From assembly GCF_020520425.1 (NCBI RefSeq), contig NC_079488.1, positions 88,021,285 through 88,085,284 on the forward strand: a stretch of DNA of 64,000 nt, written 5' to 3'. This document shows positions 1-64,000 of this stretch, piece by piece. How positions within the stretch are numbered: the stretch's first letter is position 1; every line of letters begins with the position of its first letter. Made by a program: the position numbers and the translations under genes. This stretch comes from Spinacia oleracea (lineage: Eukaryota; Streptophyta; Magnoliopsida; Caryophyllales; Amaranthaceae). Below the pieces are notes generated by a model that did not search any database, had not been told where the DNA came from, and was given only the letters and a program-made list of their open reading frames with translations.

Positions 1-2883
1 AGTAATCATCAACATGATCTAACCTAGATCTTTATGATTTCTTGCCAAGTGGATTTTATACTTCTGAATCTTTGAACTAGCCAAACAGATTCAACTTATA
101 TCACATTTGAGTAAATAAACCTATATTCACTCAAATCCATGTGAAATAATAAAGTCATAAAATCTTTCTTTAGCTTTGAACTCTATTGTCTAGGCGTTCT
201 AACAATAGTTCATATCTTTTGTTACTTTCAACAAGTAAGACTAGTTGTCTTAAAATGATCTAGAAATCAATCAACTTTCAAAAGTCCATCAAAATAGAGC
301 TTATGAATGTTAACTTGTTGATATGGTCTAAGCAACAATGCCAAAGATTAGTGGAACTCAAATCAAGGGGTTGATTTGAACCTAGTAAAGTTCTTTAAAG
401 AGTTGTTTGTTTTAATCAAGCATATTGACTCAACCTGTAATTGACCATTTCATTCAAATAAACAAACAAACATTGTTTTTGTTTTTCTTGAATGTGAGTC
501 TTTCTGTGTTTGAAGTAGAAATTTAGGTATGCTGATTATGGAACAAAATAGCCATTAAGTTCCAGCCTTTGAAAGGACTTAAACTTAGATGACCCTAAAA
601 TTAATGTAGCAATGCCATGCTTCATTTCCCACTTGTAGGTCATTAGTGTATCCTAGCTTCCATTGTTTGAGTTATTACCGAAGTAAGAACCTCAAGCGGT
701 ATATGATACCAAGGAAATTTGATTGCTAGGTCACTTCTCTTTAAACATAAACTTATAGGTAGAAACGGAATCGTAAATTCCTTTCATTTGTTCCTTTGTT
801 TTCCTATTTCTTGTACCCTTTCTTATAGTCTTAAGAATTGATTTCTTTAGTGTTGACTTTTATACTTTGTTAGACATGTCCAATGTCGCCAACAAGGTTT
901 TTACCATTTTAATTTATGTTGAATATTCTGTTTCAACTAGATGATCTTACAAGAAGCTTCTAAAGTTCTCTAAGCATCGATCTATTCGAATGTCTAGGGA
1001 CTAGACTCATTCGAGAATTAAATGGACAAAGATATTAGGTTGTTAACCATTGGTAAAGCTGAGCGTATTAAACTCAATGCTTTATGATCTCAAAACTACA
1101 GTGTATTTTGAATTCACAAGCACCAATTGGTTTGCCATTCGACTTTGATTGTTCGAAAACAACCATAAAAGTCGCTATAAGAAACGTACATTTTAAATTG
1201 CTCACTTTCTCTCATTTCCGTGAATCGTTCTTGGATTCACTACCAATCGAGGAAATTTACTGTTACCTTTCTAAAAGGATTTATTGCAGTGCAAGATATT
1301 TAATTATAAACAATAATTAAAACATACATTGAAGCATGCAAAGTCTAAACATTTATCATGAATAATAACTTGAAAATGAAAGCAATCATGCAATTTAAAC
1401 AAGTCATTAGCATTTTATTCGAATTATGTGTTCCGGCAGGTGTGAATAAAATGATTCCAAGATCCTAAAATCAAAGAAGAACTAAGCACAGTTTGTCGAC
1501 TTAATCCTAAAACATCTTAGGTAAGCAAAAGCCTTTTGCTAATAGTCTAGAAACTATTCTTGGTTGATAGGTACGTCTAAGAACTTATTAGGTAAACCTA
1601 TCGATTTTGCCACGACATAAAAGGACTCCTTACTTATATCGTTGAGTTTCACCAAAACTAACATGTACTCACAATTATTTGTGTACCTTGCCCCTTTAGG
1701 ACCAATAAGTAACACCTCGCTGAGCGAAAACTATTACTAGATTGATGTAAAGGATATCCAAGCAAGTGTATATTTTGGCATGGCACCTTATAACTCAATT
1801 TTTAAGTTTGGAACTTAAGGCTCTTACTATGTTGGTTAGATTTTAAGTGAACTAAAATCCTTAATCATGCAACATAATCAAGCTTTTGATCTCATGCATT
1901 TTAAGACATATTTAAAAGCAATAAATAACTTAAAACATGCATAAGATAAATGTGATCTAGTATAGCCCGACTTCATCTTGAAGCTTTAACTTCAAAGTCC
2001 GTCTTGAAAATCTCCTTGGGAGGCACCATTTTCTTCAAATAGGATAAGCTATAATTAAAACTAATTACAACTATTTGATGATACGCAGACCATATTTGAA
2101 TTGAAAAACGACTTTGGTACTTTAGACCAATTACATTCAAATTAATGGTACGCAGACCATATTTTCTATCCTATTTGGGCCATACTAGTCACTTCATAAC
2201 CTGCAAAACAGTACATATACAATATATACCATTCACCCATTCATTATCATGAATGGCCCACATAGCTGGTTAGTAAAACACATTATGCATCACGTAAACA
2301 TTTGCAGCAATTAATCAAGGGCACCAATAATCTACCAATTATTCAGTCCTTATTAATTCTAATCAAGTTGTTTTAACCTTAAGGATTTGTAGACCTAATC
2401 AAGAGTTTATGACTAAAAAGGGGTCCCACTTAAACCAATAAATTCATATGCTTTACTAATTTTAAACATAAAAATGTATTTCTAGTCTAACCGGAAACAT
2501 ACAAATTTAATTAAAATTTAAAGCTCATATAAATTTATAATTGAATCCAAAAGTTTAATTTAATTTCAGTCGTATTTAAATTAATTCATGATTTTAATTT
2601 TAGTAAAATAATTAGAATAAATAAAATTTATTATAATTACAATATTCAAAATTAAAATCCAAGAAAATAATTTAAATTATTAATTTTAAAATTAATTAAA
2701 ATTACGTAAACTGAAAATTTCAAATTAAACATTCAAAACGATCTAATCGCAACGCAAACACCCTACGCATCGCACGCCCATGGGCCACACGCACACAGTC
2801 ATCGCTGGCCATGTGCGCGCAGCCCATGCGCTACGTCGCATAGCTGCTGCTTCTACCCTTCGCAAGCCATCGCGCGAGCTGGT

Positions 2884-3051
2884 GCTCGCTGCGCGCGCGC
2901 CAGCGCTCGATGCACGCGAGCATGTGCTCGCTGCGCGCGCGCCAGCGCTCAATGCACGCGAGCCATCGCTCGCTGCGCGCGCGCCAGCGCTCGATGCAAG
3001 CGAGCCAGCGCTCGCTTCGTGCACTCGCCAGCGCATGCTGTGCGCGCTCGC
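2884..3051. repeat. 42-bp GC-rich minisatellite, 4 units
   Basis: The motif GCTCGCTGCGCGC or a near variant recurs at 2884, 2926, 2968 and 3010, exactly 42 bp apart, in a GC-rich island (about 2750-3400) inside an AT-rich element. Because 42 is a multiple of three and the units lack stops, several frames stay open on both strands (for example 2780-3385 plus, with a 14-residue Ala/Arg-rich repeat). I read these frames as by-products of composition, not as a gene. The equivalent island in copy B (17220-17700) is GC-rich but lacks the clear 42-bp array. Confidence 0.85.
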
Positions 3052-4147
3052 TAGCGCTCGCTTGGTGCGAGCCAGCGCTCGCTGCGCGCGGCATCGACGC
3101 TGGGCCCAACACTCGTGGCACGCGAGCTTGCGCTCGCTGCGCGCGAGGCTGCGCGCGCTTGCGCGAGGCAGTGCGCGTTGTGGCGCAGCTCGCTTGCTGC
3201 CCACACGCGACTGTCGTGCCTTGCCTTCGCCCATGCCCATTCGTCCATTGCTCATAACCCACGACACAAGGCAGGGCTGCTGCCTTGTGCTCGTGCACCA
3301 TGCCCTTGCTCATTGCATTCGTGCCGCATGGGCGACGAGCTCCCTTGCTCGTCGTCACATGCCCGCACTATACAACACCCCTTAAGGGTAACACGTAGCG
3401 TCCATTGCTTTGTGCGTGCAAGTTATATGAACGAATCGCATAAAATTTAAAAAATTTATATTTAAAATTAATGACAAATTAATAAATTAATATTAATTTC
3501 ATAATTTTAGGGCGAAAAATCGAAAATTTATTATTCAATTGATTTCCGATTAACATGGATTCATGTCTAGGTCATAAAAATTTAAAATTTATCATAAATT
3601 TACAATTTTTATGGTGGTTTTTAATCATAGGTATCTAATTAAATTATAATTAATTATGAAAATCAAATTAATTCTAAATTATTCTAACTTTCAACAAATT
3701 AATCATAATTACAAATTAGATTGCATAATTAACAAGGCTAGGCATTCAAACTTGTTAAACATATACAGTAGGTCAATCAAAAATTCAAGATTTATCAACA
3801 AGAACCGCAAATATTTAATTTAACATCTTAAATTTACGAAATTTTGCATTCGAAAACTAAAACCTTCGAAAAGTCATAGTTAGGCTTCGAATTTGAGAAT
3901 TCTGGGTTCGGCAGAAAAAGATTATTTTTGTCAAAATTTTAGAATACCTTTTACATGCGGAATTGACACAAAAATCACTCGATTTGGATGAGTAACGAAG
4001 AAACTGCCGAAAAACTGCGTACGTATAATTAAATAAACGCAATTTGCAATTAATTAACAATTACGAAAATTAATCACCCCTTTTAATTCTTGCAAATTTG
4101 TAATATTTAACCATGTTCATGCAATTTAGATTATGAAAATAATAAGA

Positions 4148-4161
4148 GGCTCGTGATACCA
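4148..4161 (-). other. Primer-binding site, initiator tRNA-Met type
   Basis: Read on the minus strand, the bases directly after the LTR are TGGTATCACGAGCC. This is close to TGGTATCAGAGCC, the usual plant primer-binding site complementary to the 3' end of initiator tRNA-Met. It fixes the element's orientation as minus and marks the adjoining LTR as the 5' LTR. In copy B the corresponding bases are deleted. Confidence 0.75.
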
Positions 4162-4162
4162 C

Positions 4163-5539
4163 TGTTAGGTTATGATACATATGACAATTCATAAATCATG
4201 CGGAAAAACCATTTAGCCAGGAATACATATTATTTACACATAATCATATAGCATAGTTTAGATGCATACTCTTTGTTGCGTGCCTTCCCTAGCTGCGCCC
4301 GAACCGAACAAGAACAAGTCTTTAGGACTCCAAGTGTCGTCCCTCCGTAGATAGTCCACAGCACGTCCGGATCCGCCTTAAGATTGACCAACTAGAATCG
4401 CCCTTAAGGTACTAATAATTTCGGCACTTTTAGGCAAGATATGTGACTGGATTTTTCTCTCAAAAACTCACTTTGAATACTTGAAAACTCGTTATAAATT
4501 GTGAACCCAGGCCACATATTTATAGGGGTATGGAAAGAGAATTGGAATCCTACTAGGATACGAATTAATTAAATTAGAATCCTAGTGGAACTCTTATTTA
4601 ATTAATTTATCTTTTAGGATTAGGAATTTAATCATTAAACGAATTCTATACGCTTTAGGATTCGAGTAACACACTTCGAGTAATACGCTAGCACCGCACG
4701 CAGGCCTTGCGGCCCACGCACAGCGCCAGCCCACTCGTCGCAGCCCCGCGCGCGCGCCCAAGCTTCGGCTGGGCCTGGCTTTTGCGCTGGGCCTGGTCGC
4801 ATGCTTGGCGTGTGGTTGTTGCGCTTGGCTTGCTGGGCGATGGCCCGGCTTCGTGCTGGGCCTTCGTCTGGCAGGCCTCGTCCGATGCTAATTCGTACGA
4901 TGCGCTTCCGATTAAATTCTCGATTCCGGAATTCATTTCCGATACGAACAATATTTAATATTTCCGATTCCGGAATTAATTTCCGTTTCGAACAAATATT
5001 TAATATTTCCGTTTCCGGAATTATTTTCCGATTCCGATAATATTTCCGATTCAGACAATATTTCCGTTTCCGGCGATATTTCCGATTCCGGCAATATTTC
5101 TATTTCCGATAATATTTTCCGATACGTACCTTGTTTCCGTTTCCGGCAACATCTACGACTTGGATAATATTTATATTTCCGATACGGTCCATATTTCCGT
5201 TTCCGGCAATATCATTGTTTCCGGAGTATTCATTTCTTGCCTGTGACGATCTCAGCTCCCACTGAAACCAAGATCCGTCGATTCCGAATATCCATAGATG
5301 GAGTATTTAATGCCATTAAATACTTGATCCGTTTACGAACTATTTGTGTGACCCTACGGGTTCAGTCAAGAGTAAGTTGTGGATTAATATCATTAATTCC
5401 ACTTGAACTGAAGCGGCCTCTAGCCAGGCATTCAGCTCACTTGATCTCACTGAATTATTAACTTGTTAATTAATACTGAACCGCATTTATTAGACTTAAC
5501 ATTGAATGCATACTTGGACCAAGGGCATTATTTCCTTCA
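4163..5539 (-). mobile_element. 5' LTR of Copia-like copy A
   Basis: On the minus strand this 1377-bp LTR begins TGAAGGAAATAATGCCC and ends CCTAACA, so it has TG...CA termini. A TATAAATA box lies on the minus strand near 4516-4530, giving a start site around 4485. Related LTRs are at 18359-19503 (copy B) and 28175-29163 (copy C), and the three share the segment around a conserved GAACAAGAAC motif. It contains a GC-rich block (4690-4880) followed by a TTCCG-rich array. The right edge abuts an Athila-like open frame at 5540, consistent with insertion into that element. Confidence 0.8.
4905..5225. repeat. Degenerate TTCCG-type tandem array inside the LTR
   Basis: Short units of the form TATTTCCGATTCCGGCAA, about 18-30 bp long, repeat more than ten times with drift. 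The same array, more eroded, is in the copy B LTR at about 18960-19190, so it belongs to the LTR family. It lies in the U3 part, upstream of the minus-strand TATA box. Confidence 0.8.
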
Positions 5540-6559
5540 TTGTCTACCACCTATAGTAGGAAACCTAAGGAAACCCATAATAACTATGAAATGTGGGGAA
5601 AGCTTACGGGTAATGCCAATCCCGGGAGCATGCAACATTTGCATGCTTCCAAGATACAACACCCGGCCCCTATTGTCTTCTACAGGTTTCTGGGATTTAC
5701 GATCTTTGGTAGGGATGAGACCCAAAATATTAGGAGTACGGAGCTTGAGATTTTAGGTGGCTACGTTTTAGAAGGGGAGGATAGCTACAAAATGAACCTT
5801 GCACACCATATGGCCTCCCAATTCTATTCCATAGCCACTTCCACCCATACTACTCGTATTACCATTGGTGGGTTGATCACCCACATAGCCATGGACACGA
5901 CCAACTTTACTGAGGCTAACCAGACTCCAGTTCTGGGTAGCAACCTACTTGACTTGGCTTACTTTACTGGACTCCGTCGGCTATAGGGGGAGCATGGGTT
6001 GTTTAGGCCGGGAGCCATGTATTGGATGTTTGAGGGAAACAGGCTTTTTACCTTGCCTGACCCTCAAGGCCGCACTAGTTTCAGACCCGGTCAGGCTCAT
6101 TACTTATATGTTGGATTTGGGCAAGAGCCTCAGCCTGACCCCCAGCCTCCGCCTGACCCACAGCCAGAGCCCCATCAGTACCAGCCAGAGCCTCGCACCT
6201 ACTTTAGGAGGGGGCGTCGAGACGCGGGGAGGCCCCAGGGTGGCCCGGTAGTAGATGAGGAGCAGGGGTCCATTCATGAGCGGTTGAGCAGACTTGAGCT
6301 CGGGTTCCATGAGTTCGCAGCTGATCACCAGAGGACCATGTTCCCGTTCTACGAAATGTATGCCAGGCAGGGCTACATTGCCCTAGATTATGAGCACCCT
6401 ACCTGGTATACCTATCCCGCGGAGGGATATGGAGCTCCGGGTTCTATGGGCACCTTCACACCTACCCAGTACGGAGGGTTTGGAGCGGGTCCTAGCGGGC
6501 ATGGTGGCAGAGATGATGGTGATGATGTTGATGATGATGGCGGCCAAGGCCGTCACTGA
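5540..6559 (+). pseudogene. Athila-like Gypsy ORF, 5' truncated, one in-frame stop
   Basis: A single frame runs from 5540 to the stop at 6559, interrupted once by TAG at 5984-5986. Residues about 30-145 read like the plant retrotransposon domain known from Athila ORF1 and related gag-like proteins: a motif of the type SMQHLHASKIQHP, then FGRDET, an IGGLITHIA segment and a GSNLLDLAYF segment. After the stop comes a Pro/Gln-rich stretch (PDPQPPPDPQPEP), then a short helix-like segment, Gly/Tyr-rich sequence and an acidic tail (GDDVDDDGG). The 5' end is lost where the Copia-like LTR begins at 5540. It is a relic, not a working gene. The family assignment is from recall of Athila proteins and is fairly firm. 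Confidence 0.75.
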
Positions 6560-8122
6560 TGATGATGAGGATCGAGCTGGTTCGATACCCCTTGAGCCAA
6601 TGAGGACATTGTCTGATTTGGTTTGAGGGGGTTTCACATTACTTGTACATTGTAGGTATGTTTTTCTTTTCGCATTTCTTTATTTTGGTGTGTTTCTTTG
6701 GTGTGTTTATTGCTTTGTAGAGTAGTTTATTGCTTTGAAAAAAAACAAAAAAACAAAAATACGTTCCGATGAATACAATATCATGCTTCCCTGTGCCCCT
6801 TGAGCGGAAATTGTTTTGATTCTTGGTATTTGATGATGGGCAATGTAGATGTGTTAGCCATGATTTGATATTCGATTGCTTTGATGCCTTAACAGGAGTC
6901 AACTCCGACTAACTACTTGTGGACTTGGTGCTTGACTAGTTGACTTGGTTAGGATTGTGATAGCTTCCTGGTGTGTCATTGATTTTGAGTATTGGTTTGC
7001 AACTATCAGTAGTGTTCTATGACTCATATACATGCACATTGTGGAGGACGAAGACATTTTTCTATTTAGGTAGCCTTCAGATGAATTTAGATATATTTGT
7101 TCCCTCTTTTTCTACCCATGTTGTGCTTGTGACCTTTATTCGATGACTAACCATATTACAAGCCCATGAAAGCCCCATTGGTTACTAGTCCCAAGCCTAG
7201 CTTGGGGGAGCTAATAGTAGTGAGGTGAGGGAGTTGTAGTGTGGTATATTTTGAGCATATTGAGTATTGAAAAGGGAAGTTCTTCTTATCATGATTGTTG
7301 TTGAAAAATGAATGAGATGAGGAGAATAAAAAAAAAATGTGAAGGTTCCAAAAGAAGAAAAAAAAAAGAAAAAAAAAGAGATTGAGCAAAAAAGAAAAAA
7401 ATTGTTATTCTCAAAATAATTCAAGCTTTTGTCACTCCGGTATTACAATTTCTTATCTTCATGAGTGATTGGTTATAATTGTGAAATCAAGGCAAGAAAG
7501 TATAGTGTGGTTTGTTTGTTGTTTTATTCATGTGTTGAGTGGGAGAGTTGTGGTCATCATTTGGAATTGATCATGGATTTGCTAGGATTTATGCTCCCCA
7601 AAGCCAAGGCTTTAAGCTCACATTTTACCCAAATTTACCACACCCTTACCTAAGCCTATCATTACAAGCTTGAAAGACCTTCCGACCTTTGTGCATAGAG
7701 TTGTATTAATGTGAAAGTAGTTGTTTATCAATGCAAGTTATGACATGACACATTCCGAGTCGACTACTAGGTTGAGTGTATGTTTTTCTAGACACACGAG
7801 TGTGTGAGTTTAGGAGGGCATTGTTCACTTATATGTTGGGAGGGGAGCGAACGGGTACATCTTTTATCCGCCACATAAATGAGTGACGAGTGTGTGAGCA
7901 CTAGTCTTGAATTCCAATGTGCATTTGTGGTTCGCTTTGCGTGACGATTGTTAAGAAGGATTAGCGATCGAATGGATTTGATTGGTTGACATTGATGCAT
8001 GCTTGTTGAATTTTACCTTGGATTATGTTTTCAATTTGAAAAATGTTGGGGGTGAAGTTGGTCTTGTGTTCATCGATGATTTCCTTACTTAGGGACAAGC
8101 AAGGATCTAGCTTGGGGAGGTT
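6560..8122 (+). mobile_element. Athila-like 3' non-coding spacer and polypurine tract
   Basis: This 1.5 kb has no coding frame and lies between the broken ORF and the 3' LTR, as in Athila elements. It contains A-rich tracts (6738-6765, 7328-7405) and the phrase AGCTTGGGGGAG at 7199, common in such spacers. A purine-rich tract, CTTGGGGAGG (8111-8120), lies directly before the LTR and is the likely polypurine tract. Confidence 0.7.
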
Positions 8123-9509
8123 TGATATGTGCGTTTTATATAGTGTTTCACCCCCGTCCTTTAGTACTTTTTATGTGTCAAACGTGCTCTTAGGAGCCGT
8201 TTCTAGTACTAATGTGTGTTATTGAGTGCGCCTTGAGTTTCAGGTTTGATTATGAGAAATTGGTCTTTTTAGACCCGTTTCATGTTGATTTAGGCCACTA
8301 TATGAGCCCGAGGAAGTTCGGGACCTCCATCGTTGACTTTCGGGAGCCTTGGATGCTTATGGTTGATCCCCGAGAGTTAGACTCAGTGATATGGGCGAGC
8401 TATATTGAAGATTGCAAATCGCCCTGGAAGCTGAGGGCGAAATGCAACCATAGGGCGGAATTGAAGCAATTTAGACTCATCAACGCGCGCTCGATCGGGC
8501 GCAGCTCGCCCGATTCGGATCGGGCGGTCATCTGGAAGCTTATGTGGAGAGTTCGCAAACCGCCCGATCGGGCGGATTTTGGCCCGATCGGGCCGACTAT
8601 CGAGTGCATCGCCCGATCGGGCGAAGCCAACCTCCTGCACTTATGCGCGAGTTTTCTTTCCGTTTTTTGGCTTGTATTTTGGGCAAACTATAAATACCAG
8701 CCCCTTATATTTTTAGAGACACCCTATTTTCTAGTATCAAACACTTAGTTTATTTTCCTAAGCTTAGTTTTCTCTCTAATTTGTCCCAAACACTTAGTTT
8801 TATTTCCAATCAAAAGTTCAAACTTTATTATTCCATTGTTCTTCAATTAGGTATTGTTCTTTATTTCATTCATTTCTTTTGCTTTAATTATGTTTTCAAT
8901 TATGCTAATTGCTTTGTTTATTGTCAATATGCTTGAGTAGTTTAATTTCTAGGGTTTGGGGATCCATGAATTAATATGATGGGACTTTGAATAATTGTGA
9001 TTATTGACATGGTGATTAATTCCTATTGATTGGTTTATTCCACTATTCAATTAGATTTGCGCAGGTTTAATTGTGTAGTTATGCAATATCAAGTTAAAAA
9101 TCGAGAGATGCAATTTGATGTTTAGGCTTGCGTCAATAGGTAGAATCGGGATTAATAAGTAGCGAGAGCCCGTTAATTCTAAGTCTATGACTAGTATCGA
9201 TTCGAGAGAGCATACTAGTCTAATTAATTACTTTGTTGATTATCGTGATTGTTCATTGTCTTGGATTGTTAATTGCTGGTGAACCTATGCCCTAGATATC
9301 CTTAATATATTGATTCATACTTATTTAATTATCGTTCGTAGTCTTAGTTTACAAACAATCAACCGAATCTTGTTCCCAATAGTTTAGTTTAATTAATTAA
9401 TAATACAAAGAACGCCTGTCTCCCAGTGGATTCGATCCTGACTTCCCTTGCTACCTAGCTAGTGGACCTTAGGTTATTTTTGATTAGGTGATACGACTTT
9501 AGCCTGTCA
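8123..9509 (+). mobile_element. Athila-like 3' LTR
   Basis: The 1387-bp LTR begins TGATATGTGCGTTTTATATAG, a start typical of Athila-type LTRs, right after a polypurine tract. It ends AGCCTGTCA at 9509, giving TG...CA termini. A GC-rich block at 8480-8625 carries three palindromes built on GCCCGATCGGGC. The 5' LTR is not in the window. Plus orientation agrees with the upstream ORF. Confidence 0.78.
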
Positions 9510-11587
9510 TTCCCCCTCTTCTCTTTGTTTTGTGCTTGTTCCCCTCACTCCTACCTCTGTTTCGCATAGCCTCTGCGAGTCGTCCTCGCCACCCGCACAA
9601 CACCACCTTCGTCGGCTGACAGTCCGTCGCTGCCGCGCCGTGCGCCGCCGCCCTGCCTACTTCTCTCCTCTCCTTTTGGTTGTTTCTTATACTCTAAGTA
9701 ATTTAATTAAATATTCTAATTTTTTTGTTACCAATTTAAGTTATGTTTTAATTGTATTGAATTTAGAATTTTTATAATTAAATTAGAATTTTCGGATTTA
9801 TATATTTTGTTTAAGTAATAAATTTAATTTTCAGATTATATAAATGCATTGAAATAACGATTTTAATTATTTGAAGCTTGAATTTTAAGTCTTTAATGGT
9901 TGGAAATCATAGTGGGATGATTAGGGATTTTGAAATTGATTGTTTCAACGTTCTAAGAACGTTAATTGGTCTTGGTGAAGTTTTTAAACAAGTTTTATTG
10001 CTAAAATTTTTAAAGTATAATGTTTGCGAAGAGTTTTCAACGAATTTCAATAATTAATTCAATAATTATGATGCTAGGAAATCAAATGTTCAAGTTTTAA
10101 TGTTAGGGAATGTTCTAAATATGTTTAGGATGTATTTAGAATGCTTTGTTATTGTTGTGAGTGATTAGAAGTTGAATGGGAATATTTGTTGGTTGTTTTA
10201 GGCGGAAAATTCTTTTTAGGCGACTTTTGAAAGTGTTAAAGTGGCCTATTAGTTGTTTACACAAGGTACGTACATACTTGTGTGCTTGGAATGTGTGTGA
10301 ATTGTTGAAATTGTTGATGAACTTGGTTATGTTGAAAGTGCATGTTTAATATTGTTGGATGGACATGTTAAGCATATATATTTCGTTATGAGAATTATAG
10401 CATGTTAGTATGGATGATTGATGCAAACATGTTTGGTTGGGAACACTAGATTATTTTATAGATATATTGATTCAGATCGATTGATCGTTGTTCCATTTTA
10501 GTTTTTCACTACTTTATGAGGGCCGTGGACCTTGTTTAGTAAGTTGAAACCTTATACCCATATAGAGGGGTCGATCAGTATTAAAGGAAAAGTTGGATTT
10601 AATTGGAATGAGTCATGTTTGATGCCTTTGTGATCACATACTTAATTCCAAGACAAAAACAGTGGAGAATAATTGTTGATTGTATGACTTATGTGATTGT
10701 TGAGTCATAACAGAGTTTAAGTTGTAAATCATGTAAAGTGAAACTGAGTAGCAATAGCTTTAGACTGTGCACGTCTAAAGTGACGGACAATCAGGAGTTG
10801 GGGTCATGGGTCGCCTATGGCTTTTTCTGGGGCCGGATTGATCACCGGTTCTATTTTATTCAAAAGTCCCTCGATATCGCAGGTCGTTGGGATTTACGGA
10901 GTCGCGCCCGTACCTCGTCTTCCTTAGTGAAGAAGAAGAAGTTTCTAGTAGCAACTTGGTCCATTGACTATTTCAATTAAAATAATGTTATTGTTATAAA
11001 AGTCTAGTTCAGTCTAGCCTAGTCCAGTCAAGTGTGGTCTTCAAATTAATATGTGTTGTTTGCCCTTACTTATGTTTCATTAGCATCATGTTAGGATTGT
11101 TCGTTTAATAGAATCATGTTAGGATTATTATTGTTTTAGTATGTAGTATTCAGCTTTGCTGATTACGTGCTTTGGTTTGTGTGTGTTGATCATGGCTATG
11201 CCTTATTGATCCTGTGATGACCCATCTTTGGTGAACAGTCTCTAAGGATCAATAAGCATTGTCTATCTACAGGTTTGAAGATGATGCATCATGGAGATCG
11301 GGATTAGAGAGCTTGTATTGATTTTGTCTTGCTATGTTATTTGGGTTTTGTTAATTGGGACTTTAAACTTGTCGTACTATTTATATTTCCTTATTTTCGT
11401 TGGTTGATTTTTGGGATTAAACCCGTAATCGATTATTTATAAACCTAAAGTTAGTTTTACGTTTTCCGCTGTAAAATTCTGAATAAACCGTTTCGTTTTC
11501 ACACGGGCGATAATGCCTTGATAATTCTCTATAGTTATATTTATAAAAAGGTTGTTTTAGAAAAAGGAGAATTGTCAGGGTGTTACA
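9510..11587 (+). mobile_element. 3' part of a Tekay/Del-like Gypsy LTR
   Basis: The segment starts at the Athila LTR edge and ends AGGGTGTTACA at 11587, the usual end of plant chromovirus LTRs (compare GGGCGTTACA at 33349-33358). A pyrimidine-rich leader with CACCACC-like runs (9515-9680) followed by AT-rich sequence resembles the plan of the LTRs at 30487 and 36486, although it is a different family. No primer-binding site follows, so it is a fragment or half of a solo LTR. No credible gene lies within it. Confidence 0.55.
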
Positions 11588-11711
11588 CCGGTCCAACTAA
11601 CGTCGATAAATTTGCGGTAATTCACCTCTTACCGGTTGGATTAGTAAGGGCCAAATACTCCCAAATGGGCAACGGGCCAGCACCGATATTGAAAACGGAT
11701 CTTAAACCTTA

Positions 11712-11778
11712 AGCCCAATCGACCTCTAACACAGAGCCGTCACACCAAATGTTAACCGTATCAATTTTGCAAACCCTA
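11712..11778 (+). promoter_or_regulatory. Site II and telo-box promoter elements of the snoRNA locus
   Basis: AGCCCA (11712-11717, a reverse-strand TGGGCT site II motif) is followed by a telo-box AAACCCTA at 11771-11778. In plants this pair is typical of promoters of snoRNA and ribosomal-protein genes. The pyrimidine-rich sequence after 11800 and the GTGAGT at about 11883 look like a first exon and 5' splice site of the transcript. Confidence 0.6.
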
Positions 11779-12301
11779 GCAAACCAAACCCTCTTACAAA
11801 ACCCCTCTTCTTCACCGTTCTCCTCTCCTCATCTCTTTCTTCATCCTCCTGCAAATTCAATCAACTGTCCTATCTCTCCGATGTGAGTGTTTCTTGCAAT
11901 TCCCTTATTTATTTATTGGAAATTAGAAATTCAGCACCATTTTCTGGTTTAGTTAGCTACAAAAAATCTTGACTTGTAACCAAAAAATTATTGTAGAAAG
12001 TTATGCGCGGCCCTTAAGATCGCCTTCCAAAATTCATCAATGGAAGCGTCTCGAGTCATAGCTGCGCAAAATCGATTCAATTTTCTGGGTTTCTCTCATT
12101 AGGGTTTTCCTCTTGAGTTAATTCCCATTTTATCCTCGCCTAAATTTGTAATGCCATTTTCCCATTTTAATTCATTTTGGTACTTTTAGACTTCCATTAA
12201 TTGGTGTTTAAATATCCAAATGAAGGGTGTTGTAAATGGCTTAGTATTTTAAGGCGGGGAAACATTTTATTTTATTTATTTATTGATAATTATAAAATTA
12301 A

Positions 12302-12392
12302 GGCAAGAATGATGATCATAATTGATTAGTCTTTATGATGGATTTATTCCTCATGATTTAAGTTAATCTTAAAGGGATTTATATGACTTGCC
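12302..12392 (+). ncRNA. Box C/D snoRNA, repeated family member 1 (atypical D box)
   Basis: The unit has the arms GGCAAG (12302-12307) and CTTGCC (12387-12392) and box C ATGATGA (12309-12315). A C'-like ATGATGG lies near 12336. The D box reads ATGA instead of CTGA (12383-12386), so it may be weak or decayed. It shares its terminal stem and box C context with the units at 12988, 13291 and 13541. No rRNA target is assigned. Confidence 0.55.
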
Positions 12393-12483
12393 ATTACCAT
12401 ATTCATGATTTTTTCTGGGTTTTTCTTGGTTTGCACTTATAAAAGTTTAGTAGTATATGATTTTTTTGTACAATAGCGTAGAC

Positions 12484-12583
12484 AATCTTCAGATGATGAT
12501 GTTGGATTTATATTCTCACGACGGTCGTCTGAGGCACTTATTAGTGTCGTTTTGATGTATTATGATCCAATTGTCTGATGATT
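12484..12583 (+). ncRNA. Box C/D snoRNA resembling U35/snR73 (25S rRNA guide)
   Basis: Box C is ATGATGA (12493-12499), D' is CTGA (12529-12532), a C'-like TTGATGT follows at 12552 and box D is CTGA (12575-12578). Short AATC/GATT arms can pair. The guide before D', TCTCACGACGGTC, is complementary over 13 bases to the conserved 25S rRNA segment GACCGTCGTGAGA (recalled). By the D+5 rule the target is the first C of CCGTC. As I recall, this is the site methylated by yeast snR73 and human U35, and U35 carries a very similar guide next to its box C. Confidence 0.65.
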
Positions 12584-12648
12584 ACTATCATTTTAAGAAA
12601 ATTTCTGTATTTTAATTTGCAAAGATTTTATCGTTATTGTGTTAATGG

Positions 12649-12722
12649 GCATAGTGATGATGAACTTATATATAACCTACAAGTTCGTGAAGGATAAAAA
12701 CCTCCTACTCATACTGAATGTT
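12649..12722 (+). ncRNA. Box C/D snoRNA, possible 25S rRNA guide
   Basis: Box C is GTGATGA (12654-12660) and box D is CTGA (12714-12717), with short GCAT/ATGT arms. The bases before box D, CCTCCTACTCAT, can pair with ATGAGTAGGAGG, which I recall from the conserved 25S rRNA. By the D+5 rule the target would be the second A of ATGA. The length (about 74 nt) and box spacing fit a plant C/D snoRNA. The target rests on recall. Confidence 0.6.
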
Positions 12723-12987
12723 CTCGCATTAAACTAAGCTTTCTCAGATTCCTTTGATTTTCTGTTTCAAGTACATATAATGTATGTTTAGGCATTTGGT
12801 TGTAGGGCTTGGCACTTTGGCAGATCCTGGCACCAAAAGGCATTATGGCAGATAGAGTAATCTGGTGGATGAGTCCACTGTATTGCAGACAAGTCTTAGG
12901 ATATACGAAGTGCAATATTACTGTTGTTTCGGTATATGACTCGTTTGAATTAGAATTGTCTGTGTTAGTTGTTGATGTGTGAAGATT

Positions 12988-13074
12988 GGCAAGAATGATG
13001 ATTCAATTAGATGTGTGAAAGGAGCAATTCTTGATGAACATAAAACTTTTGAGGCATAATTAGTCTGACTTGCC
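12988..13074 (+). ncRNA. Box C/D snoRNA, repeated family member 2
   Basis: The 87-nt unit has perfect terminal arms (TTGGCAAG before, CTTGCCAA after), box C ATGATGA (12995-13001), a C'-like TTGATGA near 13031 and box D CTGA (13065-13068). It is the best-formed member of the family. I could not assign the guide before box D (GAGGCATAATTAGT) to an rRNA site. Confidence 0.8.
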
Positions 13075-13290
13075 AATTTTCCCTCAATTGTTCCCTTGCC
13101 TTGTATTGGAGCTGTTGTGATGTGGTTGTTAGAGAATTTGGTTACAGTTTTTGCATATGTCGGAGTACTATTGAATAATGACCTGATTTGTGGTGTCGAT
13201 CTTTGTCGATGTTTTTGGAGATTGATTTGGTGCTTTAAAACGTCTGTACGAAATATTTGTAATGTGTGAGTTGTTTGGTGAAGATGAAAA

Positions 13291-13379
13291 GGCAAGAATG
13301 ATGATTCAATTAGATGTGTGAAGAAAGCAATTTCTTGTGAACATTAAACTTTTGAGGCATATTTATATCCTGACTTGCC
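13291..13379 (+). ncRNA. Box C/D snoRNA, repeated family member 3
   Basis: Arms GGCAAG and CTTGCC, box C ATGATGA (13298-13304) and box D CTGA (13370-13373). The first half is nearly identical to member 2, but the guide next to box D has changed (GAGGCATATTTATATC), so its target may differ or be lost. Confidence 0.75.
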
Positions 13380-13540
13380 CGAATCAATTGTTTGTGTAGC
13401 TTAGATAAGATTAGTTGTGTTTGATGAACATCAATTGAATCAGTTTCATTGTGAAGAAAGCAATTTCTTGTTTCTAATTTCTTGTTGTTCTTAAATGTTC
13501 TATAAAGCTGAGAGTAGTTGGTACCAAAAGGTTTTGTTTT

Positions 13541-13627
13541 GCAAGAATGATGATTCAATTAGATGTGTGAAGGGATTCAATTTCTGATGAACACAAATTA
13601 TTTGAGGCATAATTAGTCTGACTTGCC
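13541..13627 (+). ncRNA. Box C/D snoRNA, repeated family member 4
   Basis: Arms GCAAG and CTTGCC, box C ATGATGA, a C'-like CTGATGA near 13583 and box D CTGA (13618-13621). The guide next to box D is the same as in member 2 (GAGGCATAATTAGT), so these two probably share a target. Confidence 0.78.
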
Positions 13628-13705
13628 AAGTCAAATCCGTCTTTAATTTTGTAGAGTTTTATGATACCTTTTGTAGATTTTGATCCTAAGATTTGTTTAG
13701 AATAA

Positions 13706-13760
13706 TTGATGATTTCATTTTAAACTTGTGTGAAGGATGAAAATCCTAATGAACCTTTTG
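13706..13760 (+). pseudogene. Truncated snoRNA repeat lacking box D
   Basis: TTGATGA followed by TTGTGTGAAGGATG and AATCCTAATGAACC matches the first two thirds of the unit at 13766-13852. The copy runs straight into that next unit without a CTGA box or closing stem. It looks like a broken tandem duplicate. Confidence 0.5.
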
Positions 13761-13765
13761 ATGAT

Positions 13766-13852
13766 GGCAAGAATGAGGACTAAATTTGTGTGAAGGATGC
13801 AAATCCTAATGAACCTTCAACTTTACTAAGCTTATTGATATTCTGACTTGCC
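13766..13852 (+). ncRNA. Box C/D snoRNA, diverged family member 5
   Basis: Arms GGCAAG (13766-13771) and CTTGCC (13847-13852), box D CTGA (13843-13846). Box C reads ATGAGGA, one base off consensus. The middle differs from members 2-4 but has the same stem and size, so it is a diverged paralogue. Function is uncertain because of box C. Confidence 0.6.
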
Positions 13853-15037
13853 AGAATAATTCTCCCAAATCATATTTTCCATTATTGGTCCAGAACCAGA
13901 AGTGAAACAATTTCTTTGATCTGCTTTAATCTGTTGTATCAATGTGACGGATTTTTCATTGATGTTTTTAAACTTTCATAATTGTGTGTTTGAAGCTGTC
14001 TATGGCGAAGGCCAAAGCTACCTTTTAGGATGCAGGAGATGAACTTTACGAGCAGCGAATTTTGTTGTGCTACATTGAAAATGCCTCGAGTATGTGGCTT
14101 CATCAGTTAATCAGTTATGCAGTGCTGACTCTAGACTATGCCATTAAGCACGCTCGGAGTGTCTTTGTTGCTATGGATCCATAGTTTGAAGTTTTTGTTC
14201 TCCAACGTTTTTTACTCCTTAACTAGTGTTAATTTGAAATATTTATCAAGTAGAGTAGAAATTCTAAATTATATTATTTAATCAAATTAAATATATAATC
14301 GAAATTCTAATATTATTAAGTTAGTTTGCACATTACTTCCAACTGGAAGGGGTAAAAATTGGAAAACTTGAATGCAACTTGTTTCTTATCTATGGCTGTC
14401 ACCTGATTTTTCATTCCTACAACTAATGTTGTACCGTTAAGTTTCACTCATATATGTCCAGTGACCGAAATCGAAATTTTGGATAATTTAAAGCTCGATG
14501 TTAGACCGATTCTAGATATGTTCTCTATTACAAAGGACTTTACTCGAGGAGGCGTAATGTTCACCTTAAGAAATGAGTTTCAATACTACAGTAACAATAA
14601 TAATATAATAATAATGTTTTTTATTATTAATTCATATTTATTCTGACATCAAATAATGGGCATAGGAAAAAAACAAATTTATAGGCCTCACCTAAAAGCT
14701 AAAACATTGGGTTATGATGGGCTAGCCTGTCCAATAGGGCTGCCCCAAATCTGATTTGCACATCTGCATAGCTTAATTCCCCGTAAAATCTTGCTTGGCT
14801 CCTCTGGGCGAGAAACCAATTTTCACTAAATAGTGGTTCTGCAACTATGTATATTACACAACACTTTTTAGCACTAAAAACGGCTTTAAAGGTCTCAATT
14901 GAGACCAAAAGTGCATACAGGACGAGTGAAATCTTTATAAAATATGATCCCTAAAAAAATAAACCTAGGGATGGAGTATTATTTAGGCCATATTGATTTG
15001 CTACTCTCAAGGCCAATAACGATCAACCTCCCATACC

Positions 15038-15429
15038 TAGGGATGGAAATGGGTAGGATTTGGATCGGATTGAGCATCATACACTTCCATCTGCACCACC
15101 CGGTTCATCCGTCACCCGCTTTACTCATCACTCGCATTCCGTCTATCCATCACCCGCGGGTGAAATGGGTATTCGGGTGAAAACTATTAATTATTAAAAA
15201 TTCACCATCTAATATAACATTTTATGTTTAAATATTAACATTAAAAATATATTTAAAAATAAGGGTGACGGATCGGGTGATAAACGGGTGATGGATAAAA
15301 AAAAATCACCCGCATTTATCAATGCTTCACCCATTATCCGCTTTTCATCCATTTAATTCGGATTTTCACCCGTTTAATTATAGCGGGAGTTCGGGTTAAC
15401 GGATTATGCAATGGATATTTCCATCCCTA
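15038..15429. mobile_element. hAT-type MITE
   Basis: The ends TAGGGATGGAAAT and ATTTCCATCCCTA are inverted repeats with the usual hAT start. The 8-bp flanks, CCCATACC before and CCTATACC after, match at 7 of 8 positions, as expected for a hAT target duplication. The 392-bp body carries CACCCG/CGGGTG repeats in both orientations and no gene. Confidence 0.85.
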
Positions 15430-15738
15430 CCTATACCCACCCATCCATCCTCGGCTAAAGAAGCATTGCATTTGATTTAATACGTACCTGCATTGATGGG
15501 TATCCTTATTATTGAGGGGTGTTGGTTTTCGGAGATTCAACAAAGAGAGAGAATCAACTGCCATGATTCATTTTCCTGTTGTTTGTTAAACTATTTTAAC
15601 CATTCCCTTTACACCATCATTCCCCCACACCTCCCAAAGAATCAACCTAACCCCTAAACTTCTGTTTCCCCAACAAACTTAACTACCACTTTGACCATCC
15701 TTCACCATCTTTCACCATCCTATAACACCACCATACCA

Positions 15739-18358
15739 CAGTCTTAATCTTAAAATATTTTAGGTAAGCAAATCCTTTGCTAATATTCTAGAAACTACTC
15801 TTGGTTGATGGGTACGCCTAAAACTTATTAAGAAAACCCATTTCATTTGCCACGGCATAAAAGGACTCCTTACTTATATCGTTGAGTTTAACCAAAATCA
15901 ACATGTACTCACAATTAATTGTGTACCTCAACTTTTAGGATCAATAAATGACACATCGTTTTGACGGAAAACTATCACTAATCGACCGAAAAATGTACTC
16001 ACAACTAATGGTGTACTTTACCCCTTTAAGATCAATAAGTGACACCTCTCTTTGGCGGAAAACTATCGCTAGTTTGATGTAAAGGTGACAAAGTAAGTGT
16101 TATTTTGGAAGGACACCTTTTAACTCAATTTTTAAGTTTAGGACTTAGGGCTTTACTATGTTGGTTATATTTTAAGTGAACTAAAATCCTTAATCATGCA
16201 ACATAATCAAGCCACAATCTCATGCATAATATAAAGACATATTTAAAACAATAAATATGTTAAAGCGTTCATAAGATTAATTGTGATAAGTATGGCCCGA
16301 CTTCATCTTGAAGCTTCAACTTCAAACCCCATATTGAAAATGGAATGGGAAATCAGATCTTTAATTTCACCATGGGAAGCACCATTTTAACCAAATAGGA
16401 TTTGCAATATTTAATAACTAAACTAATTATTACAATAAATTAATGGTACGCGTACCACATTTAAATAAAAACCATGGTACGTACTTTAGACCATATTTTA
16501 CATTAAAAATTAATGGTACGCAAACCATACTTTCTATCCTATTTGGGCCATACTAGTCACTAAACTAATTATTACAATAAATTAATGGTACGCGTACCAC
16601 ATTTAAATAAAAATCATGGTACGTACTTTAGACCATATTTTACATTAAAAATTAATGGTACGCAAACCATACTTTCTATCCTATTTGGGCCATACTAGTC
16701 ACTTTCCGCAACCTGCAAAACAATATATTTACGATATATCATTCACCCATTCATTTATCCATCAATGGCCCACTCAGGAAGTTAGCAGAAAATATGCATC
16801 ATATAATATTTGCAACAACTAATTAAGGCTCAAGAATCTACCAATTATTTGACCTTATTAGTTCTAATCAAGTTGTTAATCCTAAGGAAATGACCTAATC
16901 AATGGTTTAACAAAAAAATATGAATAAAAGCTCACACTCAAACCAAGAATTATATGCTTTACTAATTTTTAAACATAAAATGTCCTTCCAAGTCCAATCG
17001 AAAACCACATATATGATTAAAATTTTAAAGATCATATATTATTTATTTTAAATCCCTTTATATGATTTTTAGTTAATTAAAACAAATAAATTATAATTTA
17101 TTCAAGGTTTAAATTTTATTAAATAATTATAATAATTAAACTAATAAAATTAAATTCCGAGAAAAGCTTATTAGCACACAAATAAATTTAATTAAATTCG
17201 TCGCTCAACGGTAAATCAAAACCACATAAAACGTGCACAATGGCCCAACTCCATAACACAATTGCGCAAGAGCCAAGGCAAGGCCCAAGCCTCGCCAAGG
17301 CAACATCAGTGCCATGGGGCTTTGCGCATTGGCACAAGGCTACGCCATAACGCCTATGTTGTGTGCGCCTGGCTTCGGTCGCCAGTGTTGGCACGCGTGC
17401 TGCATAGCAGAGGCAGCGCCTTGTCTCGTCGCCTTGCATGCCCTGCTCCCCATACACACTCGCAAAGGCAACACGCAATGCACAACCAAAGCTCGCACAT
17501 TGTGCGTGTAAATGCGATGTTGCACGATGCACAAGGCAGCACACAACCCGCAAGCCACAACCCACACACCACACACCCCTTGCATTGTTCTACGCTCCAC
17601 AGTGGACCGCATGGGCGACGAGATCCCTTGCTCGTTGCCGCACGCCTGCGCTGGCAGCAGCCTCTAAGGCCACACTAGCTTCCTTCGCTCGTGTACAAAA
17701 TCATGAACGTGTTAATAAAAATAAAAATATCCTAATTTTTAAAAATTTCATGACAAATTAATAAATTGTATTAATTTCACGGGTTCAGGCCAAAAATTGA
17801 AAATTTATTAATTAAAAAAAATTCCGTTTGCATAAATATTAGGGATTAAAATTAGGGTTCATAAAATTTTAAAGATTTAAATTTTAACAAATTTTAGGTG
17901 ATTTTTTAAAATGAGATCCCAATTAAATTATCTATTAATTATGAAGAACGAAACAAAATCCAATTTATTCGAAATTCAACAAATTAATTAGAATTACAAA
18001 TTAGGTAGCATAATTAACGAATTTATATCTTGTAACTGTTAATCATATGTAGTTGGTTAATTATTAATTAAAAATTATAATTATGCATCCGAATTGAAAA
18101 ACTAAAACCTCTGAAAAGCCATAGTTAAGATTCGAATTTGGGAATTCTGGGTTCGACCAATAATAATAGTTTTGTCAAAATTTAAAACGTCGTTTACATG
18201 TGGAATACACTATAAAAACATTAAATTCCAATGAGTATTGACAAAACTGTCGAAAATCCTGCCAACATATAATTAAATAATCGCATGAATTTGCAATTAA
18301 TTACCGCGAAAGCAATTCACCCCTTTAATTCTTTGCAAATTTATTAATTTTAATCCAC
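15739..18358 (-). mobile_element. Copia-like retrotransposon copy B, internal region, truncated
   Basis: This diverged copy of the region 1500-4160 lies in the same minus orientation. Homology stops at about 15739, so its far end and second LTR are missing. It contains an internal 142-bp tandem duplication, a smaller duplication at 15900-16075 and a GC-rich island at 17220-17700 whose open frames I regard as composition artefacts. The primer-binding site seen in copy A is deleted. No coding capacity is evident. Confidence 0.65.
16421..16704. repeat. 142-bp tandem duplication in copy B
   Basis: The segment starting AACTAATTATTACAATAA at 16421 is repeated almost without change from 16563. Copy A has a single counterpart (about 2058-2200), so the duplication arose in copy B. 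Confidence 0.85.
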
Positions 18359-19503
18359 TATTAGGTTATGAGAAACCCAATGTCATGCGAAAAAACCATA
18401 ATTTTCAGAATCCATGTCAAATGCACATAATCAATTAGCATAATTATGAGTACATACTTTATGATGTGTGCCTTCCCTTGATGCTCCCGAACCGAACAAG
18501 AACAAGTAATAACTCCAAAGGTAGTCCCTCCATAGAAATTCCACAACACGTTCAGATCTGCCTTAGGTTCAACTAACTAGGATTTGATCTAAGGTATAAT
18601 TAATTTGGGATCTCAATTTAATGTGATTGGCAAGGATATGAAAAACTCGTTCGTGTTCATGATCATGGACCATGTACATAGGAAATAAGAAAACCTTAAA
18701 GTGCCAAAACCCTTGCAACGATTTAGGCAGTTTTGGGATCAAGTCCCAAAACCCTAAACCTAAGGGAAGCCGACCAGCAAGCTTGCAACACAAGTAAATT
18801 AAAGCCACATGGGCTTGATGTGAGGCATCCGTGCTCGCTGGCCTAGCGTTGTTGGCCTTGCTCCATGCGTTTGCTCGCGGGATGGCGTTGTGCGTTGTCC
18901 TGTCCATGATGGGTCGACCTTGCGTGCTGGCCTGTCGCTCGTCGTGCTTCCGCTTTGTTTTTCGATTCCGGAATTGTTTTCTTACTCGAACAATATTTTC
19001 GTTTCCGACAGTGTTTCCGATTCCAATAGTATTTTCATTTCCGGCAATATTTCTATTGCCGATAATATTTTCCGATACGAACCATATTTTCGTTTTCGTC
19101 AATATCTTCGACTTCGTTAATATATATATTTTCGTTATGAACCATATTTTCGTTTTTGGCAATATCTTCATTTCTAGCAATTATTCTTGTTTTGCCTTTT
19201 GATGGTTTGTTTAGCTCCCAACATCCATCATTTCCGAATATCCATTATTAGAGTATTTACTGAATATAATATTAACCTAAATACTTGATCCGTTCACGTA
19301 CTATTTGTTGTGACCCCACGAGTTTAGTCAAGAGTAAGTTGTGGCATTAATAATCTTAATTCCACTTGAAATGAACCGGCCTCTAGCTAGGCATTCAGAT
19401 CACTTGATCTCGCTGAATAATTAACTTGCTTAATTAATACTGAACCGCATTTATTAGACTTCACATTAAATGTAAAGTTAGACCAAGGGCATTATTTCCT
19501 TCA
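18359..19503 (-). mobile_element. 5' LTR of Copia-like copy B
   Basis: It aligns with the copy A LTR along its length: the shared AGAAC-rich segment, the GC-rich block, the TTCCG-type array and the closing CCAAGGGCATTATTTCCTTCA-type end. The left terminus has decayed to TATTAGG (TGTTAGG in copy A). It is clearly older than copy A. Confidence 0.75.
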
Positions 19504-19805
19504 GTTCGGTGGGAATAAATTGAATTTTCCCTCACCTTAGGAATTTGAGTATTATAGAGCTATGGTTTTGGGAATTGTTCCCAAAACCTTGCTACCTCAT
19601 TTGCTGCTATTCTAGAAGTGACATGTGTCTTCTATGTGTAACCCTAGGTGAGCCTAAAGGTCTCAATGGGCTTTTTCAAGTTGGGCCTTTTCACTGGTGC
19701 TATATTTGTCTTTGGGTTGTATTTAGAAACATGCTTTTTAGTTTCTTTTATTGATACACCACATGTCGCAATATGATTGACCCAAGTGTTTTATGCTACA
19801 TCAAT
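19504..19805. other. Gap: weak resemblance to an LTR family, no gene
   Basis: This stretch (phrases such as TTTTGGGAATTGTTCCC and GACATGTGTC) loosely resembles the LTR fragment at 25165-25610. The match is too weak for a firm call. The 69-codon frame at 19545-19754 is not convincing as a gene. Confidence 0.3.
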
Positions 19806-20145
19806 TTTATTAAATGTCCTTTTGGTGCCCCCTATGGAATATCGTTGGTAAGTTCACAATTTAACTAAATTAATGTAATAATTATAAAAACTTATTATTT
19901 AATGTCATAATGCAAACAAGGAAATTCCAATGCATGTCATAACCAAAAGTAAACAACAATTATATAAAGGAACTCCTGAGGTCATTTTAGTAAATGTCCT
20001 TTTGGTGCCCCCTTATAAAATACCCTTGGTAAGTTCACAATTTGACTAACTTAATGTAATAATTCTAAAAACTGATTATTTAATGTCATAATGCAAACAA
20101 GAAAATTCCAATGCATGTCATAACCAAAAGTTAACAACAATTTAA
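19806..20145. repeat. 180-bp tandem duplication
   Basis: AAATGTCCTTTTGGTGCCCC occurs at 19812 and 19992, and most of the following sequence is shared (AATGCAAACAAG, CAATGCATGTCATAACC). The copies differ at scattered positions. No function is apparent. Confidence 0.85.
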
Positions 20146-20248
20146 TTTAATTCCTCTAGCAAACAGAAAAGCAAGTAACGTAGTAAAAAGAAATTGAATC
20201 CACCCGTTTAATCTTGTATTTTTTTTATTAAAAAATTAAACTTAGTCT

Positions 20249-20499
20249 TAGGTCATGTTCTGTTCACCTTATTTCCACTTATTTCAGGAAAAATAAGTTC
20301 AGATAAGTTCAGTTAAGTTCAGATAAGTTCATATAAAATAAGTTCAAGAAAAATAAGGGTTGACCAAGTACAATTTATAACTAAAATAAGTTTTGATAAG
20401 TTCTAATAAGTTCAGATAAGTTCAGTTAAGTTCAGATAAGTTCAGATAAGATAAGTTCAGGAAAAATAAGTGAAAATCAGGTGAATAGAACGCAGCCTA
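20249..20499. mobile_element. MITE filled with ATAAGTTCAG decamers
   Basis: The ends are imperfect inverted repeats: GTTCTGTTCACCT...CCACTTATTTC on the left against GAAAAATAAGTG...AGGTGAATAGAACGC on the right. The interior is a run of 8-10-bp units of the ATAAGTTCAG type. I could not fix the target duplication, so the superfamily is open. Confidence 0.7.
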
Positions 20500-20874
20500 A
20501 CTCTTAATCTCCCCTTGATTTTATATGGTTATAGAAATACCTCGCGAAAAAAACCGCTAAAAGTAAACAAGCAAAAAACACTATCTTTTACATTGTTTTA
20601 GTTAATTTGCTATTACATTAATTTCTAATTAGATTTTGTTACATGTAAATATGTTTACTTATTTAGATGTTTCGGCAAATGTGCATACTTTTAAGCGCGC
20701 GTAGTATGTATATAAGACTATGTTTTAATTAACAAATTAGAGAAAAAAGTCATTAAAGTATATTTAGGTCGTTCTGATCAAACTTTCATTTAGTAACGTA
20801 GTACTTAGGTGTCCACATAAGATGTTTATAAATCCCTTATAAAACTGTTAAAAAAATTCTAAAATATTGGAACA

Positions 20875-21524
20875 CTAGATTTTAGCCCGTGCGATGATGC
20901 ACGGATTCTATTAAATTTTTAAGTTAAAATCAAACTCTTATATATACCAATTTTATATATTAGATTAGATTAATATTTTATTTTGGATTGTATTTCATTT
21001 TAGATTTTTTTTAAAATTATGAGAGTGTTTGATTTTGGATAAAATTGTATATGCGTAATATTAATAAAACAAATATACCTTCAAAAAAAAAAAAAAAAAA
21101 TATCTACGTGGCACACTCGGCTTTTTTTAATTCAAAATTAATTTTGAAATCTTATTTTTCATTGGCTGAAACGATTGTATCTCCTACGTGGCGCTCTAAT
21201 GTTGGATTAATGTTTGATTTTGGATTGAATTTTATTTTATTTTATTTTAGATTAGTGTTTGATTTTGGATAAATTTTATTTTAGATTTAGTTTTTAATTA
21301 TTAGAGTGTTTGATTTTAGATGGAGTTGTATGTATTAATAATTACTTAATTAAAATATCTAAGTGGCACCTATTTAATTATCTACGTGGCACTCGATTTT
21401 TTTAATTCAAAAATAAATTAAAAAACTTATTTTTTATTGGCCGAAACCATTAATAATCCTAGGTGGCGCTCTAATATTTCAGCAAATACGCCTCCTTTAT
21501 ATATTTATATTAGATTAGATTAGA
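20875..21524 (-). mobile_element. Non-autonomous Helitron with internal duplication
   Basis: On the minus strand the element starts TCTAATCTAATATAAATAT and ends with a hairpin (CCGTGC/GCACGG, plus-strand 20887-20904) followed by CTAG and a host T. This fits the Helitron rules (5' TC, hairpin, 3' CTRR, insertion between A and T). Two similar units follow each other inside (about 21030-21240 and 21255-21480), each with CTACGTGGCAC and TGGCGCTCTAAT. The 5' end is uncertain by a few bases because of the TTAGA repeats. No gene is carried. Confidence 0.7.
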
Positions 21525-21665
21525 TTACTTACATATATATCAAAATCAAATATTTGAAAATACACCGTGCATAGAGTACCATAGTAATATGGAGAATTGG
21601 AGATAAATGGGCTCACATATTTCCAAAATTTATGAACTCCACTAAATTCAAGAGAAAAATAATTT

Positions 21666-22460
21666 ATGATATTTTGTCCACTAGTGGACAAATCAAAATT
21701 TCATACAGAAAAAAAGAAGATATTTCAAGATCACACAATTGCAAATGAACATTTACAATTGTGTCATAGATTGTTGTCTTCTTTTGCAACACAAGATATG
21801 TTGGGGAAGCAACCACCGCCACTACCATTCAAAACAGAATCCGTGCAAAATAAATAAAAAACAAAAGTATGCACGTAAATAAATTATACGGAGTATTATC
21901 TCACATCCTAATACGAATTATTTTTTATACATCATGAGCTGACATAATTCGTATACATTATGATCCGACATGGAAAATGCACATGCTCATACGCTACCCA
22001 TAAGGCCATAATGTATACTCTGTAATACACAAAGCTCCGAGCAATCTATTACGGGGTATACATAACTTTTGATATAGCCACATTGGATAGAATTTGGTCC
22101 GAGCAATCTATTACGGAGTATGTTCCTTTTGGATATAGCCATATTGGATAGAATTTGCTATTGCCTATTTGTCTTATCCTTTAGTGCTTACTACAATTGT
22201 TAAATCCCAATAAAAATACAAGTATAATCTATGATATTTTGTCCGCTAGTGGGATAACTATTCAAAAGCCATAACAAAAAAGGAATATTCTAAGGCTCAC
22301 ACAATGCAGATGAGCATTTCCAATTGTATCATAGATTGTTGTCATCTTTTGCAACACAACTACACAGTCACAACTCACAACTCACAAGGTATGTTTGGTG
22401 AAGCAACCACCCCACTACATTACAGTACAAATTAACGTTCCATCATCCATGCAAATTAAC
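21666..22460 (+). repeat. Two diverged direct copies of a 230-bp segment
   Basis: The segment from ATGATATTTTGTCCACTAGTGG (21667-21890) recurs from 22231 to 22460, sharing phrases such as TCATAGATTGTTGTC, CTTTTGCAACACAA and GAAGCAACCACC. Neither copy has a convincing open frame. Between them (22036-22160) lies a separate duplication with a 62-bp period (TCCGAGCAATCTATTACGG at 22036 and 22098). What the segment is derived from is unknown. Confidence 0.7.
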
Positions 22461-22684
22461 CAAAAGAACTAAATTAAAATTAAAAACCAATACACATAAA
22501 TTGCATTAGAGAGCATTTATCTTACACCCAGGCATTTACACTGTGAGTCGACAGTCGACACTTGAAATGCAAACGTTGTAACCCGCAAGGCATACATGAT
22601 AGTCTTTGCAAATTGCAATTGCCTTATCCTTTTGATCTACACTACTAAACATAGATCAAACTAAAATCAGTAAATTCCCACAAT

Positions 22685-22776
22685 TTAAAAAGACTAATAC
22701 ATTTACCATAGTGTTACGCAACTTAAAAAGACTAATACATTTACCATAGTGTTACGCAACTTAAAAAGACTAATAC
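22685..22776. repeat. 38-bp tandem repeat, about 2.4 copies
   Basis: TTAAAAAGACTAATAC recurs at 22685, 22723 and 22761 with identical spacers. Downstream, 22906-22935 is a CTTTTT microsatellite. Both lie 3' of the S40 gene. Confidence 0.85.
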
Positions 22777-23041
22777 TTCGTATAACCTTATCTTTTTACC
22801 AAAAGTACAACCAAAAATAAATCAACCTTAGCAAGTTACCATTCATACGCAATCTCCCACCAGAATTACTAGCTAGTGTCTATCTACCTATATTTACTCC
22901 TCTCTTTTTCTTTTTCTTTTTCTTTTTCTTTTTAATTTTTTTGAGTCATAATGAAAGTGGTAACCAAAAAACAAACAACTTCCATTCACCAACCTCCCTC
23001 AAAAAACGGAACTAACAAAAAAACACCAGAAATTTTCCAAA

Positions 23042-23665
23042 TTAGTCCATAAAACCAGTTTGGCGCCACACGGCGTTACGGACTTGCCTCAGATCTCTCC
23101 CTTTCAGCGTCCTTCCCACGCCTTCTAGCACCGACGACGTCGATTTCAGCTTCATCGCGACGATCTCGTGCGGCGGGAGCATCTCCTCTTCTTCCTCATT
23201 TTCTCTCTCCTCGGAAAATCCGTCCAATTGACGGAATTTCTTCGGTTTCCGCATCATCGACGGCACATTCATCGGAGCAGAGTGCTGGAACTTTCTGCAT
23301 GGAACGGATTGAGCCAAATCACCGGTGATAATTCGTTGAGGAGTCTTAGGGATCGTGCGGAACGGAGTCGGCGGCGGCGGAGGGGCGAGGCGGTTTCCGC
23401 AGTCGTCAGGCAGGGCGGCAAGGATGCCTGATTTCACGGAACAGCGAAACGCTAAGGTACGGCGAGATTCCGGTGAGATAGAGGAATGAATTGAATCGGA
23501 CGAGTCGGTGAGTCCGCCTCCTCCGGTCCAGAAGAGGTCCGCCTCGGTCAGCTCATCGCCGGAATGGTCGGCGGAGGAAGCGTTGGTGAGAGAGAATGCG
23601 GCTAAGAAGCGATCGGAGGAAGTGGTTTTCCGGTGACGGTGGTAATTAACGCCGTTAGTCTCCAT
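23042..23665 (-). CDS. S40-family senescence regulator (DUF584)
   Basis: This intronless gene encodes 207 residues. The C-terminal 50 residues carry the family hallmark: LPPHEIVAMKLKS, then SVLEGVGRTLKGRDL and the ending RNAVWRQTGF. The N-terminal part has a Ser-rich stretch, ESRRTLAF-like sequence, a PPPPPTPFRTIPKTP proline segment and an acidic run ENEEEEE just before the conserved block. S40 proteins are small plant-specific, mostly nuclear proteins linked to leaf senescence and stress; their biochemical activity is not established. The start at 23665 is the first ATG after a minus-strand TATA box (TATAAATT, about 23735-23743). Length and intronless structure fit the family. The frame is intact. 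The exact paralogue (S40-5/6-like or other) is not determined. Confidence 0.9.
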   Translation of the reverse strand: METNGVNYHRHRKTTSSDRFLAAFSLTNASSADHSGDELTEADLFWTGGGGLTDSSDSIHSSISPESRRTLAFRCSVKSGILAALPDDCGNRLAPPPPPTPFRTIPKTPQRIITGDLAQSVPCRKFQHSAPMNVPSMMRKPKKFRQLDGFSEERENEEEEEMLPPHEIVAMKLKSTSSVLEGVGRTLKGRDLRQVRNAVWRQTGFMD

Positions 23666-23734
23666 AATTTAGGATTTTTGAGGAGTTTGGTGAGAGGAGA
23701 GAGAAAATTAGAAGGGAAAGTGGGAGAGAGGATT

Positions 23735-23744
23735 GAATTTATAC
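23735..23744 (-). promoter_or_regulatory. TATA box of the S40 gene
   Basis: The minus strand reads GTATAAATTC about 70-80 bp before the start codon, leaving room for a roughly 40-nt leader. Two MITEs lie further upstream (23988-24696 and 24866-25131). Confidence 0.6.
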
Positions 23745-23987
23745 AAAATGGAGATAAAGACGTGGCGGAAAGACGCAGTGTACAAGAGAAGGGAAGTCCT
23801 TGGTAGTCGTCATCTTTTTCGAACTTTTTTTTTTTTCCAAAAAAAGTTTCAATTTTGAATTGGTTTTGTTTGGTAGTATAAGAAAAAATTTTACAAATTT
23901 TTATATAAGGCGTTAAAAGACCATATTTGTGTCATATAAGTTAAAGCAATGAAACTAATAAGTTAATCACTGAAATTAATTATTTAA

Positions 23988-24696
23988 GAGCATGTACATT
24001 GGGGCTCTTGGAGTGGCTCTCCAAGTAACTCTCCAACAAGAACTAGCTCTTGGCCAACATTAGGGCTTTTGAGTGGTTCTTGAGGGGCTCTTGAGTAGCT
24101 CTTCATGGAGAGCTACTTCAAGATAGCTCTTGTCCAAGAGCCCTCCAAGAGTTGGTTCTTGTTGAAAAATGAGGAGTAACTTTGGGTAAAAATACAATTA
24201 AGTAGTAACTTTTTTATATTTTATATTTATGATTCAATAAAATGAAAAACTAATATGTTTAATATTTTTTTTACGGAAAATCTACAATAATTGTTACTTT
24301 TCTTTTTTCCTTCCCTATTTAACAACCCTAATATTGGGCTATTTATTTGCAACTAAAATTATTTTGTCTTCTTCTTTTTAACCCATTGGTTGAAAATGAA
24401 ATCTAATTATTGTTAATATTGCAGTAATCTAAAATTTTCTATCATAATTACTTAACGTATTAGTTATTACCAATAAATATTAACATTGTTTGATATATAT
24501 AAAATAAATGAATAATTGACATGGGACCACCAAATGGTAAAAAAAAAAAATATTGGAGAGCTCATTTAAAGAACCAACCAATGTTGGGTGTTTTTAGGAA
24601 TGAATTCTTGAGTGTATCTTGTAGAGAGATAATGGTAGAGAGAGAGTGGAGAGCCCTCCAAGAGCTCTTTTGAAGAGTCAGCCAATGTACGTGCTC
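23988..24696. mobile_element. PIF/Harbinger (Tourist-like) MITE
   Basis: The ends GAGCATGTACATTGG and CCAATGTACGTGCTC are inverted repeats, flanked by TAA on both sides (23985-23987 and 24697-24699), the PIF/Harbinger target duplication. The 709-bp body holds many CTCTTGGAG/CTCCAAGAG motifs on both strands and no transposase. It lies about 320 bp upstream of the S40 start. Confidence 0.85.
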
Positions 24697-24865
24697 TAAG
24701 TAATAGAACCAATTAGTTAAGCATTGAAATCGATTAGTTAAACAATCAAAGTGGTCTTTTTGGTAAGGCGGTTACACAAAAGTTACCGAAAGAATTTACT
24801 GTAGTACGGAGTAGATGGTTAATTACTCCTTAATTTATTTTTTAACCCTTCCGGAAAAATAAATA

Positions 24866-25131
24866 CTCCTCTGTATTTAATTAAAAGATACATTTTGTAT
24901 AACTGGTCGTATTTAATTAAAAGTTGTAATTTCTTTTTTTAGCATGTCGTGGTCCCACTTTAAATTATATTAATTTTTCTCTCTTTCTTGTGGTCTCCAC
25001 ACTTATTCAAATCATCTTTTTACTACAATAAAATAATTCATCCACTATCCCACTTTCATCTTATTTTAATAAATTCAACTCAATCTCTATGTGCCAGTCA
25101 AAGTGTATATTTTAATTAAATATGGAGGGAG
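24866..25131. mobile_element. Stowaway-like (Tc1/mariner) MITE
   Basis: CTCCTCTGTATTTAATTAA at the left and TTAATTAAATATGGAGGGAG at the right form inverted ends of about 35 bp, flanked by TA dinucleotides. The 266-bp length and the CTCCCTCC-type end are typical of plant Stowaway elements. Confidence 0.8.
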
Positions 25132-25164
25132 TATAACAAAATAAAGAATATATTACATTATTGT

Positions 25165-25610
25165 TGTGGGAACTTTGTTGGTGATGACGTGTAACCCTTT
25201 CCTCGGAAGTATCAAGTATGCGCTGGCACGATCTTCCTGCAACCTGCAAAACAAGGATATTCCCGTAGGAATATTCCCTCTGATGCCTAAGTAAGTATTG
25301 GATAAAGAAAGAAGTAATTTATAGAGAGAAGGGGCAAAGCAGAATAGTTTAAGGTCGGTAGGAATGAATTGATTGCCCCTTTAACTTGGGATCTGAACTA
25401 TTTATGGGACTAGGATTTTGGGAAGTGCCATATGATTGGCTGACCTCAGAGATGGGGACATGTGTCCTTGTCAAGTATATTGGGCTTAAGGTGTCTTTTC
25501 AGTTTGGGCTTGTCATAGGAAATTTGGGGCCTCTTTTGTTTGTCTTTAGGGATGATTTTGCTAGATGTGTACATCTGCCTAGCATGCATGGGCCACGCGT
25601 TGCCCCACGA
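25165..25610 (-). mobile_element. LTR fragment, TGTGGGAAC family (minus)
   Basis: It begins TGTGGGAACTTTGTTGG and its reverse complement matches 39475-39878, including the TATGCGCTGGCAC and AATATTCCC segments and the TATAAAT box (minus, about 25314). The other end is unclear, merging with the next element at about 25610. Confidence 0.6.
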
Positions 25611-26375
25611 TAGGTCCAAGGTGGAGTTTGCTATTTCTAGGCCACATCTTTAGCCCCTCAAGGAGGATGCTCTATATCTTTAGGGTGTTCTCCTTGATGT
25701 AGTTGTGCACCACGTGTTGTCATCTGCTGAGCTTCAGTTTTCCTTTAAAAACCAAAGCAGGGATTCATTTTCCTCTTTCATTTCTCTTCTGACCATTGAG
25801 AGTTTTTAGAGAGACAAAGAAGTTTTCAAGAGTTCTTTGCTTAAGCTGAAAGTGATCTTGGCTACTTTTCTTCGCATTTGCTTTGGGGATCAATTTTTTC
25901 GACTGAAGCTTTCACCCATTTTGATCATTTGCAGGTACTTCTTTTGCCATTTTTCTTGTTTTTTTGTTAATTTTTTCGTTTTGTTATCCTTTTCTTGGGG
26001 ATACATTTTTGCTATGGTCATGTTCCTATTGTATTTGGACGACTCCGTCACTTATTTTCTTCTCTTTTTAAGTCGGGTGTTCCGTTCCTTATGCAGGGCG
26101 GCAAGGCACGTACGTATTAGGAAAACGACTAATGTGGGTGCATGGGAATTGAAGCACCCCGGGAACGAGAAAGCCGTGTTCCTTTTTCGACCCCCCCCCA
26201 TGTGACTTGGAGGGGAGCTAATTCCTCGCATAATTCTGGGTGAGAAGGTGTCAGGGCTGGCCGTTCTCAAAGAAGACGTAAGAGTGTGGCTCGCCGTCCT
26301 CCAGTCCCGAGAGAGGACTTTGAGGAAGATTCTTCTAGTTAATCGGATGAGGAGGCAACCAGGCAACCGCCTCAA

Positions 26376-27104
26376 TTGGTGCATGGGAAAGAGGATTTGG
26401 ATTTATTTCCATCTGATATTTTCCCAAGTAGGAAATGGATTCGATACCTGAATGAGCAGGGACGTGACTTTGAGCGTTTTCTTTTGTTACCCCGTGGCTT
26501 TAGCTTCAGATGTCCTAGCTCCCATAGCACCGTAGATCGCCTGTCCTTGGGTGAGGTTGCTGTCTATACGACCGCTTTTAGGCTAGGACTTAGGTTTCCT
26601 TTACATCAATTCGTACTTGCCTTGGACGGGTATGATATCGACCTGGCCCAGCTGACTCCCAACTCTTAAGCAAATATCTTCGGCTTCATTGCCAAATGTG
26701 CTGTTAATGACGTCGCCCCTTCCTTTTCATCCTTTGTTAGGTTAGTGGATATTGCGTCTTCTTCTCGTTCACCTCAGGGATGGTTTACCCTCTACAGCTG
26801 GAGAGGTCAGACAGTGGTAAGAAAGTCGTCCAGTTGGGTGTGGTGGAGGACTAAGTGGTCCATTATACGAATGGAGGACCTCACACTTTCGAGACGTCTT
26901 ACTCGTTGGAATTATAGGCCGCACTTTATTTCCAAGGCCATGGCTCTTCCTCGTCTTCTTTCGAAGGAATGGAGATTCGTAAAGCCTTTATTTCAAGCAG
27001 AAATGTATAGACTGTCTGTTAAGAGTCATGCCTGGGTACCCAACAGTTGGCTTCCTCACGTAGGCCAGTTTACAATAGAGTATTTCTTGCGACCGTTGGT
27101 GTAG
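26376..27104 (+). pseudogene. Gypsy-type gag-like ORF relic
   Basis: One frame runs from 26376 to 27104 and is broken by TAA at 26667-26669. Before the stop it has LSLGEVAVYTTAFRLGLRFPLH and LALDGYDIDLAQLTPNS, and after it FGFIAKCAVNDVAPS and GWFTLYSWRGQ. These resemble the plant retrotransposon gag-like domain with the pattern 'vaiYvaal.yGlrlPlhpf' and 'aqLaPNsWr' known from Tat-like Gypsy elements. Upstream frames (25837-26375) are shifted or closed. The frame runs directly into the LTR start at 27100 without pol, so the body is deleted or the LTR belongs to another insertion. Confidence 0.6.
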
Positions 27105-28174
27105 ACACCTAAATTGTGTCTCCCCTGGGCGTCTTTGCACGCGTGAATGACTAACCTCGAATTCTAGCTTTGCCAAAACCATTAGCCTCCAACTAGGAAA
27201 CCTAACCCCTAGGAGCATCATTCAAACCCCATGCATCAAAATCGCCGATTTAGGGTCTTTTAGGAGTGCCACTCCACTTGATTAAAAACCCCTAAACACT
27301 TTCACGCACAAATGCCAAATTCAAAATTCAATCCAACAACGTCATAACGCTAGATTTTCTAGCCAATTTCAAATTTCAAAATTCAATCCAACGACGTCAT
27401 AACGCCGGATTTTCTAGTCCAAGTCCAAATTCAAATTTCAAAATTCAACTCAACGACGTCGTAATGCCGGATTTTCTAGTCCAATTTCCAATTCCAAATT
27501 CAAAAACCCAATCCAACGGCGTCGTACTGCCGGATTTTCGATTCAAGCATTCAAACCTCCAATTCGATTGTTCAAAACCTCAAGTTCAAATTTTCAAACT
27601 CATGATGGCGTAATGCCGAATTTTCAATTCAACCCTTCAAACCTCAAGTTCGAATTTCCAAATCCATGTTCTTCAATTCAATCTTCCAAATTTCAAGCTC
27701 TATGTTCAAAGCCTCAAGTTTTTAAATCCATGTCGGCGTAATGCCGGATTTTCAATTCAATATTTCGAATCTCAAAATTCTACATTCAAGGCCTCAAATC
27801 TCCTCATCCATGGCGGCATAATGCCGGATTTTCAAGTCTCAAATTACTATTAAAAACCTTTTAAAGAATAAAAGTTCCAAATCCAATTTCAAATGCCTAA
27901 AATCCATGGCGACGTAATGCCGAATTTTCAAGTCCAAAATCCAAGTCCTTCAAAATTCCAATTCAAAGCCTCATCTTCTATACAAAACTCCTCTTTCCAA
28001 ATTCCAAGTTCAAAACTCCAAATCAAACTAAAGCTTCAAATTTCGCCTTCAAAGATTACAAAGAGCCTTGCTTTCCATTCATCCCAAATACAAATTCAAA
28101 TGCATTTCTATTATCGGGTTGAAAGTCCCTTGAAATAATACAAATTCAATTTCTAAATTCTCACGGGTTGAAAG
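27100..28174 (+). mobile_element. LTR of Tat/Ogre-like type, 3' end interrupted
   Basis: The start TGTAGACACCTAAATTGTGTC is the characteristic opening of Tat/Ogre-type plant LTRs. A minisatellite fills the middle. The right end is not visible: the copy C LTR begins at 28175. No gene is supported; the 81-codon frame at 27893-28138 lies in repeat DNA. Confidence 0.5.
27305..27935. repeat. Minisatellite with CGACGTCRTAAYGCCGGATTTTC core, about 8 copies
   Basis: A core around ACGTCATAACGCCGGATTTTC recurs at about 27338, 27392, 27456, 27520, 27605, 27734, 27812 and 27907, separated by AATTCAA-type spacers. The spacing grows from 55-65 bp to over 100 bp, so the array is decaying towards its right end. 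Confidence 0.75.
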
Positions 28175-29163
28175 TGTAGGGGAATACAGTTAAATACATA
28201 TTAACATGTGCGGAAAAATTCCCAAAGCCAGGAAACATGTATAAAGCTCAGATTAAGCAAACTTACATTCGAAGCGTGTTTTTCCTAGTTTATTGATTAA
28301 CAAACACGAACAAAGAACTCCAATCGTCGTTCCTCTATTTAGTTCACCGACACGTTCAGATCCGTCTTGAGATTCGTAGCTTAGACAATGCTCAAGAGTG
28401 TTTAGCTTTTTGGGAAGAACAATCTGAACGGAGGCAAACTGAACTTACGTAATATTAGAATTAGGTTAGGGTTGGAAAAAACATTAATTGTGTTTGTGTG
28501 TTATAACCCTTAGGTTATAATGTGACCAGCCAAGGCACAAGGCCTCAACTGGCCACAACACACGCACACCCGAATCCCACAGCAGCACGCGGGCCTCGCA
28601 GTCGTGGGCCTCGCTGCTTTGCTCGCTGCATTGTTGCACTCCCTGCACGCACACGCCGACCCTTGCGGGCTCGCTGCTTGTTGTACGCGAGCTGCTGGCT
28701 CGTTGGGCCTTGCGCGCAGCTCTTGGCTCGATGGGCCGACAACTTCGTTGCGGCTCGTATTCGCGACCAACGCCTTACGACTATTATTTATCGTATCGTA
28801 CTTGACGAATCACCATCGTACGATACTATTATACGTTTCGCCTAGATTACGAATATTCGCGATACGATATACGATTCCGATCCAACGTCATATCGTATAT
28901 TATGTTTTCCGAACTAATTCCCGAAAAGCTTTTAAATGAATTTTCGATTCATTTAATCCGGTGATCTGTTACATGCCATTGGTGTGACCTTATAGGTTCA
29001 GTTAAGAGTAAGCTGTGAGCCTAATATAGATTAGAACTCACTGATCGGAAGCATTGCTCCAACTAGCTGTTCCGATCACTTGATCTCACTGAATTAATTG
29101 TTCGTAATTAATCTGAAATTTGGTATTAAACTAATGCACCTTGGGTGAATGACACATTTACTT
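28175..29163 (-). mobile_element. Lone Copia-like LTR, copy C
   Basis: It aligns with the LTRs at 4163 and 18359: TGCGGAAAAATTCCCAAAGCC near the left, the CGAACAAAGAACTCC segment, a CGTTCAGATCCGTCTT segment, a GC-rich block (28540-28770) and the CACTTGATCTCACTGAATTA segment at the right. No internal region follows on either side, so it is a solo LTR or fragment. The GC-rich block opens frames on both strands that I do not regard as genes. A target duplication was not found. Confidence 0.65.
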
Positions 29164-30486
29164 CGGTCCTCCCTCCCAGAAACCATGGGAGGTGGTCGCC
29201 TAGTTACCGCACTATCTAAGGGCTCGTTCGGCATTGTTGCGGTTTCCTGTTTTTCGTTTTATTTTTCAAAAAAACCCAAACAAATGTGTTCGGGGATTTC
29301 ATTTTAAAAAACAAATTTCTATCAGTTTTTTCAAATAAAAAACGGAAATGTCAAAACCACTTTTTGTGGTTTTTTTTTTCCCGTTTCGTTTTACGATTTT
29401 TTTTAACAAAGTCGACTTTAGATCCATCTTTGTTCTTCCTTCTTCAATCTTGTGATATACCATCAATGGACAAACGAAACCTTTGTATTCAGAAAATATG
29501 AATCCAAGAAACGCGGCGAATTATCGTATACGATAATGGAAATCCGATTACCCCTAAGACCTTCAATTCCTGATGCTTTTTGTGTTCTCAATTGCATCCT
29601 ATATCTGCTTGGGTTTTATGACCTGAAGCTGCCGATCGGAATTTTTTTTGGACCATGGGATGAGATTAAGCTTGATTGAGCTTGAGACACTACAATGATT
29701 TGAGAATTTTAAGATAGGAAATTAAAGAAAACTCACCTGTATAATTGGGATAACGTCGATTGCACAATAATAAAGATCAAAACTATCGAAAATCGGGATA
29801 TAAAATTAAAGTACACGGTGGAATTGTTTGGGAAGCTTAGGAGAATGATAAATAATTGCAGGGGAGACAACAAAAGTTTGTAGCAAGGCCGGTATTGAAG
29901 CCATGGCTATTACTCTTGAAGTTTCCAAAGAGAGAGGATAGAGACACATAAATATCACCGCCTTTACCAGAAGAAAGATGGAGGCTTAGATTAGTGGTTT
30001 ACAGGCTTTGAGTTAATCAAAAGTAAAAAGATGGTTTTTGATATGTTTTATTTTATCTTTTTGAAGGATGATGGTTTTCATATGTAAATGCCACGTGAGT
30101 TTAATATTAATCCAAAAAAGTAGAAATAAGTTGCTTCTTGAAAGTTATCGTTATATATTTGTTTTGATAAAATTAAAAACAAAACTGAAAATTAGAATAC
30201 ATAAGAATTAAAAACAAAGAAGTGACGGAAGAAGGGTACATGTGAAGATAAAAAAGACAAGGTAACTGCTAAAATCTTGGTCTCCAAAGATGATGCGAAG
30301 AAAGGAAAATAAAACAAAAGCATTGAAGAACACTTTGGTCTTGGGCAAGAGAAAAATAAGTCTCTCAATAAATCTCTCTCTAAGCTCTCAGAAGTTATCA
30401 AAAGAAAATGAAAGAGTAGATTGAATCCCTATCCCGTGGTGTTCATGCAAGTCAGAAAAAGTCAAGAGAATGTAGTAATGGTATAG
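29164..30486. other. Gap: no gene recognised
   Basis: From 29221 the phrase GGGCTCGTTCGGCA, followed by A/T tracts, looks like the end of a MITE, but no partner end was found. Frames at 29286-29679 (up to 75 codons) and 30192-30401 (minus) have no recognisable motif. The segment just before 30487 is continuous with that after 39341, since the retrotransposon split it. Confidence 0.4.
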
Positions 30487-33358
30487 TGTAATACCCCGAA
30501 TTTTTAAAACTCGATTAATTGTGCTTAATTATTTTTATTTAGCTTAAATCGTTTTAAATCCAAATTTCAAACTTTTTTTTTTATTTTATTTAACGAAGCT
30601 TTATTTCGTTTGGAATTTTAATATTGTCACACGATTTTTTTTTTCAGATTATATAATTTAATCTTATATGTACGAGCTTAACGACATTTTTTTTAAATCT
30701 TTATTATTTTCGGATTTCTAATAATTTCGAAACGTTCTTATTTTATTTGAAAATTTAATTTAATTTTTCGTTAAGCGATATTTTTTATAAAGAATTATTT
30801 TAAAACTTGATTTTAATTAAACATTTCTATTTTTATAAATTTCTGAAAATTACAACAATTTCTGAAATTTTGCCTAATATTTTGGAATTACGAAAATGCC
30901 CTCAAGGAACCAAAAATTCACTTTTTCCCTCTTCCTTTGCTCTCCACGTATAAACCAGGAAGGAAATTTCCTTCCCTCCTTCCCTCAATTCTGTCCAAAT
31001 TCAACCCCTTGGACCCCAAGTAAACTTTTCAATATTGATATACAAATTGCATTTCCATTTCAGGAAATTCAACATCAGACAATCAAAAACAAATTCTGAT
31101 TTTCAATTCTCCTCCTCCTCTCTGCTTCGAACCATCACCACCATTAACCACCACAACAACCACCGACCACCACCACTACCACCATTGTTCGACCACCACC
31201 CCAACCACCTTCGAGCACCACCACACCTCCCTCATTCTCTCCCTTCCCCGCACGCATCCCTGCCCCCTCCCCTGTTTCATTCCCCTTCACCGCCTCGCCG
31301 CACCACCTGGCCACACAACCGCTGCAATCCGGCCACCCTCACTTCTTCCCTAACCCATCCGCCTCCACCTCCGCCGTGAACCACCCCTCCCACCGCCCAA
31401 GAAACTGCTATCTCCCTAAACTCCCCTGTTCGCGCATACCCTACCCCTTTCCCCTGACTCTCTCCCTTCTCGGCCCTGCCTGTACCACCACCGTCTCGCA
31501 CCACCACCTCCAGCCACCCCATCACTCTATCAACCAACCTCCGCCTCGAAAACCCCGGCGAGCTTCCCTCCCTCCGCCCAACACCAATCGAAAAACACCC
31601 CCTCGATCTCCCCTGTTTCATCGGTTCGCAACCCCTACCCCCCTTCCCCGTGCGCTGCCGCCGCGAACCACAACCACCGTCGCCTCTGGCACAACCTCTA
31701 TGCGCCGCTCAGCCAGCCGCCACCTCCCTTTCCTCCCTCCTCTTCTCTCCTCTTCGTGTTCCTTCCCCTTCCCCTGTTTCGTGCCTGCTCCCAGAAAACC
31801 AAAACCAATTTTTGGTTTTGGTTGGTTTTTACTCTCCTTTAAAACCCACCATTAATTGGGCCATTCTAAATTGGGCTTTTGGTAAGAAACCAATTTGCTA
31901 TTTCAGATTTTGTAATTTATTAATTTTTATGTTGTAATAAATTCTTATGATATAATTATTATTATTTACTAATAAATAGTTACTATTTTTCAGGTTAATT
32001 TTACGAAAATAAGTTACTAGTTTTGTTGTAAAAATGGAATTTAAATAATATTTTCATGAAAATCGATTTTATGAAATATGAATATATATATATATTTCGA
32101 TTAAAAATTCGATTAATAATAATATTTTCGTTAGATTTCGAAATTATACTTTTTATTAAAATTTGTTATTTATAAATTCATTACTTATAAAATTTATGAT
32201 TTATAAAATATTGATTTCAAATTATTTATCGATTTAGTACTAATTCAATAATTTGATACTTTGAAAGAAATCGAACTCGGAGCTCAGGACGAACGAACCA
32301 AGGAAAAAGGCCTAGCAATCATGGAATTGAGGTAACGGCTATTTCTAGTACCCGCAATCCCCTTATAAATATGATTTATGAAATTATGACGTTATGATTG
32401 AATTTATGAATTAAATGTTTTGATGTGTTTTATGGATTGTGGGATGAAATATGATTTGTTTGAATTGTTTATTATAATATCATTTGATTGGGTTTTCTGA
32501 TAAAATTATGTTTGTGCAATGCTTTGAAAGAAATAATATGTTTATTGATCCCAGGATCAAAATGATGTTTTATGAGCTAAATGAGTTTTGTTATTTCAAC
32601 TGAAATACAAGCCAAGGCTTGGTAAAATTACATACGGCATGATAAATGAAAGTGAAAGACCTGGTTTGTCTGGCGGTATATAAACTACCATCTTCCTATC
32701 TACCGGTCATGCATGCACCACGGACACCTGTCCACCAATGGATTACGAGCCCAGGCTCCCATGGTTTATGAGCCCAGGCTCAGGGCCCAGGCCCCATGTT
32801 ACGATGAGCCCAGGCTCTTATGGGCCCAGGCCCAGTGGAGAATTCCTTCACGGTTCGTACTTTCCGACAACTAGCATGTTAATTAAGAGTTTATGAATGA
32901 CGTTTTCATTAAAAGTTTATGAATGAATTAAATATAATGTTTTATTAAATGTTTTACCCATTCTATTCTCCCTGTGTTATTAAATAAAATGAATTGAAAT
33001 GAATTTACGTTGCTAAGGTAGTCGTTATTGAGTCTTCGGCTCACCGTTTTGTTTTCCGTTTTAGGTACTGCGGGGAACGATGGACACGAGTAGTGGCGAG
33101 GAATTTCACTTTTATATTATTCACCTAGTTTATGCTTAATGTTTATAATAGTTTAATTAAAGACTTTTAGTAATTTATGTACTTGTATTTTGGGAATATA
33201 AATGATTATTATATTAATTTGGAGGTTTTTATGGCTTATGTATGATGTTGCCTTGTAATTTCCAAGAGGGAATTACGGCAGGTAATGTCCCGACCAAATT
33301 AGGTTAATTCCGCTGCTAATTATGCTTTAATAAGTGATTTAGAGGTCGGGGCGTTACA
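30487..33358 (+). repeat. 5' LTR
   Basis: This 2872-bp LTR contains a C-rich tract of CCACCACC type (31125-31790), which creates Pro/His-rich frames in several phases, and AGCCCAGGCTC repeats at 32747-32830. The Pro-rich frames are present in both LTRs but shift between them, so I do not call a gene. Confidence 0.9.
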
Positions 33359-33360
33359 GT

Positions 33361-33375
33361 TTGGTATTCAGAGCC
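33361..33375 (+). other. Primer-binding site, initiator tRNA-Met type
   Basis: TTGGTATTCAGAGCC lies two bases after the LTR. It equals the usual TGGTATCAGAGCC site with one extra T. Confidence 0.8.
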
Positions 33376-33615
33376 AAGGTTCTGCGACCATAAGTTCTAA
33401 ACCTTACGGGTTTTGCGCATAGTAGAATTCAATAGGCTTTAAGCAAAGAGTTTTAAGGAATAAGTTAAAAAGAATATGTTAAAATCAAGTCAAGTTAAAA
33501 TGAAATGAGTGTGAGCTTAGGAACGCACGGGATAAAAGGGATTCATTTCCTATGTTATTGATGTTTTCTTGATTGAATATGTTATGCGGAATATCGATTA
33601 TCGAACTTACCAACG

Positions 33616-34160
33616 ATGCCACGAACGAAGCTCACAACAAAGCGCAACATTCACGATAACGTCGCTCACAATGATGTTCCCTATGATGATTTCTATGACG
33701 AGCAATCTATAGTAGACCCCAAGGAGATGATGGAACGATTAAGAACTGCAAGTACGTTGTCAACTGAAGTGGTCAAAGATTCTCGAAAACGAAAGTCACT
33801 AATGCAAACGAAATTGCGTCACTATTCACCCTCGAATCCACCAATCTATGATCGCAAGCCAATTCGATGGAATTTGAAGACTAGGTCAATCATATGGATC
33901 AACTACGCGAGACTTTCGAAATGCTCTAACAAATGGAAGCGAATATCGTGCTAAAACGAAAACTTGATATCGATGTCGATGAAAAGATCATTTCGTTAAA
34001 GATTGTCCTAAACCACCCCCAACGAATACCGGAACATCAACATCGACCAATCATGAACGAAACCACAACAATGCTAAATCCATCATGCCCGTCAACATAC
34101 GTAAGAGATTACATGATAAAGGACAAAGATGACGCCAATGCTGATATTATTTTGATTTAG
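33616..34160 (+). pseudogene. Degenerate gag of the Tekay-like element
   Basis: The frame from 33616 opens MPRTKLTTKRNIHDN and continues for 112 codons with an acidic segment (DVPYDDFYDEQ). It is followed in another frame by HFVKDCPKPPP (about 33988-34020), which looks like the end of a gag zinc knuckle, and by DANADI near 34133, reminiscent of the gag-protease junction of such elements. The middle of gag is missing. Assignment is from position and these scraps. Confidence 0.55.
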
Positions 34161-34179
34161 CTCTCTCTCGCTTTAGAAT

Positions 34180-36472
34180 CGAACTTCCCTTGATTTTATG
34201 TTTATCGTCACATGTCATGTTATGAGTTTTCTACCCTAGATAGACTGAGCAAAGTTTAAGCATTACTGTGTCCTTGAAGAAGTTAAGTTAAGCACGGTTC
34301 GAACTCAAAGATTTTGTGGATATGAATTGTTTTGAGGAATTTTTATGGTTATGAAATCTTTAAGGATAGAATAAATATTATAGTACCAAACGAGACCAAG
34401 GATGTATTTCATGAGTGATGGATCACTAATTAAGTTGAGGTTATTTTAGTTTTAAAGTGTTCAAGTTATGAATGATATTGATTCTAGGGTTACCTCCCCG
34501 TGTTAGTCATGAGGAATACATTGATGTTTATAAGTACTAAAGTCTATTATCAAGGAAATGATTGATATGCCTCTATTAAGAAAGCTAAGAAGTTATACAG
34601 AAAAGTTATGAACCCAACATGAGTTATGATAAATGACCCACTTGAGTTGACACATGAATAAGTTCTTGAGGATTTTACCAAAATAAGCTATCAAGAATTA
34701 GTCTGTCAATAAGGTTGAATGATAGAGTACCGAAAGAGCGTGAGTTGTATTTTTGTAAGTAGTGAACCATTGATTAAATCAAGGTTATTCAAGGTTTAAA
34801 GCGTTCAAGTATGATTGAATTTTTGAGTTACTATTCCGCACCTTTATAATGATTGTTTTTGTGGTTGTAAGAAACTGAGTGTATATTCAAATATGTTAAG
34901 GAAGTTAAGCTAGAATTTTAAAAGTTATGCAAGAATATTATGCGCAGCCAAATGAGATTTATGGTGGAAAGATGAAAATGAATGTACGCATGAAGTTCTG
35001 AGAATTATAAAAGAAGTTATCAAGAATTAGTCTTTCAGTAAGGTTGATGGTATTCTTGGTTTACCTTTCCACATATTTGATAGGGATTATTTTTGGTATT
35101 TATGAAAAAGGATGTTTGATAGTCCCCATAAGGAAAGTTGAACTAAGAGAAAGTAATGTTTGCAAAATGTTATGTGGAAAAAAATTTATGGTGAAATTGA
35201 GTTTGCATATAAAGCTTTGAGGACCTTACTAAAATAAGTTATCGAGAATTAGTCTGTCTATTAGGTTGATGATATCAATGGATGTTATTGAAAAGAATTA
35301 TGAATGATTGAGGAATGCAATGGAGTTGGGAATAGAGAATCGACAAAATGACATGTCTATAGGACCAGGTAGTCTGAACTGAGTTTTCTAGGAGCTAGAT
35401 TGTTTCTGATAAAGGCACACTTGGTGGCTTAATGTTATCCGCAAAATACGAGATTCACTAACTTAAAATATTAAGGATAAGTAACGAAGTTCTATGTCTG
35501 ACGATGTATTCCTAGTCACGTGATTGGACTCGAACCCCTGCAACGAACGCAGTTAACGAAGTTACTCAACGCAGAAGAAAGATCGGAGATCGAAATCAAA
35601 ACATATCGAATAAAGAAAGACAACGACAAGATTCCTGCAGCAAAGAGGCTCAAGAGCAAAACGAAAACGCAATATGTCCAAATAATCGCCTAAGAATGAT
35701 ATAATGAACGAATCACAATATTTTATGTAAACGTGTTATGAATCAACCATACCCGTGTGTTAGATCAAATGATTATGATATGAATGTTATGCTTATGTTG
35801 AATGTGAGATTTTCAATTAAAGAATTATGTCTCTATGATATGCTTTATGAATTATGTGTATGCTGACATGATTGTATTGGTAATACCTAATCGTTATACA
35901 TGGAAGCCGTCTCCAATGGAAGTTCTCCTGAGCTCAGAGTACGAGATTATTATTATAATAAATAACTTTTACAACTATTTGAGTCTTGCAATTGATAGAT
36001 AAATATTTATTTTCATTATATATACATATATTTTCAGAATTATAATTTTGCATTAAAAACTACTATTTTTGGTGGAAAATATTTTCAAACAGGAACTCGC
36101 AAAGTAAAATAGGAGCCTAGTCTATGCTAACAAGTTTTCCCCTTTTATGTTCTTTGCTCCTCGATCCTATTATATGAAATCAAGTGGAGATACGAAAGAC
36201 GATGGCGAGATGTAATTGACCTTAATGACGATTAAGGATCAATGTATAATTTTGCCCCTTTTGCATTCTTTACTCTTCGATTCTAGGTCTCGAGTTGAAG
36301 TGGAGTCCTAAAAAGATGATGGCGGAATGAAGGCTAGACATTGGCGAAATTGAAATAAAATTGTGAGATCTTGGTTTTAAAATAAAACATCGTGCCTTTA
36401 TTCAAGCGTTTTCAATTATCAACAATCATTTTATAAATCTAATTTGCAAGTTTCGAGGACGAAACTTTTTCT
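34180..36472 (+). repeat. Non-coding interior with diverged internal repeats in place of pol
   Basis: TATCAAGAATTAGTCTGTC or a close variant recurs at 34689, 35018 and 35240, each followed by AGGTTGA. TTTAAAGTGTTCAAG recurs at 34453 and 34793. A second duplication with a period near 120 bp lies at about 36138-36330 (CCCCTTTTATGTTCTTTGCTC and a variant). No pol motif remains. GAGGACGAAAC at 36455, just before the polypurine tract, is usual at the 3' end of Tekay-type interiors. Confidence 0.6.
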
Positions 36473-36485
36473 AAGGGGGTAAGAA

Positions 36486-39341
36486 TGTAATACCCCGAAT
36501 TTTTAAAACTCGATTAATTGTGCTTAATTATTTTTATTTAGCTTAAATCGTTTTAAATCCAAATTTCAAACTTTTTATTTTATTTTATTTAACGAAGCTT
36601 TATTTCGTTTGGAATTTTAATATTGTCACACGATTTTTTTTCTTCAGATTATATAATTTAATCTTATATGTACGAGCTTAACGACATTTTTTTTAAATCT
36701 TTATTATTTTCGGATTTCTAATAATTTCGAAACGTTCTTATTTTATTTGAAAATTTAATTTAATTTTTCGTTAAGCGATATTTTTTATAAAGAATTATTT
36801 TAAAACTTGATTTTAATTAAACATTTCTATTTTTATAAATTTCTGAAAATTACAACAATTTCTGAAATTTTGCCTAATATTGTGAAATTACGAAAATGCC
36901 CTCAAGGAACCAAAAATTCACTTTTTCCCTCTTCCCTTGCTCTCCACGTATAAACCAGGAAGGAAATTTCCTTCCCTCCTTCCCTCAATTCTATCCAAAT
37001 TCAACCCCTTGGACCCCAAGTAAACTTTTCAATATTGATATACAAATTGCATTTCCATTTCAGGAAATTCAACATCAGACAATCAAAAACAAAATTCTGA
37101 TTTTCAATTCTCCTCCTCCTCTCTGCTTCGAACCATCACCACCATTAACCACCACAACAGCCACCGACCACCACCACTACCACCATTGTTCGACCACCAC
37201 CCCAACCACCTTCGAGCACCACCACACCTCCCTCATTCTCTCCCTTCCCCGCACGCATCCCTGCCCCCTCCCCTGTTTCATTCCCCTTCACCGCCTCGCC
37301 GCACCAACTGGCCACACAACCGCTGCAATCCGGCCACCCTCACTTCTTCCCTAACCCATCCGCCTCCACCTCCGCCGTGAACCACCCCTCCCACCGCCCA
37401 AGAAACTGCTATCTCCCTAAACTCCCCTGTTCGCGCATACCCTGCCCTTTCCCCTGACTCTCTCCCTTCTCGGCCCTGCCTGCACCACCACCGTCTCGCA
37501 CCACCACCTCCAGCCACCCCATCACTCTATCAACCAACCTCCGCCTCGAAAACCCCGGCGAGCTTCCCTCCCTCCGCCCAACACCAATCGAAAAACACCC
37601 CCTCGATCTCCCCTGTTTCATCGGTTCGCAACCCCTACCCCCCTTCCCCGTGCGCTGCCGCCGGCGAACCACAACCACCGTCGCCTCTGGCGCAACCTCT
37701 ATGCGCCGCTCATCCAGCCGCCACCTCCCTTTCCTCCCTCCTCTTCTCTCCTCTTCGTGTTCCTTCCCCTTCCCCTGTTTCGTGCCTGCTCCCAGAAAAC
37801 CAAAACCAATTTTTGGTTTTGGTTGGTTTTTACTCTCCTTTAAAACCCACCATTAATTGGGCCATTCTAAATTGGGCTTTTGGTAAGAAACCAATTTGCT
37901 ATTTCAGATTTTGTAATTTATTAATTTTTATGTTGTAATAAATTCTTATGATATAATTATTATTATTTACTAATAAATAGTTACTATTTTTCAGGTTAAT
38001 TTTACGAAAATAAGTTACTAGTTTTGTTGTAAAAATGGAATTTAAATAATATTTTCATGAAAATCGATTTTATGAAATATAAATATATATATATTTCGAT
38101 TAAAAATTCGATTAATAATAATATTTTCGTTAGATTTCGAAATTATACTTTTTATTAAAATTTGTTATTTATAAATTCATTACTTATAAAATTTATGATT
38201 TATAAAATATTGATTTCAAATTATTTATCGATTTAGTACTAATTCAATAATTTGATACTTTGAAAGAAATCGAACTCGGAGCTCAGGACGAACGAACCAA
38301 GGAAAAAGGCCTAGCAATCATGGAATTGAGGTAACGGCTATTTCTAGTACCCGCAATCCCCTTATAAATATGATTTATGAAATTACGACGTTATGATTGA
38401 ATTTATGAATTAAATGTTTTGATGTGTTTTATGGATTGTGGGATGAAATATGATTTGTTTGAATTGTTTATTATAATATCATTTGATTGAGTTTTCTCAT
38501 AAAATTATGTTTGTGCAATGCTTTGAAAGAAATAATATGTTTATTGATCCCAGGATCAAAATGATGTTTTATGAGCTAAATGAGTTATGTTATTTCAACT
38601 GAAATACAAGCCAAGGCTTGGTAAAATTACATACGGCATGATAAATGAAAGTGAAAGACCTGGTTTGTCTGGCGGTATATAAACTACCATCTTCCTATCT
38701 ACCGGTCATGCATGCACCACGGACACCTGTCCACCCATGGATTACGAGCCCAGGCTCCCATGGTTTATGAGCCCAGGCTCAGGGCCCAGGCCCCATGTTA
38801 CGATGAGCCCAGGCCTAGTGGAGAATTCTTTCACGGTTCGTACTTGCCGACAACTAGCATGTTAATTAAGAGTTTATGAATGACGTTTTCATTAAAAGTT
38901 TATGAATGAATTAAATATAATGTTTTATTAAATGTTTTACCCATTCTATTCTCCCTGTGTTATTAAATAAAATGAATTGAAATGAATTTACGTTGCTAAG
39001 GTAGTCGTTATTGAGTCTTCGGCTCACTGTTTTGTTTTCCGTTTTAGGTACTGCAGGGAACGATGGACACGAGTAGTGGCGAGGAATTTCACTTTTATAT
39101 TATTCACCTAGTTTATGCTTAATGTTTATAATAGTTTAATTAAAAACTTTTAGTAATTTATGTACTTGTATTTTGGGAATATAAATGATTATTATATTAA
39201 TTTGGAGGTTTTTATGGCTTATGTATGATGTTGCCTTGTAATTTCCAAGAGGGAATTACGGCAGGTAATGTCCCGACCAAATTAGGTTAATTCCGCTGCT
39301 AATTATGCTTTAATAAGTGATTTAGAGGTCGGGGCGTTACA
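36486..39341 (+). repeat. 3' LTR
   Basis: This 2856-bp LTR is near-identical to the 5' LTR. It follows a polypurine tract TAAGGGGGTAAGAA and ends GCGTTACA before TATAG. Confidence 0.9.
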
Positions 39342-39474
39342 TATAGAGAATCCTTCTTGGGGGGCAAATTATGTGGCTAAAAAGACTTGCCTTCCTTGGA
39401 CCAATCGTAATGCAACATGTGGCGTCATCCATGCCAAGTGTCCCACACTCTAAATATATTATAGATCTTTTAAT

Positions 39475-39878
39475 GAAATTACAAGATAGGAATGAACCAG
39501 ACCGGAAGAGGCCCAAATACTAATCAGCCCACTGAAATACTCTACCTTACATAGATGATAAGGGCACATGTCCTCATCTCCGAGGTTAGACAATCAGATA
39601 AACTAGGGTTTTAGGAACAAATTCTAAAACCCTAGCCTTATAAATATCTCAGATCCCAAGGAAAAATGGACAATCAATTCATTTCCACCTACCTTAATTA
39701 TTCTGCTTTAACTTCTCTCTAAACAACTTTCTCTCTCTATCAAATACTTACTTAGGCATCGGAGAGAATATTTCTTCGGGAATATTCTTGTTTTACAGGT
39801 TGTAAGAAGACGGTGCCAGTGCATACCTGATACCTCCGTGGAAAGGGTGACACGTCAACACCGACAAAAGTTCCCACA
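39475..39878 (+). mobile_element. LTR fragment, TGTGGGAAC family (plus)
   Basis: The reverse complement of 25165-25610 matches here. A TATAAATATC box (about 39640) precedes a pyrimidine-rich leader, and the segment ends AAAAGTTCCCACA at 39878, giving a CA terminus. The left edge is not defined. Confidence 0.55.
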
Positions 39879-41379
39879 TTAGTTTCCATGGCACCTACCT
39901 ACGCGTCGCCGACCACTGCTGCCAACCTACCTATTTCTTTCTCTCCTTTACTTTCCCCCTTTCTTCAACTATCAATCACTTCTACTACTTCTATTGTCTT
40001 CGTCACCATCTCCTTCAAATCTACAAACCAGCTTATCCTTTGAGAGTTTTGTGATTTTGTGAAATTAATTTTTGGGAATTTAATCTTTTTCGAAGGTTTG
40101 GTGATATTGGGTATTCTCAATTCAATCATTATGAGGGTTTTGGGGATTTGGGTACTATCCGAATTCAATTGATTTTAGGGGGGTTTTTGGAGCTTTTTTT
40201 TAGAGAGAGAAAATATGAGAGGAGCTTGTTTAGTTGGGATGATGGGAAGCAAGATTCAGAAGAATTGAGGCAAAATCACAATATTAATAATAAGCTGGAG
40301 AGGATTAAAAGCTTTGACAATTTGAAGAAGAAGACGAAAATTTCGAAGATGATCCAATTTCAGGTCACAATTGTTTTTGAGATGAAGAACAATTTCCATG
40401 GATGCGAGGAGAGAGAAATTAAGAGTGAAGGCCAAGGGAAAGGAGGAGATAAAAGGACGGCTATGGTGCTGCCATTGAATATCCAAAGAAAACAGTAAAA
40501 GGAAAAAAAAAAAACAATTAATGTTAACGGAAAAGTTAACAGAATGGACGAAATGTTAACGGAAAAGTTAACATAACCTTTAGTCAACTAGTAACAGTTA
40601 AGGCCTCCAGTAACGTAACCTTTAGTCAACTAGTAACGTAAACGTTTCCGTAAACATTTAACAATAATTATTGTTTTAAACATATAGTTACACTAACACT
40701 ACTGGTAACATAAACACAACGAACATTCCAGTTACCATTATAAACCAATGAAAAAACAATTCGCGACATAGATTAAAGGTAACTATATCATTTATATACT
40801 AACCATGTTAAAAACAAACCCTAATTTCATTAAAAAACACAAACATTTCCGATTTTAAAGAAAATAAACCATAAAATAACATCGAAATCATACCAGGACT
40901 ACTCGCAATAGCTTGATTACGTCCTCCTCCTCGCGTTTGCGCAACTTCAACCAATGTTTGTTTCTTCGAAACGGAGGCATCGTCACTTTTTGGACCTGTA
41001 ATTACGACCTTCTTCACTGTAGCAGAAATTCGAACGAAAAAGAGTGAGTGATTTGTTGAGTATTTGTTGAGTGAATTTCGAGCGCAAACCCTATAAATTA
41101 AATTTGAAACTGAAACAGAGAGAAAAGTTGAGAGAACAGTTGAAAGAAGAAACGCGCTAAAAATGAAAAAAAAGTACAAAATAGTTTATATATGGCAAGT
41201 AACCGCACGTGACCGTTATGACCACTTCCCAGAGTGTAATGACTATAATACCCTGGTTCAGGCTAAATTAGCATAGACAAGATTTATTATAGTGTTTTTA
41301 AAAGTTTGTTGTACTCTAAAAATTCACAATTTCACGCAACCCGACACAAGTGAGAGTCACACGGGGCGCAATTTAGAAG
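39879..41379. other. Gap: no gene recognised, short repeats
   Basis: Frames at 40148-40498 (plus, 116 codons, charged C-terminal half) and 40808-41179 (minus, 123 codons) lack recognisable motifs. The minus frame has KKVVITGPKSDD followed by a possible splice donor near 40894, so it could be an exon of an unknown or decayed gene. Short direct repeats lie at 40523-40640 (GTTAACGGAAAAGTTAAC twice, TAACCTTTAGTCAACTAGTAAC twice). A G-box CACGTG is at 41206. Confidence 0.3.
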
Positions 41380-41633
41380 GTGGACCATGGTGCACATAGA
41401 GCATGGTGCACCTTAAGAATACTAGTATATAATTGAAAGAACATCTTGTTACGAGAAAAGAACATAAATATTTTTTTTATTTAGGTTTTTAATAAATAGT
41501 AAAATAATATATTATTTTTATAACAAAAAAGTGAAATATTATATCACATGTTCTTTTGCCATAGTATCATATTTTTTTGCTTATGCACATATGTTATTTT
41601 GGTACACCATGCTCTATGTGCACCACGGCCCAC
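41380..41633. mobile_element. MITE in the SNX1 upstream region
   Basis: The ends GTGGACCATGGTGCACATAG and CTATGTGCACCACGGCCCAC are inverted repeats of about 33 bp, each containing a second short inverted motif GCATGGTGCACC/GGTACACCATGC. The interior is AT-rich. It ends 171 bp before the SNX1 start codon. The inner motif resembles that of the MITE at 53793. Confidence 0.78.
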
Positions 41634-41804
41634 AGTCCACGGATTGCGCACGGGGGCATGGGGCTAACAAAACGGGTTACTGTATTTTATTTTTCCAACA
41701 GAGAAACAAACGACTGATTTCCAGTTTAATCCACTCCCTTTAAACTTTAAACCCACGAAAAAGTTCAATTTAGTTGGATTACATTAATTTTGTAGAACAA
41801 AAAA

Positions 41805-44800
41805 ATGCAGCAAAATCAGAGAAGCTCGTCATCTGGGTCATCGCAAAGCCCTAGATCTCCAAAATCTGAACAATTTCTGTCAGTTTCAGTCTCTGATCCT
41901 GTCAAATTGGGCAATGGCGTCCAATCTTACATCTCTTACAGAGTTTTCACTAAGGTATAAATTCTGATCATTTCAAATTTAGGGTTTTCTTTTCTGGTTC
42001 TAATTTCGCGACTCTTCAATTTTCTTTTTATGTGTTTTCGCCAGTATTATAGTCTGGATTAGGTTTTTCAAGTTTGACCTGAGTTGGGGCAATGTTGTTG
42101 CATTTAATCGAGTCATTATGATAAAATTAAGATTTAATTTTTTTGTACTTACAATTAAATTGGCCATGATTTGAGGTGATGTTGTGGAGATAGACGGAGA
42201 CGGGGTTTGATTTTGGATGAATTGATGAAGAACTAAGTTATTGTTTGGAATAGTATAGTACTTGTGTTTATTAGGTGTATGTTACATTTTTATGTGATAA
42301 TACACGAGTTGAATTGTCAAGGATGATAAGAAGTGGGTTTTGTTTTTGTGGTTTGTGGTGAAGAAACTCCGGGAGTAGATACTGAAACGATCGCAAGTGT
42401 GGTTGATTGATGATTCGATCTCATGCATTATGATGTGTAGAATCATAGAATTGAGCTATTATTGGAATTGGGAAGGCTGGTGAGCTGTAATTTTGGTAAA
42501 TCCAGTCTTTTTGACAAGGGCTTTAAAAATTAAAAAAGTTCTAAAGTGAGTAGTTATGTCTAAATACTTTCACATAGAGTGTGCATTATCTCCTAATTGT
42601 AGCCACTGTGGGAAATGTAAACTTTTGGCGCTCCAATGCTAGATATCTGCAGTGAGAACTTTTTGGCAGTGGTAAGAATGAGATGGATATCTATCTGTTT
42701 AATATCCATTTGGAATGATGATGATGATTGACAGGAACGCCATGAAATCTTATGGGATTTTGACAGGTTTATGAAGTATATAAATTTGGGTATGGATAAC
42801 TAATCGAATAGATCAATTTCATTCTACATTTCTTTTCCCCTCACCTAACTACTTTTCCCACGTCATTGTGATTTCCTAACCAACTTGACCTGTATTGTCC
42901 AATATGCCCTGCTGGTTGTTGCGCAGTGAAGAATATATATGAGGCTTAGGCAAATTCATCATGTTTTTATGTGTCATTGGAAAGTTTATCATACTAAAAT
43001 TAGTAGATGTAAAGCTACTTTTTTTCGCTAAGTTGATTTGGTTAAGCTCCTTGCCAGAATAACATAGACTATTCATAGTATTTAGCAAGCGTACATCCCT
43101 TGCTGAAATCCATTTTATGCTAAGATTTTGTTCCAGTGAAGGATTCATATTTTGGGGGTACACCTATATCGCCTTCTCCATGCTGGATATTCGAATGTGT
43201 TGGGACTTGGGAGCTATGCATGCACTTTTGTAAATTGGATTGTTGATTGAGAGGCTTGTACCGAACTACCGATGTTGCCATGTGGTATATTAGAGAGTTG
43301 AAAATTAAGTGACAAAGTATATAGACTCCGGTTAGGTTGTAGAAGCTTAAAAGAACTATTTAGAAGCTGATAAGGTTTCCTCTTGAATTCTGACGCTGTT
43401 CGCTAAATCCCTTGTTGTGTTTTGGAGTATGTAACAAATTGTGTGATGATTAAATTGCATCCTTATTCCTCAAAACCCTAAATTGAGTTGTGCAAAGTTA
43501 GTATGTGCCAAAAAGAACATGAATCATATTGGTTAGTCTCGTTAAAGGTATTGATCTTAGATTATTTACATCTGAGTAAAAAGGTTACATTTGTGATGGA
43601 GGTCAAATGTGCTAATAAATGTTTGTGCATATGGCGTAATTGGAAACTTCCTAGAAGTAATGCGGGTTGCTAATTGAGATTATTCTTGCTGGATATGTGA
43701 TATCATATTTTTAATAATAAATGATTTCTTACTCTCAATTAGTTTGGGCATACATTGTATATTTTTGTTGCTTATACTCAGTATATTTTTTGAAGCAAAC
43801 ACAAATCATAGTATCTTAGATTTGTTAATATCTCTGATATTGTTTACCTGAAGTTCTGAAATTCTTCCGTTGGTTATTTAAACATAATGAGAGGATGAGC
43901 GCAGACAATAAACATCTTCTGCAGGTTGCAGTTTCTATTCATTGCATATATTATGTCTTTTCCTTATATAGGAGATGAATGATTACACGTATTCTTATTT
44001 ACAAGTGGTGTACAATATTTACACCGGAGTAAAAGTTAACTCAAAATACTTAAAAGTTAGCCTTTTATATGTAAAAGTCGTCTATTTTTTAGTGATATCA
44101 TAAAAATTATATCTTCAAGATCATTAATAATGTATAAAATTAATAATTTAACCTTTACAATGTTTATCTGTCAACCTTTTTTTTTATAATATAAAAGTTA
44201 ATCAAAACATATTAAAAGTTACCAATAAATAGGTAAAAGTTCTAAAAAACTGAATACAATAAATTTATTGTACACCTATTGCGTCCAAGACCTTTTGGAA
44301 TGATTATGTAGTTACTTGTTATTATTTGTTTAAGTTATGTAACCTGAAGATACGTTAGCTTAACATGCTAGTTTTTCATTTTCATGTTTGGCAGACAAAT
44401 TTACCGGATTATCAAGGGCCTGAAAAAATTGTCATTCGACGATACAACGATTTTGTTTGGTTACGAGATCGGCTTTTTGAGAGATACAAAGGCATCTTTA
44501 TACCCCCTCTTCCAGAGAAAAGTGCTGTTGGTGAGGACTTCCTTAGTTATGTATGGTAAACTTCAAATTGGTTAGAAGCTAGTGATGTTGATGCTAATGT
44601 GCTTTTGCTCATCGTGATATATGCTTTCTTACATGTGTATCAAAAATGTGTTTTTTGGGTCACCGAACTAGTCAGAGAAGCTTTAATTTCGCCGACTGCA
44701 TTACTTTTGGTAAGGAAATAAAAACTAGATTACCCCTAAAATATTTTATATAGTCTGTGCTTTGGAAGTGATTACTCCGTAGGAAATTCTATACAGCTAT

Positions 44801-47800
44801 AATCACAATAAACTGAGAACCATTGTGAATATCAACTGTTGATGGAGTCTACACGATGGGCAGTCCCATGTAAGAATTCAGGCTTATTTTCTGTTTTAAA
44901 TTTGTAGAAATGGATTGCTAATGCAACCTCATAAATGTGGTGGTAATATTTTCATTCCTTAGTTTACTTGGACATAACGCTGTTACTTGGCATGAAACTA
45001 GGTCATAAGCTAGTAGGCTAGGAGCTGAACTGTTAACATAAGCTTTAGTTTTTCCTTTAAATGAATTCTATTCGCAGTGCTTAGTTTGTTGGTGGGTTGG
45101 AATTAATTTTTTGAAACTATTAAAACATTGTTGGACATTTTGAGGAGCTGCTGATAGTTGGACTGATTGGCTGAACTATTGGTTTCAAATGTTTCATATG
45201 GTTTTGTTTACTCTTTGTAGAGAAGTTTCGCTTCAGTGCTGAATTCATTGAAATGAGACGTCAAGGATTGGATTTATTTGTTAACCGGATTGCGTCACAT
45301 CCTGAACTTCGCCAAAGTGATGATCTGAGGTTGTTTTTGCAGGCAGATGAAGAGGTCAGTTGCCTGAGTAGTCACATAAGTCCCATATATCATCACATTT
45401 GCTAATCGTCTTGAAAGATAAATATTTCTGGATGTTGTGTGGGCAAATGATCACGTGAAACTAATTACTGTAGTTTTCTAAAATAGTCCATTGATAGCCA
45501 CTGAAGTGCTGGTATATATTTCACGTGGTATCATTACTACAGATCTTTATGATTTCAGTGTTAATTCATTGCATGGTTAAAAGAGCAATTTCCGATAATA
45601 ATGTTCGAAAATATGAAAATTCCCAAAATATGCCCCATGTTAATTTAATTCCCATACTACCGTCCACATCAGCAAGAAAGCCGGGTTATTTTTATTTTAA
45701 TCAATCAGCACAAAACCGCCAACTGAAATAGCGGTTAAAATTGCCAAACCGCTATCTCAATTGGCGGTTTCTATTTTAAGTGAACCGCCCTTTGAAATGG
45801 CGGTTTGATTTACACGACATTCAGAAGTAAAACCCACTCACTCACAAAAGTTACTAATTTCTAAATAAAAAGAAATCACTCCATGTACTTTTGCTCCACC
45901 GTTCTTCGCTTCACCTTACCTAGCTCTTTGAACGACCCTCACCCTGCTTCTCACGGTCTCACCGGCCATCGCCGCCATAATTGTCACCAGACGTCGCAAC
46001 CCATATCATTAGACGGTGCTACTGCTCACCCGTATGCCGCAGAACCACCAGTAAGGTGGCTGCAACCAGGTATTCATCTAAAGCCTATGAACCTTCACAA
46101 ATTGATTGCTGGTGATGGTAAAAAGAAGAACAAGGAGGCTATTGAAACCTCTGCTAGAAAATTAAGTAATGGTGTGCACGTGATAAATGCTCTAAAAGTA
46201 GCATTAAAAAGCTTGTTTCCTTCTCAAAATCCAACGGCCGTGGCATTAGGAGTTTTCAATTGGGTGGAAGCTCTTGATAATTTTGTTGACCAAATTGGGT
46301 AAATTCCCTATCTATTCAAAACGAGCTACAACAATGTTGATGCTATGGGCTCCATTTTCCACAATTAATGATGCAGATTACTCTAGATTTGATTTCATCC
46401 AAACATTAACTGCCAATTCAATTGGCGGTTTACTCCCAAAACAAAACCATCATTTGAATTGGCGGTTCGTTTTTAAACCGTAAAAAAGAAATAACTTTTT
46501 ACTAAGTCTTGGTGACGTGGACGGTAGCATGGAAATAAAACTTAACATTGGGCATATTTTGGGAATTTTTACATTTTCGAGCAATATTATCGGAAATCAC
46601 TCTGGTTAAAACACTGCATACGTAGTTCATGCAGTACTCTGAATTTATTACCATTTTGAGGTGTGAGGCAGTATCCAATTGTTAGATTCAGGTCTGCACA
46701 GGGCTGGCGGCAGCCTTTGAGTGTGGGAGGCCTTTTTTTTAAGTAGCTTGTTGCTAGAAGAGCATTGCTCACGTAGAGTGAGCAGGTCTTTACTAGCTAT
46801 TATGCCTCTCTTCCACTAAGCTACTTGCTAGTTTTTAATCTAACGAAAATTTCTCTTTAGGGTCAGGTTACACAGGCATGTCACTTTCCTTTTATCATGC
46901 CCCTCTGTCAACAGAGTATAAGCTGTAGCTAAATACTCTGAATAAGCTCCAATTGATTTTAGATTTTTAATAGAAGTCTAATGGCTCTCCACCAAAAAAA
47001 GAAGCTAAGCTTATAAGCTCTTGTAGATGCCTCCTATAATACATCCTTGCATCAAAACTCAGCTAATCTGTTGAAGCTCTACAGAACTACTGAGTAGACA
47101 TCCAAGCTTCAGAGTTAGAATTCATTTACAAGCAAGCTTAAGATCCCACTTGAGTTCTTTTCTGTTGGGAAAATGTTTGTTGAGTTTCTGCAAGACCTCT
47201 TGCAAGTTGTAAGTAGTCTTTCGTAGGTGGAGTCTATACTGTAGTGTATAAAACTTTACATATATGAGTTACAGGATAGGAGTCCTTTTGCTAATATGTA
47301 GCAGAATAAGGTTTGATGTATGGAGGAGGCTCTAAAAAAAGCTAAGAGCTGATTAGAAACTTCAGTCACTCATCTGGGTTGGTCTTGTAGAAAGTGAAAA
47401 CAAACTTCAATCCGTTCAGTTAGAACCATGCCACCTGTTTGGGTGTCTTACAGGTAATCGCCTATGCGGCATGGAAACAGAAATGGGAAAACCTCAAAAA
47501 ATACAAAATGAGGAAACATCTCTTGAATAAAAGAAGAAAAGAAATTGTCAATGCACCAAGTAGCAAATACAGAAGTAGACAGTGGTAATGCCACATTTAT
47601 CAACAAATTACCACTAAGCCACCAAATACCAAATTTACAAAATAACCTAACAAGAGAACAAACTGTGTTTTGGTAAGAATGGAACCAAAGAGAGAAAGGC
47701 TTTGAAGATCAGATCAGTTATCATTGTAGGAGGCTTCGATTCGGTTGGGAGATTAGAGAAACTTTTCAGAGATCAAATTTTGGGCTGCCTTTCAAATTTC

Positions 47801-50693
47801 AAGGCGGAAGGAAAGGCAAGAGCCCAATAGCTTCTCCTCCAATCTGATTGAGAGGTGTGACTCAGAGACTGAAAATGTGGTGAAGCTCCAAGGGAGTAGA
47901 GAGAGGGAAAGCAGTGAGCTTCATGTGGTATCTTTTGTGAGCCTCAATCGATTTTTGTAGGAGGCTGACAGGCAAGGCTGAGAATGTGAAAGCAGAGAAA
48001 CAGATAGGATCTAGCAAATTCTAGTGTATTGGCTAGTGAACTCGAGTAGGCTGCAGCCCAACCCAGTCAATTCTGATGCGGATCTGAGTGAGTTAGTTAG
48101 AGATCTACGAGATTGGGAATGTGAGTATGAGATCAAGAACAGAACGAAAGAGAAACAGGCCTTAGTTGACTTCAGTCAGCAGCTAGGATATCCAGGTAAG
48201 TCATGTACGTAGTTGTTTCCCCTTTTTTTGGTAGACGTGTTTGGCAGGAAATTTGCCAGTTTATCTTGTGCATTTTGGGATGTATCAGCCATTCCTCTTA
48301 TTGACACTTTTGAAGTCTAAATACTCTAAAATCTGGAACTTTCGAGTGCCAGCCTGGTTCATTTAGGATGTTTAATTCTCTGTATTTGTTTCCTGACGTG
48401 TTGAAACGATCCTTGTTTCTAGGACAGCAAAACTAAAGGTGTTGTTTCCATGCTTGGGTTGAGTCATTAACTTTCGATAAGAGTCTAGGCAACTCGTTGA
48501 AGGAGTTCCATAAACCTTAAATCACGGAACCTTCCCCTTTTTGGTTGATTTAGGAAGGTTTTTTTTAAAATTTTAATCATTGTTTGTTTGGCCAACTAGG
48601 GAGTCCATTAATCCAGTGGTTGGAGTAGTCGTGGACAACTGGACACTGTCGATGTTGAATGAGGCTTTGTATCTTTACTTTTGGCAAATATTGCATTTTT
48701 CTTCTCTGTGCTGGATTTAACTCTTATTCGTAAAAGGTTAATTGTTAAGACCCAGAAGTTCAAAGGATTGATGAATATCTTAGTTGTTTGTAATTTGTAT
48801 AACGATGGCTGTTACATTGAATTATAAAATGCCTGTTAAAAACTACCTTTAAATTATAGATTTACTGTCTATGATTGTATACCAACGCTGTTATTTACTG
48901 TAACAAATATTCAACAGATTTTCCTGAAACCTGTTTAATGGTCATGTTGGGTTTGCTGTTTGTCAGACAATGGAGAGAGTGAGGGCTCAAGACCTTGGTA
49001 TTTTCAAGAAGAAGCCTTCTGATCTAATGCAAATCTTCAAGGTATGGTAAATTAACAACATGAAGCCTCCTTTACAAAAACAGCTTAAGTAAATAATTGC
49101 ATTTATGATCCCATTAAATTGGAAAGCCAATGCTCAAGTCTCAAATTTAATGATCGCATTGAATGGGAATGACACAATTACATGATAATTGACTTGTCAT
49201 ATAATGTTTATTGGCTCAATATTGATTAGTGTAGAGAAGGATATGGGTCAAATATTTTATACCTGTAATTTTATAACTGCAATGTATTCTTTTTCCTCCA
49301 TCTTTGACAGGACATGCAATCCAAAGTAAGTGATGTTGTTTTAGGCAAGGAGAAGCCTGTTGAAGAATCAACTCCTGAGTATGAGAAGATGAAACGTTAT
49401 ATCTTCGAGCTTGAAGAGCACTTGGCGGAAGCGCAAAAGCATGCCTTTCGCCTTGTTAAGAGGCATAGAGGTGAGAAAAGGGCCATTTGCAATCTTACTG
49501 TCTCTGATACTATACTTGTTGGCATATTTCAACCATTGTAAGTTTTATGACGTTATAAATGATATTCAATGTTCAATTTCAGAGCTGGGACAATCATTAT
49601 CAGATTTTGGAAAGGCAGTCAAGCTCTTGGGTGCCTGTGAGGGAGATTCTCTTGGAAAGGCATTTGCTGAGCTTGGCACAAAGTCAGAAGCATTGTCAAT
49701 CAAGCTACAAGCAGAGGCAGGGTTTTCTCCATTATAAACTAAACTGATATTGCTTATAGGGTTTTGTTCATCAACTAATATTTTTCATAATTCATAATGT
49801 GCAGGCCCACCATCTTTTAATGAACTTTGAAGAACCTTTGAAAGATTATGTTCGTGCTGTGCAGTCTATCAAGGTTTGCTTTTGGCTCTTTTAAAGCATA
49901 AGATGCACTTTTCTTTTCTTTTCTTTTTCCACTTTTTTAAATTTTTCATTAAGTAAATTGTTTAGGTGAAAGTTATAAGTGAAACCGCTTCCACAAGTGA
50001 GTCAAATATATAAAGGGATGACATATGTGGACATGAAATATTTTCTTTAATGTTACTTACGATTCAGTTGTTGGAAACATTAGAAATAATTTATGGCACT
50101 TATTGAACAGGCCACTATAGCAGAGAGAGCTACTGCCTTTAAACAACATTGTGAGCTTTCCGAAACCGTGAAGCTGAAGGAAATAAATCTGTAAGATTCT
50201 TCTATCCTTTTCTTAAATTATAAGCATCATGCACCAGAAGTTGTCGTATTGAGTCACATTTTAATACTTGTATGTCTTAATTGAAAATGTTGTTCGATAT
50301 CTTGCCATTGCTGATTGCTTTCACCTCCAGAGACAAGCTGATGCTCACAAGGTCAGACAAGTATGGTGATGCTGAGGCTGAATATCGGGAGGTAAACTTA
50401 GCATGTACTTCGTATAATTTATTGTTGATTGGATATCTCCCTAATATTATCCCCAGTATGTATCTCAAGAGTGGTTTTTGTGACTGCAGTTAAAAGCAGC
50501 AAGTGAGGAAGCAACTAGAAGGTTTGAGAGCATTGTTCGATTAATGAACGAAGAGATGGCACGCTTTCAAGAACAGAAAACCGAAGATATGGGGTTAGCA
50601 TTTCATGAATTTGCCAAAGGACAAGCACACTTGGCAAACACCATTGCTGAAGCCTGGAGAGGTTTGCTTCCAAAGCTTGAAGCGTGTTCTTAA
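41805..50693 (+). CDS. SNX1: Sorting nexin 1 (PX-BAR), 10 coding exons
   Basis: The coding exons are 41805-41954, 44395-44530, 45221-45354, 48967-49041, 49311-49470, 49583-49716, 49805-49873, 50111-50190, 50331-50391 and 50490-50693. They join in frame to 400 residues, matching plant SNX1 (about 402). Exons 1-3 give the PX domain (SVSVSDPVKLGNG, then GPEKIVIRRYNDFVWLRDRL and FIPPLPEKSAV), which binds phosphatidylinositol 3-phosphate. Exons 4-10 give the BAR domain (FELEEHLAEAQKHAFRLVKR, LGQSLSDFGKAVKLLGACEG, FEEPLKDYVRAVQSIK and an ending LLPKLEACS). SNX1 works on endosomes with SNX2 proteins and the retromer in receptor and auxin-carrier sorting. All introns are GT-AG except intron 6, which starts GC. 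Introns 1 and 3 are enlarged by transposons. The frame is intact. Confidence 0.95.
44007..44277. mobile_element. MITE in SNX1 intron 1
   Basis: Perfect 11-bp inverted ends, GGTGTACAATA and TATTGTACACC, bound an AT-rich 271-bp body with repeated AAAAGTTA. A related sequence lies at 53606-53780. No clear target duplication was seen. Confidence 0.65.
45583..46602. mobile_element. Non-autonomous Mutator-like element in SNX1 intron 3
   Basis: The element is 1020 bp with a perfect 9-bp target duplication TGGTTAAAA (45574-45582 and 46603-46611). The inverted ends are about 94 bp long and similar but not identical (GAGCAATTTCCGATAATA left; GAGTGATTTCCGATAATA on the reverse strand at the right). Just inside them are GGCGGTTT/AACCGCC motifs in both orientations. 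The interior has an open frame, 45883-46302 plus (139 codons; contains VRWLQPGIHLKPMNLHKL), that I do not recognise. It may be a captured gene piece. Confidence 0.88.
46612..48966 (+). other. Rest of SNX1 intron 3, no feature recognised
   Basis: This 2.35-kb intron part has no clear element ends. The purine-rich stretch 47460-48000 and the 62-codon frame at 48024-48212 (LVRDLRDWECEYEIKNRTKE) could be an old insertion, but I cannot support a family. Confidence 0.3.
49717..49804 (+). other. SNX1 intron 6 with a GC-AG splice pair
   Basis: Alignment to the conserved protein (KLQAE joined to AHHLLMNFEEPL) forces the exon to end at 49716 (GAG) and the next to start at 49805. The intron then begins GCAGGG and ends GCAG. 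No GT near 49716 would keep the frame and the conserved residues. Confidence 0.75.
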
Positions 50694-51340
50694 TTATTGA
50701 ACCCAAAAGGAATGAATGGGGTGGGTGGTCCGCAGGAATGCCAAGTGCATCTGTTTCACTTGTAAAGTATTTTCAGATTTTATTTTTTTTCATTTCTGTG
50801 TTGTAGCAACATCTCAGATTATCTGGAGATTCTAAACTCTAACTTGTAAAACACCCAGATGAATTGCAAACTCAGGAATGGTGAATTATGATGTGTTGTA
50901 TTGTGCACATAGAGAAGACTAACTAACTTGTATGTGCGTCTATGTAACATTTGTCAAAATTGTGTATTGGTTCAACTTATGCACCATAAATTTCAGGATT
51001 AAATGATTGTTTTGTGGCTCATTTCTTGACCAATAAACTCCCTAACACAATTTGGCATATTAAGTCGATAACTTTATCAATAATTGATGATTTTCAGCCA
51101 TTAACTTATTTTGAAAGAGAGTAAATAACCTCACAAAATAATTATCTTTCTCAGTTTGCAAAATTCGAAACTTAAAAAGTAGTTGTTGACGAAAATCGCC
51201 CTGGTTACCAAACTGGCATACATTAGACAGTGACCACCAAAATCCTATCCTCTTCAACTATTCAACCTCACATAATATTTTCCAACCCAAAAAAACCAAA
51301 AGAAAAAAAAAAGAAGGGCTCCCAACTTGTGAAGAAGCTA
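50694..51340. other. Intergenic: SNX1 3' region and next gene's promoter
   Basis: The 647 bp between the SNX1 stop and the next start hold the SNX1 3' untranslated region (AT-rich) and the upstream region of the plastid-protein gene. No TATA box or repeat stands out. Confidence 0.4.
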
Positions 51341-52099
51341 ATGGCTTCAATAACTGGTAGACAACTAATCAATCCTCAAATAACATTACAGTCTAACAAA
51401 TCATACTTTTCAGGTCATCACAGCATTTCAACTTCATTCTCTTTCAATGGGAATCACAATGACATTCAGTTTCCTACGTTTTATTCCGGCCAACGGAATA
51501 TGCCGGTTGCGGTAAAATCGTCACCTGGAAAAGATGGTGGCATTGCCGGGGTTGACGAAGAGGGTGTATCTCTTGGAACCATGAAGTTGCCTTCAGACAC
51601 TGATATTTCAAGGTTTGAGACTTTACTCTTTCAGGTAATCCTCTTTTTTGATTATAAGTGTAGCTTCATTAGATTATTAATACCAAGTAGTATAGTTTTA
51701 TGAATTAATTGAGGATCGATGTTGATGTGCAGTGGGCTAATAGTCTGAACCAAGGAGCTCAGATGCCACTTCCTGTTCCATTGAAGGTCAGTTATTGTGT
51801 TTTGTAGTCTCTTAATGTTTGTTGTAAAAACATGTCTAATTTGATATGTTTGTAAGGAACAGGTGGATAAGATTGAAGGAGGGGTAAGGCTAGGGTTTGT
51901 GGAAATCGACGATGGGAAGACAGAAACTAAAGTGTACATTGATTGTCAAGTAGTTAGAGGAAGCAACAACTCTGGTGCTCCAGTATTTGTAGCAACTAGA
52001 AAAGGACTCCTCAAAAACAAGGTGCCTCTTGGTGAGCCTAGAATTATGAAGAGCCTCCTTGCTGCTCTCAAGACATCAGTTGAAATCGCCAGAGCTTGA
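51341..52099 (+). CDS. Predicted plastid protein of unknown function (DUF7148-like)
   Basis: Three exons (51341-51634, 51733-51786, 51863-52099) with GT-AG introns join in frame to 194 residues. The first 60-65 residues are Ser/Asn-rich with few acidic residues (MASITGRQL start), like a chloroplast transit peptide. The conserved part begins SLGTMKLPSDTDISRFETLL, followed by WANSLNQGAQMPLPVPLKVD, GGVRLGFVEIDDGKTE and GEPRIMKSLLAALKTSVEIA. I recognise this pattern from a conserved plant family annotated as a domain of unknown function (DUF7148, from recall). The start at 51341 is chosen because upstream codons are Lys-rich and unlike a transit peptide. The frame is intact. No activity is proposed. 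Confidence 0.82.
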
Positions 52100-53605
52100 C
52101 CATTTTCTCTCATTATTTTTAACTCACTTTAAACATGTTGATAATTACTTGTTGTTCTTATTGATTAAGGAATAAGGAGGTTACTAAACTCTTCGTAATC
52201 ATATATACTTAAGTCTACTGATAATGATTATTGGATTTTCTATATTTCTTGGCTTCCTTAGGTACTTTTGATTACTCCACTTAGTCCTATATATACGCTC
52301 CTTTTCTACCATTATTGTATTCACACCCGTGCTATTTCTTCTTCTCCTTTTCTATGATCTCTTTTGGGTATAAGTTCTAGTGACTCCATCTCACACTCAA
52401 CATTGTCATTTTTGTCAGTTTTGTAAACCTTAGGGAACGAATCGGACTATTGAGCACCCCGATTGCATCGAATATCGTTTTCAAGGCAGTGATTTCATTA
52501 CCATTGTAAGAAATAATACTGTAAAATCCGAAAATGATCAAGGAAATGTGGGCCGAATATGTGTAGAACTCTGTTTTAGAAGCAAAATTTACCCCGACTG
52601 TGGTGCAATAGGAATAGGCATTGCCCCCCAAGATTTGACACAACAATTTGTCTTAACGTGCACTTAAATAAGCGAACTTAGGAACTCATAATATGCTCAT
52701 AACAATAGGATTTGGAAAACAGAAAAGAGAGAAATAGTTAGAATATTTTTCGGTGATTCAAATGAGCTCCCAAAAGCTGATTATAAAGGCAGAACATTTG
52801 TAACCGAAATGAAGAATTCAATTACACAATTAAAACAGTTGTAACCGAAAATCAGAATTCAATTTTACAATTAAAACGGAGACGTAAATCAAGGGGTCGT
52901 TTTCGACATGTTGATCGGCACATGTATTAAGAAAGCATAGTTGAATTTGATATAATAATGATGCAAGTGGAGTAATTGACAATAAACAAATATTAGAAAA
53001 AACAAGCCTGGTGTAATTAAAAGTTACAAAAAATGGATTTATTTATGATTAAGTGGGGTCATAGGAAAGTAAAAAAAAATAATAAACAATTGGGTGGGTG
53101 TAAAGTTACCAAAAGTGGAATTGTGACTCTAAAAAAGTACGACCGGAATTAGTAACTGTGACTCCTAAAAATATACGGAGGGAGTATTTTTATAGAAATA
53201 CAGTACATCCATTACAAAATGAGCAGTTTCCTACTAGTGTCATAATGTTCTTTACATTGAGCTTTATAATACTTTTGGATATAACTTTTTTACTATTGAT
53301 CCTACCCTTATTCCCCACAACATTTACAATTTTCTACTCAATTTTTTTTACTTTATTATTTTTTTCTTACACTCACCCACAATTTTACAAATATCTCTTA
53401 CTTAACCATATTTTATTATAATTACCAAGCTTTCTACACAAAGTGCGTCTTTTATCTTAATATTTGTGCAAATAGTAACCGATCATTTGAAACGGAGGTT
53501 GTGTAAGTCAAAATAAGTAAAAATAAATTTAAACAACCCAATTGTAAATATAAATCCGGACAAAGTAAATCGAATAACTCCAAAGCGTATACAAACTCTT
53601 ATTTG
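52100..53605. other. Gap: no gene recognised
   Basis: The 3' region of the preceding gene is followed by AT-rich DNA. A TACGGAGGGAGTA motif at 53174-53186 is a typical Stowaway end, but the partner was not found. Frames at 52377-52646 (minus) and 53158-53421 (plus) carry no recognisable motif. Confidence 0.35.
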
Positions 53606-53792
53606 AAGGTGGTACACCAGAGTAAAAGTGTGTAAAAGTTACACCGGTAAATGTAAAAGTTATCAAATTTTTTAGTGATAAATTTTTTCGCTTGAATAAA
53701 AATCTATCGCTTCAAAATTACTATTAATATATAAAGTTAATTATGTAACCCTTTAAAATATTTATCCATTAAAATAAAATAAAACAAAATAT

Positions 53793-54046
53793 GGTTTATA
53801 CACCCGGGTGCACAATGCTCACTGTGCACCCTGTTTTACAAAAAACATATAGTTCAAATACAAAGAACATATTGTTCATACCCAAAGAACATATAGTCAA
53901 TGAACATATAGTTCAAATCCATAGAATATATAGTTTAAAAATTTCACTAGTACATGTACATTGAAATCGTTCTCAATGTTCATTAGATTTTCAATAAATG
54001 TTCAATAGGGTGCACAATGAGCACTGTGCACCCGAGTGTATAATCC
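53793..54046. mobile_element. MITE with GTGCACAATGCTCA-type ends
   Basis: The left end (GGTTTATACACCCGGGTGCAC...) and right end (...GTGCACCCGAGTGTATAATCC) are inverted repeats of about 40 bp. The interior has several AGAACATATAGTTCA units. The core GTGCACAATGCTCACTGTGC resembles the ends of the MITE at 41380. Confidence 0.75.
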
Positions 54047-54087
54047 AAATTGCGAAAATAAAAAATTATATTACACAATATAAAAAT

Positions 54088-54228
54088 CGGATTTTTCACC
54101 AAATGCCCCTGAGGTTTACTTTAATGCACCAAATACCCCTAAACTTTTCAAAATGCACCAAACACCCCTGACGTATGCAATAATATCATTAAATGCCCTT
54201 TTGTCTGACGGACGTTAACCCTCCGTTA
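54088..54228. repeat. Left terminal inverted repeat
   Basis: The repeat contains three direct copies of CACCAAATRCCCCT-type motifs at 54097, 54127 and 54156, about 30 bp apart. Two more lie just inside, at 54255 and 54285. These are candidate transposase-binding sites. Confidence 0.92.
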
Positions 54229-54382
54229 GGCAGTTAGTTCGTTAAAACATAATGCACCGAATACCCCTGAGGTTTGGTAAAAAGCACCAAATACCCCTGA
54301 GGTTTGGTAATTTTTTTTCCAAAAACTAGCCGTTGAATTTGAATAATATAGCCGTTGCAGTCACCCATACACTAATTTCCCT

Positions 54383-54391
54383 TATATATAC
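54383..54391 (+). promoter_or_regulatory. TATA box of the GRF-zinc-finger gene
   Basis: TATATATA lies about 155 bp inside the left inverted repeat and 420 bp before the start codon. It predicts a transcript starting near 54415 and a leader of about 400 nt. Confidence 0.5.
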
Positions 54392-54394
54392 CAT

Positions 54395-54810
54395 ACCCAA
54401 CAACAACACCACACTGCCCTAAACCCCAATCCCCCCCAACTGCACAAACAGTCCACCCCAAACCCCCACCTGCACAACCACAACACTGCAACAGGAGCAC
54501 CAACAACAAGCAGAACCCTGCAACACCAGCAGCAGCAACAGCAAGAACAAACAACAACAGCAGCAGCAGCAACAGCAAGAATAACAAGACAGCAGAGCAA
54601 CAAGAACAAACACCAATAGCAGCAGCAGCAAGGACTTCTACACAGCACAACACCAGCAGCAAGAACAACACAGCAACAACAAGAATAGACAACACCAGCA
54701 GCAAGAACAACACAACACAACAACAACAATAACAAACAACAGAAGCAGCAACAACAGAAGCATCAACAACAGAAGCAGCAACAACAGAGCAGCAAGAACA
54801 ACAACACAGC
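54395..54810 (+). other. Long CAA/CAG-rich, ATG-free leader
   Basis: About 400 bp made of CAACAA, CAGCAG and CAACAGAAGCAG units, with no ATG on the plus strand before 54811. (CAA)n leaders are known to favour translation in plants (for example the TMV omega leader). An alternative is that the tract was once coding, giving a Gln/Asn-rich N-terminus. The complementary strand shows Cys/Val/Leu-rich frames (54372-54926) that are artefacts of the repeats. Confidence 0.55.
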
Positions 54811-55188
54811 ATGAGTTCTTGTTCCAATACATCATCATCCAATCTGTTTTCATACATACTTGTTCCAAACAAATGTTGTCCTATTTGTTCCAAAAAATGT
54901 GCAATAAAAAGCTCCGAGACATCCAAAAATCCACAGAGGCTATATTACAAGTGTGATCCTTGTAACCATTTTATGTGGTGCAAAGGAAGTGTTCTACACC
55001 AAAATCAACAACACCAACAGCAACAGAGCAATATAGAGTATGAGGGAACATCGGAAGACAACGACAATATAAGTGACGAACTGAAGAAACTGAAGAAAAG
55101 AGTGAAAGAGCTCAAAAAATTCCAAGCTGCAGCAATTAAAATAGGAATTGTAATGTTTTTGTGTCTAATGTTTGTAGTAAAGAAGTAA
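54811..55188 (+). CDS. GRF-type zinc finger protein with coiled coil and C-terminal membrane anchor
   Basis: This intronless gene encodes 125 residues. Residues 22-58 form a GRF-type zinc finger: CPICSKK, then a NPQRLYYKC block and FMW, with C23, C26, C48 and C51 as likely zinc ligands. GRF fingers bind single-stranded or structured nucleic acid in other proteins (topoisomerase 3, APE2, NEIL3). A Gln-rich linker (about 63-72) and an acidic stretch lead to a coiled coil (ELKKLKKRVKELKKF, about 90-104), then a hydrophobic segment (IKIGIVMFLCLMFVV, 109-123) ending in KK, like a tail anchor. It is convergent with the transposase gene inside the same element. The first ATG after the leader was chosen as start. 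Its role in transposition is unproven; it could be a captured host gene. Confidence 0.75.
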   Translation: MSSCSNTSSSNLFSYILVPNKCCPICSKKCAIKSSETSKNPQRLYYKCDPCNHFMWCKGSVLHQNQQHQQQQSNIEYEGTSEDNDNISDELKKLKKRVKELKKFQAAAIKIGIVMFLCLMFVVKK

Positions 55189-55421
55189 TCAAGACAAACA
55201 ATGATGGTTGTAATGGCACGAGCACATGAATTTCATTTATCAATAATATGCAAGTCTTTGAACTCGTAACTGAAATAGTTTGTTTCCAAAATAAACCGAA
55301 CATCAAGTTGTGGGTAGCTTTACAAAAAAATGCCAAAATGTGCCACAACCTAAGTTGTTTTTCAAAATAAACCTAAGCTTTAAAACAGAAATACTAAACT
55401 GAATCCTAAGCTTACTTCTAG

Positions 55422-58400
55422 TTATGCAGCTTTGGACTTCTTGCTGCTCGATGCATTAGATGTTGGAGCCTTCCTCTTCCTAGCACCAGATGTTGATGCA
55501 CCAGCAGAACCAGCAGCAGCTGCAGCAGATTCTTTCCTCTGTTTTGCAGTGGAACCTCCTTTACAGGTTCTTGAGTTATGCCCAATTTGCTTGCATTTCC
55601 CACACTTGACAGTGGTGTTTCTTTTCCCCCTCTTCTTCTCATGAGCACCTCTTCTTCTCTGCTTGGCTGGTCTGCCAGCTGCCCTTCTCATTAGTGGGGG
55701 AAGAATCCTAGGTAGCTCAAATGTAGGCCACTGTGTTGAGTCAGGCATGGGGTGAATATGCTCTGAGTATGTGAGCTTATAGGCTGCCCCTTTGAAGTAA
55801 GGAGAAACAAAATCTGTAGGATTGAGTCTTTGATGGTATATTACCCTAATAGCATGCTTGCAAGGTATACCACACCCTTGCCATTTCCCACAACCACAAA
55901 CTCTAGCAGCAAGCCTAATAGGGAACTTCACATGACCATCTAAAACCTCAAATTCACCCCCCCCAGCATTAGTTGCATAACAGAACCTCGAGTCAGCACT
56001 CCTCTCTTCAAGCTCCTTAGTAGCATATGGCGTCAATTGATCGGGTCCAATGTCAACAGCTTTATCAAATCTGGCCCCGATCTTCGTCATGCACCAAGAC
56101 CTTATTTCTAACATAACAGAATACAATAATTGGCATCACACATTTTAATGCAAAATAAATACCCGACTCGGAAACTTGAACACATACCCGACTCGGACAC
56201 TTGAACACAAACCCGACTCGGACACTTGAATACAAACCTAAATAAATAAGTTCCAATGACACAAAAATAGGATAAAATGTAAAGGATTACCTTCAAGAAG
56301 TGACAAAACAGGAAGATCCCTAAAGGGTTTGGTACACGCGTTGAAGGATTCCACAAAGTTGGTGGTGTTGTGATCACAAGTGACCCCAACATCAAACTTG
56401 TGTCTGGACCACTGTTCAGGCACTTTGTCAAGATATCCCACTGCTTCTGGGATGAGTTTGCCAATCTTTTCCATGGCTTTGTTGAAGACATATGGATTGT
56501 ATGCATCAGCAGCAACCCAGAACAAGTCATGGAAGGCTGTGCCACTGTATCCAGCTTGTCTGCAGTTGGTATACAGATGCTGAGCACAGACCCTCCTGAC
56601 TGCTTTGGGGAAAACATCATACAAAGCAGATTCTACTCCCTGCATAACACAATTCCAAGTTTCAATAACTAGGGAAGTGAACCAGAAAACTGAAAAAAAT
56701 ATAAACAATACTACAAATAATAAAAACCAAGAAAGGGAGGAGTAATTACCCTCATTCTGTCACTAATAAAAGTCCAGTCATCCCTCTGGCACCCATGTTG
56801 AACAAACAAAGCCTTCAAACTTCTGAAAAAATAGGACCATGTGTCCATACTCTCCGTACTCACAATGCTATAGGCTAATGGAAAAATCTCATTATTCCCA
56901 TCGATAGCAACTGCAGTGAGGAGAATTCCCTTATAGTATCCACTCAAATGTGCACCATCAATGCCTATGATAGGCCTACAACCTCTTAAGAAACCCCTAA
57001 CTTGTGCAGCAAAGGAGAAAAAGCAAGCCTTGAAACGGGGTGTCACGTTACCAGAATCTGCAGTCCAAGTGACCAAGGCATAACTCCCAGGATTGGTAGA
57101 TTTGATCATTTCAGCATAGGATGGTAAAAGGGCATATGACTCATCAAAACCTCCATAAATTTGCTGCCTCCCGAGGCTTCTCACCTTGTACATCAACCTC
57201 TGTTTCACTTGTACCCTATAAATCCCCAATGCCTTTCTTTGAAGTGTCTTAATTGGGATTTCTGGATTTGCTTCAATGTCAGGAAGTAGTTTGGTGCATA
57301 GCCACTGAGATGTCACCATGGGATTCTCCTCAAGTCTCCCACAAGACTTGTGCTCACTGACAAGAGTTTTAATGGCCCAACTGACCCCATCCAACAACAC
57401 ACAGGCATGGATCCTCCAATTGCATGACTCAACCAGACACATTGCAGTGAATCTGGTTGTATCAGCCTTTTCAACACTCACAGCAAATCCCTCTTGAATA
57501 CAGAAGTCTCTGAAGACCTCCATGAAGTGTGTCTTGCTTTGGAATATCATCCATGGTTGCAACTTGATAGTCCCCCATGGCATGCTTCCCACAACTTTCC
57601 CATTTGCATACAAATTATCCAGCTTATTACTCCCATCTAAATGATCCTCAAAACTTCTCTCAGAAATTACCTCCTTAAGAACATCTTGTTCTTCATCTTC
57701 TTCAATTTCTTCGTCAATGAAATCGTCGGAGTTGAAACCAGTTTCACTATCACTCTCACTCTCCTCAAAATTTTCATCATCACTCTCATCATCCCATTGC
57801 TCCTCTTCCTCCACATTGTATGCAGTGGGTTTCCTCACCCTTGAACCAGCAGGCCTTCCCCCCCTCTTCTTAGGAACAAACTCACCCGTCTTCTTAGCAT
57901 GACTTCTGGAAATTCTGAAACCCCTCCCTTTGTTTAACTCAGCCCTGTTAGGAGGGGGTGTCTGATCTGGCTGGTGTTCTGTTTGATGTTGTTGCTGCTG
58001 TTCTGTGGGTTGGTGTTGCTGTTGTTCTGTTTGTTGTTGTTGTTGATGTTCTGTTTGTTGTTGTTGCTGATGTTCTTTCTGTTGTTGTTGTTGCTGTGGT
58101 TGTGTCTGTGGTGAGGTTGGTGGTGGTGAGGGACTTCTTGGTGGTGGTGATGGATTATTTGGTGGTGGTGAGGGACTTCTTGGTGGTGGTGATGGATTAT
58201 TTGGTGGTGGTGAGGGCTCTCTTGGTGGTGATGGAACATTTGGTGGTGGTGAGGGCTCTCTTGGTGGTGGTGAAGGCTCTTTTTGTGTATTTGGTGGTTG
58301 GGAACCTCCCGGGGAAAAGCAGTCAGCATGTTGTGAGCTGTAAACACGTACGTACTCTACGCTTAAATCCTCAACATCATACACAGGCACCTCAACTGCC

Positions 58401-58858
58401 ACTGTGTTTGCCAATTGCTCCTCCAAATCCCTTTGAATCTCAGCCTCCCTTTCTAACCTTCTCCTTTCCTCTTCCCTCTCCCTCTCAAACTCCTCAGCTT
58501 TCCTTCTAAGTTCTGCAGCCTTCCTTTCCTTCCTATCCTTCCTTTTCTTAACTGCAGTCCTAAATTGGATTGAAGTTTCCTTCTCATTTGCCTTCTCTAT
58601 CCATATTTCCACAGTATCTGTGCGCTTAAATAAACCCCACATGCCCATCAAACCAACATCATTCAACAATTCTACTCTTTTATTCGTACTAGGATTAACA
58701 TAAAACAATCTAAATAAATCGGGAATCAGAACATCTTGCTTAATAGAATCATCAAACAAGTCATCAACCAAATCCATGTAGTTCGTTTCATCAGTATCTT
58801 GTACCCTCACATCAAAATTCCGATCATTATAATGACATAACAACCAAATTGCGACCAT
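55422..58858 (-). CDS. MuDR-type transposase of the Mutator-like element
   Basis: Three coding exons on the minus strand (58858-56750, 56639-56291, 56107-55422) join in frame to about 1047 residues, with GT-AG introns. The start is the ATG at 58858, one base after an acceptor; the 5' leader is spliced (59083 to 58859), so an upstream ATG at 58885 lies in the intron. Order: PB1-like N-terminus (1-95), charged coiled coil (about 105-150), Pro-rich PSPPP repeats and Gln/His-rich tract (about 190-310), acidic region, MuDR DNA-binding domain (about 424-510), MULE catalytic domain with GIDGAHL (D634) and ISDRMRG (D700), SWIM finger (C890, C892, C902, H904), CCHC knuckle (C988, C991, H996, C1001) and a basic tail. 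No stop or frameshift was seen. Confidence 0.9.
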
Positions 58859-59083
58859 CCTATACAAACAATAAACACAACACAAAAATTCAAATTAATG
58901 AACTAAATCATTAGGCAAAACAACAAAGCACAACCAGACACTATGTTTTACCATTAACACCCCAAAATTCAAGTTAACCCATCTCATGGAAAAATCACGA
59001 TTTTAGCAAAACCCTAACCCTAATCAAAGCAAAATTCGCAAAAAATAGCACCAAGAACAAGAAACGAATTGAGTGAACTAACC
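58859..59083 (-). other. 5' leader intron of the transposase gene
   Basis: On the minus strand, GTCAAG is followed by GTTAGTTC (donor at 59082) and the acceptor TTGTATAG lies just before GATGG at 58859. The placement removes the spurious upstream ATG at 58885. Confidence 0.6.
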
Positions 59084-59436
59084 TTGACACAATTTTGATG
59101 AAGTTGAAGCCACAAATTCCAGTCCTTTGCTCTCCTTGCACCCACTTTTGTAGGACTCGCGAAAACTGCAGATTTTTGGACCAAATTGTCGATCTTTTCG
59201 TGGGGATTTACTTCGACTAACTATTGCGAGTTGTTTTACACAAATCCCAGCGAATTTCGATCTTTCTCTCTCTTTGGTTTGGTACTCAAGTGCTCTCTAA
59301 TGGTGTAAGAGAACAGAGAGAAATGTCGAGGAAGAAGTTGGGAAGTTAGGTTTTGAATTTTTTTTTTTTTTTTTTTTTTTTCTTTTTTGATATGGCGCCA
59401 GAAAGGACAAGTAAGGGCAACAAGGTAAAAACATGG

Positions 59437-59577
59437 TAACGGAGGGTTAACGTCCGTCAGACAAAAGGGCATTTAATGATATTATTGCATACGTCAGGGG
59501 TGTTTGGTGCATTTTGAAAAGTTTAGGGGTATTTGGTGCATTAAAGTAAACCTGAGGGGCATTTGGTGAAAAATCCG
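59437..59577. repeat. Right terminal inverted repeat
   Basis: It mirrors 54088-54228 over 141 bp. It drives transcription towards the transposase gene; a long T run (59360-59382) lies just inside. Confidence 0.92.
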
Positions 59578-59694
59578 TATAAAAATTAATCAAATCACGT
59601 AAAAAGTTAGCAAAAATAAAATGGATAAAAGTTAACGTAAGCGGGTTTACTAAAGTTGTAATTATTCATATGAAGACAAGAATTTTGATTCCTC

Positions 59695-59702
59695 TTATAA
59701 AA
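59695..59702 (+). promoter_or_regulatory. TATA box of the B3 gene
   Basis: TATAAAAG lies 130 bp before the chosen start codon and only 118 bp after the end of the Mutator-like element. It excludes the more upstream ATG at 59670 as start. Confidence 0.65.
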
Positions 59703-59831
59703 GGTTTCCAATTCTCAAACACCAAACAAATTTGGCGCTTTTCTCCCTCTGTATTCCAAATTGCAGTTAATTCTGTTAAACAACACTTCCTAAAACTTGA
59801 ACGAAGAATCCCCTGTTTTCTCCAAGAAACA

Positions 59832-60479
59832 ATGGAGCAAAAAACACCTTCCACTTCCAAAAACCCAGACGAAGTCAATGAAATTACTGATGCTGCACTG
59901 ATTCTTTTATCTATGAAGCATTCGAAACTCGATCGCGAAACCGCCTTCAACCTAGAAGCAACGAAAAATTCGTTTCTTGGACATCCGATTAAAACGTCAA
60001 TTCATGGTAATGAAATCAAAAACCGATTTGTTGGTGTTGAAAATAATAGACAACGAGCAGTACTTCCTGGTCCTTCAATGGTGGAGAGTTTGCAAGATAT
60101 AATAGGAAAACAAGGTGGATCAGTGGAGAAAGTTGTATCAAAAAGCGACTTGAATAGTGATATTCAAAGGCTGGTTTTGGACAGGGATAAGGCCAAATTG
60201 ATGTTCGAACCGTTTTTTACAAAGAGAGAGGAAATAATCTTTAAAGAAATTGATAAGCTTATGGTTAGTGTTTATGATATTGAAGGACGAAAGTATGAGA
60301 TGTTCTATAAAATGTCGAGAAACACCAAATTCCCTACTCTTTGTGGTTGCGAATGGAACAAATTTTGTCAAGATCATGGATTAAAAGCTGGTGATTTTGT
60401 TAAACTTTTGATTTTTCGCCATGCTAAGACTCAACAATTTGCGACATTCGGCATAAGGAAAAGGTCACGCGCCACCTAA
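59832..60479 (+). CDS. B3-domain protein (DUF313-type)
   Basis: An intronless gene of 215 residues from the ATG at 59832, chosen because a TATA box sits at 59695; the same frame is open from 59670. The N-terminal half is Lys/Asn-rich and unremarkable (ITDAALILLSMKHSK). The C-terminal 110 residues resemble the B3-like fold of the plant DUF313/At2g31720-type family: KSDLNSDIQRLVLDRDKAK, then VSVYDIEGRKYEMFYKM and a closing WNKFCQDHGLKAGDFVKLLI. B3 domains bind DNA in the nucleus; many members of this group are fast-evolving and unstudied. The Lys/Arg-rich end (IRKRSRAT) could help nuclear entry. The frame is intact. The subfamily is from recall. Confidence 0.82.
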   Translation: MEQKTPSTSKNPDEVNEITDAALILLSMKHSKLDRETAFNLEATKNSFLGHPIKTSIHGNEIKNRFVGVENNRQRAVLPGPSMVESLQDIIGKQGGSVEKVVSKSDLNSDIQRLVLDRDKAKLMFEPFFTKREEIIFKEIDKLMVSVYDIEGRKYEMFYKMSRNTKFPTLCGCEWNKFCQDHGLKAGDFVKLLIFRHAKTQQFATFGIRKRSRAT

Positions 60480-60974
60480 AATGATCGTTTCTTGCTCGGT
60501 TATGGAGTTTCATTACAGCTGTATAAATTGCTCTTTTCTTGCTGCGTCATGGAATGTTTTTTGTTTATTCTTTTGTTTTAGTTTGAATAAGGTGAAATGT
60601 CCAATTGTCTACACCTTTGATTCTTGGATTAATTTTAGAGATTTTTTTTGACAAGTTTAATTTTACAGCAATTGAGGTATTGACTAAAGTTTGATATTGT
60701 ATTAGAATATGTTTGAATTTCAGTTTTAGAGATTACATTTATTTACGTTTTAATCTAATCATATCTCTAGCTTTACTATTTCACTCGTGTCTTCACGTAC
60801 GAGTCTTCGTAGGGGGTCGGGTCGTCGAGGCGGGTAACTGTCATGTAATTTATCAAGTACTCACAAATATTGTTCAAAGTTGTTGCCAGGTTCTTATTAA
60901 TTGATGAGTCAAGAATATACACTAGTACAAGATATGAGAATTGTATTTCTATCTAAACTAGGGAGTGACTGCTA

Positions 60975-61064
60975 CTGTTTTTTTTGGTGCAAATGAGCCA
61001 CAAGGGCGGGGATGAGAATCGATCCTAGGATCTCCTAGAACCGGGATGGAAGCTCTAACCAACC
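60975..61064 (-). mobile_element. Short tRNA-derived SINE
   Basis: On the minus strand the 90-bp body begins GGTTGGTTAGAGCTTCC, with an A box (TGGTTAGAGC) and a B box (GGATCGATTCTC), and ends in eight A residues followed by CAG. Perfect 14-bp direct repeats GGGAGTGACTGCTA flank it (60961-60974 and 61065-61078), as expected of target-primed insertion. Confidence 0.8.
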
Positions 61065-61078
61065 GGGAGTGACTGCTA

Positions 61079-61744
61079 TGTAGGAACAATGACTAGTAAT
61101 GAACGAATAAACTTATCTTTAACCAAGTCGTGGCGTGTATGAACACTGCCCTAAAGTTGAATTTGCCCCGTTACGTACACACGGCCTCTTGACAATCAAC
61201 CTCCAGGGTTACACGACATCTATCTCGTTGGTGTAGTACAAAAAGATAGATTGAAAACGAAATTGAACGTTGCCCAAAATGAATCAGAGAGTATGTGTTT
61301 GAGAGGATAATTTTCAGAGAGCAATTTTTCTGTGTTTTTGTTTGTGAAGGAGGAAGCCAAAATAAATAACGGAAGGCTGAAGAATTATTTCGGGAAGGAA
61401 ATAAATTCGGTAATCAATTAGAATCAATCAACGACTCAATTTCCGGAATAAAATCTGTAACCGTTATGGAAAATATTCGGTTACCAAAATACAACAACTA
61501 GCCGTTACACGGGATTGATTGGTGGCAAAAAGGGCCCCACCCACACCCGCGAACGCGCCGCGCCACTCACCCGAGCCCGGCCCGCGCGCGCGTGTGCGGT
61601 GACCTAGAGCCTCCTCTCAAGTCTTCTAACAAACTTATTAGTGGAGTGAGGATATATAAAGTGGGTAAAACTCTTATTTTTTTGTCAATGTGGGACAAGC
61701 ACAATTTTCATTCTTTTGAAGCATCACTACCTATACTTCCAACA
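61079..61744 (-). mobile_element. 3' LTR of a Copia element
   Basis: On the minus strand it begins TGTTGGAAGTATAGG, directly after a polypurine tract GTGGGGGATTG (61745-61755), and ends CCTACA at 61079. A GC-rich block is at 61540-61610. The 666-bp LTR follows the pol gene at 62174-64000, so it is the 3' LTR; the 5' LTR is outside the window. Confidence 0.75.
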
Positions 61745-61755
61745 ATCCCCCACAT

Positions 61756-62173
61756 GATTCAAAAGAACAGGAAAAACTAGGAAGGAACGTTTTGGGCAAC
61801 GGAGACTTTAGTTTTGAAAGTGTCAATGTCTTTTGGACTTGAATTAACACCCAACGCATACAAAAATATCTTACAGTCGTTTTAGGTAGATTTCTCATTG
61901 AACCTATCACGAAGTTAGTAAACTACTTTTGCGCGTTTCAACTTTTCTCAAATCAAGACTCGTTTTCGCAATTTGTAATTTTTTAGTGCCCCACAAAATA
62001 CCCGGATTTTCATGAATGCTCTAGTGGTCCTAAGCCTTAAGGACTCTCATAGGGGATTGGGCGTAACCCCCACATTCACATAGGTAAGTTCATCAAGTTT
62101 GTACCGTCACAAACCACCTTTTCAAGGCTATGAACTTATTAAGAGCCTTAGCTCAACCTTACGCATATGACAG
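61756..62173 (-). mobile_element. Copia 3' untranslated spacer
   Basis: About 420 bp between the pol stop and the polypurine tract, without a coding frame. Nothing else stands out. Confidence 0.5.
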
Positions 62174-64000
62174 TTAGAAAAATACTACATCACTTTTATT
62201 ATTAGGAAGGGTAGTAGTAACAAACATGAGTTCTTTTGTGATTTCGTTTGACCCATTGAACTTAGATTTCCTAAGATGGGTGTCAAGCACCATTTTTCTA
62301 CAAAGGCCTTTGGTGAGAGGATCTGCAATATTCCTCTCGGACTTTACATACTCGAGTGATATTACATTTTTTCTGATCAGATCTCTAACTATAGCATGCC
62401 TTAAGCGAATATGCCTTCTCTTTCCATTATAGGCTTGATTTTTCGCTACCCCAATTGCAGCTTGTGAGTCACAATGCATTGAAACTGATGGAGCTGGTTT
62501 CCCCCACAATGGAATATCAGCAAGCAAACTCCTTATCCATTCAGCTTCCTGTCCTGCCAATTCTAAAGCAATAAACTCAGATTCCATAGTAGATTTGGCA
62601 ATGCAAGTTTTTTTAGATGATTTCCATGATATAGCTCCTCCAGCAAGAGTAAAAACATAGCCACTAGTAGATTGAATTTCATCACTATCCGACACCCAAT
62701 TGGCATCACAATATCCCTCAAGAACACAAGGTGCTCTATGATAATGTAAACCCCAATTGATAGTGCCTTTCAAATACTTCAATAATCTAATCAATGCATT
62801 CCAGTGATCTTGATTAGGATTATGAGTATATCTACTCAATCTACTAACCGCATATGCTATATCAGGTCTAGTGTAGTTCATCAAAAACATCAAACTTCCA
62901 ATAATCTTGGCATATTGTTCCTGTGATACAGAATTACCTTTGTTCTTTTTCAAATGAATACTAGAATCATATGGGGTTTGCACTGGAGTGCAGTCAAATT
63001 GACCAAATTTCTTTAAAATCTTTTCAATATAATGAGATTGGTTTAAAGACATCCCATATGAAGTTCTAGTAATCTTTATGCCAAGAATCACATCTGCCTC
63101 TCCTAAATCCTTCATCTCAAAACAAGAATTTAGGAAAGCCTTGGTTTCGTTCACTATGTCTATATTGGTACCAAAAATTAACATGTCATCCACGTATAGA
63201 CATATGAAAACGCAACCAAGTTTTGAAAGTTTGGAATACACACAAGCATCAGAATCATTTACCTGAAAGCCATTAGAAATAATAGTTTGATGAAATTTGT
63301 CATACCATTGTTTAGGTGCTTGTTTTAATCCATACAATGATCTAATGAGCCTGCATACCTTATCTTCCTGTCCAGGACAACACATCCCTCTGGTTGCTTC
63401 ATATAAATTTCTTCATTCAAATCACCATTCAAAAAAGCAGTTTTTACATCCATTTGATGCACAACAAGATCATGAATGGATGCAAGTGCAATTAAGACTC
63501 TAATGGTGGCAACTTTAGTGACAGGAGAATATGTATCAAAATAGTCTACACCATGCTTTTGACGATGACCTCCTACCACAAGCCTAGCTTTATACTTAAT
63601 CAAGGATCCTTTTGGAGTATGTTTCTTAGTAAAAATCCACTTACTACATAAGGGCTTGCAACCTCTAGGAAGATCAGACAAAATCCAAGTGTTATTACTC
63701 ATGATAGACTCAATTTCACTATTTATGGCCTCTAACCAAAAATTTGAATCAATTGACCTCATAGCTTCTCCATAGGATCTAGGGTTTTCTTCTAAGAGAA
63801 ATGCATCAACTTCTTGCTCGTCTAATAACTCTTTCTCAATTAGGAAGGCAGTAATAAAATCGGGTCCAAAGCTAGACTCAGTTCTAGTTCTTTTACTCCT
63901 TTTAGGTTCTAGAGTCTCACTAGATGATGCAATGTCATGATGCACAATGGAAGGTGGAGATGCAACAGGTAAGCATGCTTGAACATTAACTTTCATAGGA
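62174..64000 (-). pseudogene. Copia pol, reverse transcriptase and RNase H part, one frameshift
   Basis: Two overlapping minus-strand frames cover the integrase-RT linker onwards. The upstream one (63996-63325, open at the window edge) has KWIFTKKHTPKG, KARLVVGGHRQ, YSPVTKVATIR and QMDVKTAFLNGDL. The downstream one (to 62174) has [17 protein letters not shown], the catalytic [28 protein letters not shown], then RNase H motifs ([34 protein letters not shown]) and ADPLTKGL. The frames meet near 63378-63385, where one base appears lost, so this copy cannot make a full polyprotein. The rest is outside the window. Lineage within Copia is not assigned. Confidence 0.9.

Follow-up and report, generated by a model that had tools for sequence, protein, structure and literature searches.

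We found an intact Mutator-like element (MULE) of spinach at positions 54088–59577 of the window, the whole 64,000-nt stretch that was analysed (Spinacia oleracea GCF_020520425.1, NC_079488.1, positions 88,021,285–88,085,284 of the forward strand). Besides the transposase, it carries a convergent gene for a small GRF zinc-ribbon protein. We consider it quite likely that this is an autonomous-looking, recently multiplied MULE with terminal inverted repeats (TIRs), and that its clade carried the convergent GRF gene before the spinach families split. The GRF gene is probably a genuine accessory gene and a helper of the element: since the same layout is found in other families and the gene is under purifying selection between them, we infer that its protein aids persistence of the element. 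The components are as follows:

54079–54087, no strand: left target-site duplication TATAAAAAT, from end comparison
54088–54228, plus: left TIR, 141 bp, with three CACCAAA-type sub-repeats at 54097, 54127 and 54156
54254–54310, plus: two extra copies of the terminal sub-repeat, 30-bp period, immediately interior to the left end
54383–54389, plus: TATATAT, TATA-box-like, candidate promoter of the GRF gene (role inferred)
54397–54810, plus: presumed 5' leader of the GRF gene (role inferred; start chosen by us)
54811–55188, plus: GRF gene, one exon, 125 aa
55422–56107, minus: transposase exon 3, SWIM finger and CCHC knuckle
56291–56639, minus: transposase exon 2, CAQHL and NFVESFN motifs
56750–58858, minus: transposase exon 1, N-terminal region, P/Q-rich repeats, MuDR DNA-binding domain, GIDGAHL and ISDRM motifs
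58860–59082, minus: likely 5' UTR intron, 223 nt, GTTAGTTC...TTGTATAG, adjoining the transposase ATG (predicted from sequence)
59437–59577, minus: right TIR, 141 bp
59578–59586, no strand: right target-site duplication TATAAAAAT, from end comparison

The two TIRs are identical at 140 of 141 positions, the sole mismatch being a G/C difference at position 24, and the flanking 9-bp duplications match at 9/9 positions, just as the original prediction had it. Within the 64-kb window, TATAAAAAT occurs on the plus strand only at the two flanks of the element; the minus strand holds six more occurrences. Target-site duplications of MULEs measure 8–11 bp (PMC6446971). With its 9-bp duplication, long TIRs, transposase domains and dispersed copies, the element fits the definition of a MULE. 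The presumed GRF leader is rich in CAA/CAG, lacks ATG and contains T at only 16 of 414 bases; its predicted folding is unremarkable (z −0.65). A search of 53800–59900 found no Rfam family.

The transposase of 1,047 aa is encoded on the minus strand in three exons, separated by two GT-AG introns, and its reading frame has no internal stop. The annotated spinach protein P0003 spans both exon junctions identically (6 substitutions and 32 gap columns). The spliced, stop-free transposase of the original prediction is confirmed. Three Pfam domains, for the MULE catalytic region, MuDR DNA binding and the zinc finger, score above their cut-offs: PF10551 with 41.1 bits (cut-off 27.6), PF03108 with 33.1 (25.0) and SWIM with 30.9 (19.6). 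The motifs stand in the expected order, including CAQHL and NFVESFN in exon 2, which we take to have catalytic roles.

The element has many relatives in the spinach genome. Its left end matched at 99–100% in all 40 genome places that were scored out of 1,022 candidates, giving a copy number of at least 40. Both ends lay inside 6 kb in 34 of the 39 other copies fetched, and 33 of these 34 are flanked by a perfect 9-bp duplication whose sequence differs at most of the 33 places. These dispersed copies are evidence of mobility. The full 125-codon GRF frame is intact in 34/39 other copies and lost or broken in five. Among the near-full-length copies, the transposase is uninterrupted in 10/23 and the GRF frame is intact in 21/23.

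In the GRF protein we distinguish a zinc ribbon (residues ~22–58), a variable linker, a helix (84–124) and, within the latter, a hydrophobic C-terminal stretch (107–123). The core pattern of GRF zinc ribbons is CxCG ... NPxR..Y..C ... C ... F.W; the window protein reads CCPIC in place of CxCG. In an alignment of nine sequences, Cys48 and Cys57 are conserved in all and Cys51 in seven, while Cys23 is present in 8/8 and Cys26 in 7/8 of the sequences that have letters at those positions. Cys51 is replaced by Tyr in P0082 and P0083, and in P0083 the second CxC cysteine is missing as well. Pfam GRF (Zn_ribbon_GRF) matches the window protein at residues 22–58 with 18.0 bits, under the curated cut-off of 25.9, and the relatives likewise score under it wherever a score is displayed (20.6 bits for P0077, 18.0 for P0080). 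Mean identity over seven relatives (P0083 left out) is 65% in the finger and 17% in the linker.

According to hydropathy, the hydrophobic stretch of the window protein stops two residues short of the C-terminus. A hydrophobic 17-mer that ends 0–2 residues from the C-terminus is found in eight of the nine sequences, the window's among them. The stretch is uncharged over 17–20 residues in 8/9, and a Lys terminates seven of these. The structure model is weak as a whole (mean pLDDT 61.9), with blocks of pLDDT 82–95 from residue 91 onward in the helix. Foldseek, run with this model against the PDB, listed 71 matches at E values of 10 or less, of which none reached 0.001 (best E 0.6), and a search of solved structures with the GRF sequence gave 15 matches (best E 0.42). 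The C-terminus looks like a tail anchor, and a membrane location is predicted from hydropathy. The finger and tail anchor of the original prediction correspond to a GRF-like region whose score stays under the cut-off and to a hydrophobic C-terminal stretch; the anchor is a prediction.

Protein databases contain eight relatives of the GRF protein, two of them from quinoa and one from beet. Relatives with 47–50% identity belong to other Mutator-like families that repeat the convergent layout, as seen at 5/5 fetched loci, which were picked from plus-coordinate matches with open frames and not at random. Three of these loci (L048, L050 and L052) are complete elements of about 5.06–5.08 kb with ends of about 144 bp, perfect duplications (TTTATGTTA, TATTTTTTA and TTTAATCTA, respectively) and a P0009-type transposase gene that converges on the GRF gene. 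In L049, an internal deletion has left both ends recognizable; L051 comprises a left end, the GRF gene and the 3' part of a transposase. P0078 has ten full-length open genome places at 100% identity. Many places matching it hold stops, chiefly those at 79–86%, and the fetched loci all come from open-frame places. Scans of viral and of bacterial and archaeal contigs confirmed no relative, and tblastn against phage records found none.

Between families, the GRF gene is under purifying selection as strict as that on the transposase. For L048 and L050, dN is 0.056 and dS 0.650, giving a dN/dS of 0.09 (Fisher p 6e-14); the ratio is 0.08 for L048 and L049 and 0.31 for L049 and L050 (p 0.035). Comparison of the window gene with L048, L049 and L050 gives 0.14–0.24, with dS near saturation. 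The transposases of L048 and L050 yield 0.12 in exon 2 (dS 0.48) and 0.11 in the core of exon 1 (dS 0.87). Their dS is similar to that of the GRF gene, which fits joint descent. Among recent copies of the window family, the proposed GRF dN/dS below 1 was not observed: nonsynonymous and synonymous changes number 22:7 (expected 21.5:6.9), a neutral ratio of 1.01. However, this test is uninformative for GRF, because the transposase control is neutral as well (106:35, expected 103.8:33.7, ratio 0.98).

A chance or one-off ORF is ruled out by the database relatives, the intact frame in most other copies and the dN/dS between families. It is conceivable that a host GRF gene entered an ancestral element by capture, in the manner of a Pack-MULE, and rides along without serving the element. 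Such a capture of a GRF gene by a TNR12/MuDR element has been described in wild rice (PMC3503983), the gene drifts neutrally among recent spinach copies, and it is kept in 7 of the 10 two-ended copies below 5 kb, in which parts of the transposase are deleted (the query was the GRF-side end, which favours this outcome). Against this stand the identical place and orientation in all five other loci and the ratios of 0.08–0.09 between families, which extend over hundreds of substitution sites and are as low as in the transposase. A useless gene would not hold its frame across such distances, so we regard a mere passenger as very improbable. The check set beforehand against a one-off capture, namely the presence of the GRF frame in other copies and at the relatives' loci, did not refute an accessory gene.

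Selection might instead act for the plant, the elements spreading a useful host GRF family of which the transposon copies are a by-product. The relatives in quinoa and beet are annotated as ordinary genes, and spinach has a possibly related gene annotated as zf-GRF, SOV5g022430 (PMC11844115). However, all five fetched loci of relatives are elements, and our searches, which detect only proteins sharing 5-residue words, found neither a close annotated spinach parent nor any annotated spinach protein of the window GRF family. We give this explanation slightly less credit still than the passenger. A stronger competitor is a GRF protein that is selected within the element and works free of membranes: the hydrophobic helix would pack on a partner, e.g. 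the transposase, and the finger would guide the complex to DNA or RNA. A nuclear partner of the transposase requires no membrane, and the membrane location comes from hydropathy alone. On the other hand, the uncharged, mostly Lys-ended stretch resembles a tail anchor, and we think this version rather unlikely.

For the probable accessory gene, the architecture suggests the following mechanism. The GRF finger would bind nucleic acid, the coiled coil would pair subunits, and the C-terminal stretch may anchor the protein in the ER or the nuclear envelope. So anchored, the protein could assist transposition or shield expression of the element; it would then resemble MURB or VANC in role while being a different kind of protein. 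Taken as a whole, this mechanism is a guess from architecture that we would sooner doubt than defend. More generally, a chenopod MULE clade (spinach, with quinoa and beet via the relatives) may possess its own membrane-anchored GRF accessory, co-inherited with the transposase, which would add one more type to the Mutator accessories MURB and VANC; we propose this tentatively, as nearly an even call. To our knowledge, it would be the first such accessory to link a DNA transposon of plants with a membrane, for instance the nuclear envelope.

In maize MuDR, mudrA and mudrB are convergent, and the convergence proposed for the second spinach gene was borne out by the opposite strands of the two ORFs. 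The spinach element also shares with MuDR the type of transposase, long TIRs, the 9-bp duplication and the presence of a second ORF (mudrA/mudrB, PMC6446971). By description, mudrB, whose function is given there as unknown, differs from the second spinach gene, whose product combines a GRF zinc ribbon and a hydrophobic C-terminus. Non-transposase genes are likewise borne by the Arabidopsis MULE VANDAL21/Hiun (VANA, VANB, VANC), in which VANC counteracts silencing (PMC10398659). Unlike VANDALs, which have degenerate terminal repeats, the spinach elements have terminal repeats of 141–144 bp, and no VANC-like protein was recognized among the ORFs examined. The choice between silencing and activity of a plant DNA transposon can lie with accessory proteins like VANC, few of which have been characterized. 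The spinach GRF protein is a conserved accessory candidate of a different protein type, and the recent multiplication of the element in a crop makes its role directly testable by deletion. The small multicopy GRF genes of plant genomes may also stem from GRF-bearing MULEs, a suggestion that reaches beyond the spinach families examined.

Parts of this picture have already been published, i.e. a rice Pack-MULE GRF gene (PMC3503983) and antisense extra ORFs in plant MULEs (PMC6446971). The accompanying remark that most plant MULEs carry only the transposase was too strong, because Table 1 of PMC6446971 gives antisense PMD motifs or ORFs for most members in several plant groups. Its groups 47–50 are similar to the spinach elements: these plant MULEs combine a SWIM/CCHC transposase with an additional domain or ORF (PMD), which is frequently antisense; in spinach, GRF replaces PMD. 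The word GRF does not occur in the main text of that paper, and a literature search, with most subscription journals outside its coverage, turned up no description of an autonomous MULE with a GRF accessory gene. The Oryza gene GLU-U7 is also a GRF-domain gene within a MuDR-type element (PMC3503983). In that paper it is read as a Pack-MULE capture, whereas the spinach GRF gene is maintained by selection beside the transposase in several families.

The original prediction was of an intact Mutator-like element carrying a second gene convergent with its transposase.

54088–59577: Mutator-like element, 5,490 bp
54811–55188, plus strand: GRF gene of the element, convergent with the minus-strand transposase

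The terminal repeats of 141 bp each differ only at position 24, and a perfect 9-bp target duplication, TATAAAAAT, is found on both sides, so that the expectation of near-identical ends and a perfect duplication was borne out. Sub-repeats of the CACCAAATACCCCT type lie inside both ends, with two further copies just internal to the left one. The G+C content is 0.417, versus 0.308 in the 500-base flanks. Mutator elements favour the 5' ends of genes as insertion places, and this one fits the pattern: in the stretch to its right (59587–60479) a B3-domain gene has its likely ATG at 59832, with the element 245 bp upstream. Other host genes in the window are a senescence-regulator ORF (23042–23665) and a DUF7148 gene, of which the start lies at 51230–51703. 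A MITE-like inverted-repeat element (53788–54051; 53-nt arms, 85% complementary) stops 36 bp short of the left end of the Mutator-like element, and a Copia-type reverse transcriptase (RVT_2) occupies 62174–63996 on the minus strand in two frames, cut by the window end.

The transposase proved to be spliced and free of stops, as had been proposed: three exons on the minus strand encode 1,047 aa. Its MULE catalytic domain, MuDR DNA-binding domain and SWIM finger score above the Pfam cut-offs. The motifs GIDGAHL, ISDRMRG, CAQHL and NFVESFN, which we take to have catalytic meaning, follow each other in this order and are succeeded by a CCHC knuckle. The gene likely has a 223-nt intron in its 5' UTR, judging from the sequence. 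Scoring of the 7,993 candidates with most shared words gave 74 relatives, the closest being the spinach protein P0003 (96% over residues 420–1000). In a tree of 30 rows (the window and 29 of the 74), the transposase of the element falls into a 10-row clade with spinach, beet, quinoa and Bienertia sequences (support 100/100). Nine Mutator transposases of Bienertia sinuspersici (P0006, P0015, P0023, P0028, P0031, P0032, P0034, P0036, P0037) are publicly labelled as, for example, 'Filamentous hemagglutinin' or 'Titin-like protein'; these entries are mislabelled transposons.

The GRF protein has 125 aa and matches Pfam GRF at 18 bits, under the cut-off of 25.9. Database searches found eight relatives beyond the window's own part, including two from quinoa and one from beet, with E-values of 1e-18 to 1e-45 and 42–49% identity to the window; the relative P0002 was included in the query profile and reaches 2e-17 by itself. 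Some relatives are incomplete, P0002 without the N-terminal half and the gene model P0083 without the tail. Among the nine members scanned, six match Pfam GRF with an E-value of at most 0.1, all keep Cys48 and Cys57, seven keep Cys51, and eight have a hydrophobic 17-mer ending 0–2 residues before the C-terminus. The AlphaFold model, weak overall, consists of three short strands and a helix (84–124), and its top Foldseek matches were RNA-polymerase zinc ribbons (E 0.6).

A TATA-like box is located 428 bp upstream of the GRF ATG. The presumed leader contains no ATG, as do 5.6% of 2,000 shuffles, and AATAAT (55242) and AATAAA (55290 and 55366) follow the gene. On the minus strand, a search of 54888–55421 yielded no AATAAA-type signal, and the transcript of the transposase may therefore extend into the GRF gene. 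The leader (54397–54810) and the Q-rich repeat of the transposase (57970–58103) carry similar CAA/CAG tracts on opposite strands, 72–78% complementary over 41–47 nt.

Whether other copies with the same ends hold the GRF frame was examined in the spinach genome (894,210,420 bases, 242 contigs), in which the window occupies C2:88021285-88085284. A search with 213 bases of the left end scored 40 of 1,022 candidates; all 40 match at 99–100%, giving at least 40 copies including the window. From each of the 39 other places, 6 kb was retrieved. Both ends are present in 34 of these copies, with a perfect 9-bp duplication in all but one (L012) of the 34. Thirty-four of the 39 have kept all 125 codons of the GRF frame open, and 18 of the 39 encode a protein identical to that of the window. 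The remaining copies have a stop at codon 14 (L015), lack the 5' part (L016), retain only the first 39 (L033) or 111 bases (L038), or have no GRF gene in the fetched 6 kb (L035). Among the 23 copies that reach 5,300 bp or more, the transposase is uninterrupted in 10. The GRF frame is retained in seven of ten two-ended copies shorter than 5,000 bp, a share inflated by the query coming from the GRF side. Seven internally deleted copies (L022, L023, L029, L031, L036, L042, L045) have lost transposase parts while keeping the GRF frame, both ends and mostly perfect duplications; they are possible GRF-only derivatives.

The layout also extends to other element families. The GRF relative P0078 has ten genome places at 100%, full length and with an open frame; its search, which scored 150 of 1,408 candidates, reported 154 matches, many of those of lower rank with stops. 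Five loci were fetched from plus-coordinate rows with open frames, and all five have a Mutator-like left end and, adjoining the GRF gene, a complete or partial convergent Mutator transposase. Three of them, L048, L050 and L052, are complete elements: their ends measure about 144 bp (94%, 91% and 97% alike, respectively), and perfect duplications (TTTATGTTA, TATTTTTTA and TTTAATCTA) flank them. The transposase of L052 is the spinach protein P0009 (91–100% over four blocks), and in L048 and L050 the 301-codon exon 1 core, the extent checked, is free of stops. L049 has both recognisable ends and a deleted transposase; the right end of L051 was not found in the fetched locus. Large GRF subfamilies at 79–86% to P0078 share common stops (e.g. 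G000:C1:41257946-41258335) and may be non-autonomous elements that multiplied while carrying a broken GRF frame.

The expectation of a dN/dS below 1 between copies failed within the recent burst and held between families. Excluding the P/Q repeat (57934–58347) and alignment blocks below 95% identity, the burst copies differ from the window GRF gene by 22 nonsynonymous, 7 synonymous and 1 stop change (21.5, 6.9 and 1.5 expected from the mutation spectrum), and from the transposase, as a control, by 106, 35 and 5 (103.8, 33.7 and 8.5 expected). Both genes drift neutrally after insertion, and the burst is therefore uninformative on the GRF gene, for or against. Relative to the window, the 39 copies show 0.008 and 0.014 substitutions per base in the left and right ends, 0.008 in the GRF leader and about 0.002 in the genes; misaligned repeats may be the source of the higher rates. 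Between families (Nei-Gojobori with Jukes-Cantor correction, own script), the GRF gene gave a dN/dS of 0.09 for L048–L050 (dN 0.056, dS 0.650; Fisher p 6e-14), 0.08 for L048–L049 (p 2e-15) and 0.31 for L049–L050 (dS 0.124; p 0.035). The window versus L048, L049 and L050 gave 0.14, 0.24 and 0.19 with dS near saturation (1.6–2.9; Fisher p 1e-10 for L048 and 1e-9 for L050). For the transposase, where window comparisons were saturated, L048–L050 gave 0.12 in exon 2 (dS 0.480) and 0.11 in the exon 1 core (dS 0.867). Such equal constraint and similar depth would be expected if two needed genes had descended jointly.

A rice Pack-MULE also contains a GRF gene, which was interpreted as a capture (PMC3503983). 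A survey covering 1,631 Mutator-like elements describes mudrB, vanB/vanC and antisense PMD as extra ORFs, and its main text does not mention GRF (PMC6446971). For the spinach element, the genome-wide copies and the P0078 families confirm the observed arrangement and support a true accessory gene, the odds of which both searches raise. The sub-repeated ends would be the substrate of the transposase. For the GRF protein, the best reading is that of a helper encoded by the element, which might aid integration, counter silencing or fix the complex to a membrane.

Among the 74 transposase relatives, the GRF motif occurs in at least one, the Vigna mungo gene model P0076 (Pfam 23.6 bits); the count is a lower bound, as one or more true members (among them P0078) escaped the motif. 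In P0076, finger and transposase are encoded on one strand and joined near the place of the first intron of the window transposase. The fusion is perhaps a mis-join of the gene model, and P0076 is possibly a trace of a GRF-bearing element in a legume.
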